In this document: piece after piece, positions 1 to 64,000 of the stretch
How the letters are laid out: every line of letters begins with the position of its first letter
Numbering within the stretch: position 1 is the stretch's first letter
NCBI GenBank assembly: GCA_015065325.1
Contig: SVQO01000005.1
Coordinates: forward strand, 42,638-106,637
Length of the DNA: 64,000 bases
Source of the DNA: Oscillospiraceae bacterium
GTDB lineage: Bacteria > Bacillota > Clostridia > Oscillospirales > SIG627
Direction of reading: 5' to 3'
Made by a program: the position numbers and the translations under genes
Notes under the pieces: generated by a model
The model's database searches: none
The model's input: only the letters and a program-made list of their open reading frames with translations
Told to the model about the DNA's origin: nothing

Positions 1-2
1 TT

Positions 3-107
3 ACTCGTATCGATTGGCTTGAGTATGGTATCGGTCTCGGACTTTCCGTTTTGGTTATTCCGATCGTTGAGATCGTTAAGTTTTTCCAAAGAAAAAGATC
101 GAAATAA
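3..107 (+). CDS. C-terminal end of a membrane protein truncated by the window edge (possibly a cation-transporting ATPase)
   Basis: Frame 3 reads TRIDWLEYGIGLGLSVLVIPIVEIVKFFQRKRSK* with a hydrophobic helix and basic tail; followed by a hairpin terminator. Confidence 0.35.
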   Translation, partial: TRIDWLEYGIGLGLSVLVIPIVEIVKFFQRKRSK

Positions 108-112
108 AGAAC

Positions 113-147
113 AAGCGGTTCCTTCTTTGAAGGAACCGCTTTTCTAT
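113..147 (+). terminator. Rho-independent terminator
   Basis: AAGCGGTTCCTTCTTTGAAGGAACCGCTTTT hairpin with T-run. Confidence 0.8.
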
Positions 148-307
148 CACGATATAAAAAATGTTGGTAATTCCGAAAATATTTGGAATACAAAATAAAC
201 CAGAATCACGGCACAGATTACGCCTATGGCAAAAGCAAAGAAAAAATCATGAAGCATTTGCATTGTTTTTATTCCTTTTTTCTCTATTTTTGCCTCGCAT
301 ATATCTT

Positions 308-811
308 TTATGTTAGGGAAAGATTTCCTTTGCTGAACCCATGCATAAAGCCGCCGGCTGCTGCAGATGAGATATCTCCGCCGATCACTTGATCCTTATA
401 GATCAGAAGATTTGCATATACGATTCCCTCGTATTCGTGATTGTTGACCAAGTAGGTGTATTTTTTTACGGTCTTTCCCTTGTATTTTTCCAGATCAAGA
501 CCTTCTTTGATTTGCAGATCGTTATATTTTTCGTAAATTGGATCGAATTTTACAGGGATCGTAACCTGTGTGACGTCTCTTGCTTCCGTTTCCACCTCCC
601 ATCCGAATTGCTTTAAAAAAGCAATTCTGTCTTTTGCTGTTTGAATATTCTTAAAATTCTTTTCTTCAATGTTTTTTCCTGCTTGCAGTGCAAAATCCTC
701 TTTAATCCCATTAAAAGGTACTAAAGCGATAACGAGGATGACCGATAAGACCGAAAGAACGATGGATGAATACAATTTCAAGGTTTGTGCTTTAACGGAA
801 TATACAAACAT
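308..811 (-). CDS. Small membrane-anchored protein, DUF4830-like
   Basis: 167 aa ORF with N-terminal TM segment, then a domain resembling DUF4830 from memory. Confidence 0.5.
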   Translation of the reverse strand: MFVYSVKAQTLKLYSSIVLSVLSVILVIALVPFNGIKEDFALQAGKNIEEKNFKNIQTAKDRIAFLKQFGWEVETEARDVTQVTIPVKFDPIYEKYNDLQIKEGLDLEKYKGKTVKKYTYLVNNHEYEGIVYANLLIYKDQVIGGDISSAAAGGFMHGFSKGNLSLT

Positions 812-869
812 ACCCTACCTCCTGATTATACACGTAGTTGATGTATATGACGGGGTAGGGTATTTTATG

Positions 870-2756
870 TTAATTTTCTTCCAGCGAGCTCCATTCCTCC
901 AAAAGAAGGTCACACTTTTTTTCTAGATTTGTTTTTTCTTCGTAAAGAGCTTGCAGAGCAACGTAATCGGTTGCACACTTTTCAGACTCTTCGTCGATGG
1001 CTCTGATGCGAGTTTCCGCTTCTTCCAGTTCGATTTCGATTTTTGCAAGGCGTGATTGCTTCTTTCGCTCCTCTTGCTTTTGTTTCTTTTTTTGTTCCCA
1101 ATTATTTTTTGAGTTGATATCATGGGGAAGAGCGGAAGGCACATCGCTCGTATTCTTTGTTTTGGATACGTATTCTGAAAAGTCAGCGAAAGAACCGTTG
1201 TATTCAAAAACGTTACCCGCTCCCTCAAACGAAAGCATACGCGTAGCAATTCTATTGATGAAGTATCTGTCGTGTGAAACGGCGATGACGGTTCCCTCAA
1301 AGCTTAAAATTGCTTCCTCCAGTGCTTCACGCGATTCAATATCCAGATGATTGGTAGGTTCGTCAAGGAGCAGGAGGTTGACCTTTCTCTGCATCAATTT
1401 AGCTAAAACAAGTCTCGCTCGCTCTCCGCCGGAGAGTACTCGTATCTCTTTGAAAACGTCGTCACCTTTAAATAAAAACGTAGCAAGTAAGCTTCGGATT
1501 TCGGTATGAGTCAGGTCACTTTCGCTCCAAAGCTCCTCTAAAACCGTAGAATTCTCGTTCAAGTGCTGATATTGATCGTAGTAGCCGAGACGCACGTTGT
1601 AACCGTACCGATAGATGCCGCAATCGGCAGAAGCGTTACCTGCCAGGATTTGGAGAAGCGTTGATTTTCCGCTTCCATTTGCTCCAATGATCAAAAATCT
1701 GTCCTTCTTTTTTATTTCGAATGAAAGATCTCGAAAAAGCACTGTTTGACCGTATGCCTTGCTTAAGTTCTTAACGGTAAGAACGTCTTCTCCGGATTCA
1801 AGCGCCGAGGAAAAGCGGAAGGAAAGAGACTCCGGCAATGCTTCTGCTTTATCAACCTTAATCATTCGGTCCAAAGCTTTTTGTCTGGATTCTGCCGCAA
1901 TAATATTTTTCTCGCGGTTCCATCTTTTTTGTTGGGCAATAAAAGCTTCAATTCTGGCAATTTCTTTTTGTTGATTTTTATAGTGCCTGTCCTGAATTTC
2001 TCTTTCTGCTTTCTTCTGCTCTCGATATTTTGAGTAGGGGACGGAATAAAGCTTTGCGTGCGTGTTCTCGATTTCCAAAGTTTTTTCCGTGATACGATCT
2101 AAAAAGAGTCGGTCATGCGAGATCAATAAAACGGTACTGCGAATTTTTTTTAGCTTTTCTTCCAGCCATTCCAGAGAGCGAATGTCAAGATGGTTGGTGG
2201 GTTCATCCAAAAGGAGAATGTCGGGTTCTTCCAAAATTAAAAGAGAGAGCTGAAGAATCGTCCTTTGACCACCGGAAAGTGCCGATACCTTCAGATTGAG
2301 TTTTTCTTCTTCAAAACCCATACTGATAAGAGTACCTTTTGCTCGGCTCTTATATTCGTATCCGCCTTGTTGTTCAAATCGTTGCTGTAATGCTGAATAG
2401 CGTTTGATTTTATCTTCACTGTAATCATATTTCAATTCTTCCGATAAAGCTTCAAGTCTCCTTTCTTCCTCAGAAAGAGTCTTGAATACACCAAGCGCCG
2501 CTTCATAAACCGTGGCTTCCGGATTTAACTGACTTTGCTGTTCCAAATGACCTACGGTTTTTCCCTTTGCAATAAAAATGTTTCCGGTGTAAGGCAACGA
2601 CCGATTATAAAGAAGTCGCATCAGAGTGCTTTTCCCGGCGCCGTTAACGCCGACGATGCTGACTTTTTCTCCTTGGTTAACGGAAAAACTGACGTTTTCC
2701 AGCAGAACCTTTTCTCCGAAGCTGACACCGAGCTTCTCTGTTCCGATAATAAACAT
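870..2756 (-). CDS. ABC-F family ATPase (two ABC domains)
   Basis: Two Walker A motifs (GVNGAGKST, GANGSGKST), two LSGGQ/LSGGE signatures, LLLDEPTNHLD twice, no TM segments. Confidence 0.93.
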   Translation of the reverse strand: MFIIGTEKLGVSFGEKVLLENVSFSVNQGEKVSIVGVNGAGKSTLMRLLYNRSLPYTGNIFIAKGKTVGHLEQQSQLNPEATVYEAALGVFKTLSEEERRLEALSEELKYDYSEDKIKRYSALQQRFEQQGGYEYKSRAKGTLISMGFEEEKLNLKVSALSGGQRTILQLSLLILEEPDILLLDEPTNHLDIRSLEWLEEKLKKIRSTVLLISHDRLFLDRITEKTLEIENTHAKLYSVPYSKYREQKKAEREIQDRHYKNQQKEIARIEAFIAQQKRWNREKNIIAAESRQKALDRMIKVDKAEALPESLSFRFSSALESGEDVLTVKNLSKAYGQTVLFRDLSFEIKKKDRFLIIGANGSGKSTLLQILAGNASADCGIYRYGYNVRLGYYDQYQHLNENSTVLEELWSESDLTHTEIRSLLATFLFKGDDVFKEIRVLSGGERARLVLAKLMQRKVNLLLLDEPTNHLDIESREALEEAILSFEGTVIAVSHDRYFINRIATRMLSFEGAGNVFEYNGSFADFSEYVSKTKNTSDVPSALPHDINSKNNWEQKKKQKQEERKKQSRLAKIEIELEEAETRIRAIDEESEKCATDYVALQALYEEKTNLEKKCDLLLEEWSSLEEN

Positions 2757-3451
2757 TATTTTATAATATCCTTTATGATTTCTCCTGCCATGATCATTCC
2801 GGCAACACCGGGAACGAAGCTGACGCTGCCGGGAACGTGTCTTCCGCCGTTACTTGAAACGATTGCGGAAATCGGTTCTTCTTCGGAATAAACGACCTTC
2901 AGGGATTTTATGTTTCTCTTTTTGCATTCAGCTCGAATGACCCGTGCAAGGGGGCAAACTTTCGTTTTTTTGATATCGGTAACACGGAATTGTGTTGGAT
3001 CCAACTTGTTTCCTGTGCCCATGCAGGAGATAATTGGTATGTTTCTTTTTTTAGCTTCCTCTATCAGCATCATTTTTGAAGATACGGTATCAATGGCATC
3101 AAGGATATAGTCAACGCCATCGAAAAGATCAACGGGAGTCTGGTCTTTGCCATAGAAGAAGGAGTAGGTTTTAATTCTGCACTCGCTGTTAATGTTCAGC
3201 AGCCGTTCTTTTGCGGCATCGGTTTTTCTGATTCCAAGGGTGTCTTTGGTTGCAAAAATCTGTCTGTTGCAATTTGAGATTTCAAAGCATTCACTGTCAA
3301 CTAGAGATAAAGTTCCTATTCCGCCGCGGCAAAGAGTTTCGACGGCGTGTCCGCCGACTCCGCCTAAACCGAATACGAGAACGTGGGCATTATTTAAACG
3401 TTTGACATTCCGTTCGCCGAGAAGTGCTTTTGTGCGAGTGAAAATATCCAT
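2756..3451 (-). CDS. tcdA: ThiF/E1-like protein, TcdA-type tRNA threonylcarbamoyladenosine dehydratase
   Basis: GLGGVGGHAVETLCRGGIGTLSLVD...N-R-Q-I and VDYILDAIDTVSSKMMLIE motifs. Confidence 0.85.
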   Translation of the reverse strand: MDIFTRTKALLGERNVKRLNNAHVLVFGLGGVGGHAVETLCRGGIGTLSLVDSECFEISNCNRQIFATKDTLGIRKTDAAKERLLNINSECRIKTYSFFYGKDQTPVDLFDGVDYILDAIDTVSSKMMLIEEAKKRNIPIISCMGTGNKLDPTQFRVTDIKKTKVCPLARVIRAECKKRNIKSLKVVYSEEEPISAIVSSNGGRHVPGSVSFVPGVAGMIMAGEIIKDIIK

Positions 3452-3569
3452 TCTTGTAACCTGCTTCTGTTTATTTCATATACTGACATTATAGCTTAAC
3501 AAATCCTTTGATTCAAGTGTTTCTGTGAAAATTGACGCCGGAATTGAAAGTATCCGATCAGCTGAGTGA

Positions 3570-3692
<123 letters not shown>

Positions 3693-3710
3693 TTGTAGAA
3701 AATATACAAA

Positions 3711-3741
3711 AAAAGCCTGTCGATTTTGGCAGGCTTTTTGA
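3711..3741 (+). terminator. Rho-independent terminator following the gdhA relic
   Basis: AAAAAGCCTGTCGATTTTGGCAGGCTTTTT hairpin. Confidence 0.75.
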
Positions 3742-3817
3742 AATGTTAACAAATTTATATTGATATTATTTTTTGGTTCATTTATAATCGAAGTATCAGG
3801 ATATTTGGAGGTGCGAT

Positions 3818-4705
3818 ATGAAAAAGAAAATCTTATCTTTATTTACATTTTTTGTCGCATTGGTATTGCTTGCCGTCTCACTTACTTCTTGCCAAGGGCA
3901 ATCCGGTGCACAAGAGAATGCCGAAGGCTCTAACAAGAACCTTGGCGAAAAAAAGTATAAGTATGAGGAAGCTACTGCGTTTTTAGACAAAGGCGATAAA
4001 GAAAATGCCATTCTCGCTTTGAGAAACTGTGACGAAAAGGAAGCCGCTGCTAAGCGCAAGGATTTGTATATTTCTCTTTACGGCGAGGAGTTTTATAACA
4101 AGGTTCGCAAGGCAAAGGTCGGCGACATCATTACCTTTGGTTCACTCGATCAGGATGATAACGAGAGCAACGGAAAAGAGCCCATTGAATGGATTGTTCT
4201 CGAAAAGGAAAAAGACGGACGTTTGGTTTTGATTACAAAATATGCGATCGAGCGTGTTTCGTATCATAAAAAAGCGGAAGACGTAACTTGGGAAACCTGT
4301 TATATCCGCAGTTGGTTGAACAAGGGCTTTTTGGATGACTGCTTTACCAAGGAAGAACAGTGGATCATTCCTACAAGCTATGTTGTTAACAACGATAATC
4401 CCTTGTACGGAACCGATGGTGGTAACGACACCTACGACAAGGTATTCCTCCTTTCTATCGAAGAAGCGCAGAAGTACTTTAAAAATGATTTAGCTCGCAA
4501 GACCTCGGCAACCGAGGTAGCAAAGCTTCACTACGCATATTGTGATCCCTTCGGTAATACTGCTTGGTGGCTTCGTTCCCCCAGCTTTAAGAGCAACAAA
4601 GCAGCGGTAGTTGCTGACCATGGAGAGGTTTATATCGGCGCTTACCATAAGGTTACGGATATGATTTTTGCGACCAGACCGGCTATGCGCATTGACCTTT
4701 CCTAA
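3818..4705 (+). CDS. Lipoprotein with DUF6273-like domain
   Basis: Signal peptide with lipobox LTSC; WWLRSPS...VADHGEVYIGAYHKVTD...RPAMRIDL typical of DUF6273. Confidence 0.75.
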   Translation: MKKKILSLFTFFVALVLLAVSLTSCQGQSGAQENAEGSNKNLGEKKYKYEEATAFLDKGDKENAILALRNCDEKEAAAKRKDLYISLYGEEFYNKVRKAKVGDIITFGSLDQDDNESNGKEPIEWIVLEKEKDGRLVLITKYAIERVSYHKKAEDVTWETCYIRSWLNKGFLDDCFTKEEQWIIPTSYVVNNDNPLYGTDGGNDTYDKVFLLSIEEAQKYFKNDLARKTSATEVAKLHYAYCDPFGNTAWWLRSPSFKSNKAAVVADHGEVYIGAYHKVTDMIFATRPAMRIDLS

Positions 4706-4734
4706 CAGAGAGTAAAAAATATAAGAGTAAAAAA

Positions 4735-4775
4735 TAAAGGATGCAAAATCAATTTGCATCCTTTATTTTTTATTT
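4735..4775. terminator. Bidirectional terminator between convergent genes
   Basis: AAAGGATGCAAAATCAATTTGCATCCTTT hairpin flanked by A and T tracts. Confidence 0.75.
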
Positions 4776-6335
4776 TTCGATTGTAATAATGTTGAGATGT
4801 TTCAAGGTAAAGCCTGGGTTGTCATCTCTGTCAACTCCGTAACGCATTCCCTTGGAAATATTCTTGATCTGCTTACTGAAAGTATCGGTGGTATCTTTAT
4901 CAAATGCTAAAGAGGGAAGACCTTTTTCGTTGCCTGCACCAACAATCGGGATCAAAAGGATTTCTCCTGGAACGACCTTCTTATCGTTATCAAGAGAGAA
5001 AGCTTGCTGGAAAATGAAGGAGGACCCTTCTCCGCCGTTTCTGCGGAACAGATCGCCGGCGCAGTAAACAACGCTGACACCTTTGTATTTTTCAATGGAT
5101 TCAATGACACTGGGGTGGGACCCGAAAACAAGATTTGCTCCGTTATCTATGGCAGCTCGAGTTGTTTTTGCTTGGCTCTGGGAGGGTTCCCAAGAAGTAT
5201 TATCGGTAGTAATCCAGTTGAAATGAACGATTACAAAGGTAGCGCCTGCTTTTTTAGCAGTTTCAATGTCTTGCTTTGGTGCATCTTCGAAAGCTTTACC
5301 TTTGACTTGCATTTCTTCGACGATGTCGTAGGAGATATAGGCGACTTTTCCAAGCTTTGTATCCTGAAAATGAATGGTTCCCTCATCTGAATAGGGGAGA
5401 TTTGCCGCTTTGAGGGCGTTGATTGTATCTTCTTTGCCGGTTTTTCCGAATGATAAAACGTTGCTGTTTGCAATGGAAACTACGTCGATTCCGCCATCTT
5501 TTAAAAGTTTTGCATAGGAAGGTGACCCTTTCAAGGAGCCTGCAGATACGGCGTTCCCGATGGAATCGGTCAAAGGAACGGCAAGGTTAGCAAAAGAGGA
5601 CGTATCGGTTGAGAGAATGGAGGATAAGGGGTACAAGGGATAGGGGCGCTCGCTGCTTTCGCTGTTTGATTTAAAGCTATCTTTGCTGTCTGTTTCAAGT
5701 AAAGTGTCTCCGGGAACCATATTTCCGCCGAAGGTTAAGAGAATACAACCGTTGCTTTCTTGATACTGCATTCTGTAAATTGCCAAAAGAGCGAGAGTCG
5801 TCTTCCCATTGACCTCGGTATCAAATTTTGGGTAATACATGGGATTCTCGGGATCGTTTTCGTCCGGTGAGGTTTTAATTGCTGCAGAATAAGTATTTTC
5901 TATTTCAGTTAAAAAGGTTTTTGCTTTTTGTGAGAAATCTTCGCCTGAGTCAAAGGGATCATCAACTAGACCTTGAAATTTATCGGATAGCATGCTAAAA
6001 TAAGAAGCGGCATCGTACTCTTTCAGCTCATCTTTTAAATACTCGGCGGATTTTGATAATCTGGTTGAAATATCCTGGATGCTTTTTTTATATTCGGGAT
6101 TGGAGCCGTAGGCAAGCTCGGTGATCAGATCCTCTGCGTCGTGCGCGGTCTTGATGACGTAAGCTCTGGAAACTTGAGCGTTGTCTGTAATGAGGTCTTG
6201 TTCTGGCGGCACGTAAGTTTCTTGCTCCTGTTTTACGGGGACTTTCGTAGGTTCAATGGGTGCCTTTTGGATCAACCAAAAGGTTGCACCGATGACAAGG
6301 ATGCAAAGAAGAGTGCCTATAATCGTAGATTTCAT
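4770..6335 (-). CDS. CapA-like metallophosphatase-type protein
   Basis: N-terminal TM segment; LTFGGNMVPGD, VIVHFNW, VFGSHPSVIESIEKYKGVSVVYCAGDLF motifs of the CapA family; start at 6335 chosen by RBS. Confidence 0.8.
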   Translation of the reverse strand: MKSTIIGTLLCILVIGATFWLIQKAPIEPTKVPVKQEQETYVPPEQDLITDNAQVSRAYVIKTAHDAEDLITELAYGSNPEYKKSIQDISTRLSKSAEYLKDELKEYDAASYFSMLSDKFQGLVDDPFDSGEDFSQKAKTFLTEIENTYSAAIKTSPDENDPENPMYYPKFDTEVNGKTTLALLAIYRMQYQESNGCILLTFGGNMVPGDTLLETDSKDSFKSNSESSERPYPLYPLSSILSTDTSSFANLAVPLTDSIGNAVSAGSLKGSPSYAKLLKDGGIDVVSIANSNVLSFGKTGKEDTINALKAANLPYSDEGTIHFQDTKLGKVAYISYDIVEEMQVKGKAFEDAPKQDIETAKKAGATFVIVHFNWITTDNTSWEPSQSQAKTTRAAIDNGANLVFGSHPSVIESIEKYKGVSVVYCAGDLFRRNGGEGSSFIFQQAFSLDNDKKVVPGEILLIPIVGAGNEKGLPSLAFDKDTTDTFSKQIKNISKGMRYGVDRDDNPGFTLKHLNIITIEK

Positions 6336-6468
6336 TTGTTTCTCCTTTACGACGATTAACTTTTTAAGGGAAAAATAAATTGTAGATTCAGTCAATTTGT
6401 TCTATTATACTATACATTTTGATATTTTTCAACTGTTTTTTAAAAAGAAGGAAAAGGAAAGTAAAAAA

Positions 6469-7215
6469 ATGTCTGAAAACAAGAAAAATCCACACCAGGG
6501 GCATCGCTTGAAATTAAAAAAACGGTTTTTAACGCAAGGATTGGAGGGATTTGAAGACCATAATATTCTTGAATTGATTCTGTTTTTTGCAATCCCCAGA
6601 CGCGATACCAATGAAATCGCACATGCTTTGATTGAAAGATTCGGAAGTTTTTCCCGTGTGTTCGAAGCTTCTGTTGAAGAACTGTGCAGCGTTGACGGCA
6701 TCGGCGAACATGCCGCACACTTGATTAAAACTTACCCTGCAGTTGCCAAAAGGTATTATCAAGATCGCTTCAAGGAAGAAAAAAGATTGCCTATGTATCA
6801 TCAAATGGGGCAGGATCTGGTTTTGCAGTTTGCAGGTGTGAACCACGAGCAGGTGCTGGTATTGTTTTACGATAATTCTCTGGGTTTTCGTGGACAGGTC
6901 CTTTTGCACGAAGGAGATATTAATTCCGTTACATTCTCACTTCGAAAGGTGTGCGATGCGGCGCTTCAGCACAATGCAGCATATATGATTATGGCGCATA
7001 ATCATCCGCGCGGACTTCCGATCGCTTCTTCCGAGGATCTGAATACCACGAGCCGTGTTCAGAATTTTTTATCTCAGATGAACGTGATACTCATTGACCA
7101 TTTTATCATTGGTGAGGGACGTTTTTCCAGCGTTCAAAAGGAGGTTTATTATAACGTTGCCGAATTGATCAAGGATCGAATTAAGATCACTGAGGAAAGA
7201 AGTGAAAAAATGTAG
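6469..7215 (+). CDS. radC: RadC family JAB/JAMM protein
   Basis: HxH-helix N-terminus (VDGIGEHAAHLIK) and JAMM motif MAHNHPRGLPIASSED. Confidence 0.9.
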   Translation: MSENKKNPHQGHRLKLKKRFLTQGLEGFEDHNILELILFFAIPRRDTNEIAHALIERFGSFSRVFEASVEELCSVDGIGEHAAHLIKTYPAVAKRYYQDRFKEEKRLPMYHQMGQDLVLQFAGVNHEQVLVLFYDNSLGFRGQVLLHEGDINSVTFSLRKVCDAALQHNAAYMIMAHNHPRGLPIASSEDLNTTSRVQNFLSQMNVILIDHFIIGEGRFSSVQKEVYYNVAELIKDRIKITEERSEKM

Positions 7216-7337
7216 GAATACACATTTTTTGATCGGTTTCGGTTATTTTGTCGTCTTTTGCAAAAAATAGCAGATATATGGTGCGAAAATAGAAAAAATT
7301 TGTGCTTTTTTGCACTGCTTTCCCTTTGGAAAAACTG

Positions 7338-7366
7338 TTGACAAAGATTGCTTTTGGTTGTATAAT
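7338..7366 (+). promoter_or_regulatory. Sigma-A promoter of pyr operon
   Basis: TTGACA (7338-7343), 17 bp spacer, TATAAT (7361-7366). Confidence 0.85.
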
Positions 7367-7444
7367 TCTAGAAATAGAAATTTTTTGTCAAAAAGTAAAC
7401 AGTTGAATTGTTTTGAGTGTTATTTATCGCGGAAGGAGATTGCT

Positions 7445-8650
7445 ATGGGGTGCCTTAAATCTAAAAAACAGATCGATTTTATTGGAGTAACCCCCTCCTC
7501 TGTTTCCGTTCCCACCGACCTTTCTTGTTCTACCGGCGGTACTGTTGCCGCCTTTCCCGGCTTTTGTGATGTGCATGTGCATTTTCGCGAGCCGGGTTTT
7601 TCTTATAAAGAGACGATGCATTCAGGCTCTCTTTCGGCTGCGGCGGGTGGATTTACATCTGTTTGTACGATGCCGAATCTGAAGCCTGTTCCCGATTCTG
7701 TCAGCAATCTAAAGATTCAACTTGATCTGATTCGCGAAGGTGCGTTGATTCAAGTTGTTCCTTACGGCGCGATCACGGTCGGAGAGAAAGGTGAAGAGCT
7801 TTCTGATCTCGAGGGAATGGCGCCTTTTGTGATTGCTTTTTCCGATGACGGGCGTGGCGTACAGTCTGATGAAATGATGGCAGAGGCAATGAAACGAGCT
7901 AAAGCACTCGGAAAGATGATCGTTGCCCACTGTGAAGTGAATTCTTTACTTCACGGCGGATATATTCATGATGGCGAGTATGCTCGTGCTCACGGTCATA
8001 AAGGAATTTGCAGTGCAAGCGAATACGAGCAGATCCGCCGAGATCTTGAGCTAATTTCGAAGATTGGTTGTTCTTATCACGTGTGCCACATTTCTACGAA
8101 AGAGAGCGTTGATCTGATCCGAAAGGCGAAAAAAGCCGGTCTTGACGTAACATGTGAAACCGGTCCTCACTATCTTGTGATGGATGATTCCTGCTTGCAG
8201 GAGCACGGAAGATTTAAAATGAATCCTCCTTTGCGTTCTCGCGAGGATCGGGAAGCTTTGGTCGAGGGGCTTGTCGATGGAACGATCGACATGATCGCCA
8301 CCGATCACGCTCCTCACTCTGCTGAGGAGAAATCTAAGGGACTTGCGGGCAGTGCTTTCGGCGTTGTCGGACTTGAAACCGCACTCCCGGTCGTTTATAC
8401 GCACTTAGTAAAAAAAGGGATCATTACTCTTGAAAAAATGGTTGATCTTTTCTCGTCCGCGCCTCGCGCACGTTTTGGTCTCCCCGTAGGTGAGGACGTT
8501 ACTTTTTGGGATCTCGATCAAAGTTTTTGTGTTGATCCCGAAGCTTTTATGTCCAAAGGAAGAGCGACTCCTTTTGAAGGAGAACGCCTTTTCGGTGTAT
8601 GTCTTGCGACCGTTCACAACGGACAAATCGTTTATAAGAAAGAATCTTAA
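7445..8650 (+). CDS. pyrC: Dihydroorotase
   Basis: PGFCDVHVHFREPG, CETGPHYL, DMIATDHAPHS motifs; internal ATG preceded by GGAAGGAG. Confidence 0.95.
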   Translation: MGCLKSKKQIDFIGVTPSSVSVPTDLSCSTGGTVAAFPGFCDVHVHFREPGFSYKETMHSGSLSAAAGGFTSVCTMPNLKPVPDSVSNLKIQLDLIREGALIQVVPYGAITVGEKGEELSDLEGMAPFVIAFSDDGRGVQSDEMMAEAMKRAKALGKMIVAHCEVNSLLHGGYIHDGEYARAHGHKGICSASEYEQIRRDLELISKIGCSYHVCHISTKESVDLIRKAKKAGLDVTCETGPHYLVMDDSCLQEHGRFKMNPPLRSREDREALVEGLVDGTIDMIATDHAPHSAEEKSKGLAGSAFGVVGLETALPVVYTHLVKKGIITLEKMVDLFSSAPRARFGLPVGEDVTFWDLDQSFCVDPEAFMSKGRATPFEGERLFGVCLATVHNGQIVYKKES

Positions 8651-8691
8651 TTTTAAAAAGTTTAAACAGGATGAAAATTCGGAGGTAGAAA

Positions 8692-11600
8692 ATGGCTAAA
8701 CGTACCGATTTAAAGAAAATTTTGATTATTGGTTCCGGCCCGATCATTATCGGTCAGGCAGCAGAGTTTGACTATGCAGGAACTCAGGCTTGTCTTGCTT
8801 TGAAGGAAGAGGGATACGAGGTTGTTCTTTGTAATTCCAATCCCGCGACTATTATGACCGATACGTCCATCGCTGACAAGGTTTATATGGAGCCTCTGAC
8901 CTTGGAGTATGTTGCCAAAATTCTCCGCTATGAGCGCCCTGATGCGATCGTTCCCGGTATCGGCGGACAGACCGGCTTGAACCTTGCGATGCAGCTGGAA
9001 AAGAAGGGCATCCTTCGCGAATGCGGCGTAGAGCTTCTCGGTACCAGCAGTCAGAGTATCGAGCGTGCGGAAGACAGAGAAATGTTCAAGGAGCTTTGTC
9101 AGTCCATTGGCGAACCTACCATTCCTTCTGAAATCACCTATAATTTGGATGAAGCAAAGGAAGCTGCTGAAAGAATCGGCTATCCCGTCGTTCTTCGTCC
9201 CGCATTTACCCTTGGCGGTACCGGAGGCGGCTTTGCTTATAACGAACAGGAATTGATTGAAATCGGAACCAACGCTTTCAAGCTTTCTCCCGTACATCAG
9301 GTTTTGATCGAAAAGAGCGTAAAGGGCTACAAGGAAATCGAGTTTGAGGTTATGCGCGATTCCAACGATCACGCCATTACCATTTGTGGTATGGAAAACG
9401 TAGATCCCGTTGGTGTTCATACCGGTGACTCCATTGTTGTTGCTCCGATCATGACCCTCAACGATCACGATCTGAAAATGCTTAACGACAGTGCAATCAA
9501 GATCATTCGTGAGTTGAAGATCGAGGGGGGCTGCAATGTTCAGTTTGCCTTGAATCCCGAGACCAGCGAGTACTATTTGATCGAGGTAAATCCTCGCGTT
9601 TCCCGTTCTTCAGCCCTGGCTTCCAAGGCAAGCGGCTATCCCATTGCCAGAGTTTCCGCTAAGATCGCGGTCGGTATGGCGCTTGAGGATATTGCGATCG
9701 CCAATACCAACGCGGCATTCGAGCCTCGACTCGACTACGTGATTGCAAAGCTTCCTAGATTCCCCTTCGATAAGTTTGCTACTGCGCCCAATACTTTGGG
9801 GACTCAGATGAAGGCAACCGGTGAAGTAATGGGAATCGGCTCCAATCTGGAGGAGTGCTTCCTGAAGTCGATACGATCTCTTGAAATTGGTGCAAATCAC
9901 GTTTATTTGCCTAAATTTGAGGCAATGAGTGATGACAAGTTGAAGGCTTATCTGGGTCAGTTCAAGGACGATACCATTTTCTGTGTCGCAGAGCTTCTCC
10001 GCCGTGGTGCAACAGTTGCTCAGCTTCACGAGTTGACCCAGATTACCTCTTATTTCCTTGAGGCGATCGTAAACATTATCGAAATGGAAAAGCGTCTGAA
10101 AGGTGCTGTAAAGGATGAAAAGGTTCTCTTGGACGCTAAGAAGATCGGTTTCAGTGATGCTTGTATCGCTCGTTTGTGGGGCTGCAAAGAAATCGAGGTA
10201 TATAATCTGAGAAAATCTCTCGGTATGTTCCCGATCTACCGTATGGTGGATACTTGCCATACCAATGCCTATATCCCTTATTTTTATTCCTCCTATACCG
10301 GCGAGAATACTTCCGTACTCACTGATAAGAAAAAGATTGTGGTTCTTGGTGCCGGACCCATCCGTATCGGACAGGGCGTAGAATTCGACTACTCCACCGT
10401 TCATGCCGTTACTACCATTAAGAAATGCGGTTACGAAGCAATCATCATCAACAATAACCCCGAAACCGTTTCTACCGACTATACCACTGCAGATAAACTC
10501 TATTTTGAGCCACTGACTGCAGAGGACGTAATGAATATCATTGAGTTTGAAAAGCCTGAGGGGGTTATTGCATCTCTCGGCGGTCAGACTGCCATCAACC
10601 TTGCTGAACCTTTGATGCAGCGTGGTGTTAAAATCATTGGTACCGATTGTGCGGCAATTGAAAGAGCTGAAAACCGTGATAGCTTTGAGAAGGTTTTAAA
10701 CAGCCTGGGAATTCCTCAGCCTAAGGGCAGAGCAGTTACCAAAATCGAAGACGGCCTTTCAGCTGCAGCTGAAATTGGTTATCCTGTTCTGGTTCGTCCC
10801 AGCTTCGTTCTCGGCGGCAGAGCAATGCAAATCGTTGCGAATGAAGATCAGCTCCGTCATTACCTGAAAACTGCAGTTGAAATCGACGAAGACAAACCTG
10901 TGCTTGTTGATAAATATATTCAGGGGAAAGAGGTAGAGGTCGATGCAATCTGTGACGGTCGCAACGTATTCGTGCCCGGTGTCATGGAACTCGTTGAACG
11001 CACCGGCGTTCACTCCGGCGACTCCATCAGCGTATATCCCACCTTTAGTATTTCGGACCGTGTTAAGGGAATCATTCTTCAATATGCCAAGAAGCTTGGT
11101 CTCGGAATCGGAATCGTAGGCCTTTATAACATTCAGTTTATCGTTGATCAAAACGAGGATGTTTTCGTAATTGAGGTAAACCCCCGTTCGTCCCGTACCG
11201 TTCCGTTCCTTTCCAAGGCGACCGGTTACAGTCTTGCAGATATTGCAACGGAAGCAATTCTCGGAAAGAGCTTGAAGGAACAGGGAATCTTTGATATTTA
11301 CCCCGATGAGAAGGATCGTTGGTACGTAAAGGTCCCCGTCTTCTCCTTTAGTAAGATCCGCGGTCTTGACGCATATCTTTCTCCCGAAATGAAATCCACC
11401 GGCGAAGCGATCGGTTACGATGATAAGCTGAACCGTGCTCTTTATAAAGCACTTCAGGCTGCCGGTACCAGATTACAGAACTACGGAACGGTTTTTGCTA
11501 CCATTGCTGACAAGGACAAGGAAGAAGCACTTCCTTTGATCCGCCGTTTCTACAATCTCGGATTTAATATCGAAGCAACGGAAGGTACCGCAAAATTCTT

Positions 11601-11865
11601 GAAAGAGAACGGTATTCGCACCAGAATCCTTCAGAAAATTACCGATGGCAGCAGTGAGATTCCCGAGGCGCTTCGCCAGGGCCACATTGCTTACGTGATC
11701 AATACTCGTGACATCGGTGACTCCAACCAGCTTAATGACGGTTCTCAGATCCGCTCGTTTGCAACCGAGAACAACGTGACTATCTTTACCGCTCTTGATA
11801 CGGTTCGCGTTTTGCTTGACGTTCTTGAAGAAACTACCTTGACGATTTCTACCATCGATGCATAA
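8692..11865 (+). CDS. carB: Carbamoyl-phosphate synthase large subunit
   Basis: 1057 aa; duplicated ATP-grasp halves (IIGSGPIIIGQAAEFDYAG, VLGAGPIRIGQGVEFDY) and MGS-like C-terminus. Confidence 0.97.
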   Translation: MAKRTDLKKILIIGSGPIIIGQAAEFDYAGTQACLALKEEGYEVVLCNSNPATIMTDTSIADKVYMEPLTLEYVAKILRYERPDAIVPGIGGQTGLNLAMQLEKKGILRECGVELLGTSSQSIERAEDREMFKELCQSIGEPTIPSEITYNLDEAKEAAERIGYPVVLRPAFTLGGTGGGFAYNEQELIEIGTNAFKLSPVHQVLIEKSVKGYKEIEFEVMRDSNDHAITICGMENVDPVGVHTGDSIVVAPIMTLNDHDLKMLNDSAIKIIRELKIEGGCNVQFALNPETSEYYLIEVNPRVSRSSALASKASGYPIARVSAKIAVGMALEDIAIANTNAAFEPRLDYVIAKLPRFPFDKFATAPNTLGTQMKATGEVMGIGSNLEECFLKSIRSLEIGANHVYLPKFEAMSDDKLKAYLGQFKDDTIFCVAELLRRGATVAQLHELTQITSYFLEAIVNIIEMEKRLKGAVKDEKVLLDAKKIGFSDACIARLWGCKEIEVYNLRKSLGMFPIYRMVDTCHTNAYIPYFYSSYTGENTSVLTDKKKIVVLGAGPIRIGQGVEFDYSTVHAVTTIKKCGYEAIIINNNPETVSTDYTTADKLYFEPLTAEDVMNIIEFEKPEGVIASLGGQTAINLAEPLMQRGVKIIGTDCAAIERAENRDSFEKVLNSLGIPQPKGRAVTKIEDGLSAAAEIGYPVLVRPSFVLGGRAMQIVANEDQLRHYLKTAVEIDEDKPVLVDKYIQGKEVEVDAICDGRNVFVPGVMELVERTGVHSGDSISVYPTFSISDRVKGIILQYAKKLGLGIGIVGLYNIQFIVDQNEDVFVIEVNPRSSRTVPFLSKATGYSLADIATEAILGKSLKEQGIFDIYPDEKDRWYVKVPVFSFSKIRGLDAYLSPEMKSTGEAIGYDDKLNRALYKALQAAGTRLQNYGTVFATIADKDKEEALPLIRRFYNLGFNIEATEGTAKFLKENGIRTRILQKITDGSSEIPEALRQGHIAYVINTRDIGDSNQLNDGSQIRSFATENNVTIFTALDTVRVLLDVLEETTLTISTIDA

Positions 11866-11874
11866 GAGGTCTTT

Positions 11875-12609
11875 ATGAAACAAGGAATATTTTCCATCGC
11901 GGAGAATGTGCCGATAACCGAAAGCGTTTATAAAATGCGTTTGGTTGGCGATGTATCCGCAATTACAACTCCCGGGCAATTCATCAACATTAAGCTTGAT
12001 GGGCTGTTTCTCAGACGCCCCATTTCCGTCTGTGACGTCGGTGAAGATTCCGTGACCATTTTATACAAGGTGGTAGGTGAGGGAACCGAGCAGATGTGCA
12101 GAATGAAAGAAGGATCTCTTGACGTTCTTACCGGACTCGGCAATGGGTACGATACTGCTGCTTCGGGCGAGAACCCTCTTTTGATCGGGGGCGGCGTAGG
12201 CGTCCCTCCTCTGTATCTCCTTGCAAAAAAGCTGATTGCGGAGGGAAAGAATGTAACCGTTATCCTCGGATTTAACACTAAGGATGAGATCTTCTATCAA
12301 AAAGAGTTTGAAGCACTCGGAGCTAAGGTTTACGTCACTACGGTTGATGGGTCTTTCGGGATCCAAGGCTTTGTTACCGATGCGATGAAGGATCTTTCCT
12401 ATTCGTATTTTTACACCTGCGGTCCTGAGCCGATGCTAAAAGCGATTTTTCGTGCTTCCACAACCTCTGGGCAGTTTAGCTTCGAGGAAAGAATGGGTTG
12501 CGGCTTTGGCGCATGCATGGGGTGCTCCTGCAAAACCGTTACCGGTTATAAGAGAATTTGTAAGGAAGGTCCGGTTCTGAGAAAGGAGGAGATCCTGTGG
12601 GAAAAATGA
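11875..12609 (+). CDS. pyrK: Dihydroorotate dehydrogenase electron transfer subunit
   Basis: FAD/NAD domains and [2Fe-2S] motif CGFGACMGCSC...C. Confidence 0.93.
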   Translation: MKQGIFSIAENVPITESVYKMRLVGDVSAITTPGQFINIKLDGLFLRRPISVCDVGEDSVTILYKVVGEGTEQMCRMKEGSLDVLTGLGNGYDTAASGENPLLIGGGVGVPPLYLLAKKLIAEGKNVTVILGFNTKDEIFYQKEFEALGAKVYVTTVDGSFGIQGFVTDAMKDLSYSYFYTCGPEPMLKAIFRASTTSGQFSFEERMGCGFGACMGCSCKTVTGYKRICKEGPVLRKEEILWEK

Positions 12610-13508
12610 ATGTGAATCTTTGCGGAATTGAGCTGGATAATCCCGTTATTCCCGCCAGTGGTACCTTCGGCTTCGGATATGAGTTTGCCGAGTTGTATGA
12701 CATCAACATTTTGGGAACCTTCTCCTTTAAGGGAACCACGAAGGATCCTCGTTTCGGCAATCCGACTCCTCGTATTGCGGAATGTACAGCCGGGATGATC
12801 AACGCAGTAGGCCTTCAAAATCCCGGTGTTGATAAGGTCATCGGGGAAGAACTTCCAAAGCTTGCCAAGTGCTTTCATAAGAAAGTTATGGCAAACGTCA
12901 GCGGCTTTTCTGTTGACGATTATGTTTATACCTGTGCAAAATTAGATGCTTGCGATCAAGTCGGTTGGATTGAGGTCAACGTAAGCTGCCCCAATGTGCA
13001 TGGCGGTGGAATGAGCTTCGGTACCAGTCCCGAAGCAGCTGCAGAAGTGACTCGCGAAGTAAAAATGGTTACGACTAAGCCGATTATTATTAAGCTTTCA
13101 CCGAATGTTACCGACATCGTTTCGATTGCTTCTGCTTGCGAGAATGCCGGAGCAGACGGTATCAGCTTGATCAATACGCTTCTTGGTATGAGAATTGATC
13201 TGAAAAAGCGCAAGCCCGTTATTGCCAATACCATGGGTGGTTTTTCCGGTAGTGCAATCTTCCCGGTTGCTGTTCGAATGGTTTATCAGGTGGCAGGAGC
13301 AGTTTCTGTTCCCGTTGTAGGCATGGGCGGTGTTTCCGATGCGGAAGATGTAATTGAGATGATGCTTGCAGGTGCTACTGCAGTTCAGGTCGGTGCAGCA
13401 AATTTGGTGAATCCTTATGCTTGCAGAGATATTATTCATTCTCTGCCGGTCGCTATGGAAAAATACGGAATTAAATCATTAAATGAGATTATTGGAGGAG
13501 TTAGATAA
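12597..13508 (+). CDS. pyrD: Dihydroorotate dehydrogenase (NAD-dependent, class 1B)
   Basis: NPVIPASGTFGFG, VNVSCPNVHGGG, GMGGVSDAEDVIEMMLAGATAVQVG. Confidence 0.95.
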   Translation: MGKMNVNLCGIELDNPVIPASGTFGFGYEFAELYDINILGTFSFKGTTKDPRFGNPTPRIAECTAGMINAVGLQNPGVDKVIGEELPKLAKCFHKKVMANVSGFSVDDYVYTCAKLDACDQVGWIEVNVSCPNVHGGGMSFGTSPEAAAEVTREVKMVTTKPIIIKLSPNVTDIVSIASACENAGADGISLINTLLGMRIDLKKRKPVIANTMGGFSGSAIFPVAVRMVYQVAGAVSVPVVGMGGVSDAEDVIEMMLAGATAVQVGAANLVNPYACRDIIHSLPVAMEKYGIKSLNEIIGGVR

Positions 13509-14206
13509 TGGGTAAGGATGTAATTATTGCTTGCGATTTTGCCAGTGCGGAAGACGTGTTTTCTTTTCTGGATCGTTTTACGGGAAAAAAGCCTTTTGTT
13601 AAGATCGGAATGGAGCTTTTTTATGCGGAAGGACCTCAAATCGTAAGAGAGATCAAAAAGAGAGGTCATAAGATCTTTTTGGATCTGAAATCTCACGATA
13701 TCCCCAATACCGTTAAGAAGTCTATGGCAGTTCTCTCCGGTCTTGACGTGGATCTTTGCAACCTCCATGCAAGCGGTACAATCCGAATGATGGAAGCCGC
13801 GATCGAGGGTCTGACACGTCCCGATGGCACTCGTCCTCTTTTGATTGCCGTGACTCAGTTGACCTCTACCGATCAGGAGAGTATGGAAAAGGATCTTTTG
13901 ATCCGTGAACCCATCGATCAGGTTGTTCTCCATTATGCAAAGAACGCAAAGCTTGCCGGACTTGACGGTGTTGTTTGTTCTCCTTTGGAAGCCGGTAAGG
14001 TTCACGATACCTGTGGCAAGGATTTTATTACTGTAACTCCCGGTGTTCGCTTTGCTGACGGTGATATCGGTGATCAGAAGCGCGTTATGACTCCTGCTGA
14101 AGCAAAGAAAATCGGTTCTGACTATATCGTTGTGGGTCGCCCCATTACCGCAGCAGAAGATCCGGTAGCGGCATACGAGCGTTGTGTTTCTGAGTTTTGT
14201 GATTGA
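13508..14206 (+). CDS. pyrF: Orotidine 5'-phosphate decarboxylase
   Basis: FLDLKSHDIPNT, VTPGVR, SDYIVVGRPIT. Confidence 0.95.
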   Translation: MGKDVIIACDFASAEDVFSFLDRFTGKKPFVKIGMELFYAEGPQIVREIKKRGHKIFLDLKSHDIPNTVKKSMAVLSGLDVDLCNLHASGTIRMMEAAIEGLTRPDGTRPLLIAVTQLTSTDQESMEKDLLIREPIDQVVLHYAKNAKLAGLDGVVCSPLEAGKVHDTCGKDFITVTPGVRFADGDIGDQKRVMTPAEAKKIGSDYIVVGRPITAAEDPVAAYERCVSEFCD

Positions 14207-14242
14207 TTTGAAATAATAAATAATGTTTAAGGAGGTATTGAT

Positions 14243-14896
14243 ATGGAAGCTTATAAGAGAGAGTTTATCCAATTTTTGGAGAGCGCCGGAGTGTTGAAGT
14301 TCGGTGACTTTACTGCAAAAAGCGGTCGTAAGATCCCTTACTTCGTAAATGCAGGAATGATCAAGACCGGTGATCAGATTACGAAAATGGGTGAATTTTA
14401 TGCCAAAGCATATTTTGAGAAGCTCGGCAAGAAGCAGGCGGTTCTTTACGGACCGGCTTACAAGGGAATTTCCCTTTCAATTTCTGCCGCCGTTGCTCTT
14501 TCCAGAAATGGTCTGAATTTGCCGTTCTTCTTTAATCGTAAAGAGGTTAAGGACCACGGCGAAGGCGGTACTTTTGTCGGTTACGTTCCTCAGGCTGGCG
14601 AAGAAATTGTCATAATTGAAGATGTAATTACTGCAGGAACTGCAATCCGTGAGTCTATGGAAATACTCAGCCATCTCGAGGGAACAAAGGTTTCCGCTAC
14701 CTTCATTATGGTTGACCGCAAGGAAAAGGGTCAGACTGAAAAGGGGGCAATGCAGGAGATTGAAGAACAGTTTGGATTCCCTGTTTATTCTGTTGTTGAC
14801 GTGTATGACATCATTGAGTATCTCGAGGAGGATCCTTCCAACACTGAAAATGTTGAAAGAATCAAGAACTATCTTGCCGTAAACGGAGCTAAATAA
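14243..14896 (+). CDS. pyrE: Orotate phosphoribosyltransferase
   Basis: [19 protein letters not shown]-binding loop; position in pyr operon. Confidence 0.95.
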
Positions 14897-15987
14897 TGAG
14901 AAGCTTGATTGACATTGTCGATTTCACATTGGAAGAGGTTGATGAACTGATTGCAACTGCTTGCGATATCCATCAGAATCCTCAAAAATATGCTGATGCC
15001 TGCAAGGGAAAGAAGCTCGCTACATTGTTTTTTGAGCCATCGACTCGTACGCGTTTGAGTTTTGAAGCCGCGATGTATGAGTTGGGCGGAAACGTAATTG
15101 GTTTTTCCGAAGCTTCCAGTTCTTCCGCTTCAAAGGGGGAGAGCGTTGCTGACACCGCTAAAGTTATCAGCTGCTATGCTGATATTATTGCAATGCGGCA
15201 TCCCTTGGAGGGTGCACCTTTGGTTGCTTCCCGCAATGCGACAGTTCCTGTGATCAACGCCGGTGATGGAGGACATTTGCATCCTACTCAGACTTTGACG
15301 GATCTGCTGACGATCTACCGTGAAAAGGGAAGACTTACTGATTTGACGATCGGTTTTTGCGGTGATTTGAAGTACGGAAGAACCGTTCATTCATTAATTT
15401 CCGCTCTGAGTCGTTATCACAACATTAAGGTTGTTTTGATCTCACCAAAGGAGCTTGCAATTCCCGAGTACGTTAAATCCGACGTTATGGATCTTAACGA
15501 AATGCATTATTTTGAAACGGATTCTCTTGATGAGGCGTTGCCCGAACTCGATATTCTGTATATGACCAGAATTCAAAGAGAGCGTTTTGATGATTTGGAA
15601 ACCTATGAAAGACTGAAGGATAGCTATATTCTGACTTGTGAAAAAATGCAGGAAGCCAAAGGCGATATGTGCATCTTGCATCCGCTTCCCCGCGTAAATG
15701 AAATTAGTGTAGCCATTGACTCAGATCCCAGAGCTTGCTATTTCAAGCAGGTTTTGAACGGTAAACTAATCAGAATGGCTTTGATTTTAAAGCTTCTTGG
15801 TGAAACTGATAAGGTTGAGTCGAGGGACGAGGGACTTGAGCATTCCGAGTTTTGTTGTGCCAATCCCCGCTGTATCACTTCTGTTGAACAGGAATTGGTT
15901 CCTAAATTCCGCAGTGTAGAATTAAAGGAACGTGTTTACCGTTGTATTTTTTGTGAGAAAGATGCTGTGCTCAAGGAGGAAAAATAA
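14896..15987 (+). CDS. pyrB: Aspartate carbamoyltransferase catalytic chain with C-terminal PyrI-type zinc domain
   Basis: [22 protein letters not shown]-terminal CCANPRCIT...[10 protein letters not shown] resembles the PyrI Zn domain CPNSNCIS...LKCKYCEKEF. Confidence 0.93.
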
Positions 15988-17492
15988 TGGCAGTTTTTAT
16001 CAATGAACCTTCACATACTTTTAATGAATATTTGCTGATTCCCGGGTATTCTTCCAGTGAATGTATTCCCGCGAACGTTTCTTTGAAAACTCCTCTTGTA
16101 AAATACAAAAAAGGGGAGATCCCTGCGATTACGATGAATATCCCGATGGTTTCTGCGATTATGCAGTCCGTTTCCGGGGATCGTCTTGCGATCGCTCTTG
16201 CCGTCGAAGGCGGTGTTTCCTTTATTTACGGTTCTCAAACTGTAGAGGATGAAGCAGCTATGGTAAAGAGGGCAAAAAACTACAAGGCAGGCTTTGTTAC
16301 CAGCGAGTCTAACTTGACACCCGAAGCAACTCTTGCAGACGTAGTTGCCCTGAAAGAGAAAAACGGTCACTCCACAGTGGCCATTACCAGCGACGGAACC
16401 TCCGAAGGAAAACTGCTCGGTATCGTAACAGGTCGCGATTATCGCGTAAGTCGTATGAGTCCCGATACTCCCGTAAAAGAATTTATGACCCCCTTTGAAA
16501 AGCTGATCTGGGCGAAAGAGGGGATTACCCTGAAGGAAGCGAACGACATTATTTGGGATAACAAGTTAAACTCCTTGCCGATCATCAACGAGGAAGGAAA
16601 GCTTTGCTATTTTGTTTTCCGCAAGGACTACGATACTCACAAGCAGAACCCTAACGAGCTTTTGGATTCCGATAAGCGCTATGTTGTAGGCGCGGGAATC
16701 AATACTCGCGACTATGCTCAGCGTGTACCCGCTTTGATCGAGGCGGGCGCTGACGTTCTCTGTATTGATTCCTCGGAAGGCTTTTCCGAATGGCAAAAGC
16801 TGACCATTGAGTGGATTCGCGAAAACTATGGAGAAACTGTAAAAGTTGGCGCCGGAAACGTCGTGGATGCCGAAGGGTTCCGTTTCCTTGCAGAGTGCGG
16901 AGCAGACTTCGTCAAGGTTGGTATCGGCGGTGGTTCGATCTGCATTACCCGCGAGACTAAGGGTATCGGCAGAGGTCAGGCAACCGCTTTAATCGAGGTT
17001 TGCAAGGCTCGTGACGAGTATTTTGAAGAAACCGGTGTTTATGTGCCCGTTTGCTCTGATGGCGGTATTGTTTACGATCACCACATTACGCTTGCACTTG
17101 CTATGGGTGCAGATTTTGTAATGCTTGGAAGATATTTTGCTCGCTTTGATGAAAGCCCCACGAACAAGGTTAACATTGGTGGTACTTACTATAAAGAGTA
17201 TTGGGGAGAAGGCTCCAGCCGAGCCCGTAACTGGCAGCGCTATGACCTTGGTGGTGATAAGAAGCTTTCCTTTGAAGAAGGCGTTGATTCCTACGTTCCC
17301 TATGCCGGTAGTTTAAAAGATAACGTTGCTCTTTCCTTAAGCAAAGTAAAATCTACAATGTGTAACTGCGGTGCTCTCTCCATCCCCGAGCTTCAGCAGA
17401 AAGCCAAGTTAACTTTGGTTTCTGCTACCAGTATCGTAGAGGGCGGTGCTCACGACGTAATTCAAAAGGAAAAAGGAGCACCGATTAAGTAA
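15987..17492 (+). CDS. guaB: IMP dehydrogenase
   Basis: [20 protein letters not shown] catalytic loop, CBS region, [12 protein letters not shown] flap; start codon overlaps pyrB stop. Confidence 0.95.
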
Positions 17493-17510
17493 GTTTCACG
17501 CTTTGCGCCC

Positions 17511-17539
17511 TTGACACAAAATTGCCTCTATGTTATAAT
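17511..17539 (+). promoter_or_regulatory. Sigma-A promoter of pur operon
   Basis: TTGACA (17511-17516), 17 bp spacer, TATAAT (17534-17539). Confidence 0.88.
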
Positions 17540-17555
17540 TTCGAGGTAAATATAA

Positions 17556-17680
17556 GCTCTTTGCAACTGACGGATAATTGTGGAGCACCACAAAGGAACA
17601 AAGAGCGCATTTTGGGGTTTTCCCTGTCAGCCGACCGTCTGGGCGCATTTAACTTCTCAAGTTAAGTGCGCCCTTTTTTA
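17556..17680 (+). ncRNA. ZTP (pfl motif) riboswitch with overlapping terminator
   Basis: CTGACGG...GTGGAGCACCAC...CAGCCGACCGTCTGGGC (pfl consensus core); 15-bp terminator GGGCGCATTTAACTT-CTC-AAGTTAAGTGCGCCC-TTTTTT sharing the GGGC. Confidence 0.9.
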
Positions 17681-17700
17681 CTTGTTTATAAGGAGAAAAA

Positions 17701-18195
17701 ATGAAAAAAGTTGGAATTGTAATGGGAAGCGATAGCGATCTTCCCATTGTAAGAAAAGCAGTTGATACGTTGAAATTATTTGATATTCCCTTTGAGATTC
17801 ACGTTTATTCTGCACATCGCACCCCGGAAGAAGCAAAGGATTTTGCCGTGAATGCCAGAAAGCGTGATTTCGGCGTTTTAATTGCTGCTGCAGGTATGGC
17901 TGCGCATCTTGCCGGCGCTATTGCAGCAAACACAACTCTGCCGGTGATCGGTATTCCATGTAAATCAACCAATCTTGACGGCTTGGATGCTTTGCTTTCA
18001 ACCGTGATGATGCCTTCCGGAATTCCCGTAGCAACGGTTGCCATTGACGGTGCAACCAATGCTGCACTTTTAGCGGCACAGATTTTGGCGGTCAACGATG
18101 TTGAACTTGCTGAAAAACTTGATGCAAAAAGAAAAGCAGATGCAGTCAAGGTTTTGGAAAAGGATGAAAAAGTTGTCCGTGAATTTCAAAATTGA
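17701..18195 (+). CDS. purE: N5-carboxyaminoimidazole ribonucleotide mutase / AIR carboxylase
   Basis: GSDSDLPI, SAHRTPE, AAAGMAAHLAG. Confidence 0.95.
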   Translation: MKKVGIVMGSDSDLPIVRKAVDTLKLFDIPFEIHVYSAHRTPEEAKDFAVNARKRDFGVLIAAAGMAAHLAGAIAANTTLPVIGIPCKSTNLDGLDALLSTVMMPSGIPVATVAIDGATNAALLAAQILAVNDVELAEKLDAKRKADAVKVLEKDEKVVREFQN

Positions 18196-18237
18196 GTATA
18201 TGATGATAAAGTATGATTTGAAAAGGAGGGGATGAAA

Positions 18238-19665
18238 ATGGGCGGTTTTTTTGGCGTAGTTAGTAAAAGAGAAGCAATTTCCGATGTTTTTTTTGGAACC
18301 GACTATCATTCTCACCTTGGTACACACCGAGCAGGAATTGCGGCTTACGATGCTCAAATCGGATTGCAAAGAGAGATCAAAAGCATTCAAAATGCTCCTT
18401 TTCGTACGAAATTTGAGCATGTTTTTGAAGAAATGCATGGCACCAGCGCCATTGGCTGTATCAGCGATTACTACCCGCAGCCTCTTTTGATCCGTTCTTC
18501 ACTGGGTGTTTTTGCTCTTTGCGTGATCGGTGAGATAAACAATGCAGAAGAATTGCTGAAACAGTACTTGGAGCAATCTCCGGGTGGGCATTTTGATGCT
18601 ATGACCGGCGGTAAGGTAAATATTATTGAACTTGTCGCTGCAATGATCAGTCAAAAGGAGAATTTCTGTGACGGCATTCGTTGTGTACAAAACGCAATCG
18701 AAGGATCCGTTACGATGCTGATCCTCAAAGAAGACGGAAAACTCATTGCAGCACGTGACAAGCTTGGCAGGCTTCCTGTTATGATCGGTTCTGATGATGA
18801 CGGGTATTGCGTATCCTTTGAGTCATTCGCTTTTCAGAAACTTGAATACGTACCTCTTCGCGAGCTCGGTCCTGCAGAAATCGTTGAGATTTCTAGCGAT
18901 GGAATCGTTCAGCTGTCTGAGCCAGGCGAGAGTATGAAAATTTGCTCTTTCTTATGGAGCTATTACGGATATCCCACTTCTACATACGAAGGAAAAAATG
19001 TGGAGGTAATGCGGTATCGAAACGGTCAGATTCTTGCCGAAAACGATCGAGCGAATGGAGAGGATCAAGATATCGATTATATCAGTGGAGTTCCTGACTC
19101 CGGCACTCCACACGCCATCGGTTATGCACAGGAAAGCGGAATTCCTTTTGCCAGAGCGTTTATCAAATATACGCCGACTTGGTCGAGAAGCTTCATTCCC
19201 AGTGGACAAAAAGAGCGAAATAAGATTGCAAAGATGAAGCAGATTCCCGTGCATGAGCTGATCAAGAATAAGAGTTTGCTGTTTGTTGACGATTCGATTG
19301 TTCGGGGCACGCAGTTAAAAGAAACCGTTGAATTTTTGTATTCCCATGGAGCCAAAGCGGTTCATATTCGCTCCGCTTGCCCTCCGATTATGTATAACTG
19401 TCCGTATCTTGGCTTTACCCGTGCCAGAAATGAAATGGAACTCATTGCTCGCCGCACGGTTATCGAGCTGGAAGGGGAGGAAGGTCTCTCTCATTTGGAC
19501 GAATACAGTGATTCCTCTACAGAGAGAGGACAAAAGCTTCGCAATGCAATTTGTGAGAAACTTCATTTTTCATCATTGGAATTCCAATCCCTGGAAGGGA
19601 TTATCAAAGCCATTGGGATCGATCCCAAAAAACTTTGTACATATTGTTGGAACGGAAAGGAATAA
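18238..19665 (+). CDS. purF: Amidophosphoribosyltransferase-like protein with degenerate glutaminase domain
   Basis: PRTase motif [13 protein letters not shown] and PurF architecture; N-terminus MGGFFG instead of (M)CGxFG. Confidence 0.88.
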
Positions 19666-19670
19666 AGAAA

Positions 19671-20711
19671 ATGTATAATCAGTCTAAATCTGATAGCTAC
19701 GCTGCAGCAGGTGTTGATATTACCGCAGGCTACAAGGCCGTTGAACTTATGAAAAAGCATATCGCCAGAACCAACACTCCCGGAGTTTGCTCCGACGTTG
19801 GCGGATTTGGCGGGCTCTTTGAGCTGGATCTGAACGGGATTCAAAAGCCCGTTTTGGTCAGTGGTACGGATGGCGTAGGAACGAAGCTGAAGATTGCTTT
19901 TATTATGGATAAGCACGATACCATCGGTATCGACTGTGTTGCTATGTGTGTTAATGACGTCATTTGTGCAGGCGCAAAGCCCTTGTTCTTCTTGGACTAT
20001 ATCGCTTGCGGCAAAAATGTGCCCGAGCGTATTGCCGATATCGTGAAGGGTGTTGCTGAGGGCTGTGTTCAGGCCGGCGCCGCTTTGATTGGCGGCGAAA
20101 CTGCGGAAATGCCCGGCTTCTATCCGATCGATGAGTATGATCTTGCCGGTTATTGCACCGGAATCGTTGATAAGTCCAAGATTATCGACAATAAGCAAAT
20201 GAAAGAGGGGGACGTTATTATCGCCCTTCCTTCAACCGGCGTTCACTCAAACGGATTTTCTTTGGTTCGTAAGGTTTTCGACGTTGAAAACGCCGATATA
20301 AAAAAGCCCATGGAAGAATTAGGCGGAAAGAGTGTTGGAGAAGCGCTCCTTACTCCTACCAAAATTTACGTCAAGCCGATCCTTGCTTTGCTTGAACAGA
20401 TTAAGGTGAAAGGCATTTCTCATATCACCGGCGGCGGTTTCTATGAGAATATTCCGAGAAGCATTCCCGACGGACTTGGCGCAAAGGTCGACAAAAACGC
20501 AGTCCGCATTCTTCCGATCTTTGATCTGATCGCAAAGGTTGGTGGTATTTCCGAGCGTGATATGTTCAATACCTTTAATATGGGTGTTGGTATGTGTGTG
20601 ATCGTTTCTCCCGAGGAAGCTGAAAAGGCAATCGAAATTCTGAAAGCGAACGGTGAAGACGCTTACGTGATTGGTGAGGTTGTAAAGTCTGAAGATAAGG
20701 TGATCTTATGA
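19671..20711 (+). CDS. purM: Phosphoribosylformylglycinamidine cyclo-ligase
   Basis: [38 protein letters not shown]. Confidence 0.97.
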
Positions 20712-21310
20712 AGAAAGCCAGAATTGCGGTTCTGGTTTCCGGAGGAGGAACCAACCTTCAGGCGTTGATTGATGCCGAAAAAAAGGGAATATTGAAAAGC
20801 GGAACGATTTCTTTGGTTGTTGCAAGCAACCCCAATGCTTTTGCATTGGAACGCGCCGCAATCGCGGGGATTCCCTGCGATATTGCATGGAAGAAGGTCT
20901 TGGGAAGCCAGGAAGCTTTTGAGGATAAAATCTTAGAACTGATAGAAGTATACAAGATCGATTTGATCGTTCTCGCAGGTTTTATGGCGATCCTCAGCGA
21001 GCGCTTTACTTCGCGTTTTCCCAAACGCATTATCAACGTTCATCCTTCGCTGATTCCGTCATTTTGCGGAAAAGGCTTTTATGGACTTCGCGTGCATGAA
21101 GCTGCGCTTGAATACGGTGTGAAGGTGACCGGTGCTACGGTGCACTTTGTGAACGAAATTCCTGATGGGGGAGAAATCCTGATGCAAAAAGCTGTCAGTA
21201 TTCGCCCTGACGATACCCCTGAAACTCTGCAAAAGCGTGTAATGCGCCTTGCAGAATGGAAAATTCTTCCTATGGCGGTAGAGCAGGTTTCTGCTGAAAT
21301 TGTGAAATAA
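20708..21310 (+). CDS. purN: Phosphoribosylglycinamide formyltransferase
   Basis: [32 protein letters not shown]. Confidence 0.95.
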
Positions 21311-21331
21311 CGTAATGAAAGAGGTATGAAA

Positions 21332-22060
21332 ATGGCTTTGTACGATTTGAAAAAACTGTTGTCCGAGAATACTTATCCCGGTCGCGGAATTGTAGTCGGT
21401 AAATCTGCAGACGGTAAGAAAGCGATGATCGCATATTTTATTATGGGTCGCAGTGAAAACAGCCGCAACCGCGTTTTTGAACGTTTCGAGGGTGGTATGA
21501 GAACGAAAGCTTTTGATGAATCCAAGCTTTCTGATCCCAGTCTGATTATTTATAATCCTTATTTGCAAAGCGGCGGTGTTGATATCGTTACCAATGGTGA
21601 CCAGACCAACACGATCTATGATTTTGTGAAAGACAGTGACGACGGATTTGCTTTTGAAAAAGCCCTTCGTACCCGTGAATTTGAACCTGACGCACCCAAC
21701 TTTACTCCTCGTATCTCTTCTGCTTTGTATTATTGCTTCCCCAGAAATACCTTTAGCTATAAAATGTCCATTTTGAAGTCTGCAAACGGAAGACCCGAGG
21801 CTTGTAATCGTTTTACGTATGATTATGCCGTTCCCGAAAACGGTATCGGTCATTTTATTCATACTTACCGTTGCGACGGGAATCCCATCCCTTCTTTCTA
21901 CGGTGAGCCCGAGGAGGTGTCTCTCCCTAACACTGCAAAGGAGCTTGCAGATCTTGTATGGGAGAATCTGAACGAAGATAACAAGGTTTCTTTGTTTGTC
22001 AGAGTAGTTCCTCTGGACGGATCCGAAGCCGAAGAAATTATTATCAATAAGAACAAATAA
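21332..22060 (+). CDS. purO: IMP cyclohydrolase, PurO-type
   Basis: YPGRGIVVGKSADGKKAMIAYFIMGRSENSRNRVF resembles the archaeal IMP cyclohydrolase family; adjacent to an AICARFT-only PurH. Confidence 0.8.
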   Translation: MALYDLKKLLSENTYPGRGIVVGKSADGKKAMIAYFIMGRSENSRNRVFERFEGGMRTKAFDESKLSDPSLIIYNPYLQSGGVDIVTNGDQTNTIYDFVKDSDDGFAFEKALRTREFEPDAPNFTPRISSALYYCFPRNTFSYKMSILKSANGRPEACNRFTYDYAVPENGIGHFIHTYRCDGNPIPSFYGEPEEVSLPNTAKELADLVWENLNEDNKVSLFVRVVPLDGSEAEEIIINKNK

Positions 22061-22074
22061 GAGAGGAAAGAGCT

Positions 22075-23259
22075 ATGAAAGAATTTGAACTGAAATACGG
22101 TTGTAATCCCAACCAGAAGCCTTCTAAAATCTATATGCACGACGGAAGTGATCTTCCTATTGAAATCTTGAATGGTCGTCCCGGCTATATCAATTTTTTG
22201 GATGCTTTGAATTCTTGGCAGTTGGTGAAGGAGTTGAAAGAAGCTCTTGGCTTGCCTGCCGCAACATCCTTTAAGCACGTTAGTCCTACTTCTGCTGCTG
22301 TTGCGGTTCCTCTCTCCGATAAATTGAAAAAAGCATATTTTGTTGACGATGTTGAAGGATTGGACGAGTCTCCCATCGCTACCGCTTATGCCAGAGCGAG
22401 AGGTACTGACAGAATGTGCTCCTTCGGCGATTGGGTGGCGCTTTCCGATGTATGCGACGCCACTACCGCAAAGATGATCAAGCGCGAGGTGTCGGACGGG
22501 GTCATTGCTCCCGGTTATACCGACGAAGCGCTTGCCATCCTCAAAGAAAAGAGAAAGGGAAGCTATAACGTGGTTAAGATCGATCCTGATTACGTTCCCG
22601 ATCCCATTGAGCGCAAGCAGGTTTTCGGTATTACTTTCCAGCAGGGAAGAAATAATTTTGAAATCAACCGCGCTTTGCTTGAAAATGTTGTAACTGCAAA
22701 TAAGGATCTCCCTGAAAATGCAGCGCGTGACTTGATTATTGCACTTATTACCCTGAAATATACTCAGTCCAATTCGGTTTGCTACGCAGTTGACGGTCAG
22801 GCGATCGGCGTAGGTGCAGGTCAGCAGTCCAGAATCCACTGCACCAGACTTGCCGGTACAAAGGCCGATACCTGGTTCCTTCGCCAGCATGAAAAGGTTC
22901 TGAATCTGCCCTTCAAATCCGATATCGGAAGACCTGACCGCGATAATGTGATCGACGGTTACATCAACAAAAACGAGGAAGATGTCTGCGCAGAAGGAAA
23001 TTGGCAGAAGTACTTTACCTGTCAGCCCGAACCCTTGACCGACGAAGAAGCCAAAGAATACCTTGCTACCATTGATGGTGTTGCTCTCGGATCTGATGCC
23101 TTCTTCCCCTTTGATGATAACATTGAAAGAGCTTTCCGCAGCGGTGTTAAATATATTGCAGAGCCCGGCGGATCCATTCGAGATGACGTTGTTATTTCCT
23201 GCTGCGATAAGCACGATATGGTGATGGCATTTACCGGAATGAGATTGTTCCACCATTGA
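22075..23259 (+). CDS. purH: Stand-alone AICAR transformylase (PurH C-terminal domain only)
   Basis: ELKYGCNPNQKP, SFKHVSPTSAAVA, IGVGAGQQSRIHCTRLA; lacks the N-terminal MGS-like cyclohydrolase domain. Confidence 0.9.
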   Translation: MKEFELKYGCNPNQKPSKIYMHDGSDLPIEILNGRPGYINFLDALNSWQLVKELKEALGLPAATSFKHVSPTSAAVAVPLSDKLKKAYFVDDVEGLDESPIATAYARARGTDRMCSFGDWVALSDVCDATTAKMIKREVSDGVIAPGYTDEALAILKEKRKGSYNVVKIDPDYVPDPIERKQVFGITFQQGRNNFEINRALLENVVTANKDLPENAARDLIIALITLKYTQSNSVCYAVDGQAIGVGAGQQSRIHCTRLAGTKADTWFLRQHEKVLNLPFKSDIGRPDRDNVIDGYINKNEEDVCAEGNWQKYFTCQPEPLTDEEAKEYLATIDGVALGSDAFFPFDDNIERAFRSGVKYIAEPGGSIRDDVVISCCDKHDMVMAFTGMRLFHH

Positions 23260-23271
23260 TCGGAGGAAATA

Positions 23272-24537
23272 ATGAAATTATTGGTTGTAGGTGGCGGAGG
23301 CAGAGAACACGCCATTATCAAAAAGTTAAAAGAGAATCCCACGATCACCGAGATTTTTGCACTTCCCGGCAACGGTGGAATGGCAAAGGATGCTACTTGC
23401 GTTGCTATTGACGCTAAGAACATCGACGCGATTACTGCTTTTGCCGTAGAGAAACAAATCGACTATGCGGTCGTTGCTCCGGACGATCCTCTTGTTCTCG
23501 GTGCTGTTGACGCTTTGGAAGCAAAGGGCATTCCTTGCTTCGGTCCGCGTGCAAATGCAGCGATTATTGAGGGAAGCAAAGTGTTTTCCAAGAATCTGAT
23601 GAAAAAGTACGGTATTCCGACTGCGGAATACGCCGTATTTAACAAGATGGAAGAAGCTCTTGCATATTTGGAAAATGCACCCGTCCCCACCGTTATCAAA
23701 GCTGATGGTCTTGCTCTTGGAAAAGGCGTTATTATTGCTCAGACTCGCGAAGAAGCAATGGATGCCGTTCGCTCTATGATGCAGGATAAGGTTTTCGGAA
23801 AAAGCGGTGATCAGATCGTCATTGAAGAATTTTTGACCGGTCCCGAGGTTTCCGTTCTCGCCTTTACAGACGGTAAAGCAATGGTTCCTATGGTTTCTTC
23901 AATGGACCACAAGCGCGCAGGTGACGGCGACACCGGCCTTAATACCGGCGGTATGGGTACGGTTGCTCCCAATCCTTGCTATACCGACGAGATCGCTGAA
24001 GAATGTATGCGCTCGATCTTCCTTCCCACGATGAACGCGATGAATGCGGAAGGCAGAACGTTTAAAGGTTGCCTTTATTTTGGCTTGATGCTGACTCCCA
24101 AAGGTCCTAAGGTGATTGAGTATAACTGCCGCTTTGGCGATCCCGAAACGCAGGTAGTGCTCCCGCTTCTTGAGAGTGATCTGCTGACGGTGATGCAAGC
24201 GGTGACCAACGAGACCCTCTCTCAGATTGAAGTTGTTTTTAAGAAGGAGAGCGCTTGCTGCGTGATTATGGCTTCAAAAGGATATCCTTCTTCCTATGAA
24301 AAGGGTTTTCCTTTGCAGATTCCGGATGAAATTGCTTCCAACGTTTATGTTGCCGGCGCCACGATCAAGGATGGTGTTTTAGTGACCAGCGGTGGCAGAG
24401 TCCTGGGCGCTACAGCTCTTGCTCCAACGCTGGAGGAAGCGGTTTCCGGTGCCTATAAACTCGTTGAAAAAATTTCGTTTGATAACGCTTTTTACCGCAG
24501 TGATATCGGTAAAAAAGCTTTGATGCTTAAGAGGTAA
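23272..24537 (+). CDS. purD: Phosphoribosylamine-glycine ligase
   Basis: LLVVGGGGREHAI, NTGGMGTVAPNP, NCRFGDPETQVVLPLL. Confidence 0.97.
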   Translation: MKLLVVGGGGREHAIIKKLKENPTITEIFALPGNGGMAKDATCVAIDAKNIDAITAFAVEKQIDYAVVAPDDPLVLGAVDALEAKGIPCFGPRANAAIIEGSKVFSKNLMKKYGIPTAEYAVFNKMEEALAYLENAPVPTVIKADGLALGKGVIIAQTREEAMDAVRSMMQDKVFGKSGDQIVIEEFLTGPEVSVLAFTDGKAMVPMVSSMDHKRAGDGDTGLNTGGMGTVAPNPCYTDEIAEECMRSIFLPTMNAMNAEGRTFKGCLYFGLMLTPKGPKVIEYNCRFGDPETQVVLPLLESDLLTVMQAVTNETLSQIEVVFKKESACCVIMASKGYPSSYEKGFPLQIPDEIASNVYVAGATIKDGVLVTSGGRVLGATALAPTLEEAVSGAYKLVEKISFDNAFYRSDIGKKALMLKR

Positions 24538-24539
24538 AA

Positions 24540-27500
24540 ATGGTTTACAGAGTATTTGTTGAAAAGAAAAAAGAACTTGCTAACGAAGCAAAAGCTTTGC
24601 TTTCCGAGGCTCGCATGCTTTTGGGGATCGAGAGCTTGACCGACGTTCGTATTTTCAACCGCTATGATGCTGAAAATATAAGCGAAGAGCTGTTTGAATA
24701 TGCGAAAAAGACTGTGTTCAGCGAGCCTCAACTTGACATTTGTTCCACCGAGATTTCTTTGCAGGGTGCAACCGTATTCGGTGTTGAGTTTTTGCCCGGT
24801 CAGTTTGATCAAAGAGCAGATTCTGCCGCACAGTGTATTCAGATCATTTCTCAAGGTGATCGTCCTACGATCCGTACGGCGAAGATCTATGCTCTTTACG
24901 GCTCTCTTTCTCAAAATGAAATTGCAGAGATCAAAAAATACGTAATTAACCCTGTTGAAGCTAGAGAAGCGGCGCTTGAGAAGCCTGAGACCTTGCAGAT
25001 CAAGTATGATATTCCTACCGAGGTGAAAACCTTGGATGGCTTTATCGCTTTGGATCGCAGTGGTCTGGAAGCGTTTGTAAAGGAATACGGGCTGGCCATG
25101 GACGCGGATGATATTGCTTTCTGTCAGCAATATTTCATTAGCGAGAAACGCGATCCTACCATTACTGAGATCCGAATGATTGATACGTATTGGTCCGACC
25201 ATTGCCGTCACACAACGTTCCAAACCGTTATCGATGAGGTACGTTTTGAGGACGAGCTCCTGCAAAAGGCTTACGAGGAGTATCTTTCTATTCGCAAGGA
25301 ATTGGGTCGTGAGCACAAATCAATTTGCTTGATGGACCTTGCTACGATTGCGGTAAAGTATCTTCGCAAGAACGGTAAGCTCGATAAATTGGACGAATCA
25401 GAGGAGATTAACGCTTGTACCGTTAAGATTGAAATTGAAGCTGACGGCAAAAAAGAGCCCTGGTTGCTTCTGTTTAAGAATGAGACTCATAACCATCCCA
25501 CGGAGATCGAGCCCTTTGGTGGCGCTGCAACCTGTATCGGTGGCGCGATCCGTGATCCTCTTTCCGGCAGAGCGTATGTTTACGGTGCAATGCGTGTTAC
25601 CGGTGCCGCCGATCCTTTGACTCCCGTCAAGGATACCATCAAGGGTAAGCTCCCTCAGCGTAAGATCGTTACTACTGCAGCCGCGGGGTATTCTTCTTAC
25701 GGTAACCAGATCGGTCTTGCAACCGGCATCGTGGATGAAATCTATCATCCGGGCTACGCTGCGAAGCGTATGGAGATTGGTGCGGTGATCGCGGCAGCTC
25801 CTGCTGAAAACGTTCGCAGAGAAGTTCCTGCTCCCGGCGACGTGGTGATCCTGCTCGGCGGAAGCACGGGACGCGATGGCATTGGCGGTGCAACCGGTTC
25901 CTCTAAGGCTCACGATTCTCATTCCGTTGAAACCTGCGGAGCCGAAGTTCAAAAGGGCAATGCTCCCGAGGAAAGAAAGCTTCAGCGTTTGTTCCGTAAT
26001 CCCAATGCAACCAGAATGATCAAGCGTTGCAACGACTTCGGGGCCGGCGGTGTTTCCGTTGCCATTGGTGAGCTTGCGGACGGCTTGTGCATTAATTTGA
26101 ATGCGGTTCCCAAAAAGTATGAAGGCCTTGACGGAACTGAAATTGCGATCAGTGAATCTCAGGAGAGAATGGCTGTTGTCGTTGAAAAAGAAAACATCGA
26201 CGGCTTCCTTGCTTTGGCAAAGGAAGAAAATCTGCAGGCCTGCCCAGTTGCGGAGGTTACTGCAGAGAAGCGTCTCGTCATGCATTGGAACGGTAAGAAA
26301 ATCGTGGATATCAGTCGCGAATTTTTGAATTCCAACGGTGCTGACAAACATATTACCATTACTCCCGCAGCCGGAAAATTTGAGCCTAAGAAGATTTCCG
26401 GCGGTTTTACGGAAAATTATCTTGCTCTTGCTGAGGATCTGAATATTTGCTCCAAGAGAGGTCTTTCCGAGCGCTTTGACTCTACCATTGGCGCCGGTAC
26501 TGTTTTGATGCCCTTCGGTGGCAAAAAGCAGAGAACTCCCATTCAGGCAATGGTTCAGAAGGTTTCAGTTGAGAAAAAGGATACGGACGATTGTTCTTAT
26601 ATGGCGTGGGGATATAATCCATTTATTATGGAGCAGAGCCCCTATCACGGTGCTTATCTTGCCGTTGTTGAGTCTGTTTCAAAGCTGATTGCCAGCGGCG
26701 CTTCTTTCGAAGATGTTTATCTTACTTTCCAGGAGTATTTTGAACATCCCAGAAAAGACGGAAAGCGTTGGGGCAAGCCTCTTGCCGCATTGCTCGGTGC
26801 ATTTAAGGCTCAGCTTGCTCTCGGAATCGGTTCTATTGGAGGAAAAGACTCCATGAGTGGTTCCTTTGAGAATTTGGACGTTCCTCCCACTTTGGTTTCC
26901 TTTGCGGTTACAATGGGTAAGACTTATGAAACCGTTTCTCCCGAATTTAAAAAAGCAGGGAATAAGGTGATCCTTCTTACTCCCGAATACGACGATAACG
27001 GGCTTCCCGTAACCGAGTCTTTGCTTTCTGTGTTTGGAAAGGTTACCAAATTGATGAGAGAGAAAAAGGTGGTTTCATGCTACACTCCCGGACTTGGCGG
27101 TGTTGCGGAAGCCGTTCTCAAGATGACCCTCGGCAACGAGCTTGGTTTCGATTTTGAGGATAATCTTTCTCTTGACGAGATCTTTGGCTATCGCTACGGC
27201 GCATTTCTTTTGGAAGTAACCGAAGATATTTCGGAAGGAAAGCTGATCGGATGTGTGAAGGAAGAAAAGAGCATTGATTTTTGCTGCGAAAATATTGCTC
27301 TTGCAAAGCTTGAGGGTAAGTACGAGGATAAGCTTGAGAGTGTTTACAGCTGCAACATTCCTACGAATATTGCTCCCATGGAGAACTTCTCTTTCGTTGC
27401 AAAGTCTTGGCCTGCTCCCGCAGTACGCTGTGCAAAGCCCAAGGTTTTGATTCCTGCATTCCCCGGCACGAACTGCGAATTTGATTCTGCAAAGGCTGTC

Positions 27501-28232
27501 CGAGCTGCAGGTGCGGAAGCTGAAATTATGGTAATCAATAATTTATCTGCGGAGGGTATTCAAAGAAGCGTTGATACCTTTGCGAATAAATTGAAGGACG
27601 CCCAGATGATCTTTATCCCCGGTGGATTCTCCGGTGGTGACGAGCCCGATGGAAGCGGCAAGTTTATTACTGCGTTCTTCCGTAATGCTGCCATCAAAGA
27701 TGGCGTCACCGAGCTTCTTGAAAAGCGTGACGGCTTGATGTGCGGTATTTGTAACGGTTTCCAAGCTTTGATCAAGCTAGGTCTCGTTCCTTACGGTAAG
27801 ATCATTGACACGGACGAGAATTGCCCGACCTTGACCTTTAATACCATTGCGCGTCACCAGTCCAAGATCGTTCAGACCAGGGTTGCTTCCAACAAATCAC
27901 CTTGGCTTGCTTTGACTGAGGTTGGCAATGTTTATAACGTTCCGATTTCCCACGGCGAGGGGCGCTTCCTCGCAGACGAGGCATTGATCAAAAAGCTTGC
28001 TGAGAACGGACAGATCGCCACTCAGTACGTTGATTTTGATGGAAATGCTACTGCAGACGTGCATTTCAATCCCAACGATTCTATGTACGCCATCGAAGGT
28101 ATTACTTCTCCCGACGGCAGAGTGTTTGGTAAGATGGGGCATAGTGAGCGCGTGGGGAAAGGGCTTTACGTTAACGTTCCCGGTAACTACGATATCCGTA
28201 TGTTTGAGGCGGCGGTAAAGTATTTTAAATAA
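24540..28232 (+). CDS. purL: Phosphoribosylformylglycinamidine synthase, single-chain form
   Basis: 1230 aa; TYWSDHCRHTTF, LFKNETHNHPTEIEPFGGAATCIGG, C-terminal glutaminase GICNGFQAL. Confidence 0.97.
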   Translation: MVYRVFVEKKKELANEAKALLSEARMLLGIESLTDVRIFNRYDAENISEELFEYAKKTVFSEPQLDICSTEISLQGATVFGVEFLPGQFDQRADSAAQCIQIISQGDRPTIRTAKIYALYGSLSQNEIAEIKKYVINPVEAREAALEKPETLQIKYDIPTEVKTLDGFIALDRSGLEAFVKEYGLAMDADDIAFCQQYFISEKRDPTITEIRMIDTYWSDHCRHTTFQTVIDEVRFEDELLQKAYEEYLSIRKELGREHKSICLMDLATIAVKYLRKNGKLDKLDESEEINACTVKIEIEADGKKEPWLLLFKNETHNHPTEIEPFGGAATCIGGAIRDPLSGRAYVYGAMRVTGAADPLTPVKDTIKGKLPQRKIVTTAAAGYSSYGNQIGLATGIVDEIYHPGYAAKRMEIGAVIAAAPAENVRREVPAPGDVVILLGGSTGRDGIGGATGSSKAHDSHSVETCGAEVQKGNAPEERKLQRLFRNPNATRMIKRCNDFGAGGVSVAIGELADGLCINLNAVPKKYEGLDGTEIAISESQERMAVVVEKENIDGFLALAKEENLQACPVAEVTAEKRLVMHWNGKKIVDISREFLNSNGADKHITITPAAGKFEPKKISGGFTENYLALAEDLNICSKRGLSERFDSTIGAGTVLMPFGGKKQRTPIQAMVQKVSVEKKDTDDCSYMAWGYNPFIMEQSPYHGAYLAVVESVSKLIASGASFEDVYLTFQEYFEHPRKDGKRWGKPLAALLGAFKAQLALGIGSIGGKDSMSGSFENLDVPPTLVSFAVTMGKTYETVSPEFKKAGNKVILLTPEYDDNGLPVTESLLSVFGKVTKLMREKKVVSCYTPGLGGVAEAVLKMTLGNELGFDFEDNLSLDEIFGYRYGAFLLEVTEDISEGKLIGCVKEEKSIDFCCENIALAKLEGKYEDKLESVYSCNIPTNIAPMENFSFVAKSWPAPAVRCAKPKVLIPAFPGTNCEFDSAKAVRAAGAEAEIMVINNLSAEGIQRSVDTFANKLKDAQMIFIPGGFSGGDEPDGSGKFITAFFRNAAIKDGVTELLEKRDGLMCGICNGFQALIKLGLVPYGKIIDTDENCPTLTFNTIARHQSKIVQTRVASNKSPWLALTEVGNVYNVPISHGEGRFLADEALIKKLAENGQIATQYVDFDGNATADVHFNPNDSMYAIEGITSPDGRVFGKMGHSERVGKGLYVNVPGNYDIRMFEAAVKYFK

Positions 28233-28246
28233 GTTGAGGTGTTTAT

Positions 28247-29923
28247 ATGGCATATAAGACTGACATTGAAATTGCGCAGGAATGCGTGATGCGCCCGATT
28301 ACCGAAATTGCGGCGAAAGCGCACGTGGATGAAAAATATCTGGAACAGTACGGAAAATACAAAGCAAAGATCGACCCGGCCCTAATCAAGGAAAGCGACC
28401 GCAAGGATGGAAAACTAATCCTTGTCACCGCTATTACGCCTACTGCGGCCGGGGAAGGTAAGACCACAACGACCATCGGTCTTGCTGATGGACTTTCCCG
28501 TATTGGCAAGGACGTAACTGTTGCTCTTCGCGAGCCTTCTCTTGGTCCTGTGTTTGGTATTAAGGGTGGTGCTGCCGGCGGCGGTTATGCGCAGGTTGTC
28601 CCTATGGAAGATATTAACCTGCACTTTACCGGTGACTTTCACGCCATTGGTGCGGCAAATAACCTTCTTGCTGCGATGTTGGATAATCACATCCAGCAGG
28701 GAAATGAATTGGGAATTGACGTTCGTAAAATTACTTGGAAACGCTGTGTTGATATGAATGACCGCCAGCTTCGCTTCGTCTTGGATGGAATGGGAGGAAA
28801 AGCAAACGGCGTACCCAGGGAAGATGGTTTTGAAATTACGGTTGCCAGTGAAATTATGGCAATTTTCTGCTTGGCTTCCTCTATCTCTGATTTGAAGGAA
28901 CGTCTTTCGCGTATTATCGTTGGCTACACTTATGACGATAAACCCGTTACTGCAGGTGATTTGAAAGCCGTAGGTGCCATGACGGCTCTTCTTAAGGACG
29001 CAATGAAGCCGAACCTGGTTCAGACCCTGGAAGGAACTCCCGCTTTCGTGCACGGCGGTCCTTTTGCCAATATTGCCCACGGATGTAACTCCGTTATGGC
29101 TACCAGAGTAGCCTTGAAGATGGGCGATTACACGGTTACCGAGGCAGGCTTTGGTGCTGATCTCGGCGCCGAAAAGTTCCTTGACATTAAGTGCCGTATG
29201 GCCGGTTTGACTCCTGACGCCGTTGTGATCGTTGCGACCGTCAGAGCTTTGAAAATGCACGGTGGCAGAGCGAAGACTGAACTTGCCGAGGAAGATCTTA
29301 TTGCGCTTGAAAAGGGAATTCCCAATCTTCTTCGTCACGTTTCCAACATTAAAAACGTTTATCGTTTGCCCTGTGTTGTTGCAGTCAATCGTTTCCCAAC
29401 CGATACCGATGCTGAAATTGATTTCATTATTAAGAAGTGTCGGGAGCTTGGCGTGAATACCGTTCTTTCTACTGTTTGGGCAGAAGGTGGAAAGGGAGGC
29501 GAGGAACTGGCTCGCGAAGTGGTCCGTCTTTGTGAGAAAGAAAAGGGTGATTTCACCTTCTCTTATGACCTTGATGGCTCTATTGAGGACAAGATTACCG
29601 GCATTGTTAAAAAGGTCTACGGCGGAGACGGCATTATTGTTACTCCTGCCGCAGCAAAGCAGATCAAACAGCTGACTGATCTCGGATTTGATAAGCTCCC
29701 CGTTTGTATTGCTAAGACCCAGTATAGCTTTTCCGATGATCCCACGAAAATCGGAGCACCTGAAAACTTCACCGTTACCGTGAAAAACGTGAAAGTATCC
29801 GCAGGCGCTGGATTTATCGTTGTGTTGACCGGCAATATTCTGACGATGCCCGGCTTGCCAAAGATTCCGTCTGCTGAAAAAATTGACGTGGATGAGAATG
29901 GCAGGATTACCGGTTTGTTCTAA
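28247..29923 (+). CDS. fhs: Formate-tetrahydrofolate ligase
   Basis: [55 protein letters not shown]. Confidence 0.97.
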
Positions 29924-29938
29924 TTCTTTGTTTTGAAA

Positions 29939-29979
29939 CGAAGCTCCTTATTTTTGAATGGGGAGCTTTTTTCAAGCTT
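29939..29979 (+). terminator. Terminator after fhs
   Basis: GAAGCTCCTTATTTTTGAATGGGGAGCTTTTTT hairpin plus T-run. Confidence 0.75.
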
Positions 29980-30033
29980 GAAAAGTTGCTGTAAGCAAAC
30001 AAATATTTTTTTCTAAAAAAATGAAAATTTGTC

Positions 30034-30061
30034 TTGACAAATAAAAAGCGCGTGCTATAAT
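30034..30061 (+). promoter_or_regulatory. Sigma-A promoter of T-box 1 transcript
   Basis: TTGACA, 16 bp spacer, TATAAT. Confidence 0.85.
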
Positions 30062-30065
30062 ACAC

Positions 30066-30328
30066 CTAAAGGCGATGACGAAGACGGCTTTGAATTCTTT
30101 ATACAGAGAGTCGGTGGTTGGTGAAAACCGATATAAAGGATTTGAGTTTGCCCATCACTTCCGAGCCGGAGATCCGAACACCGTTTGGTTAGTAGACGTC
30201 TCCCGTGACTACTGCGTTAACGTATAAGGATTGTTTGATCCTGAGTGGCAGTTTTACTGCAATTTGAGTGGTACCGCGAGTAATGTAATTACCCGTCTCA
30301 AAGTTTTTCTTTGAGACGGTTTTTATTT
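30066..30328 (+). ncRNA. T-box leader 1, specifier read as ATC (Ile)
   Basis: Stem I with AGAGAG/GGTGGTTGGTG, T-box AATTTGAGTGGTACCGCGAG, terminator CCGTCTCAAAG...CTTTGAGACGGTTTTT. Specifier placed by the K-turn-proximal helix GAAG/CTTC: ...CCC-ATC-A-CTTC. Confidence 0.9.
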
Positions 30329-30349
30329 TTTGAAAAGGAGGATCCCGAA

Positions 30350-32614
30350 ATGTCTACGAAACAACCCAATGAATTAAACGAGGTAGCGCTGCGAATTCGC
30401 GAAATGCGTGAAATTTCCGGCTTTACCTGTGAAGAAATGGCAAAGAAGGTAGATGTTGATTTCGATCTTTACTGTCGCTATGAAAACGGAGAACTTGATT
30501 TTCCCTTTTCATTTTTGCATAAATGTGCTCTTGAATTCGGAATCGGAATTACCGAGCTTTTGGAGGGAAAGAGTGCAAAACTGACTTCTTATACCGTAAC
30601 CAGAAAGGGTTCGGGTCAGGTAACTGCGAAAGAAGATGGTATTACCATTCAAAATTTGGCTCACAACTTTCGCAACAAGATTGCTGAGCCCCATTGGGTC
30701 CGCTATGAATATGACCCCGCCCAACAAAACAGACCTATTCATCTTGCTACCCACAGCGGTCAGGAATTTGATCTTGTAATCAGCGGAAAACTGAAAGTGC
30801 AGGTTGGTGAACATGTAGAGATTCTGTCCGAAGGTGACAGTATTTACTACGATAGCTCTACTCCTCACGGTATGGTAGCGGTAGATGGCGAAGACTGTGT
30901 GTTCTGTGCAGTTGTGCTTCCCGGAGAAGAAACCAAAGAAGACGTTGTTCGTAATAGTCTCGTTACCGCTAAGAGCTCTCAGTCCTTGATTTGCGAGAAG
31001 TTCGTAAAGACTAAGGAATCCACCTCCGGTGTGTTGGAAAGTATAGATTTCCAAAACACCGATACGTTTAACTTCGGTTTTGATATTGTTGACGGTATTG
31101 CAGAAAAATATCCCGACAAGCTCGCCATGTTGCATTTGGATGTAAATAAGAACGAGCGCAGATTTACCTTTAAGGATATCAAGCAGCATTCCAACCAGTG
31201 TGCCAATTATTTTACTTCCCTTGGAATCAAAAGAGGGGATAAGGTTATGTTGGTGTTAAAGCGCCATTATCAGTTCTGGTTTGCTATGGTGGCGCTTCAT
31301 AAGATTGGTGCCGTTGCGATTCCTGCAACCAATCAGCTGAAGCAACACGATTTTGAATACCGTTACAATGCCGCTGAGGTTTCGGCGATCGTTTGTACGG
31401 CAGATGGAGACGTAGCCGATATAGCCGAGGCTGCTGCAAAAAATTGCTCCTCCGTTAAGAACCTGATTCTCGTTGGGGGACAAAAAGAGAACTGGCACGA
31501 TTTCAACGAAGAGTATAAGCTTTTCAGTAGAAAATTCGTTCGTCCCGAAAATGCCTCCGCAGGTGATGATACAGCTTTGATGTTCTTTACTTCTGGTACC
31601 ACCGGCAATCCCAAAATGGCTGCACACAAGCATACCTATGCCCTTGGCCATTTTGTAACCGCAAAGTACTGGCACTGCTGTGAAAGAGAAGGTTTGCATC
31701 TGACGATCTCCGATACCGGTTGGGGCAAATCTCTCTGGGGCAAGCTTTACGGTCAGTGGCTCTGTGAAGGTGCCGTATTCGTTTATGACTTTGATCGTTT
31801 TGATGAAAACGATATTCTGCCCATGTTTGCAAAATACAATATCACCACCTTCTGCGCCCCTCCAACGATGCTGAGAATGCTGATCCGCGGTGATCTTTCA
31901 AAATATGATCTTTCTTCAATCCATCATATGACTACCGCCGGCGAGGCGCTTAATCCCGAGGTTTTTAAGAAATTTAAAGAAGCAACCGGTCTCGAGATTA
32001 TGGAGGGATTTGGTCAGACCGAAACCACTCTTGCCATTGCCAATCTGTTCGGTACCGTTCCGAAGATCGGTTCTATGGGTAAGGCTTCTCCTCAGTTTGA
32101 TATCGACATCGTTGATCCGGACGGAAACAGTCTTCCCGCAGGCGAGGTTGGCGAGATCGTAATTCACACCGATAAGGTTGTTCCTTGCGGTTTGTTCAAG
32201 GAGTATTATCGCGATGATGAAAAGACCAAGGAAGCTTGGCATGACGGTCTTTACCATACCGGTGACACGGCTTGGCGCGACGAAGACGGTTTCTTCTGGT
32301 ACGTAAGCCGTGTGGATGACGTAATTAAATCCTCCGGTTACCGCATCGGTCCGTTCGAGATCGAAAGCGTGATCATGGAGCTTCCTTACGTTGTGGAGTG
32401 CGGCGTATCCGCAGTACCCGACGAGGTAAGAGGTCAGGTTGTTAAAGCGAGTATCGTATTAACGAAGGGGACGGTCGGAACCGACGAACTGAAAAAAGAG
32501 ATTCAGAACTACGTGAAGGCTCATACCGCTCCTTACAAATATCCCCGCGTTGTTGAATTTCGTGACGAGCTTCCTAAGACCATCAGCGGAAAAATTCAAC
32601 GAAATAAGCTTTGA
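30350..32614 (+). CDS. HTH(XRE)-cupin-AMP-forming acyl-CoA synthetase fusion; proposed 2-methylbutyrate-CoA ligase
   Basis: XRE HTH (IREMREISGFTCEEMAKKVDV), cupin (THSGQEFDLVISGKLKV...GDSIYYDSSTPHG), ACS motifs (FFTSGTTGNPKMAAH, GFGQTE, YHTGDTA, catalytic LPKTISGKIQR). Confidence 0.9.
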   Translation: MSTKQPNELNEVALRIREMREISGFTCEEMAKKVDVDFDLYCRYENGELDFPFSFLHKCALEFGIGITELLEGKSAKLTSYTVTRKGSGQVTAKEDGITIQNLAHNFRNKIAEPHWVRYEYDPAQQNRPIHLATHSGQEFDLVISGKLKVQVGEHVEILSEGDSIYYDSSTPHGMVAVDGEDCVFCAVVLPGEETKEDVVRNSLVTAKSSQSLICEKFVKTKESTSGVLESIDFQNTDTFNFGFDIVDGIAEKYPDKLAMLHLDVNKNERRFTFKDIKQHSNQCANYFTSLGIKRGDKVMLVLKRHYQFWFAMVALHKIGAVAIPATNQLKQHDFEYRYNAAEVSAIVCTADGDVADIAEAAAKNCSSVKNLILVGGQKENWHDFNEEYKLFSRKFVRPENASAGDDTALMFFTSGTTGNPKMAAHKHTYALGHFVTAKYWHCCEREGLHLTISDTGWGKSLWGKLYGQWLCEGAVFVYDFDRFDENDILPMFAKYNITTFCAPPTMLRMLIRGDLSKYDLSSIHHMTTAGEALNPEVFKKFKEATGLEIMEGFGQTETTLAIANLFGTVPKIGSMGKASPQFDIDIVDPDGNSLPAGEVGEIVIHTDKVVPCGLFKEYYRDDEKTKEAWHDGLYHTGDTAWRDEDGFFWYVSRVDDVIKSSGYRIGPFEIESVIMELPYVVECGVSAVPDEVRGQVVKASIVLTKGTVGTDELKKEIQNYVKAHTAPYKYPRVVEFRDELPKTISGKIQRNKL

Positions 32615-32637
32615 TGACGGAAAATTCCGCAATTCTC

Positions 32638-32666
32638 TTGACATACCTGCATAAAAGTGCTACAAT
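32638..32666 (+). promoter_or_regulatory. Sigma-A promoter of T-box 2 transcript
   Basis: TTGACA, 17 bp spacer, TACAAT. Confidence 0.8.
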
Positions 32667-32678
32667 AAATTAACTTTA

Positions 32679-32945
32679 AAGGCGTTGAAGAAGAGGGCAA
32701 AGCAAAGACCTTACAGAGAAGTGACGGTTGGTGCAAGTCACAAAGGCTTGATGTTTTGTTTGTAGCTTCTGAGCCGGGAGGAAGAAACCGAAAGGGAGTA
32801 GAACCTCTCCGTGACGGCTGCGTTAATGCATACGGATTGTTGGATCCTGAGTGGCAGTTTGACTGCAATTTGAGTGGTACCGCGGGTGTTTGAAATTTTG
32901 CACTCGTCTCAAAGTAAAGACTTTTGGGACGAGTGCTTTTTTGTC
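32679..32945 (+). ncRNA. T-box leader 2, specifier read as GTA (Val)
   Basis: T-box AATTTGAGTGGTACCGCGGG; terminator GCACTCGTC...GACGAGTGCTTTTTT; stem I helices CAAAGCA/TGTTTTG and GAAG/CTTC bracket loop TTT-GTA-G. Confidence 0.9.
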
Positions 32946-32963
32946 CCGGGATATGGAGTTAGT

Positions 32964-35252
32964 ATGAATAAGATTACAGGTCTTGAATTTAAGATTCAAG
33001 AAATGGCTGCTCGTATTCGCGAGTTGCGTCAGATCCAAGGGCTTTCTCCCGAAGAAATGGCAATCAAGACCGACGTATCGGTTGAGGAGTACCTGGATTG
33101 CGAAAACGGAAGAAGCGATTTGAACTTTGCTTTTATTTACCGCTGTTCTCTTGCCCTGAACGTTAACGTTACCGATATTATCGAAGGTCATAGCCCTAAT
33201 CTGAAATCCTATACCTTGACCAGAAACGGCGAGGGACAAGAGGTTACGGATGCGCACGGAATGACCTATTATAATATGGCATATTCCTTTCGCAACCGTA
33301 TTGCCGAGCCTTTGTATGTTAAGATCCGTTATGACGAAGCGGCTCAAAACCGCGACATCGAGCTGACCACACACTCCGGTCAGGAGTGTGATATCGTCAT
33401 TGAGGGGCATCTTATGGTACAGATCGGCGAACATAGAGAGGTGCTTGGTCCCGGTGACAGTATCTACTACGATAGCTCAGCTCCCCACGGTATGATCGCC
33501 GTTCAGGGAGAAGACTGTATTTTCTACGCCATCGTTTTGAATCCTACGGGCGAACCGATCCCCGAACTTACCAGCCCCAAGGCGATTGCCTCCGGAACGG
33601 TAGGAAAGAAGGACACCAAGCCTCGTATTTATCAGAATTTTATCGACGTAGTAGAAAATGAAAATGGTACACCTGTTTCCATCAAATTTAAGAATACCGA
33701 GAAGTTCAATTTTGCTTTCGACTTGATCGATGAGCTTGCTGCACGCGAACCTAACAAGCTTGCGATGCTTCACGTTGCAAGAGATCTGACGGAAAGAAGA
33801 TTCACCTTTAAGGATATCCAGAAGGCGTCCAATCAGTGCGCGAATTATTTTAAATCACTTGGTATTAAAAAGGGCGATAAGGTGATGCTGATTTTGAAGC
33901 GTCATTATCAGTTCTGGTTTGCAATGCTTGGCTTGAATAAGCTTGGAGCTGTTGCAATTCCTGCTCCAAATCAGCTTTTAGAGCATGATCTGGAATACAG
34001 ATTCGGCGCCGCCGGTGTGAAAGGTATCATTTGTACTGCTGATGGCGATCTTGCTGAACACGCCGATCGCGCAGCTGCTAACCACCCTGAGCTTTCCATA
34101 AAACTGATCGTAAACGGAAAGAGAGAAGGATGGCGCTCCTTTGATGAAGAGTACACGCTTTACAGCTCTCATTTCAATCGCACCGAGGATTCTCCCTGCG
34201 GCGACGACCTGCTTTTGATGTTTTTTACCTCCGGTACGTCCGGATATCCTAAGATTGCAGCACACAATCACAAGTATCCCCTGGGTCATTTCCATACTGC
34301 TAAGTATTGGCATTGCGTTGATCCGGACGGACTGCATTTTACGATTTCCGATACCGGTTGGGCAAAGTCTATGTGGGGAAAGCTTTACGGTCAGTGGCTT
34401 TGTGAAGCAGCGATCTTTGTATATGACTTTGATCGTTTTGATGCTTCGCAGATTCTTCCTATGTTTGCCAAGCATCAGATCACAACTTTCTGTGCTCCTC
34501 CTACGATGCTTCGCATGATGATCAAGCAGGACATTTCCCGGTTCGATCTTTCATCGGTTCGTCATATGACCACTGCCGGCGAGGCCTTGAACCCTGAGGT
34601 TTACCGTCAATTTGAAAAGGCAACCGGTCTTCAGATCCTTGAAGGATTCGGTCAGACTGAGAGCACGATGATCGTTGGTAATATGATTGGTGCCTCTCAT
34701 AAGATCGGTTCTATGGGTAAACCCGCGCCGATTTATGACGTTGAACTTGTTGATGCCGACGGCAATGCCGTTGCCAACGGTGAACCAGGAGAGGTTGTAA
34801 TTAACCTTAAAAACGGTGCTCCTTGCGGTCTTTTCGTTGGCTATTATAATGATGATGAAAAAACCAACGAAGCGATCCATGACGGTTATTATCATACCGG
34901 AGACCTTGCTTGGCGTGACGAGGATGGATTCTTCTGGTACGTTGGCAGGGCAGATGACGTAATTAAGTCTTCCGGCTATCGAATCGGGCCCTTTGAGATT
35001 GAAAGTGTTATCATGGAGCTTCCTTATGTTCTGGAATGCGGTGTTTCAGCTGCTCCTGATGAAGTCAGAGGACAGATCGTAAAGGCGAGTATCGTGTTGA
35101 CGAAGGGTACCGAGGGCACCGAAGAACTGAAAAAAGAAATTCAGAATTACGTAAAGGAGCATACGGCTCCCTATAAGTATCCCAGATTGGTTGTATTCCG
35201 CGATGAACTTCCGAAAACCGTCAGCGGAAAAATTCAGAGAAATAAGCTTTAA
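32964..35252 (+). CDS. HTH(XRE)-cupin-AMP-forming acyl-CoA synthetase fusion, paralog of the previous gene; proposed isobutyrate-CoA ligase
   Basis: Same three-domain layout and near-identical C-terminal region (SSGYRIGPFEIESVIMELPYV...LPKTVSGKIQRNKL). Confidence 0.9.
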   Translation: MNKITGLEFKIQEMAARIRELRQIQGLSPEEMAIKTDVSVEEYLDCENGRSDLNFAFIYRCSLALNVNVTDIIEGHSPNLKSYTLTRNGEGQEVTDAHGMTYYNMAYSFRNRIAEPLYVKIRYDEAAQNRDIELTTHSGQECDIVIEGHLMVQIGEHREVLGPGDSIYYDSSAPHGMIAVQGEDCIFYAIVLNPTGEPIPELTSPKAIASGTVGKKDTKPRIYQNFIDVVENENGTPVSIKFKNTEKFNFAFDLIDELAAREPNKLAMLHVARDLTERRFTFKDIQKASNQCANYFKSLGIKKGDKVMLILKRHYQFWFAMLGLNKLGAVAIPAPNQLLEHDLEYRFGAAGVKGIICTADGDLAEHADRAAANHPELSIKLIVNGKREGWRSFDEEYTLYSSHFNRTEDSPCGDDLLLMFFTSGTSGYPKIAAHNHKYPLGHFHTAKYWHCVDPDGLHFTISDTGWAKSMWGKLYGQWLCEAAIFVYDFDRFDASQILPMFAKHQITTFCAPPTMLRMMIKQDISRFDLSSVRHMTTAGEALNPEVYRQFEKATGLQILEGFGQTESTMIVGNMIGASHKIGSMGKPAPIYDVELVDADGNAVANGEPGEVVINLKNGAPCGLFVGYYNDDEKTNEAIHDGYYHTGDLAWRDEDGFFWYVGRADDVIKSSGYRIGPFEIESVIMELPYVLECGVSAAPDEVRGQIVKASIVLTKGTEGTEELKKEIQNYVKEHTAPYKYPRLVVFRDELPKTVSGKIQRNKL

Positions 35253-35277
35253 GCTTTGAAAGAAAAGGAGAAAGAAA

Positions 35278-36357
35278 ATGAAATATTCCATTTCTGTTAC
35301 CAAGACCACTTCCCCTAAGGAGAAGCCCGCAGACGAGTCCAAGCTCGGATTCGGAAAGCTTTTTACCGACCATATGTTCCTGATGGATTACACGCAGGAA
35401 AAAGGTTGGCACGACGCCAGAATCGTTCCTTTCGGTCCGATTCCTTTGCATCCCGCATCCACAGTCTTCCACTATGGCGTGGAGATCTTTGAGGGGATGA
35501 AGGCTTATCGCAAGGCAAACGGTGATATTTCCTTGTTCCGTCCTATGGAGAACATTAAACGTCTGAACAACAGTGCAGAGCGTCTTTGCCTTCCCGAATT
35601 GGACGAGGAGGGTTGCCTTGATATTCTTATGACTCTGGTTGAACTGGAAAAGGATTGGGTTCCTCACTCTGAAGGTACCAGCCTTTACCTTCGTCCTTTT
35701 ATGTACGGTAACGATCCTCACCTCGGCGTTCACGCCGTTAAAAATGCAACCTTTGCCGTGATTTGTTCTCCCGTTGGCGCTTACTATGCAGAAGGAATCA
35801 ATCCCGTTAAGATTGCTATCGAGTCTCAGGATGTTCGTGCTGTGAGAGGCGGTACCGGCTACGCAAAGTGTGGCGGCAACTATGCTGCATCCCTGCGCGC
35901 AGGTGAGAAAGCAGAGAAGAACGGTTATACTCAGGTTCTTTGGTTGGACGGCGTTGAAAGAAAATATATTGAAGAAGTCGGTGCGATGAACGTAATGTTT
36001 AAGATCGATGGAAAGATCGTAACTCCCGAGTTGACCGGTTCCGTTCTCCCCGGTATTACAAGAAAGAGCTGCGTTGAGCTTCTGCGCTCTTGGGGCTACA
36101 CCGTCGAAGAAAGACTGATCTCCGTTGACGAGCTCTTTGAGGCTGCCGCAAACGGCAAGCTGGAGGAAGCTTGGGGCACCGGTACTGCTGCCGTTGTATC
36201 TCCCATTGGTCAGCTTTTCTACAAGGGTGAGGAGTACGTCGTTTGCGACAATAAGATCGGTGAGCTCACTCAGAAGCTCTATGATAATCTGACCGGAATC
36301 CAGTGGGGGAAAGTCGAGGATGTGAACGGCTGGACTGTTAAAGTCTGCAATGGATAA
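35278..36357 (+). CDS. ilvE: Branched-chain amino acid aminotransferase
   Basis: VFHYGVEIFEGMKAYRK, LYLRPFMYG, GYAKCGGNYAASL, EVGAMNVMF. Confidence 0.95.
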   Translation: MKYSISVTKTTSPKEKPADESKLGFGKLFTDHMFLMDYTQEKGWHDARIVPFGPIPLHPASTVFHYGVEIFEGMKAYRKANGDISLFRPMENIKRLNNSAERLCLPELDEEGCLDILMTLVELEKDWVPHSEGTSLYLRPFMYGNDPHLGVHAVKNATFAVICSPVGAYYAEGINPVKIAIESQDVRAVRGGTGYAKCGGNYAASLRAGEKAEKNGYTQVLWLDGVERKYIEEVGAMNVMFKIDGKIVTPELTGSVLPGITRKSCVELLRSWGYTVEERLISVDELFEAAANGKLEEAWGTGTAAVVSPIGQLFYKGEEYVVCDNKIGELTQKLYDNLTGIQWGKVEDVNGWTVKVCNG

Positions 36358-37009
36358 ACGAATTACGATTCTTGCAGGTCATTACGGAAGCGGAAAAACA
36401 AATATTGCGGTGAATCTGGCTTTCTTTTTGAAACGAGAAGGGAAGAACGTGTCCGTTTGTGATCTTGATATTGTAAATCCGTATTTTCGCACAAAAGACA
36501 GTTTGGAGGATTTTGAAAAAGCAGGAATTCGGTTGATTTCCTCCGAGTTTGCCAACACCAACGTTGACGTTCCGGCTTTGCCGCAGGCAATGTATGCAGT
36601 AATGGATGACAGAGAGAGCCATTTTGTACTGGATATCGGTGGTGACGATCGAGGTGCTTTGGCACTTGGCAGGCTTGCCCCTTCCATTCTGGAGGAGAAT
36701 AATTACGAGATGCTGCTTGTCGTTAATTTTTTCCGCCCGCTTACCAAAGACAGTCAGTCGATGCTTGAGGTGATGCGGGAAATGGAGCAGGCAGCGGGTA
36801 TTCGCTTTACCGGAATCGTGAATAATTCCAACTTGGGAGAAGAAACGACTCCCGATGACGTGATTTCCACGGTTGAAAAGGTTCAGGCTTTTTCCGAACT
36901 TTGCGGGTTACCTGTTGTGATGACGTCTGTGCGAGAAGAACTTTATGAAACTTTGCGGGGAAAGATCAATGATCTTTTTCCGCTGAAGCTGCAAAAAAAG
37001 TATTATTGA
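36350..37009 (+). CDS. P-loop ATPase, MinD/ParA-like
   Basis: ILAGHYGSGKTNIAVNLAFFLKREGKNVSVCDLDIVNPYFRTKD (Walker A and switch region). Confidence 0.8.
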   Translation: MDKRITILAGHYGSGKTNIAVNLAFFLKREGKNVSVCDLDIVNPYFRTKDSLEDFEKAGIRLISSEFANTNVDVPALPQAMYAVMDDRESHFVLDIGGDDRGALALGRLAPSILEENNYEMLLVVNFFRPLTKDSQSMLEVMREMEQAAGIRFTGIVNNSNLGEETTPDDVISTVEKVQAFSELCGLPVVMTSVREELYETLRGKINDLFPLKLQKKYY

Positions 37010-37031
37010 TTTGTAAAAAGGAGAAACTTGT

Positions 37032-37238
37032 ATGGCAAAACTTACATTCAATACTGATTTTTGTAAGGGTTGCGGTCTTTGTGTCGATGCTTGTCCTAAA
37101 AAGCTGATCAGACTTGCCCCCGATAAGATCAATAAGAAAGGTCACCATCCTGCAGAAATTACCAAGCAGGAAGATTGCGTTGGCTGTGCCTTCTGTGCTC
37201 AGATGTGTCCCGACTGCGTAATCAAGGTTGAGAGGTGA
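37032..37238 (+). CDS. 2-oxoacid:ferredoxin oxidoreductase delta subunit, 2x[4Fe-4S] ferredoxin
   Basis: CKGCGLCVDACP and CVGCAFCAQMCP. Confidence 0.92.
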   Translation: MAKLTFNTDFCKGCGLCVDACPKKLIRLAPDKINKKGHHPAEITKQEDCVGCAFCAQMCPDCVIKVER

Positions 37239-37243
37239 AGAAT

Positions 37244-38296
37244 ATGGCAGAAAAGATTTTGATGAAGGGTAACGAGGCGATTGCGGAAGCTGCGATTCTT
37301 GCAGGTTGCCGTCATTACTTTGGATATCCGATTACTCCTCAGACCGAGGTTGCGGCTTATATGGCGAAGAAAATGCCCAAAATCGGCGGAACATTCCTTC
37401 AGGCAGAAAGCGAAATTGCCGCTATCAATATGGTTTACGGCGTTGCTTCTACCGGTAAGCGTGTTATGACCTCATCTTCCAGCCCCGGAATTTCTTTGAA
37501 GGGCGAGGGCTTATCTTATCTTGCCGGTGCAGACCTTCCCGCACTCGTTGTAAACGTACAGCGCGGCGGACCCGGTCTCGGCGGTATTCAGCCCAGTCAG
37601 TCCGACTATTTTCAGGCGACGCGCGGCGCAGGTCACGGCGACTTCCACATGATTGTTCTGGCACCCAGCTCCGTACAGGAGATGGCAGAGCTCACTGTGA
37701 AAGGCTTTGAGCTTGCTGATACTTACCGTATGACCACTATGATTTTGGCTGACGGTACCATGGGTCAGATGATGGAGCCTGTATCTCTTGATTTTGCCGT
37801 AAAGGAAGCACCTGAAAAGCCTTGGGCTACTACCGGAACCAAAATGGAAAGAGAGCATAACATTGTGAATTCTTTGTTCCTCGCTCCCGAGGCTCTCGAA
37901 AAATTTAATTTTGCTCGTTATGACCGTTATCGTGTTATCGAGGAAAATGAAACCATGTACGAAGAGTACATGATGGACGATGCCGAGATTTGCATCGCAG
38001 CATTCGGCATTGCAGCTCGTGTTGCAAAGAATGCCATTAACGAAGCGCGCAAAGAGGGGATCAAGGTTGGTATGATCCGACCCATTACTCTTTGGCCCTT
38101 CCCCAAGGCTCCCTTTGCGAAGGCTGCCGAGAAGGTGAAATCCATTATTTCCGTTGAGCTTTCCATGGGTCAGATGATTGAGGACGTAAGACTTGCGACC
38201 GAATGCAAGGTTCCCGTAACCCTTTGCAATCGTGTAGGCGGTATGATTCCTTCTCCCGAGCAGGTTTTGGAAGCCATCAGAAATGCGCAGAAGTGA
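37244..38296 (+). CDS. vorB: 2-oxoacid (probably 3-methyl-2-oxobutanoate):ferredoxin oxidoreductase alpha subunit, VorB-type
   Basis: MKGNEAIAEAAILAGCRHYFGYPITPQTEVAAYMA, QAESEIAAINMVYGVASTGKRVMTSSSSPGISL. Confidence 0.88.
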   Translation: MAEKILMKGNEAIAEAAILAGCRHYFGYPITPQTEVAAYMAKKMPKIGGTFLQAESEIAAINMVYGVASTGKRVMTSSSSPGISLKGEGLSYLAGADLPALVVNVQRGGPGLGGIQPSQSDYFQATRGAGHGDFHMIVLAPSSVQEMAELTVKGFELADTYRMTTMILADGTMGQMMEPVSLDFAVKEAPEKPWATTGTKMEREHNIVNSLFLAPEALEKFNFARYDRYRVIEENETMYEEYMMDDAEICIAAFGIAARVAKNAINEARKEGIKVGMIRPITLWPFPKAPFAKAAEKVKSIISVELSMGQMIEDVRLATECKVPVTLCNRVGGMIPSPEQVLEAIRNAQK

Positions 38297-38306
38297 GGTG
38301 TGAACT

Positions 38307-39062
38307 ATGGTAGTATTTGATAGACCCCATGCAATGGCAGAAGTGCCGATGCATTATTGTCCCGGCTGTACCCACGGTATCGTTCACCGTCTGGTTGCCG
38401 AAGTAATCGACGAGCTTGGTATTGAAGGCAAGACTATCGGTGTAGCTCCCGTCGGCTGTTCCGTTATGGCTTACGACTATTTCAATTGCGATATGATCGA
38501 GGCTGCACACGGCAGAGCTCCTGCAGTTGCAACCGGCGTGAAGCGTGCAGATCCTGAAAATCACATTGTGTTTACTTATCAGGGCGACGGCGATCTCGCA
38601 TCTATCGGTATGGCTGAAACGGTTCATTCCGCGGCAAGAAACGAAAACATTACCATCATCTTTATCAATAACGCGATCTACGGTATGACCGGCGGTCAGA
38701 TGGCACCGACCTCTCTCCCCGGGCAGGTTACCCAGACCTCTCCCTACGGCAGAGATACCAACGCTTGTGGATTTCCCATTCGTGTCTGTGAAATGCTCTC
38801 CGAACTTGACGGACCCGAATATCTTGAGCGTGTAACCGTAAACAGCGTAAAGAATATTAAAAATGCAAAGAAGGCCATTAAGAAGGCTTTCCAGAACCAG
38901 ATCGATGGAAAAGGCTTTTCTCTGGTAGAGGTCCTCTCTTCCTGCCCCACAAACTGGGGTATGACTCCTCAGAACGCCTTGAAGTGGATTGATGAAAAGA
39001 TGATCCCTTACTATCCTCTCGGTGTTTATAAGGATCGCAGTGCAAAGGAGGAGAACAAATGA
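38307..39062 (+). CDS. vorA: 2-oxoacid:ferredoxin oxidoreductase beta (TPP) subunit, VorA-type
   Basis: YCPGCTHGIVHRLVAEV, TPP motif GDGDLASIGMAETVHSAARNENITIIFINNAIYGMTGGQMAPTS. Confidence 0.88.
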   Translation: MVVFDRPHAMAEVPMHYCPGCTHGIVHRLVAEVIDELGIEGKTIGVAPVGCSVMAYDYFNCDMIEAAHGRAPAVATGVKRADPENHIVFTYQGDGDLASIGMAETVHSAARNENITIIFINNAIYGMTGGQMAPTSLPGQVTQTSPYGRDTNACGFPIRVCEMLSELDGPEYLERVTVNSVKNIKNAKKAIKKAFQNQIDGKGFSLVEVLSSCPTNWGMTPQNALKWIDEKMIPYYPLGVYKDRSAKEENK

Positions 39063-39595
39063 GCGCAAAACAGTATTTGCTTTCCGGATTTGGCGGACAG
39101 GGTATTCTGTTCACCGGTAAAATGTTGGCATACAAAGGTCTGATTGAAGACAAGCAGGTAAGCTGGCTTCCTTCTTACGGTCCCGAAATGCGTGGTGGTA
39201 CTGCAAGCTGCAGTGTCATCATCAGCGATGAGCCCGTTGGTTCTCCCATCGTGTCAAAGCCTGATATCCTTGTGGCAATGAACCTTCCTTCTTTGGATAA
39301 GTTTGAAGACAGCGTTGTACCCGGCGGTATGATCTTTTACGACTCCTCCTTGGTAGAGAGAGAGGTGAAGCGTACGGACGTCAAGGTTTATCCCGTTCCC
39401 GCAACGAAGCTTGCCGGTGAAAATGGCTTTCCGACGCTTGCCAATATGATCTTGATGGGGAAAATCTTCAAGACTCTCGATGAGTTTGACGAGGAGCAGG
39501 TTAAGAAGACCTTGACCAAAGTGATCTCCGCGAAGCGCGCTGATATGATCGATGTGAACTTGAAGGCTATGAGCCTTGGTGCGCAATTCGAATGA
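39059..39595 (+). CDS. vorC: 2-oxoacid:ferredoxin oxidoreductase gamma subunit
   Basis: [21 protein letters not shown]...[22 protein letters not shown]. Confidence 0.9.
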
Positions 39596-39611
39596 AAAAT
39601 CCAAAACGGTA

Positions 39612-39641
39612 TTGACAAATACGATTCTGCTGTGATATAAT
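39612..39641 (+). promoter_or_regulatory. Sigma-A promoter of T-box 3 transcript
   Basis: TTGACA, 18 bp spacer, TATAAT. Confidence 0.8.
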
Positions 39642-39656
39642 CCTTGCAAGTTTTTA

Positions 39657-39912
39657 AATGCGATGAAGGAACTATCTTCCTCTCGTAGCATCTTTCAGAG
39701 AACTGTCGGGTGGTGCAAGACAGCAAGATGTGGGGGGCGGAGTCTCATTCCGGAGCAGAGTTGCTGAATTACAGTAAGCGACTACGGCTTGCCCCGTTAT
39801 CATGGCAAAGGGTTTGTTAGAACTCGTAGAGATGGCCGTTTTTTCGGCAAACAGGGTGGTACCGCGGATTATTTCGTCCCTGAGGTTTCAAACCTCAGGG
39901 ACTTTTTTCTTG
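39657..39912 (+). ncRNA. T-box leader 3, specifier read as CTC (Leu)
   Basis: GCGATGAAGGAA...AGAGAACTGTCGGGTGGTGCAAGACAG; T-box GGGTGGTACCGCGGA; terminator GTCCCTGAGGTTTCAAACCTCAGGGACTTTTTT; specifier CTC-A next to GGAA/TTCC helix. Confidence 0.9.
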
Positions 39913-39939
39913 AGGTTTTCAAAGAGAAAGGATAAAGAT

Positions 39940-41319
39940 ATGAAACAGATCAAAGTAGCAGACACGACTCTTTGTGCCGAAAACGGCGTATTTGGCTTTA
40001 AAGAAAAATTGGAGATCGCACGACAGCTTGATAAATTATGTGTGGATACGATTGAGCTTCCAGAAATCGAAAATGCTAAGGCTGACTGTCTTTTTGTCCG
40101 TACGGTTGCCTCCTTTGTGAAAAACAGTGTTATCTCTGTTGCTGCAGGAAGCAGTAAAGAAAGTGTTTCCAATGCGATCAGTGCGTTGACAACCGCAAAA
40201 AATGCGCGCATTCGAATTGAGGTGCCTGTTTCTCCGGTTGGAATGGAATATATTGCGAAAAAGAAGCCCGATCCTATGTTGGCTTGGATCGAAGAAGCGA
40301 TCCGCTTGGCAAAAGAAGCGGTTGATGACGTTGAATTTTGCGCTGTGGATGCTACCCGTTCAGAGGAAGATTTCCTGTCTAAAGCGATTGCTGTAGCAGT
40401 AAACGCAGGTGCAACCGCAGTTGCAGTGTGCGACAGTGCGGCAGAAATGCTACCTGATGATTTTGCCGGATTTGTCAAAAAGATTTCGGAAGGAATTTCC
40501 GTACCCGTTTCCGTTCGTTGCGATAATGCAAACGGTTTGGCAGCAGCTGCCTCCATTCTCGCGATTCGCGCCGGTGCTTCCTGTATCAAAACAGATGTAA
40601 GCGGCGTATATGCACCTATGTCTGACGTAGCTTCCATGCTGAAGAATTGCGGTAACCGCTATTCGTATTCTGCAAGAATCAATCAGACTGAGCTTTTCCG
40701 TATTTTGAAGCAGATCTCTTGGATTGCCAATAACGCCAAGGATGAAAAATCTGCAATGACGGTTGCAACAAAAGAGGATATTGAATCCTTCTTGAATGAA
40801 AGTGATGATCAAACTACGGTAATTTCTGCAGTTGCAAAACTCGGTTATGACTTATCTGAGGAAGATCAGAAGCGCGTTTATGAAGAATTTTTGCGTGTTG
40901 CTGCCAAGAAAACTGTTGGTTCTAAGGAGCTTGATGCCATTGTTGCCAGCGTTGCACTTCAAGTGCCCGCTACCTTTAAACTGGCAAATTACGTAATTAA
41001 TAACGGAAATATTATTTCTGCAAGCGCGCAGATCACCTTGGAAAAAGGCGAGAGTATTTTGCAGGGGGTATGTATCGGGGATGGCCCGGTTGATGCAGCG
41101 TTCCGCGCCATTGATCAAATTATCGGTCATCATTATGAGCTTGACGATTTCCAGATACAGTCCGTTACCGAGGGAAAGGAAGCAATGGGATCTGCTTTGG
41201 TTAAACTTCGCGCAGGTGGCAAGGTATATTCAGGAAACGGTATTTCTACCGATATTATCGGTGCCAGCATTCGCGCTTACCTGAATGCTGTGAACAAAAT
41301 TGTATATGAGGAGGCCTAA
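39940..41319 (+). CDS. LeuA-like (2-isopropylmalate synthase family) protein with degenerate active site and retained C-terminal regulatory domain
   Basis: ADTTLCAENG in place of DTTLRDGEQ; DDVEFCAVDATRS; C-terminal GDGPVDAAFRAIDQI...GNGISTDIIGASIRAYLNAVNKI typical of the LeuA allosteric domain. Confidence 0.82.
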   Translation: MKQIKVADTTLCAENGVFGFKEKLEIARQLDKLCVDTIELPEIENAKADCLFVRTVASFVKNSVISVAAGSSKESVSNAISALTTAKNARIRIEVPVSPVGMEYIAKKKPDPMLAWIEEAIRLAKEAVDDVEFCAVDATRSEEDFLSKAIAVAVNAGATAVAVCDSAAEMLPDDFAGFVKKISEGISVPVSVRCDNANGLAAAASILAIRAGASCIKTDVSGVYAPMSDVASMLKNCGNRYSYSARINQTELFRILKQISWIANNAKDEKSAMTVATKEDIESFLNESDDQTTVISAVAKLGYDLSEEDQKRVYEEFLRVAAKKTVGSKELDAIVASVALQVPATFKLANYVINNGNIISASAQITLEKGESILQGVCIGDGPVDAAFRAIDQIIGHHYELDDFQIQSVTEGKEAMGSALVKLRAGGKVYSGNGISTDIIGASIRAYLNAVNKIVYEEA

Positions 41320-41322
41320 AGG

Positions 41323-43824
41323 ATGAAACTTTCCTTTTCTACAAAAGGTTGGCACGATAGCGATTTCGACGGTTTTTGCAGCATTGCTGAAGAACTGCAT
41401 TTTCAGGGGATTGAGCTTCATAACATTTATAATCGCCTTTTTACAGATAAAGATGGTGCTTTTCACGATTATGCCGCCGGTGCAACCTTGCGTAAGCTCT
41501 ATGAAAAGAATCTGAAGATTCCTTGCATTGACACGATTACCGATGTTGGCGATGCTTCTTTGCAGGAACGAGCAGAGGATGAAATTGAAAAGTGTATTCG
41601 TATTGCTTCAAATCTTCATATTCCTTATATCAGATTGCGTGCAAATGACACTGAAAATGCAGAACAAACGGTAGATACGGTTTTCCGCTTGATTGAAAAG
41701 GTTTTGCCGAAGGCCAAGGAGTGTTCTGTTACTTTGCTTTTGGAAACCACCGGACCTTTTAGTGATACTTCCGTTCTTCGTGATCTTTTGGACCGCTTTG
41801 CCAGCAATTATTTTGCAGCTCTTTGGCAGATGTCTGCTGCATATTTCGGCAAAGGCGAGACGCCCGAAGAGGTCATCAAAAATCTTGGTGCTTACATTCG
41901 ACATGTGCAGTTTAACGATGCTCGCAGAACGGAAAATGGCGTTGAGTATTGTCTGGCAGGAGAAGGTGATCTTCCCATTAAAGATATTATTCTCGCACTT
42001 CGATCCGTAAATTACGACGGATTTGTTTCTTTGGTTTGGGATCCTACCTGGTGCAGCGAGCTGGATGATATGGAGATCATTTTCTCTCAGTTCGTTGGTT
42101 TCATGAATCAGTTTGGTGATCCCTCGCAAAATCAGAAAACCTTGTATTATAACCGTGCAAGAACCGGAAAGTTTGTTTGGAAAAAGGATCTTTTGATCGA
42201 CGCTACTTTTTCCGATGTTCTTGACCGTATGGTTGAAGAATTTCCCGATCAGTACGCATTCAAATATACCACTTTGGATTATACCAGAACCTATAGCCAG
42301 TTTCGCGACGATGTGGATACTTTTGCCAGAAGCTTGATCGCACTCGGTGTAAAAGCCGGCACCCACGTTGCAGTTTGGGCGTCAAATGTTCCTCAGTGGT
42401 TTATCGCATTTTGGGCTACCGTAAAGATCGGTGCAGTTCTTGTTACGGTAAATACAGCTTATAAAATTCATGAGGCAGAATACTTGCTGCGTCAATCTGA
42501 TACTCATACCTTGATCATGACTGAGGGGGCAAAGGATACCCATTACGGCAAAATCATTGCCGAGCTTTGCCCTGAACTTGAATCTTTAAAAACCGGTTGC
42601 TCTCTGCACGCAAGACGTTTGCCGTTCCTTCGCAACGTTATTACCGTCGGTTTCAAGCAGAAGGGCTGTATGACCTGGCAGGAGTCCTTGGAGCGTGCCA
42701 GTCAGATTCCAATGGAAGAGGTTCGCCGTATGGCGGCAGCCGTTGACAAGAACGACGTATGTAATATGCAATATACCTCCGGTACCACTGGATTTCCGAA
42801 GGGCGTTATGTTGACGCATTACAACGTAGTTAACAACGGAAAGTATATCGGTGACCATATGGATCTCTCTACTGCTGACCGTATGATGATACAGGTTCCT
42901 ATGTTCCACTGCTTTGGTATGGTGCTTTCTATGACTGCGGCAATGACCCACGGTGCAACGATGTTTCCGCTGCCGTATTTTTCACCTAAGCCCGCCCTTG
43001 CTTGTGTTCATAACGAGCATATTACAACGTTTAACGGCGTTCCTACCATGTTTATCGCGATGATGCAGCATCCTGATTTTGAAAAGACCGATTTTTCACA
43101 TATCCGTACCGGAATTATGGCAGGTGCAAATTGCCCTGCGGATCTGATGAAAAAGGCTGCGGATGTTATGAATATGAAGGAGATCGTATCTGTTTACGGT
43201 CAGACCGAGGCTAGCCCAGGCTGTACCATGAGCAGCTACTATGACTCTCTCCAGGTTCGTACCGAGACAGTAGGAAGTGCCTTTGCTAACGTTGAATGCA
43301 AAATCGTTGATCCTGAGACCGGTCTTGATTGTCCCGACGGCGTGAACGGCGAATTTGTTGCTCGCGGATATAACCTTATGAAGGGATATTATAAAATGCC
43401 CGGTGCAACAGCCTCCACGATTGATGATGACGGATGGCTCCATACCGGTGACCTTGCTTGCAGAACTCCGGAAGGAAACTACTTGATTACCGGCCGCTTG
43501 AAGGATATGATTATCCGCGGCGGTGAGAATATTTATCCTAAGGAAATCGAGGAATTCATTTACACCAATCCCAAGGTTCGTGATGTGCAGGTGATCGGCG
43601 TTCCGGATAAACAGTACGGTGAAGAAATCATGGCGTGCATTATCCTAAAAGAAGGTGAAACTATGACCGTGGATGAAATGAAGTCCTTCGTTGGAGCAAG
43701 TATGGCGCGTCATAAGGTTCCTCGTTACGTTGATTTTGTTGATCAATTCCCGATGAATGCTGCCGGTAAAATTTTGAAATATAAAATGCGCGAAGAAGCG
43801 GTCGAAAAATTGGGTCTGAAGTGA
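41323..43824 (+). CDS. TIM-barrel (AP endonuclease 2/sugar-isomerase-like) domain fused to AMP-forming acyl-CoA synthetase; proposed isovalerate-CoA ligase
   Basis: N-terminal about 260 aa resemble COG1082-type TIM barrel; C-terminal ACS motifs MQYTSGTTGFPKGVMLTHYN, VYGQTEASPG, GWLHTGDLA, catalytic NAAGKILKYKMR. Confidence 0.87.
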   Translation: MKLSFSTKGWHDSDFDGFCSIAEELHFQGIELHNIYNRLFTDKDGAFHDYAAGATLRKLYEKNLKIPCIDTITDVGDASLQERAEDEIEKCIRIASNLHIPYIRLRANDTENAEQTVDTVFRLIEKVLPKAKECSVTLLLETTGPFSDTSVLRDLLDRFASNYFAALWQMSAAYFGKGETPEEVIKNLGAYIRHVQFNDARRTENGVEYCLAGEGDLPIKDIILALRSVNYDGFVSLVWDPTWCSELDDMEIIFSQFVGFMNQFGDPSQNQKTLYYNRARTGKFVWKKDLLIDATFSDVLDRMVEEFPDQYAFKYTTLDYTRTYSQFRDDVDTFARSLIALGVKAGTHVAVWASNVPQWFIAFWATVKIGAVLVTVNTAYKIHEAEYLLRQSDTHTLIMTEGAKDTHYGKIIAELCPELESLKTGCSLHARRLPFLRNVITVGFKQKGCMTWQESLERASQIPMEEVRRMAAAVDKNDVCNMQYTSGTTGFPKGVMLTHYNVVNNGKYIGDHMDLSTADRMMIQVPMFHCFGMVLSMTAAMTHGATMFPLPYFSPKPALACVHNEHITTFNGVPTMFIAMMQHPDFEKTDFSHIRTGIMAGANCPADLMKKAADVMNMKEIVSVYGQTEASPGCTMSSYYDSLQVRTETVGSAFANVECKIVDPETGLDCPDGVNGEFVARGYNLMKGYYKMPGATASTIDDDGWLHTGDLACRTPEGNYLITGRLKDMIIRGGENIYPKEIEEFIYTNPKVRDVQVIGVPDKQYGEEIMACIILKEGETMTVDEMKSFVGASMARHKVPRYVDFVDQFPMNAAGKILKYKMREEAVEKLGLK

Positions 43825-43830
43825 TTTTGG

Positions 43831-43872
43831 CAATGATGCAAGAGAGTAAGATCTTTTGCATCATTGTTTTGT
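43831..43872 (+). terminator. Terminator
   Basis: AATGATGCAAGAGAGTAAGATCTTTTGCATCATT hairpin followed by T-rich tract. Confidence 0.7.
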
Positions 43873-43893
43873 TTAATAATTTTCATTTTTTGC

Positions 43894-43922
43894 TTGACTT
43901 TACCGCTTTAAAGTGTTAATAT
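43894..43922 (+). promoter_or_regulatory. his operon promoter with palindromic operator filling the -35/-10 spacer
   Basis: TTGACT, 17 bp, TATA-like TAATAT; imperfect palindrome TTACCGCTTT|AAAGTGTTAA at 43900-43919. Confidence 0.7.
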
Positions 43923-43952
43923 ATTAAAATCAAAGTAGAGTGAGGGAAGAAT

Positions 43953-44255
43953 ATGACAAATTGGCATAACGAAATGACTGACCGTTTAATGAAGGTGCTT
44001 TCTGAATTGAATACGCCCGAGGAATGCTATTCTTTTTTGGAGGATCTTTGCACGATCAAAGAGATCCAGGATATGTCCCAGCGCCTTGAAATTGCTATTT
44101 TGCTTAAAAATGGAACCAATTACCAGGAGATTAACAAGAAGACCGGTGTCAGTACGGCTACGATCAGCCGTGTTAACAAATGTCTTTCTTATGGAAGCGG
44201 TGGATATCAAGCCGTTCTGGAAGTAATGGGGAAAAAAGAGGAAATGAAGAAATGA
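43953..44255 (+). CDS. TrpR-family regulator, YerC/HisR-like
   Basis: 100 aa; FLEDLCTIKEIQDMSQRLEIAILLKNGTNYQEINKKTGVSTATISRVNKCL; first gene of his operon. Confidence 0.88.
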   Translation: MTNWHNEMTDRLMKVLSELNTPEECYSFLEDLCTIKEIQDMSQRLEIAILLKNGTNYQEINKKTGVSTATISRVNKCLSYGSGGYQAVLEVMGKKEEMKK

Positions 44256-45373
44256 GTACGTTCAATTTGCGCAAAGAGGAAGAGATTATCAATCGTCTCC
44301 GCTCGCTTTACGAATTATATGGGTATGCTCAATTTAAAATGAGCAAGTTTGAAGAATACGATCTTTACGTCAGAAATAAAGATTTTTTGATTTCTGACGG
44401 CATTATCACGTTTACCGATACCAACGGAAAGCTTTTGGCACTTAAGCCCGACGTAACGTTGTCTATTATTAAAAATTTTCGTGCATCGGAAGGTGTAGTC
44501 GATAAAGTTTATTATAATGAAAACGTTTACCGTATTTCAGGAGGAACCCATTCCTTTAAGGAGATTTTGCAGCTTGGCGTTGAATGCATGGGGCACGTTG
44601 ATACGTACTGTCAGTTCGAGGTTTTAAGCCTGGCGGCAAAGAGTCTTTCCTTGCTGTCCGATGAGGTGGTCCTGGACGTTTCCGATTTTGGGATTTTGAC
44701 CGATCTTTTGGAATCCTTTGGGATCAACACTTCTTTGAAAAAAGAAATTTTAGTCGCCATCGGCGAGAAGAACGTTCACGATTTGGAGCGCATTTGTGCC
44801 AATGGCGGTATTTCTGCTTATGACACCGGTATTTTAACGGAACTGGTTCGGCTTTACGGAAATCCGACAGAGGTTTTGCCAAGGATTAAAACGATTTTAT
44901 CCGATAAGATCGACAGCGAAAAACTGAATGTATTGGAGACTCTGTGTAAGAGTCTTTGTGACAGCGGTTTCAGTAATATGGTCCGCATTGATTTTTCAAT
45001 CGTCAATGGTGTTGACTATTATAACGGAATCGTATTCAAAGGGTTCGTGAAAGGAATTCCTTCTGCCGTTCTTTCCGGAGGGCAATACGATGGCCTGATG
45101 AAGAAAATGCAGAGAAACGCAGGAGCGATCGGCTTCGCTCTGTATTTGGATCTGATGGAGGACCTTTTGATCGAAAAGAAGACTTTTGACGTTGATTCGC
45201 TGATCGTATATACCGATAATGTCTCTTTTTTTGATATCGATTTGATTTTGAAAAAACTGATTTCCGAAGGGAAAACGGTTTTGGCGCAGAGAAGCGTACC
45301 TGCGAAAATTAAGTACAAGGAAATGTGGAAATTAACGGAAAGCGGGGTTGAACTTCTTGAAAGAAATGCTTAA
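44252..45373 (+). CDS. hisZ: ATP phosphoribosyltransferase regulatory subunit
   Basis: HisRS-like class II fold (LKPDVTLSIIKNF, VLSGGQYDGLMKK) directly before short-form HisG. Confidence 0.9.
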   Translation: MSTFNLRKEEEIINRLRSLYELYGYAQFKMSKFEEYDLYVRNKDFLISDGIITFTDTNGKLLALKPDVTLSIIKNFRASEGVVDKVYYNENVYRISGGTHSFKEILQLGVECMGHVDTYCQFEVLSLAAKSLSLLSDEVVLDVSDFGILTDLLESFGINTSLKKEILVAIGEKNVHDLERICANGGISAYDTGILTELVRLYGNPTEVLPRIKTILSDKIDSEKLNVLETLCKSLCDSGFSNMVRIDFSIVNGVDYYNGIVFKGFVKGIPSAVLSGGQYDGLMKKMQRNAGAIGFALYLDLMEDLLIEKKTFDVDSLIVYTDNVSFFDIDLILKKLISEGKTVLAQRSVPAKIKYKEMWKLTESGVELLERNA

Positions 45374-45998
45374 CATCGCCCTTCCGAAAGGGAGACTTGG
45401 AGAACGGGTATATTCAATGTTTGCTAAGGCTGGTTTTGAGTGCCCTCAAGTAATGGAGAACACCAGAAAACTTATTTTTGAAAATGAAGAACGTGCCGTT
45501 CGCTACTTTTGGGTGAAACCCTCTGACGTAGCGATTTACGTAGAGCGTGGCGCAGCAGACCTCGGCGTTGCCGGAAAAGATATTCTTCTTGAGTATAATC
45601 CGGATGTCTATGAGCTCTTGGATTTGAAAACCGGAATTTGTAAAATGGCAGTGGCGGCACCGGTTGATTTTCGCGACGACGTTCGGAAAACCTTAAAGGT
45701 TGCAACGAAATTTTCCAATATTGCCAAGGATTACTATTTGAAGAAGGGTAGAGACATCGATATCATTCATTTGAACGGCTCTATCGAAATTGCACCGATT
45801 TTGGGACTGACAGATGTGATCGTCGATATCGTAGAAACAGGGAAGACGCTGAAGGAAAACAATCTGGAGGTTTTTGAGGATATCGTACCGATCAGTGCAA
45901 GGTTGATTGCCAATAAATCCGGCTTTAAATTTAAAAACGAAGCAATCAGAAAGATTATGGAAAGTCTTTCCGAACAGTTAAAGGAGGAGAACGCATGA
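45366..45998 (+). CDS. hisG: ATP phosphoribosyltransferase, short form
   Basis: MLNIALPKGRLGERV, ERGAADLGVAGKDIL, DVIVDIVETGKTLKEN. Confidence 0.95.
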   Translation: MLNIALPKGRLGERVYSMFAKAGFECPQVMENTRKLIFENEERAVRYFWVKPSDVAIYVERGAADLGVAGKDILLEYNPDVYELLDLKTGICKMAVAAPVDFRDDVRKTLKVATKFSNIAKDYYLKKGRDIDIIHLNGSIEIAPILGLTDVIVDIVETGKTLKENNLEVFEDIVPISARLIANKSGFKFKNEAIRKIMESLSEQLKEENA

Positions 45999-47275
45999 TT
46001 CGTATTTTGAAAAAGAATGAAGTATCATCCTCCGAAATTTTCTCTCGGGTTCAACCGAAGTTTGACGTTGAGTCTATCGTAGCGGAGATCATTGAAAACG
46101 TTCGGAAAAAAGGGGACTCCGCACTTTTTGAATATTGCGAAAAATTTGACGGAGTGAAGCTGTCATCCTTGGAAGTGACGAAGGAAGAGATCAACTTGGC
46201 TCTTTCGGAAATGGAGCCTGAGTTTCTTCACATTTTGAACGAAGCGGCGGCAAATATTCGCCTTTTCCACGAAAAGCAAGTCAGAAACAGTTTTATCTTG
46301 AACCGCGAAAACGGAATTGTCATGGGGCAAAAGATTCTTCCCGTTGATCGAGCAGGGCTCTACGTTCCCGGAGGTACAGCTTCTTACCCTTCTTCCGTTT
46401 TAATGAATGCGATCCCTGCGAAAATTGCCGGATGTCCGCAGGTAGTTATGGTAACTCCTCCCGGAAAGGACGGAAAGGTAAATCCTGCTATTCTGGCGGC
46501 TGCCTCCATTGCCGGAGTTGACCGAATCTTTAAGGTCGGCGGAGCGCAAGCCGTTGCTGCCCTTGCATATGGAACGGAAACGATTCCTTGCGTTGATAAA
46601 ATTGTTGGACCGGGGAATGCGTTCGTAGCTGAGGCAAAAAAGCAGGTGTTTGGTAAGGTTTCTATTGACATGATCGCAGGTCCCAGCGAGATTTTGATCG
46701 TTGCGGATGAAAAGAGCAATCCCGTTCACCTTGCGGCTGATCTTCTTTCTCAAGCGGAGCACGATAAGCTTGCCAGTGCTGTGCTTGTAACAGACTCTTT
46801 TGAGTTGGCGGAGAAGGTCCAAGAGGAATTGGAAAGACAGATCCCACTTCTGGAGCGTTCTGAAATCGCAAGATGCTCGATTGATGACAACGGGAAGATC
46901 ATCGTGGTTTCGGATTTACAGGAAGCAATCGAGATTTCCAATGAAATAGCACCTGAGCATTTAGAGCTTTGTGTGGATCAGCCTTTTGATTTTCTGGATC
47001 AAATTCGTCATGCCGGATCCGTATTTCTCGGAAGAAACTGTCCCGAGGCGCTGGGGGATTATCTTGCCGGTCCCAATCACACATTGCCTACCAGTGGAAC
47101 TGCTCGTTTCTCAAGTCCCTTGTCTGTAGATGATTTCATTAAGAAAATGCAGTACACCTATTTTTCTGAAAGTGCTTTGAACGACGTTGCGGAAGATGTT
47201 GCTTATTTTGCGAAAAAAGAGGGCTTGACTGCACATGCCAAAAGCGCTGTTGTTCGGTCGGAGGATAAGAAATGA
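45995..47275 (+). CDS. hisD: Histidinol dehydrogenase
   Basis: GLYVPGGTASYPSSVLMNAIPAKIAG, GPSEILIVAD, AEHDKLASAVLVT, GPNHTLPTSGTARF. Confidence 0.97.
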   Translation: MIRILKKNEVSSSEIFSRVQPKFDVESIVAEIIENVRKKGDSALFEYCEKFDGVKLSSLEVTKEEINLALSEMEPEFLHILNEAAANIRLFHEKQVRNSFILNRENGIVMGQKILPVDRAGLYVPGGTASYPSSVLMNAIPAKIAGCPQVVMVTPPGKDGKVNPAILAAASIAGVDRIFKVGGAQAVAALAYGTETIPCVDKIVGPGNAFVAEAKKQVFGKVSIDMIAGPSEILIVADEKSNPVHLAADLLSQAEHDKLASAVLVTDSFELAEKVQEELERQIPLLERSEIARCSIDDNGKIIVVSDLQEAIEISNEIAPEHLELCVDQPFDFLDQIRHAGSVFLGRNCPEALGDYLAGPNHTLPTSGTARFSSPLSVDDFIKKMQYTYFSESALNDVAEDVAYFAKKEGLTAHAKSAVVRSEDKK

Positions 47276-48336
47276 GTCGCTTTTTCAGTGAAAAATATTC
47301 AAATCTTGTTCCCTATACGCCGGGTGAACAACCGAAGGAGCGAAAATATATTAAACTAAATACCAATGAATCTCCTTTTCCTCCCTCAGAAATTGCGTTG
47401 AAAATGGCGGCGGAGGCCTCAAAACGCTTGATGCTCTATCCGGATCCCGACTGCAAGGAGTTGACTGCAGCTCTTGCTGATTTGCTCGATGTATCAACGG
47501 ATGAGATCGTTTGGACAAACGGATCTGACGACGTTTTGAATTTTGCATTTATGGCTTTTTGCGATGACGAGCATCCTGCGATTTTTCCTGACATCACCTA
47601 CGGTTTCTATTCTGTTTTTGCCGAAGCAAACCGTATTCCGTATCGCGTGATCCCCTTGAAAGAGGATTTTTCGATTTCGATCGAGGATTTTAAGAGACAA
47701 AAAGGGACGGTTTTTATTGCCAACCCCAATGCGCCTACCGGTATTGCATTAACCTTGGAGCAGATCGAAGATCTGCTTTTGTCCGATCCAAATCGTGTTG
47801 TTGTCATTGACGAGGCTTACGTTGATTTTGGCGGTGAGTCCTGCGTTCCTCTGATTAAAAAATATGACAATCTGTTGGTAACGCAAACCTTCTCGAAATC
47901 CCGCTCTATGGCAGGCGCCAGACTTGGCTTTGCCGTCGGTTCAAAGGATTTGATTTCTGATATTCATACTCTTCGGTATGCAACAAATCCTTACAACATC
48001 AACACAATGACTATGGCAGCAGGTATTGGAGTTCTGCGCGATGAGGATTATACGCGCACAAATTGCGCAAAAATTATTGAAAACCGTGCGTATATCAGCA
48101 GTGAACTTAAAAAACTCGGTTTTGAGATGACCGATTCAAAAGCGAATTTTATTTTCGTCAGACATCCTGCGATCCACGGGGAAAAGCTCTATTTGTTCTT
48201 AAAAGAAAACGGTATTCTGGTGCGCCACTTTTCCAAGGCGCGCATTTCCGAGTACTGCCGGATCACGATTGGTTCGAGAGAGGAAATGGATGAGCTTTTG
48301 AAGAAGATCCAAATAATTTTGGAGGAACTTGTATGA
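47272..48336 (+). CDS. hisC: Histidinol-phosphate aminotransferase
   Basis: IKLNTNESPFPPS, NPNAPTG, TFSKSRSMAGARLGFAVG. Confidence 0.95.
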   Translation: MSRFFSEKYSNLVPYTPGEQPKERKYIKLNTNESPFPPSEIALKMAAEASKRLMLYPDPDCKELTAALADLLDVSTDEIVWTNGSDDVLNFAFMAFCDDEHPAIFPDITYGFYSVFAEANRIPYRVIPLKEDFSISIEDFKRQKGTVFIANPNAPTGIALTLEQIEDLLLSDPNRVVVIDEAYVDFGGESCVPLIKKYDNLLVTQTFSKSRSMAGARLGFAVGSKDLISDIHTLRYATNPYNINTMTMAAGIGVLRDEDYTRTNCAKIIENRAYISSELKKLGFEMTDSKANFIFVRHPAIHGEKLYLFLKENGILVRHFSKARISEYCRITIGSREEMDELLKKIQIILEELV

Positions 48337-48920
48337 GAGAATATCATATCAACAGAAAAACCAATGAAACGGAAATATCGCTGACTCTGTCTTTAGACGG
48401 AAGTGGGAAAGCTGATGTTGATACCGGGTGCGGCTTCTTAGATCATATGTTGACTCTTTTCGCTTCCCATGGAAAATTTGATCTTGCTGTTTCTTGCAAG
48501 GGAGATACCAACGTTGACGATCATCACAGCGTTGAGGATATTGGAATTTGCCTTGGAAAAGCGTTCGACAAGGCATTGGGAGATAAGCGCGGCATCATTC
48601 GGTACGGCTCGATGATCTTGCCGATGGATGAAGCTTTGATCCTTTCTGCTGTCGATCTTTCCGGCAGAAGCTGTCTTTGCTACGAACTTCCGATCCGTGC
48701 AAAAAAGATCGGTACTTTTGATACGGAGCTTTTGGAGGAGTTTTGGGTATCGTTTGTACGGAATTGTCCGATGTCTCTCCATATTCGGATGCTGGCAGGG
48801 AAGAATTCTCATCACATTGCGGAAGGATCGTTCAAGGCGGTTGCGAGAGCTTTACGTCAGGCTTGTACGGTTGATCAGCTCAATCCTGACGCGATCCCTT
48901 CCACAAAAGGAGTTTTGTAA
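48333..48920 (+). CDS. hisB: Imidazoleglycerol-phosphate dehydratase
   Basis: GCGFLDHMLTLFASHGKFDL, DDHHSVEDIGICLG, KNSHHIAEGSFKA. Confidence 0.97.
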   Translation: MREYHINRKTNETEISLTLSLDGSGKADVDTGCGFLDHMLTLFASHGKFDLAVSCKGDTNVDDHHSVEDIGICLGKAFDKALGDKRGIIRYGSMILPMDEALILSAVDLSGRSCLCYELPIRAKKIGTFDTELLEEFWVSFVRNCPMSLHIRMLAGKNSHHIAEGSFKAVARALRQACTVDQLNPDAIPSTKGVL

Positions 48921-49546
48921 TGGTTGCGATTGTTGATTACGGAGTTGGAAATCTTTTTTCTCTTTGTAGCTCTTTTGGCGCAATTGGACACGATGCGATC
49001 ATAACAGGAGATCCTGATTTGATCAGAAATGCTGACCGAATTCTGCTTCCCGGAGTGGGAGCGTTTTCTGATGCAATTGCAAAGCTACACGAAAGCGGTC
49101 TTGTTCCGGTTTTGATGGATGAGGTATCTCGCGGAAAGCCGCTGCTGGGAATCTGTCTCGGTATGCAGCTTTTGTTTGAAAAAAGCTACGAATACGGCGA
49201 ATACGAGGGGCTCGGCTTGATCCCGGGAGAAATCCGTCCGATTTCTGACGTTATTTCTACGGAACTCAAGATCCCGCATATCGGTTGGAATGCTTTGCAC
49301 TTTTCATCCAAGCGTTCTGAAATCTTTAAGTACTTGAATGAGGCTGATTACGTTTATTTCGTTCATTCCTATTACGCAGCTGCATGCGATGATTTCGTTA
49401 CGGCTACTACTGAATACAGCGCCGAGCTTACTGCTTCCGTTCAAAATAAAAACGTTTATGGCTGCCAATTTCATCCCGAAAAGAGCGGCGAGGTTGGCTT
49501 GAAAATTTTACGCGCATTTTGCGAGTTGGAGGGAACCTTATGCTGA
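48920..49546 (+). CDS. hisH: Imidazole glycerol phosphate synthase, glutaminase subunit
   Basis: GVGNLFSL, LLGICLGMQLLFE (catalytic Cys intact), GCQFHPEKSG. Confidence 0.95.
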   Translation: MVAIVDYGVGNLFSLCSSFGAIGHDAIITGDPDLIRNADRILLPGVGAFSDAIAKLHESGLVPVLMDEVSRGKPLLGICLGMQLLFEKSYEYGEYEGLGLIPGEIRPISDVISTELKIPHIGWNALHFSSKRSEIFKYLNEADYVYFVHSYYAAACDDFVTATTEYSAELTASVQNKNVYGCQFHPEKSGEVGLKILRAFCELEGTLC

Positions 49547-50253
49547 TTTTTCCCGCAATCGATATCGTAGGAGGAAAAGCCGTAAGACTGTTCAAAGGCG
49601 ATTACGCACAAATGACAGTTTATAGCGACGACCCGGTTTCCGTAGCCCGTGATTTTGAGAACGCGGGAGCAAAATGGGTGCATCTCGTTGATTTGGAAGG
49701 TGCGAAAACCGGAACAACTCCCAACCTCGAAACGATTTGCAAAATCGTGCGTGAAACGAATTTGTCCGTTGAAGTTGGCGGCGGTATTCGCAATTTGGAA
49801 ACCATCAAGACCTATATTGAAAACGGCGTCAGCCGTGTAATTTTAGGCACGGCTGCTGTGAAGGATCCTGAGTTCCTTGAAAAAGCTCTGAATATTTACG
49901 GTGAAAGTATTGCCGTCGGCGTGGATCTGAAGGATGGAGAGGTTGCCATCAAAGGATGGACGGAAGGCTCCGGTGTTGCTGCATATGATTTTTGCTTACA
50001 GCTTCAAAGAATGGGGGTAAAGACGATCATTTGCACCGATATCTCAAAGGATGGCGCTATGCAAGGAACGAATCTCCCTCTTTATCGGGAATTCTCTGAA
50101 AAGTTTGATTTGCAGATCATCGCTTCCGGTGGTGTTTCGTCTATGGAAGACGTAGCGAATTTGAATTCGATGAATCTTTATGGAGCGATTATTGGCAAAG
50201 CGTATTATACCGGCGCCATTGATCTGGCAAAAGCGATTGAGGTGGCAAAATGA
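49540..50253 (+). CDS. hisA: ProFAR isomerase
   Basis: IFPAIDIVGGKAVRLFKGDY, VEVGGGIR, TDISKDGAMQGTN. Confidence 0.96.
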   Translation: MLIFPAIDIVGGKAVRLFKGDYAQMTVYSDDPVSVARDFENAGAKWVHLVDLEGAKTGTTPNLETICKIVRETNLSVEVGGGIRNLETIKTYIENGVSRVILGTAAVKDPEFLEKALNIYGESIAVGVDLKDGEVAIKGWTEGSGVAAYDFCLQLQRMGVKTIICTDISKDGAMQGTNLPLYREFSEKFDLQIIASGGVSSMEDVANLNSMNLYGAIIGKAYYTGAIDLAKAIEVAK

Positions 50254-51008
50254 TTACGAAAAGAATTATTCCTTGTCTTGACGTAAAGGATGGACGTGTT
50301 GTAAAAGGGAAGAATTTTCTTGGTCTGAACGATGTGTCTTCGCCAGTTGAATTGGCAAAATTTTATAATGAATGCGGCGCTGATGAGCTTGTCTTTTACG
50401 ATATTACCGCCTCCGCCGAAGGACGTGCTTTGTTTACGGATATTCTGAAAGAGGTTGCTTCTACCATCTTTATTCCTTTAACTGTAGGTGGCGGTATTAA
50501 TTCTCTGGACGATTTTGACCGTGTTCTGAAATGCGGTGCTGACAAAGTCAGCGTGAATTCCGGCGCGATCCGAAATCCTGCTCTCATCGGTGAGGCTGCG
50601 AAGCGCTATGGTGATCAGTGTGTTGTGTTGTCAGCAGATATTAAGCGCGTTGACGGCTCTTTCCGTCTTTTCGCAAAGGGCGGAAGGGTTGATACCGGAC
50701 TGGATGGAATCGAATGGATCAGACGTTGCGTAGAGAACGGCGCCGGTGAGGTCGTAGTGAATTCTATTGACACCGACGGCGTAAAGAACGGATTTGATCT
50801 CGAGATGCTTGAAGCAGTGTGCAAAGTGGTTTCGGTGCCGGTTATCGCTTCAGGCGGAGCCGGGTGCAGTAAACATTTTACTGAGCTATTCAACGCTTTA
50901 CCTAACGTGGATGCGGGTCTCGCGGCTTCTATTTTTCATTACCGCGAACTGCAAATAACTGATTTAAAGAGAGAATTGAAAGAAAACGGGATTCCCGTGA
51001 GAATATGA
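50250..51008 (+). CDS. hisF: Imidazole glycerol phosphate synthase, cyclase subunit
   Basis: [37 protein letters not shown]. Confidence 0.96.
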
Positions 51009-51019
51009 GGAGTATAACG

Positions 51020-51670
51020 ATGATCGATATCAATGAATTGAAATTTGATGAAAAAGGTTTGATCCCTGCCATTGTCGTAGATGCGATTTCCAAGCAGGTT
51101 TTGACTTTGGCTTATATGAACAAGGAGAGCCTTGAGATTTCTATGGAGAAGGGGCTTACTTGTTTTTGGAGCCGTTCGAGAAACGAATTGTGGTTGAAAG
51201 GTGAGACCAGCGGAAACTATCAGCATATCGTTTCCATTACTGCGGACTGCGATAAGGACGCACTTGTCGTTATGGTTGAGCCTGACGGTCCTGCTTGTCA
51301 TACAGGGGCTGTTTCTTGCTTTGAAAATCCCCTTTGGGAAAGTGAAGAAAGAAAAGAATTTTCACTGCAGGCGTTAATGAAGCTGATTGAAGGGAGAAAA
51401 TCCGAAAAGAAGGAAGGATCTTATACAACTTACCTTTTTGAAAAAGGTATTGATAAGATTTTGAAGAAGGTTGGCGAAGAAAGCACCGAGGTAATTATCG
51501 CGGGAAAGGCAGATGATAAGGCAGAAACCATTTACGAAATTTCCGATCTTGCTTACCACGTGATGGTACTGATGATTCAAATGGGTATTTCTTTGGAAGA
51601 TATTCACAAAGAACTTGCATCCAGACACGTCATCGATCATAAGGTGAAGCAGGAAAAAATGACTAAATGA
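51020..51670 (+). CDS. hisI: Phosphoribosyl-AMP cyclohydrolase / phosphoribosyl-ATP pyrophosphatase fusion
   Basis: [37 protein letters not shown] plus C-terminal HisE domain [18 protein letters not shown]. Confidence 0.95.
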
Positions 51671-51697
51671 ATGTAAAGTGAATAATATCCGCGAATA

Positions 51698-51741
51698 ATG
51701 AATAATACCGACTGAATATTTTTCGTCGGTATTATTTTTTG
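51698..51741 (+). terminator. his operon terminator
   Basis: AATAATACCGACTGAATATTTTTCGTCGGTATTATTTTTT. Confidence 0.85.
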
Positions 51742-51782
51742 TAAATTGTTTTATAAAATGCAAATTTGTTTTTATATTAGTA

Positions 51783-51811
51783 TTGACAATGGAGTTTGAA
51801 ATGTTTATAAT
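51783..51811 (+). promoter_or_regulatory. Sigma-A promoter of arg operon
   Basis: TTGACA, 17 bp spacer, TATAAT. Confidence 0.85.
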
Positions 51812-51831
51812 ATTTCAGTCAGAATATTTGT

Positions 51832-51849
51832 TGTGAATATTTATTCAGA
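51832..51849 (+). promoter_or_regulatory. ARG box (ArgR operator)
   Basis: TGTGAATATTTATTCAGA matches WNTGAATWWWWATTCANW at every specified position. Confidence 0.8.
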
Positions 51850-51879
51850 AACTTGTGGATGTTTTTAAGGAGAATGATT

Positions 51880-53256
51880 ATGGCAAAAATGTGGGCCGGC
51901 CGCACCGACGGTAACGTAAATCAAATTGCTGACGATTTTAATTCATCCATTCATTTTGATTGCAGAATGTACCGTCAGGATATCAAAGGTAGTATGGCTC
52001 ATGCCGCCATGCTTGCAAAGCAGGGGATCATTTCTGCTCAAGAGGGAGCGGAGATCATCCAAGGCCTCGGTGATATTCTAAACGATCTTGAAAACGGAAC
52101 TCTTGATTTTGATTTGACTTGCGAAGATATTCATATGTTTGTTGAGCAGGAGCTTACACAGCGCTTGGGCGATTTAGGTAAAAAGCTTCATACCGCGAGA
52201 AGCCGCAACGACCAGGTTGCTTTGGATATCCGTATGTACCTAAGGGATGAGATCAATTCTTTTGAAGATAAAGTGAATGCCTTAATCGCGGTTATCTGTG
52301 AAAAGGCAGAGGAATATCGAGATTATATCCTTCCCGGATATACGCACCTTCAGCGTGCTCAGCCGATCTCCTTTGGTCATCATTTGATGGCGTACGCAAT
52401 GATGCTTCTCAGAGACCTTGAGCGTCTCTCAGACTGCAAAGCGAGAATGAACGTTTCTCCCATCGGAGCTTGTGCTCTTGCCGGTACTACCTACGATACC
52501 GATCGAAGATTTGAAGCGCATGAGCTCGAGTTTAACGGCGTATGTCTGAACTCACTGGATGCCGTGTCTGATCGGGATTTTTGCTTGGAATTGATGAGTG
52601 CTTTGTCGATCTTGATGATGCATTTTTCCCGATTTTCCGAGGAGATTATTCTTTGGGCAAGCTGGGAATTCAAGTTTATCGAGCTTTCCGACGATTACAC
52701 GACCGGTTCCTCTATTATGCCTCAAAAGAAAAATCCTGACATTGCCGAGCTTGTTCGTGGAAAGACAGGGCGTGTTTACGGTGATCTGTTGGCACTGCTT
52801 ACCACTTTAAAGGGCTTACCTTTGGCTTACAACAAGGATATGCAAGAAGATAAAGAAAGCATCTTCGATGCTTGCGATACAGTAAAAATGTGCCTGGATG
52901 TTTTCTCCGGTATGCTCAAGGGAATGAAGGCAAATCGTGATAATATGAAAAAGGCTGCTCAGAACGGCTTTATCAATGCAACCGATCTTGCTGATTATCT
53001 TGTAAAAAAAGGTCTTCCTTTCCGCACCGCATATAAGATATCGGGAAAAGCTGTTGCATATTGCATCGAGAAGGGAACTGTTCTTGAAAATCTTTCCCTG
53101 GACGAGTATAAGATTTTTTCGGAACTCATTGATGAAGACGTATATAAAGATATTGACCTTGTGACCTGTGTTGAAAAGAGAATCAGTGAGGGGGGGACCT
53201 CCTTCCGTTCCGTTGATTGTCAGATCGCATACGTGAAAGAAAGGATTTCGAAGTAA
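51880..53256 (+). CDS. argH: Argininosuccinate lyase
   Basis: KLHTARSRNDQVALDIRMYL, TGSSIMPQKKNPDIAELVRGKTGRVYG. Confidence 0.97.
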   Translation: MAKMWAGRTDGNVNQIADDFNSSIHFDCRMYRQDIKGSMAHAAMLAKQGIISAQEGAEIIQGLGDILNDLENGTLDFDLTCEDIHMFVEQELTQRLGDLGKKLHTARSRNDQVALDIRMYLRDEINSFEDKVNALIAVICEKAEEYRDYILPGYTHLQRAQPISFGHHLMAYAMMLLRDLERLSDCKARMNVSPIGACALAGTTYDTDRRFEAHELEFNGVCLNSLDAVSDRDFCLELMSALSILMMHFSRFSEEIILWASWEFKFIELSDDYTTGSSIMPQKKNPDIAELVRGKTGRVYGDLLALLTTLKGLPLAYNKDMQEDKESIFDACDTVKMCLDVFSGMLKGMKANRDNMKKAAQNGFINATDLADYLVKKGLPFRTAYKISGKAVAYCIEKGTVLENLSLDEYKIFSELIDEDVYKDIDLVTCVEKRISEGGTSFRSVDCQIAYVKERISK

Positions 53257-53257
53257 G

Positions 53258-54181
53258 ATGAAAAAAATATTTATTGACGGAAGCGCCGGTACGACCGGGC
53301 TTCGTATTCACCAACGTCTGGCTGAACGCAAAGATTTACAGGTGATCACGCTGTCTGACGATTGCAGAAAGGATCCTGCTGCACGAAAAGAAGCACTGAA
53401 TTCTGCCGATATCGCGTTCCTTTGCTTACCCGATGCCGCGGCAGTCGAGTCTGCTTCTTTTGTTGAAAACTCCAATACCGTTGTGATTGATACTTCAACT
53501 GCTCACCGCGTAGATCCCAATTGGACGTACGGTTTTCCCGAACTTAAGGGACAAAGAGAAAAAATCGTTTCTTCAAAGCGTATTGCAAACCCCGGTTGTC
53601 ACGCCAGCGGCGTTGTAGCTTTGGTTGCTCCTTTGATGCGCGAAGGTCTTTTGAAAAAAGACGTTCAATTATCCTGCTTTTCTCTTACTGGTTACTCGGG
53701 AGGCGGGAAACAAATGATCGCCGAGTATGAAGGTGCAGAGCGTGATAAGCTTTTGGATGCACCCAGACTTTACGGCCTAACGCAGTCACACAAGCATCTG
53801 AAGGAAATCGTTTCTCTTTGCTCTTTGAAGAATGTTCCTGCATTTTGCCCCATAGTTGCTCCTTTTTACAGCGGTATGGAGGTTTCGGTTCCTGTGTTTG
53901 CGCAAGATCTAAATTGCTCAAAGAAGGAGCTTGAGGAATTCTTTGCGGCGTATTATCAAAACGGGCTGATTCATTTTGCCGCTGAGGCAGATGAAAACGG
54001 ATTCTTGTCATCCGGTGCATTCTCCGGCAGAGATGACCTTCAGATCACCGTAACGGGCAATGATGAAAGAATGCTGCTGACCGCAAGATTTGATAATCTT
54101 GGCAAGGGTGCAAGCGGTGCTGCGATTCAGAATATGAATTTGATTCTCGGTGTACCGGAAGATACCGGTCTTACCGTTTGA
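53258..54181 (+). CDS. argC: N-acetyl-gamma-glutamyl-phosphate reductase
   Basis: IDGSAGTTGLRIHQRL, DTSTAHRVDPNWTYGFPEL, NPGCHASG, GYSGGGKQMI. Confidence 0.95.
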   Translation: MKKIFIDGSAGTTGLRIHQRLAERKDLQVITLSDDCRKDPAARKEALNSADIAFLCLPDAAAVESASFVENSNTVVIDTSTAHRVDPNWTYGFPELKGQREKIVSSKRIANPGCHASGVVALVAPLMREGLLKKDVQLSCFSLTGYSGGGKQMIAEYEGAERDKLLDAPRLYGLTQSHKHLKEIVSLCSLKNVPAFCPIVAPFYSGMEVSVPVFAQDLNCSKKELEEFFAAYYQNGLIHFAAEADENGFLSSGAFSGRDDLQITVTGNDERMLLTARFDNLGKGASGAAIQNMNLILGVPEDTGLTV

Positions 54182-54194
54182 TGGAGGTATAAAG

Positions 54195-55409
54195 ATGAAA
54201 TTGATTAGTGGTGGTGTTTGTGCGGCAAGCGGCTTTCTTGCTGCCGGCGTACATTGTGGTATTCGCAAGAATAAAACCAAACGTGACCTCGCTTTGATTT
54301 ACAGTGAAAAAACCTGCAACGCAGCAGCGGTATATACGACGAATTTGGTCAAGGGAGCTCCTTTGACCGTAACTCGCAATCACCTCCATAACGGCACGGC
54401 TCGAGCAGTGATCGTCAACAGTGGTAATGCAAATACTTGCAATGCTAACGGTATTGAAATCGCAGAAGCAATGTGTGCTCTCGTTGCTGAAAGTCTTGGT
54501 ATTTCCTCTGACGATGTTCTCGTCGCTTCTACCGGCGTGATCGGTCAGCCTTTGCCACTGGAACCGATCAAGGGCGGTTTGCCTCAGCTGATTTCCGAGC
54601 TTTCCGATGATGGTTCTGATTGTGCCGCACAGGCAATTATGACGACTGATCTTACGAAAAAAGAGGTTGCGGTTGAGTTTGAACTTGGCGGAAAAACTTG
54701 TCATTTGGGAGGGATCGCGAAGGGAAGCGGCATGATCCATCCCAATATGGCTACGATGCTCGTATTCATTACGACAGATGCTGCAATTTCTCCCGCAATG
54801 CTTCAAAAGGCGCTTTCCTCAGACGTTAAGAATACGTTTAACATGATCAGCGTCGACGGGGATACTTCCACGAATGATAACGTAATCGTAATGGCAAACG
54901 GTGCGGCAAAGAATCCCGTAATCGAAGAAGAAGGCGAGGATTTTGCTGAGTTTATGAAAGCTCTGAATACCGTAACCGTTGCGCTTTCCAGAATGATTGC
55001 AGCCGACGGTGAAGGTGCAACGAAGCTTTTGGAGTGCTCTGTCAGCGGGGCTGCTTCAGAAAAGGATGCGAAAATCGTTGCAAAAAGCGTTATTTGCTCC
55101 AGCCTTTTGAAAGCGGCTATGTTTGGAGCAGATGCCAACTGGGGTAGAATTCTTTGTGCAATCGGTTATAGCGGAGCAAACGTGGATATTAATAAAGTTG
55201 CCGTTTCTTTTGCAAACGGAAAAGGAGAGATTTTTGTTTGCAAAAACGGTGCAGGTGTTGATTTCTCCGAAGAAAAAGCGAAAGAGATTTTGCTGGAAAA
55301 AGAAATTGAGATCCGTATCGCACTTGCGGATGGAACGGCTTGCGCAACCGCCTGGGGATGCGATCTTACTTATGACTACGTAAAAATTAACGGTGACTAC
55401 CGAACTTGA
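54195..55409 (+). CDS. argJ: Glutamate N-acetyltransferase/amino-acid acetyltransferase
   Basis: GSGMIHPNMATMLVFITTD (autocleavage Thr), SVDGDTSTND, AMFGADANWGRIL. Confidence 0.97.
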   Translation: MKLISGGVCAASGFLAAGVHCGIRKNKTKRDLALIYSEKTCNAAAVYTTNLVKGAPLTVTRNHLHNGTARAVIVNSGNANTCNANGIEIAEAMCALVAESLGISSDDVLVASTGVIGQPLPLEPIKGGLPQLISELSDDGSDCAAQAIMTTDLTKKEVAVEFELGGKTCHLGGIAKGSGMIHPNMATMLVFITTDAAISPAMLQKALSSDVKNTFNMISVDGDTSTNDNVIVMANGAAKNPVIEEEGEDFAEFMKALNTVTVALSRMIAADGEGATKLLECSVSGAASEKDAKIVAKSVICSSLLKAAMFGADANWGRILCAIGYSGANVDINKVAVSFANGKGEIFVCKNGAGVDFSEEKAKEILLEKEIEIRIALADGTACATAWGCDLTYDYVKINGDYRT

Positions 55410-55420
55410 GGTGACTGAAA

Positions 55421-56293
55421 ATGGATATGAATATTTCAAATGCCGTTCGAGCAGAAATGCTTACACAGGCATTGCCCTATATTAAGCGCTATAACAACAA
55501 GATCGTTGTTGTGAAATACGGCGGAAACGCTATGATCGACGAACAACTGAAAATGCAGGTGATGGAAGACGTAGCTCTTCTGTGGCTGATCGGTGTGAAG
55601 ATTGTTTTGGTTCACGGAGGCGGACCGGAGATCAGCGAAATGATGGAGAGACTCGGTAAAAAGACCGAATTCATCGATGGACTCCGCGTGACGGATAAGG
55701 AAACCGTAGAGATCGCACAGATGGTTCTTGCCGGCAAGGTGAATAAAACCCTCGTTAACCTCATTGAATCCAAAGGAGGCAAGGCGATGGGAATTTCCGG
55801 TATGGACGGACGTTTGATCGAAGCGAAGATCAAGGACGAAAGACTCGGATACGTCGGGAAGATCACGAATATCAATATTGCTCCCGTTATGGATCTTCTT
55901 GAGAAGAATTATATTCCCGTCATTTCCACCATCGGCTGTGATCGCGAAGGAAATTCTTATAATATCAACGGTGATACTGCCGCTGCTTTTATTGCAGGAG
56001 CCTTGGGTGCCGAAAGATTGATCATGATGACCGATATCGCAGGTATTCTGAGAGACCGCGACGATCCTTCCTCTCTTATCCATTACGTAAGTATTGATGA
56101 AGCCGAGGAACTAAAAAAGCAAGGAATCGTTTCAGGTGGAATGATTCCTAAGGTTGAATGTTGTGTTGAGGCAATTCGTGAGGGCGTGAAAAACGTAGTA
56201 ATTATGGATGGTAGAGTTCCTCATTCAATTTTGATGGAGCTTTTAACCGACGAAGGCGCAGGCACGATGGTTACAGGTAAGAAATATGAGTAA
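55421..56293 (+). CDS. argB: Acetylglutamate kinase
   Basis: VVKYGGNAMID, LVHGGGPEIS, NINGDTAAAFIAGALGAERLIMMTDIAGIL. Confidence 0.97.
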   Translation: MDMNISNAVRAEMLTQALPYIKRYNNKIVVVKYGGNAMIDEQLKMQVMEDVALLWLIGVKIVLVHGGGPEISEMMERLGKKTEFIDGLRVTDKETVEIAQMVLAGKVNKTLVNLIESKGGKAMGISGMDGRLIEAKIKDERLGYVGKITNINIAPVMDLLEKNYIPVISTIGCDREGNSYNINGDTAAAFIAGALGAERLIMMTDIAGILRDRDDPSSLIHYVSIDEAEELKKQGIVSGGMIPKVECCVEAIREGVKNVVIMDGRVPHSILMELLTDEGAGTMVTGKKYE

Positions 56294-57458
56294 TTTGCAA
56301 AATTTAGATCAGAAATATATTGCCGGAACTTACGCGCGTTTTCCCGTATCGATCGTTTCGGGAAAGGGCTCCGAGGTTTTCGATGAAAACGGAAAGCGCT
56401 ACATTGATATGGGTTCGGGAATCGGTGTAACCTGCTTTGGAATTGCCGATGATGCTTGGGTGAAGGCGGTTACCGACCAGCTTCGCAAGGTACAGCATAC
56501 TTCTAATTTATACTATACTGAGCCTTGTGTTCGTTTGGCTGAGCTGATTTGCGAAAAAAGCGGTATGAAGAAGGTCTTTTTCTGCAACTCCGGCGCTGAG
56601 GCCAACGAGTGCGTGATCAAAGCCGCGAGAAAGTACGGTTATGAGAAAAAAGGCCCTGATTACTATACGATTGTTACCCTGGAAAACAGTTTCCATGGCA
56701 GAACGATTACTACTCTTTCCGCAACGGGACAGGATCATTATCACGAGCAGTTTCTACCGCTGACCCCTGGGTTTGTTCATACTCCCGCAAACGATTTTGA
56801 TGCGCTCAAGGAGTGCGTGCTGAAGAATAAAGCATGTGCTGTAATGATCGAATGTGTACAAGGTGAGGGCGGTGTCATTGCTTTGGATGCGGATTTTGTT
56901 AAGAAGCTTGCTGAGTTTTCCAAGCATGAAGACGTCCTTTTGATCGTAGATGAGGTTCAGACCGGCAACGGACGAAGCGGTGCTCTTTATGCTTATCAAA
57001 ATTTCGGGATTCAACCCGATCTTGTCAGCACTGCGAAAGGCATCGGAGGTGGTCTTCCTCTCGGAGCAGCTTTGTTTGGTGAAAAGGTTGAAAAGATTTT
57101 TGGCTTTGGTGATCACGGCTCAACGTTCGGAGGGAATCCCATTGCTTGTGCAGGAGCTGTGAGCGTCATTGAGCGTATGGATGAGGATTTTCTGAAATCC
57201 GTAAGGAGAAAAAGCGAGATTGCGTTTGAGTATTTGAATGGAAAAAAGGGAATTGAGTCAGTCAGCGGTATGGGGCTTATGATCGGCATCAAGACCCGTG
57301 GCGATGCAAAGGAGATCGTTCGAGAATGTATGGCTCGCGGTGTTCTTTGTCTCACTGCCAAGGATAAACTTCGTCTTTTGCCTGCTTTGAATATTACCGA
57401 GGAGTGTCTGAAAGAGGCTCTTGAGATTATTGTATCGGTTTGTGCAGATAAGGAGTAA
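56286..57458 (+). CDS. argD: Acetylornithine aminotransferase
   Basis: GIGVTCFGI, NSGAEANECVIKAARKYG, NSFHGRT, LLIVDEVQTGNGRSG. Confidence 0.96.
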   Translation: MSNLQNLDQKYIAGTYARFPVSIVSGKGSEVFDENGKRYIDMGSGIGVTCFGIADDAWVKAVTDQLRKVQHTSNLYYTEPCVRLAELICEKSGMKKVFFCNSGAEANECVIKAARKYGYEKKGPDYYTIVTLENSFHGRTITTLSATGQDHYHEQFLPLTPGFVHTPANDFDALKECVLKNKACAVMIECVQGEGGVIALDADFVKKLAEFSKHEDVLLIVDEVQTGNGRSGALYAYQNFGIQPDLVSTAKGIGGGLPLGAALFGEKVEKIFGFGDHGSTFGGNPIACAGAVSVIERMDEDFLKSVRRKSEIAFEYLNGKKGIESVSGMGLMIGIKTRGDAKEIVRECMARGVLCLTAKDKLRLLPALNITEECLKEALEIIVSVCADKE

Positions 57459-57461
57459 ATT

Positions 57462-58463
57462 ATGAATTTGAAGGATAAGAGCTTTTTGAAGCTTTTGGAT
57501 TTTTCATCCGAGGAGATTGAGTATCTTTTAGATCTTTCCGCGAAGTTTAAGGAGAAAAAGAGGAAGGGGATCCCGCATCGTATTTGCGAGGGAAAGAATA
57601 TTGCCCTTGTGTTTGAAAAATCCAGCACCAGAACCCGCTGTGCGTTTGAAGTAGCGGGTGCCGATCTCGGTATGCACCCCGTTTACTTGGAACCTACCGG
57701 ATCTCAGATGGGGAAGAAAGAAAGTATCGCCGATACCGCTCGCGTTCTTGGAAGAATGTTTGATGGAATTGAGTATCGCGGCTTTGGACAGGAGATTGTT
57801 GAAGAATTGGCACACTATGCTGGCGTGCCGGTTTGGAACGGTCTTACCAATGAATTTCATCCGACGCAGATCCTTGCCGATTTTCTTACCATTCGTGAGT
57901 ATTTCGGTGATCTGAAGGGCAAAAAGCTCGTTTATATGGGAGATGCTCGTTACAATATGGGCAATTCCTTGATGGTTGGCTGTGCTAAAATGGGTATGCA
58001 TTTTGTTGCTTGTGCACCCTCTAAATATTTCCCTGAAGAAAACTTGCGTAAACAGGCTTTTGATATAGCAAGAGAGACCGGTGCCGTCCTTGAGTTTATC
58101 GAGGATCCCATGCTGGCTACTGCAGGAGCTCACGTGATCTATACCGACGTTTGGGTTTCTATGGGTGAGCCCGATGACGTTTGGCAGGAAAGGATTCGCG
58201 AATTAACTCCTTACCGCGTGACCGCTCAGCTTTTGAAGAACGCCGGTGAACAGTGTAAATTTATGCATTGTCTGCCCGCTTTTCACGATCTGAAAACCAC
58301 GGTGGGTAAGCAGATTTATGAAAAATTCGGAATTGATTGTATGGAGGTTACCGACGAGGTCTTTGAAAGTGATGCCTCCATTGTTTTCGACGAAGCTGAA
58401 AATAGAATGCACACCATTAAGGCTGTAATGGCTGCCACCCTTGCAGAACCTGAACTTTTGTGA
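57462..58463 (+). CDS. argF: Ornithine carbamoyltransferase
   Basis: [38 protein letters not shown]. Confidence 0.97.
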
Positions 58464-58469
58464 TATAAT
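58441..58469 (+). promoter_or_regulatory. Promoter of metY-metA inside the argF 3' end
   Basis: TTGCAG, 17 bp, TATAAT. Confidence 0.6.
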
Positions 58470-58497
58470 AGGTTATACTATTTCTGGAGGAATGAAA

Positions 58498-59778
58498 ATG
58501 AAAAAAGGAATTGGAACAAAATGCGTTCAAGGAGGATACCGCCCCGGAAACGGCGAACCCAGACAGATCCCGATTATTCAGAGCACTACTTTCAAGTATG
58601 CTACCGGTGAAGCAATGGGCAAGCTTTTTGACCTTGAAGCAAGCGGGTATTTCTATTCCAGGTTGCAAAATCCTACTTGCGACACCGTTGCTGCAAAAAT
58701 TTGCGAAATGGAAGGCGGTACGGCTGCAATGCTGACTTCATCCGGGCAAGCTGCCAACTTCCTTGCAATCTTCAATATTTGTAGCTGCGGAGACCACTTT
58801 GTTTCTCTTGCGTCCATCTATGGAGGCACCTTTAATCTTTTCTCCGTTACCTTAAAACGAATGGGAATCGACGTAACTTTCGTTACGCCTGATTCCTCTG
58901 ATGAAGAGATTGATGCTGCCTTCCGTCCCGAGACCAAAGCTTTATTCGGCGAGACCATTGCAAATCCTGCTCTGAACGTTTTGGATATTGAGCGCTTTGC
59001 GAAGATCGCTCATCGCCACGGCGTTCCCTTGATCATTGATAATACCTTCCCCACGCCTGCAAATTGCAGACCTATTGAGTGGGGTGCGGATATTGTTACT
59101 CACTCTACCACCAAGTACATGGATGGTCACGGTAGTTGCGTTGGCGGTGCCATCGTTGATTCCGGTAAGTTCGATTGGACCAAGTATCCCGAAAAGTTTC
59201 CCGGTCTTTGCACGCCCGATGCAAGCTATCACGGCATTACTTATACCGAGCGTTTTGGCATTGAGGGCGCGTATATTACCAAAGCGACCGCACAGTTGAT
59301 GAGAGATCTGGGTGTTACCCCTGCTCCTATGAGTGCGTACATTTTGAATTTGGGACTTGAAAGTTTGCACGTCAGAATGAAGCGCCATTGCGAAAGTGCT
59401 TACGCAGTTGCAAAATTTCTTGAGTCTCATGAAAAGATCGCCTGGGTTACCTATCCCGGTCTTGAAGGAGCCGATGATTACGAGCTCGTTAAGAAGTATT
59501 TCCCCAACGGAACCTGTGGCGTTATCAGTTTTGGGGTAAAGGGTGGTAGGGAAGCCGCTGCAACCTTTATGTCCAAACTTGAGATGATTGCGATTGAAAC
59601 TCACGTAGCCGATGCTCGTTCCTGCTGTTTGCATCCCGCTACTACCACGCACCGTCAGCTCAGCGATGAGGAACTTGTTGCCTGTGGCGTGGGACCTGAT
59701 CTGGTTCGTCTTTCTGTCGGTCTCGAAGACGCTGCCGATTTGATTTCTGATATCGAGAATGCGTTGAATAACATTTAA
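58498..59778 (+). CDS. metY: O-acetylhomoserine sulfhydrylase
   Basis: Cys/Met PLP family: [41 protein letters not shown]. Confidence 0.93.
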
Positions 59779-59788
59779 GGAGCTCAAA

Positions 59789-60706
59789 ATGCCAATTAAA
59801 ATCCCGAATGATCTTCCCGCGGTTCAGACGCTTGCAGAGGAAAACATTTTTGTTATGACTGAAAAGCGAGCGATCACCCAGGATATTCGCCCTTTGCGTA
59901 TATTGCTTTTAAACTTGATGCCAAAGAAGATTGAAACTGAAACTCAAATCTCTAGGGTTTTGGGAAATACTCCTTTGCAGATCGAATTAACTTTGATTCG
60001 TGCTGCGACACATCAATCACAGAATACGGCTCAGGAACACCTTCTTGCTTTCTATAAGACCTTTGACGATATCAAGGGTGAGAATTACGACGGAATGATC
60101 ATTACCGGAGCGCCCGTTGAGCTGAAAGAGTTTGAAGAAGTAGACTATTGGCCCGAGCTTTGCTCAATCATGGAGTGGAGCAAAACTCACGTGCATAGCG
60201 TTTTGCATATTTGCTGGGGTGCTCAAGCCGGCTTATACTACCATTACGGAATTAAAAAATACACGATGGAAGAAAAGCTTTTCGGTGTGTTTCCTCACAA
60301 AGCCGACCATCCGCATTCGATGCTTCTTCGAGGCTTTGACAACGTATTTTACGTCCCTCATTCCCGCTACACGATGGTGAAACGGGAAGAGATTGAGCAA
60401 GTGCCGGAGCTAAAGATCCTTGCGTCCTCGGAGCAGGCAGGCGTTCACATCGTAGCCAGAAACGGTGGCCGTCAGTTCTTTATTATGGGACATGCGGAAT
60501 ACGATCCTTTGACTTTGGACGCTGAATATCGTCGTGATGCTTCTGCAGGACTCGGTACGGCTCTTCCTGAGAATTATTACGTAAACGATGATCCCGATTT
60601 GGGGCCCCTTGTGAATTGGCGTGCGCATGGAAGCCTGTTGTTTATTAACTGGCTGAACTATTTTGTGTATCAGTCTACACCTTATGATTTAAAATCGTTA
60701 AATTGA
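59789..60706 (+). CDS. metA: Homoserine O-acetyltransferase/succinyltransferase (MetA family)
   Basis: [52 protein letters not shown]. Confidence 0.96.
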
Positions 60707-60711
60707 TGCGA

Positions 60712-60744
60712 AAAACAGGAACATTCGTTCCTGTTTTTTCTTCT
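60712..60744 (+). terminator. Terminator after metA
   Basis: AAAAACAGGAACATTCGTTCCTGTTTTTTC. Confidence 0.85.
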
Positions 60745-60772
60745 TGCAAGTGCGATTGTTTTCTGATATAAT
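60744..60772 (+). promoter_or_regulatory. Promoter of sortase gene
   Basis: TTGCAA, 17 bp, TATAAT. Confidence 0.7.
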
Positions 60773-60795
60773 ACTAAGAGACAAGGAGGGATCAA

Positions 60796-61635
60796 ATGAG
60801 TAATTTGGAAAATCGTACCGATAAACCGAGAAAGATCAATTATTTTGGAATTGCAATTAAGCTGATTTTGGTTGCTGTTTTCATTTTCTCCGTTTGGCAG
60901 GTTGTTTTGTACTTCAGAGAAGGAAATAAAGAGGAAAATTTTAACAGATCACTTGCGGAAACCGTAGTTGAAGAAGTTGATCCTGAAAAAGAGTATGACT
61001 ATTCTTCCGACGTAATTGAAAATATAACTCCTTTTGAGGGGTTTGATCCCGATTCTGCGCAAACACTCATATACCCGGATATTAAAGTCGATTTTAAAAA
61101 GTTGAAAGAAAAATATCCCAAGGCCGTTGGTTGGATTTATTCTCCCGGTACTCCGATCAATTATCCCGTTATGCAGGGGAAGGATAATGCTTACTTTGTG
61201 GATCGTTTGCCAAACGGTGCTGAAAATGCTGCCGGCAGCATTTTTATGGATTATCGCGACAGTGCCGATTTGAATGATTTTACGCATGTTCTGTACGGTC
61301 ACAATATGAAGAACAATTCAATGTTTGGCACGATTTTGGATTATCGCAAAGACGGTTATTTTAAAGAACATCCCTTTATGTTCTATTTTACCGAGGATAA
61401 GACTTATCGTCTGGAACTGTTTGCAGGCTTAAATACGATCGCCACCTCCAGCCTTTATACGGAACCGGAAGCTGATAAACGCCAGGCTTTTATCGACTCA
61501 GCCTTTGCAGGCTCTACGTTTTCGTCGAACGTTGAAGTAACAACGGATGATAAGATTATAATGATGTCCACTTGTTCCGGCGCTGTTGGTCAGATCAATC
61601 GCTATGTTGTTTTTGCAAAGATCGTTGAGATTTAA
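60796..61635 (+). CDS. srtB: Class B sortase
   Basis: N-terminal TM; GWIYSPGTPINYPVMQGKDNAYFV, YGHNMKNNSMFG, MSTCSGAVGQINRYVVFAK (Cys/Arg). Confidence 0.92.
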   Translation: MSNLENRTDKPRKINYFGIAIKLILVAVFIFSVWQVVLYFREGNKEENFNRSLAETVVEEVDPEKEYDYSSDVIENITPFEGFDPDSAQTLIYPDIKVDFKKLKEKYPKAVGWIYSPGTPINYPVMQGKDNAYFVDRLPNGAENAAGSIFMDYRDSADLNDFTHVLYGHNMKNNSMFGTILDYRKDGYFKEHPFMFYFTEDKTYRLELFAGLNTIATSSLYTEPEADKRQAFIDSAFAGSTFSSNVEVTTDDKIIMMSTCSGAVGQINRYVVFAKIVEI

Positions 61636-61692
61636 CGTTTTTCACCTGACAGTCACATTCTCTTTGTATAATGTGGCAAAGGAGTTGATAAT

Positions 61693-62364
61693 ATGAAGCT
61701 TTTGATCGTTGATGACGAGTTAAAGATTCGTACGATAATTCGAAAATATGCTGAATTTGACGGGTTTGAAGTTGAAGAAGCATGTGATGGTATGCAGGCG
61801 GTATCGCTGTGCAAACTGAATGTTTATGATCTTGTGATCGTTGACGTGATGATGCCTGAATTGGATGGTTTTTCCGCTGTTCGTGAGATCAGAAAATTCA
61901 GCAACGTTCCGGTTTTGATGTTGTCAGCACGGGGGGAGGAGTACGATCGAATTCATGGGTTTGAACTTGGAATTGACGATTACGTGGTTAAGCCTTTTTC
62001 TCCCAAGGAACTTATGATGCGCGTTCAGGCAATTCTGAGTCGTGTAAATCGAAAAAACGAAAACGATTCTGCCAATCTGTTCGTTTTGGATGGATTGAAG
62101 ATCGATTTTTCTGCAAGGATCGTTTCCATCGACGGTGAACGAATAGATCTTTCCCCAAAAGAGTATGAATTGCTGTTTTATCTTGTGAAGAACAAAAATT
62201 TGGCGTTAAGCCGTGAAAAATTGATTTGCGACGTTTGGGGTTACGATTTTTACGGAGACGATCGAACGCTGGATACTCATATTAAGCTGTTGAGAAAGAG
62301 TCTTGGTGTATATGCCAAGCAAATCGTGACGCTCAGAGGGGTAGGGTATCGTTTTGAGGCGTAA
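61693..62364 (+). CDS. OmpR-family response regulator
   Basis: DD...DVMMPELDG...K receiver motifs and winged-helix DNA-binding C-terminus. Confidence 0.95.
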   Translation: MKLLIVDDELKIRTIIRKYAEFDGFEVEEACDGMQAVSLCKLNVYDLVIVDVMMPELDGFSAVREIRKFSNVPVLMLSARGEEYDRIHGFELGIDDYVVKPFSPKELMMRVQAILSRVNRKNENDSANLFVLDGLKIDFSARIVSIDGERIDLSPKEYELLFYLVKNKNLALSREKLICDVWGYDFYGDDRTLDTHIKLLRKSLGVYAKQIVTLRGVGYRFEA

Positions 62365-63856
62365 TTTCGGTGTGAAATCAAAGCTTTTGATTTCTTTTAT
62401 AGCGTTTAGCGTTGTCGTAATAACTTTGCTCTGGCTGCTTGAAGTTGTTTTTCTTGATCAAATCTACCGATCAATTAAAATCAGTTCCGTCCGAAATGCT
62501 GCTGAAGAATTACACGGTTTGAGTGACGAGCAATTATTGCGTTTTTCGCAAGAAACATCTTCTTCTGTTGGATTGTGTGTCAGTATATACGACGATTCTC
62601 TGAACGTGATCGGAGAAGGACATAACGGTGGCCGATGTGTTGTTCACAATGTTTCTTCAAGAACGATCAAAACTTTTTTTGAAGCAACGAAGGAGTTTGA
62701 AGGAGCGCGGTTTGAGAGCCACTTATCTGCCGAAGAAATCACGAGTATTTTAAAAAGAAATCAACACGTTTTGGATTTTTATCAATTCCCGCCCGGTTTC
62801 TTTTTTGAACGAGATCACACAAGTGAATCCACTTCGGGAACGTACGACTGCGTTCTTTACAGTCAAATTTTTGAAAATGATGTGGGCGAGGAACGATATG
62901 CGCTGATTTCAGCGGTGCTTTTGCCTATTGAACCGACAGTACAGACAATTCGTTTTATTTTGAACCTTTTGATCGGAATTCTTATTATCATTTCAGTTTT
63001 AATGTCCGTTATTCTTTCGAAGACGATTTCCGGTCCCATTGTGAAATTGAATAAGGCATCCAAATCTCTGCCTGAAGGCGATTTCGATGGACAAAATATC
63101 AAAGGTTATCGGGAGGTAGAGGAGCTTGCAGAAACTCTGCGTTTGTCCTCGTTGGAGATTCAGCAGGTTGATCGCTTGAGAAAAGAACTGATTGCGAATG
63201 TTTCTCATGATTTGCGAACGCCTCTCACGTTGATTTCCGGGTATAGTGAGGTTATGCGAGATATCCCCGGTGAAAACACCCCTGAGAATCTTCAGGTCGT
63301 GATCGATGAATCCCGCAGGCTTTCCGAGCTGGTTACCGACCTGATGGATTTGTCTAAGCTCGAAGCGGGAATGGAACAAATGAATTATGAAAAAGTTGAA
63401 ATCATATCGTTTGTTCGAAAAATCTTGTCTCGTTACGAGAAAATGACCGAGTTGCAAGGATTTTCTCTCTCCTTGGAAACTGATCTTGAAGAGGCTTACG
63501 TTTCAGCTGACGTTGTCAAACTGAATCAGATCGTTTACAATCTTGTGAACAACGCCATACACTATTGTGGCGAGGATCAATGTGTTATTGTGAAAATTTC
63601 GCTTGTTGACAACCGCGTCTTCATTGAGGTAATTGATCACGGCGAAGGAATTCCGGAGGATCAAATTGCTCTGATTTGGGATCGCTATTACCGAGTTGAT
63701 CGCAATCACCGCGCTTCGGCTGTTGGTACCGGTCTTGGTCTTTCCATTGTGAAAAAACTCTTGATACTTCATAACGCCGAGTATGGTGTGAGCAGTGCGC
63801 TTGGAAAGGGAAGTTCATTTTGGTTTTCCCTGGAGATATACCGTTCTGAATCATGA
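62354..63856 (+). CDS. Sensor histidine kinase
   Basis: Two TM segments, HAMP, NVSHDLRTPLTLISGYSE H-box, NLVNNAIHY N-box, GTGLGLSIVKKL G-box. Confidence 0.95.
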   Translation: MRRNFGVKSKLLISFIAFSVVVITLLWLLEVVFLDQIYRSIKISSVRNAAEELHGLSDEQLLRFSQETSSSVGLCVSIYDDSLNVIGEGHNGGRCVVHNVSSRTIKTFFEATKEFEGARFESHLSAEEITSILKRNQHVLDFYQFPPGFFFERDHTSESTSGTYDCVLYSQIFENDVGEERYALISAVLLPIEPTVQTIRFILNLLIGILIIISVLMSVILSKTISGPIVKLNKASKSLPEGDFDGQNIKGYREVEELAETLRLSSLEIQQVDRLRKELIANVSHDLRTPLTLISGYSEVMRDIPGENTPENLQVVIDESRRLSELVTDLMDLSKLEAGMEQMNYEKVEIISFVRKILSRYEKMTELQGFSLSLETDLEEAYVSADVVKLNQIVYNLVNNAIHYCGEDQCVIVKISLVDNRVFIEVIDHGEGIPEDQIALIWDRYYRVDRNHRASAVGTGLGLSIVKKLLILHNAEYGVSSALGKGSSFWFSLEIYRSES

Positions 63857-63890
63857 AATTAAGAGCTCCCCTCAAGTGAAATGATATAAT

Positions 63891-63921
63891 GTTGGTAGAC
63901 ACAAAAAAAGTGTCTACCAAC
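63891..63921. repeat. 12-bp perfect inverted repeat around A7 loop, possible IS end or attenuator
   Basis: GTTGGTAGACAC-AAAAAAA-GTGTCTACCAAC. Confidence 0.85.
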
Positions 63922-63946
63922 ATTTTTGTATAGGAGGAAAAAAGAG

Positions 63947-64000
63947 ATGGGACGGCCCAAGGGAGGAAAGAACCGAAGTCATAGCAAGGCAGAGAAGTTG
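63947..64000 (+). CDS. N-terminus of a probable transposase/HTH protein, truncated by window edge
   Basis: MGRPKGGKNRSHSKAEKL... preceded by TAGGAGG; resembles the start of IS3-family OrfA helix-turn-helix proteins from memory. Confidence 0.5.
   Translation, partial: MGRPKGGKNRSHSKAEKL

Follow-up and report, generated by a model that had tools for sequence, protein, structure and literature searches.

Organisation of the locus

The window, by which we mean the whole 64,000-nucleotide stretch that was analysed, carries on its forward strand genes for three acyl-CoA ligases, the 2-ketoisovalerate:ferredoxin oxidoreductase (VOR), the branched-chain aminotransferase IlvE and a homologue of 2-isopropylmalate synthase (LeuA), here called psLeuA. 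The first two ligases are HTH-cupin-acyl-CoA ligases. Ligase 1 (30311..32614), whose likely substrate is 2-methylbutyrate (Ile route), is MbcS-like at 449 bits against a cut-off of 850; ligase 2 (32874..35252), whose likely substrate is isobutyrate (Val route), contains the Pfam domains HTH, Cupin_2 and AMP-binding, and its translation probably starts near 32964. IlvE (35278..36357; NF009897, 485.6 bits, cut-off 307) is followed by the subunits of VOR: a VorD-like 2[4Fe-4S] ferredoxin subunit (37032..37238; CKGCGLCVDACP...CVGCAFCAQMCP), the alpha subunit, named VorB in NCBIfam (37235..38296; NF005507, 541.9 bits, cut-off 399), the TPP-binding beta subunit (38307..39062; PF02775, 77.7 bits) and the gamma subunit (39059..39595; PF01558, 132.2 bits). 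Next come psLeuA (39940..41319) and the third ligase (41323..43824), a fusion of an AP_endonuc_2-type TIM barrel with an AMP-forming acyl-CoA ligase. Among the homologous loci, psLeuA often, though not always, has VOR, IlvE and the HTH-cupin ligases in its vicinity.

Several other features lie in the window. A ParA/CbiA-like P-loop NTPase (36350-37009) is situated between the ligase/IlvE genes and those of VOR, as in most loci where VOR was seen. In the two HTH-cupin-acyl-CoA ligase fusions (30266-35252, both MbcS-like) the cupin/HTH part may be a sensor of its own, parallel to psLeuA for the Leu ligase. A TrpR-family regulator (43953-44255; Pfam Trp_repressor, 97 bits) is located between the third ligase and hisZ, and a short-form hisZ-hisG pair (44180-45998) lies directly downstream, so that by coincidence a dead paralogue of histidyl-tRNA synthetase is encoded beside a dead LeuA. 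A ZMP/ZTP riboswitch is found at 17553-17651 (54 bits).

T-box leaders and the proposed branched-chain amino acid route

T-boxes switch genes on when their cognate tRNA is uncharged. The leader upstream of psLeuA (39654..39884, forward strand) matches Rfam RF00230 with 110.3 bits (gathering score 93); its specifier codon, CTC for Leu (39744-39746), was read from an alignment of 89 homologous leaders, and its antiterminator core is GGGTGGTACCGCG (39854-39866). An earlier note on this DNA had placed psLeuA under a Leu T-box, and both the score and the conservation of the specifier bear this out: 84 of the 89 aligned leaders have CTC and the remaining five CTG, all of them Leu codons. In 90 of 100 loci the core precedes psLeuA by about 80-250 nt. 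Contig ends truncate some of the other loci, and in four (L041, L047, L075 and L090) no T-box was found upstream, and psLeuA starts about 130 nt after IlvE, so that it may be read together with the VOR-IlvE genes. In the alignments inspected, CTC is also the specifier in the leaders of TIM-ligases that lack psLeuA.

Two further T-box-like leaders of approximate extent, both below the Rfam gathering score, precede the HTH-cupin ligases on the same strand: one with the Ile specifier ATC (30026..30278, core 30266-30278) and one with the Val specifier GTA (32632..32884, core 32872-32884). They were recognised by the core motif and specifier pattern common to the homologous leaders, which, with those of the window included, specify Ile (ATC) ahead of ligase 1 and Val (GTA or GTC) ahead of ligase 2.

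Since T-boxes respond to uncharged tRNA, the three ligases are most likely biosynthetic. The gene content points most readily to a reductive-carboxylation route from 2-methylbutyrate to Ile, from isobutyrate to Val and from isovalerate to Leu, in which VOR would act as the carboxylase and IlvE as the transaminase. The third ligase would accordingly be an isovalerate-CoA ligase, an assignment that draws on its Leu T-box, on the neighbouring VOR and IlvE genes and on the two sister ligases for Ile and Val. That bacteria of the rumen and hindgut form Leu, Val and Ile from isovalerate, isobutyrate and 2-methylbutyrate has been known since the 1960s, and these isoacids are fed to cattle. Carboxylation of isovalerate to leucine in the rumen is established (Allison 1962 and 1966, cited in PMC7356843). 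That pathway starts from the same precursor and shares the steps proposed here (acid to acyl-CoA to 2-oxoacid to Leu); it was defined biochemically, whereas the present route is deduced from genes. In the papers searched, no description of the genes or of the LeuA-derived subunit proposed below was found.

Domains and active site of psLeuA

The open reading frame of psLeuA spans 39802-41319. The homologues start at the equivalent of the ATG at 39940, which follows GAGAAAGGATAAAGAT, in agreement with the gene limits given by the earlier note, and the protein is 459 amino acids long. It consists of a barrel (residues 1-245; 39940-40674), a linker without the SGIHQDG subdomain (residues 246-325; 40675-40914) and a putative leucine allosteric domain (residues 326-459; 40915-41316). 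In Pfam, HMGL-like (residues 14-243, 107.5 bits) and LeuA_dimer (residues 328-454, 107.8 bits) both score above their cut-offs. The NCBIfam LeuA models also match, all of them far below their curated cut-offs (NF002086: 277.7 bits vs 532; TIGR00973: 241.1 bits vs 598.7).

We aligned psLeuA with E. coli LeuA and ten canonical LeuAs from relatives; the E. coli reference served for residue numbering only. DTTLRDGEQ is replaced by DTTLCAE--, so that the catalytic Arg of the RDG motif (R13) is C and the metal-binding Asp (D14) is A. The metal-binding H202-T-H204 has become R-C-D, and the whole metal site (the Asp of RDG and the HxH pair) is therefore absent, with A14, R202 and D204 in its place. 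The segments GERAGN and SGIHQDG are both deleted, the latter being the acceptor subdomain. The C-terminal motifs GDGPVDA...STDIIGAS...NAVNK are retained. Each of the motif losses listed in the earlier note is thus seen in the alignment, and its statement that the overall LeuA alignment and the C-terminal allosteric domain are kept agrees with the two Pfam matches and with GDGPVDA. As the defining features of the enzyme were tested and are lacking, psLeuA falls outside LeuA in the catalytic sense.

The full-length AlphaFold2 model (pLDDT 86.6, 86 homologues) has eight barrel strands and a BBBA-BBBA regulatory fold. The structure prediction proposed earlier gives an intact modelled barrel. The closest solved relatives of the model belong to the LeuA/MAM family and include the leucine-bound 3fig; the barrel lies 1.8 A from that of 3rmj. 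The LeuA_dimer fold also matches the regulatory domain of 3f6g, which was deposited as alpha-isopropylmalate synthase and which we take to be the isoleucine-binding domain of Leptospira citramalate synthase. A phmmer search of the PDB with the regulatory domain of psLeuA alone gave no match, and a mixed profile did match. Concerning the leucine domain itself, psLeuA has the features of LeuA_dimer, namely the GxGP(V/I)DA loop, the modelled BBBA-BBBA fold and alignment to 3fig. This loop, in which G382 and P383 are invariant across the family and which reads GDGPVDA in the window, aligns with its counterpart in M. tuberculosis LeuA, for which the leucine pocket and its loop have been described (PMC11057210).

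Distribution, phylogeny and selection

Some match to psLeuA is present in 54 of 58 related genomes, and 20 of them, the window genome included, have a close psLeuA (E < 1e-90). A public genome collection yielded 80 psLeuA loci with 48-69% identity, nearly all from metagenome-assembled genomes of ruminant or other gut samples. Together these give about 100 loci from gut Clostridia, in which the public set may repeat a few genomes of the 58-relative set. A sample of 399 genomes of the phylum contained psLeuA in one further genome only (G110, 44% identity), so that psLeuA is mostly a feature of this order. All psLeuAs form one clade (SH-aLRT 100), joined by a long stem to the canonical LeuAs of related Clostridia. 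With a single exception, the relatives have a member of this clade, a separate canonical LeuA or neither.

The SGIHQDG segment and the GER loop are missing in all 100 loci. R or K usually takes the place of metal D14, the HxH pair has gone, and many different residues occur at the metal positions. D9, R145 and D170 are kept in 100 of 100 loci (same alignment), and D8, S98, E103, K109, D137, R140 and D165 of the barrel are invariant or nearly so; such conservation may indicate a ligand-binding or catalytic role of the barrel. The distribution of conservation between the domains is reversed relative to canonical LeuA: mean identity is 59% in the barrel and 47% in the regulatory domain of canonical LeuAs, vs 48.5% and 72% in psLeuAs, and divergence in the barrel is 0.75 and 1.86 times that in the regulatory domain, respectively. 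Between close psLeuA pairs, dN/dS is about 0.05-0.12 in the barrel, as against 0-0.05 in the regulatory domain. These values indicate strong purifying selection on the sequence, relaxed in the barrel and tightened in the leucine domain; together with the reversed conservation they suggest that psLeuA is needed and that the leucine domain is the part most strongly held.

The protein thus combines descent from an enzyme, loss of the catalytic residues and purifying selection, and its description as a pseudoenzyme that has lost the catalytic site of isopropylmalate synthase, already put forward in the earlier note, is strongly supported by the motif losses, the conservation pattern, the clade and the selection on its sequence. 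Homologues with canonical motifs at the psLeuA position, which would have spoken for a local error, were looked for among the relatives and none was found. The conservation and dN/dS comparison across relatives, likewise suggested beforehand, gave a single clade of about 100 loci with low dN/dS, which rules out a local sequencing error or a pseudogene.

The classical leucine route in genomes with psLeuA

No aconitase-family protein, IlvD or second LeuA_dimer protein was found in the window genome, which is 88.7% complete, so that its absences taken by themselves carry little weight. Lacking an aconitase-family protein, it has no LeuC. LeuC is absent from this genome and from 18 of its 19 relatives with psLeuA: an aconitase of LeuC size is present in one of 20 genomes with psLeuA vs 24 of 38 without (Fisher p = 1.5e-5, not corrected for relatedness) and, among genomes at least 90% complete, in none of 12 vs 20 of 30. 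The exception (G020) has an apparent leuA-leuC-ilvD region on a contig other than that of psLeuA. In the same genome, contig C29 contains psLeuA twice in mirror image, probably as an assembly palindrome.

A canonical LeuA elsewhere in the window genome was also considered and rejected. The only candidate, which lies at the edge of contig C15 and is truncated there with the loss of its C-terminal half, is a distant HMGL-like fragment. It has an intact RDGQQ and scores 52 bits with LEU1_arch, for which the cut-off is 485. The sequence searched had a few residues at its front that are foreign to the genome; they leave the matches unaffected, as these begin only at residue 61.

The adjacent TIM-barrel/acyl-CoA ligase

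The assignment of the third ligase is based on Pfam, adjacency, the metal tetrad and the ligase core, which is invariant (e.g. YTSGTTGFPKG and GQTE). In all 99 loci whose DNA extends past psLeuA, the next gene 3' of it is a TIM-ligase. The gap between the two ranges from -4 to 25 nt (median 2), and 17 loci have a 4-nt overlap, as expected of translationally coupled subunits.

The TIM part (41323-42177) has lost most of its metal ligands, its tetrad being E-Q-Q-V instead of E-D-H-E. It is sugar-isomerase-like; its metal site is intact in proteins without psLeuA and decayed in most of those beside it. E-D-H-E is found in 17 of 17 proteins of the first kind (ligases without psLeuA and three free-standing homologues) and is kept by only 24 of 99 ligases of the second. 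In the trees of either domain, the ligases that accompany psLeuA group apart from those that lack it. The fusions without psLeuA (L143-L151) are the same two-domain ligase and are mostly under a Leu T-box too, but have an intact E-D-H-E and no adjoining psLeuA gene; their existence means that the ligase can in places do without psLeuA.

Pairwise distances of the psLeuA barrel and of the ligase TIM domain are correlated (r = 0.90, partial 0.79), more closely than in the comparison with ParA of the same clusters, which has a similar rate (r = 0.60). Such correlated divergence suggests a contact between barrel and TIM domain; shared descent and similar rates may also account for it. The distances of the AMP-ligase domain correlate only poorly with those of the TIM domain in the same protein (r about 0.1-0.2; 0.64 in a smaller set), which may reflect recombination or conversion of the ligase domain.

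The earlier note had proposed that psLeuA is a partner subunit of either this ligase or VOR. The ligase half of the proposal is favoured by the invariable adjacency and the correlated divergence. VOR was rejected as the main partner because in many loci it is not adjacent but located elsewhere.

Proposed role of psLeuA and alternative explanations

We consider it probable that psLeuA is a leucine-sensing regulatory subunit of the adjacent ligase and provides leucine feedback on the isovalerate route. Building on what was computed (the lost catalytic site, the conservation, the adjacency, the Leu T-box and the missing LeuC), this reading postulates isovalerate as the substrate, leucine binding, complex formation and the sign of regulation. 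Under leucine starvation the Leu T-box would permit transcription of psLeuA and the ligase. The ligase would convert isovalerate to isovaleryl-CoA, VOR would carboxylate this to 4-methyl-2-oxopentanoate, and IlvE would convert the latter to leucine. Plentiful leucine would then bind the dimer-forming C-terminal domain of psLeuA, and the leucine-bound protein would shut the ligase off through contact between the dead barrel and the TIM domain. Feedback inhibition, which LeuA gave to the classical route, would thus be restored at the new first step. The role of leucine sensor, also anticipated in the earlier note, is supported indirectly, by the retained and tightened allosteric domain and the conserved Leu T-box; the overall idea of that note is largely upheld, with the ligase and not VOR as the partner.

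We give even odds to a more specific history, in which LeuA became the leucine-sensing subunit of an isovalerate-CoA ligase in a clade of gut Clostridia. The feedback valve would have been moved, and the dead barrel would have come to lie against the TIM barrel of the ligase, whose metal site then decayed in most lineages, leaving two pseudo-barrels and one active ligase.

Other explanations fit parts of the data. A regulatory or scaffold partner of the ligase with a different ligand or sign, i.e. an obligatory activator or stabiliser, or a sensor of isoleucine, 4-methyl-2-oxopentanoate or isovaleryl-CoA, shares the adjacency and correlated divergence with the ligase; HisZ both activates its enzyme and mediates its inhibition (PMC9734150), and the fold also matches the regulatory domain of 3f6g. 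We regard this as unlikely, as the regulatory domain is of the LeuA lineage and the leader is specific for Leu. Somewhat less likely still is a new enzyme whose barrel performs a different, metal-free chemistry, perhaps on the product of the ligase. The (near-)invariant D8, S98, E103, K109, D137, R140 and D165 and the low dN/dS of the barrel would suit it; however, homologues differ freely at what used to be the metal and catalytic positions, none of the 100 loci has kept the acceptor subdomain, and conservation is lower in the barrel than in the regulatory domain.

That psLeuA senses leucine for a target other than the ligase, e.g. VOR activity or transcription, appears improbable: the VOR genes are often close by, but the ligase is the one constant neighbour, many loci have VOR at another place, and Pfam identifies no DNA-binding domain in psLeuA. 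An active isopropylmalate synthase with unusual motifs would explain the overall LeuA architecture, yet it is very hard to reconcile with the loss of the metal ligands, the catalytic Arg and the SGIHQDG subdomain; moreover, 19 of 20 genomes with psLeuA have no LeuC, so that its product would lead nowhere. Nothing was found in favour of a decaying pseudogene or an assembly artefact, which the purifying selection and the frame kept open in about 100 loci already refute and to which we attach next to no credence.

Relation to known systems and significance

Compared with LeuA (TIGR00973/PRK00915; 3rmj, 3ewb, 3eeg, 1sr9, 3fig), psLeuA has the same HMGL-like barrel, LeuA_dimer domain and fold, and joins the clostridial LeuA clade. 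It differs in lacking the catalytic Arg, metal Asp, His pair and SGIHQDG, in missing all LeuA equivalog cut-offs, and in that the window genome has no leuC to use the product. In its proposed mode of action psLeuA resembles HisZ, the regulatory subunit of the short-form ATP phosphoribosyltransferase, which holds the end-product pocket (PMC9734150). Both would be non-catalytic subunits that control the first enzyme of a pathway and are encoded beside the catalytic subunit, the role of psLeuA being the predicted one. HisZ, however, has an unrelated fold (it is a paralogue of histidyl-tRNA synthetase), acts on a phosphoribosyltransferase, and its mechanism has been measured, whereas that of psLeuA is deduced. 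Likeness to HisZ in function and descent from LeuA are two separate matters. A literature search for a LeuA pseudoenzyme, a T-box with VOR or a T-box with an acyl-CoA synthetase gave nothing relevant, which does not prove absence from the literature.

The locus offers likely genes of the isoacid route, namely three acyl-CoA ligases, each with the T-box of its own amino acid, together with VOR and IlvE. Annotation pipelines may label psLeuA as 2-isopropylmalate synthase by mistake and, as a result, assign the classical leucine pathway to organisms without it. If our reading is true, the locus would give genetic access to the isoacid route to branched-chain amino acids, which has long been known. 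It suggests that a bypass acquired its end-product control by taking over the dead first enzyme of the very pathway that the bypass replaced, and it presents a testable case, comparable with HisZ, of a metabolic enzyme that may have become the allosteric subunit of an unrelated enzyme.
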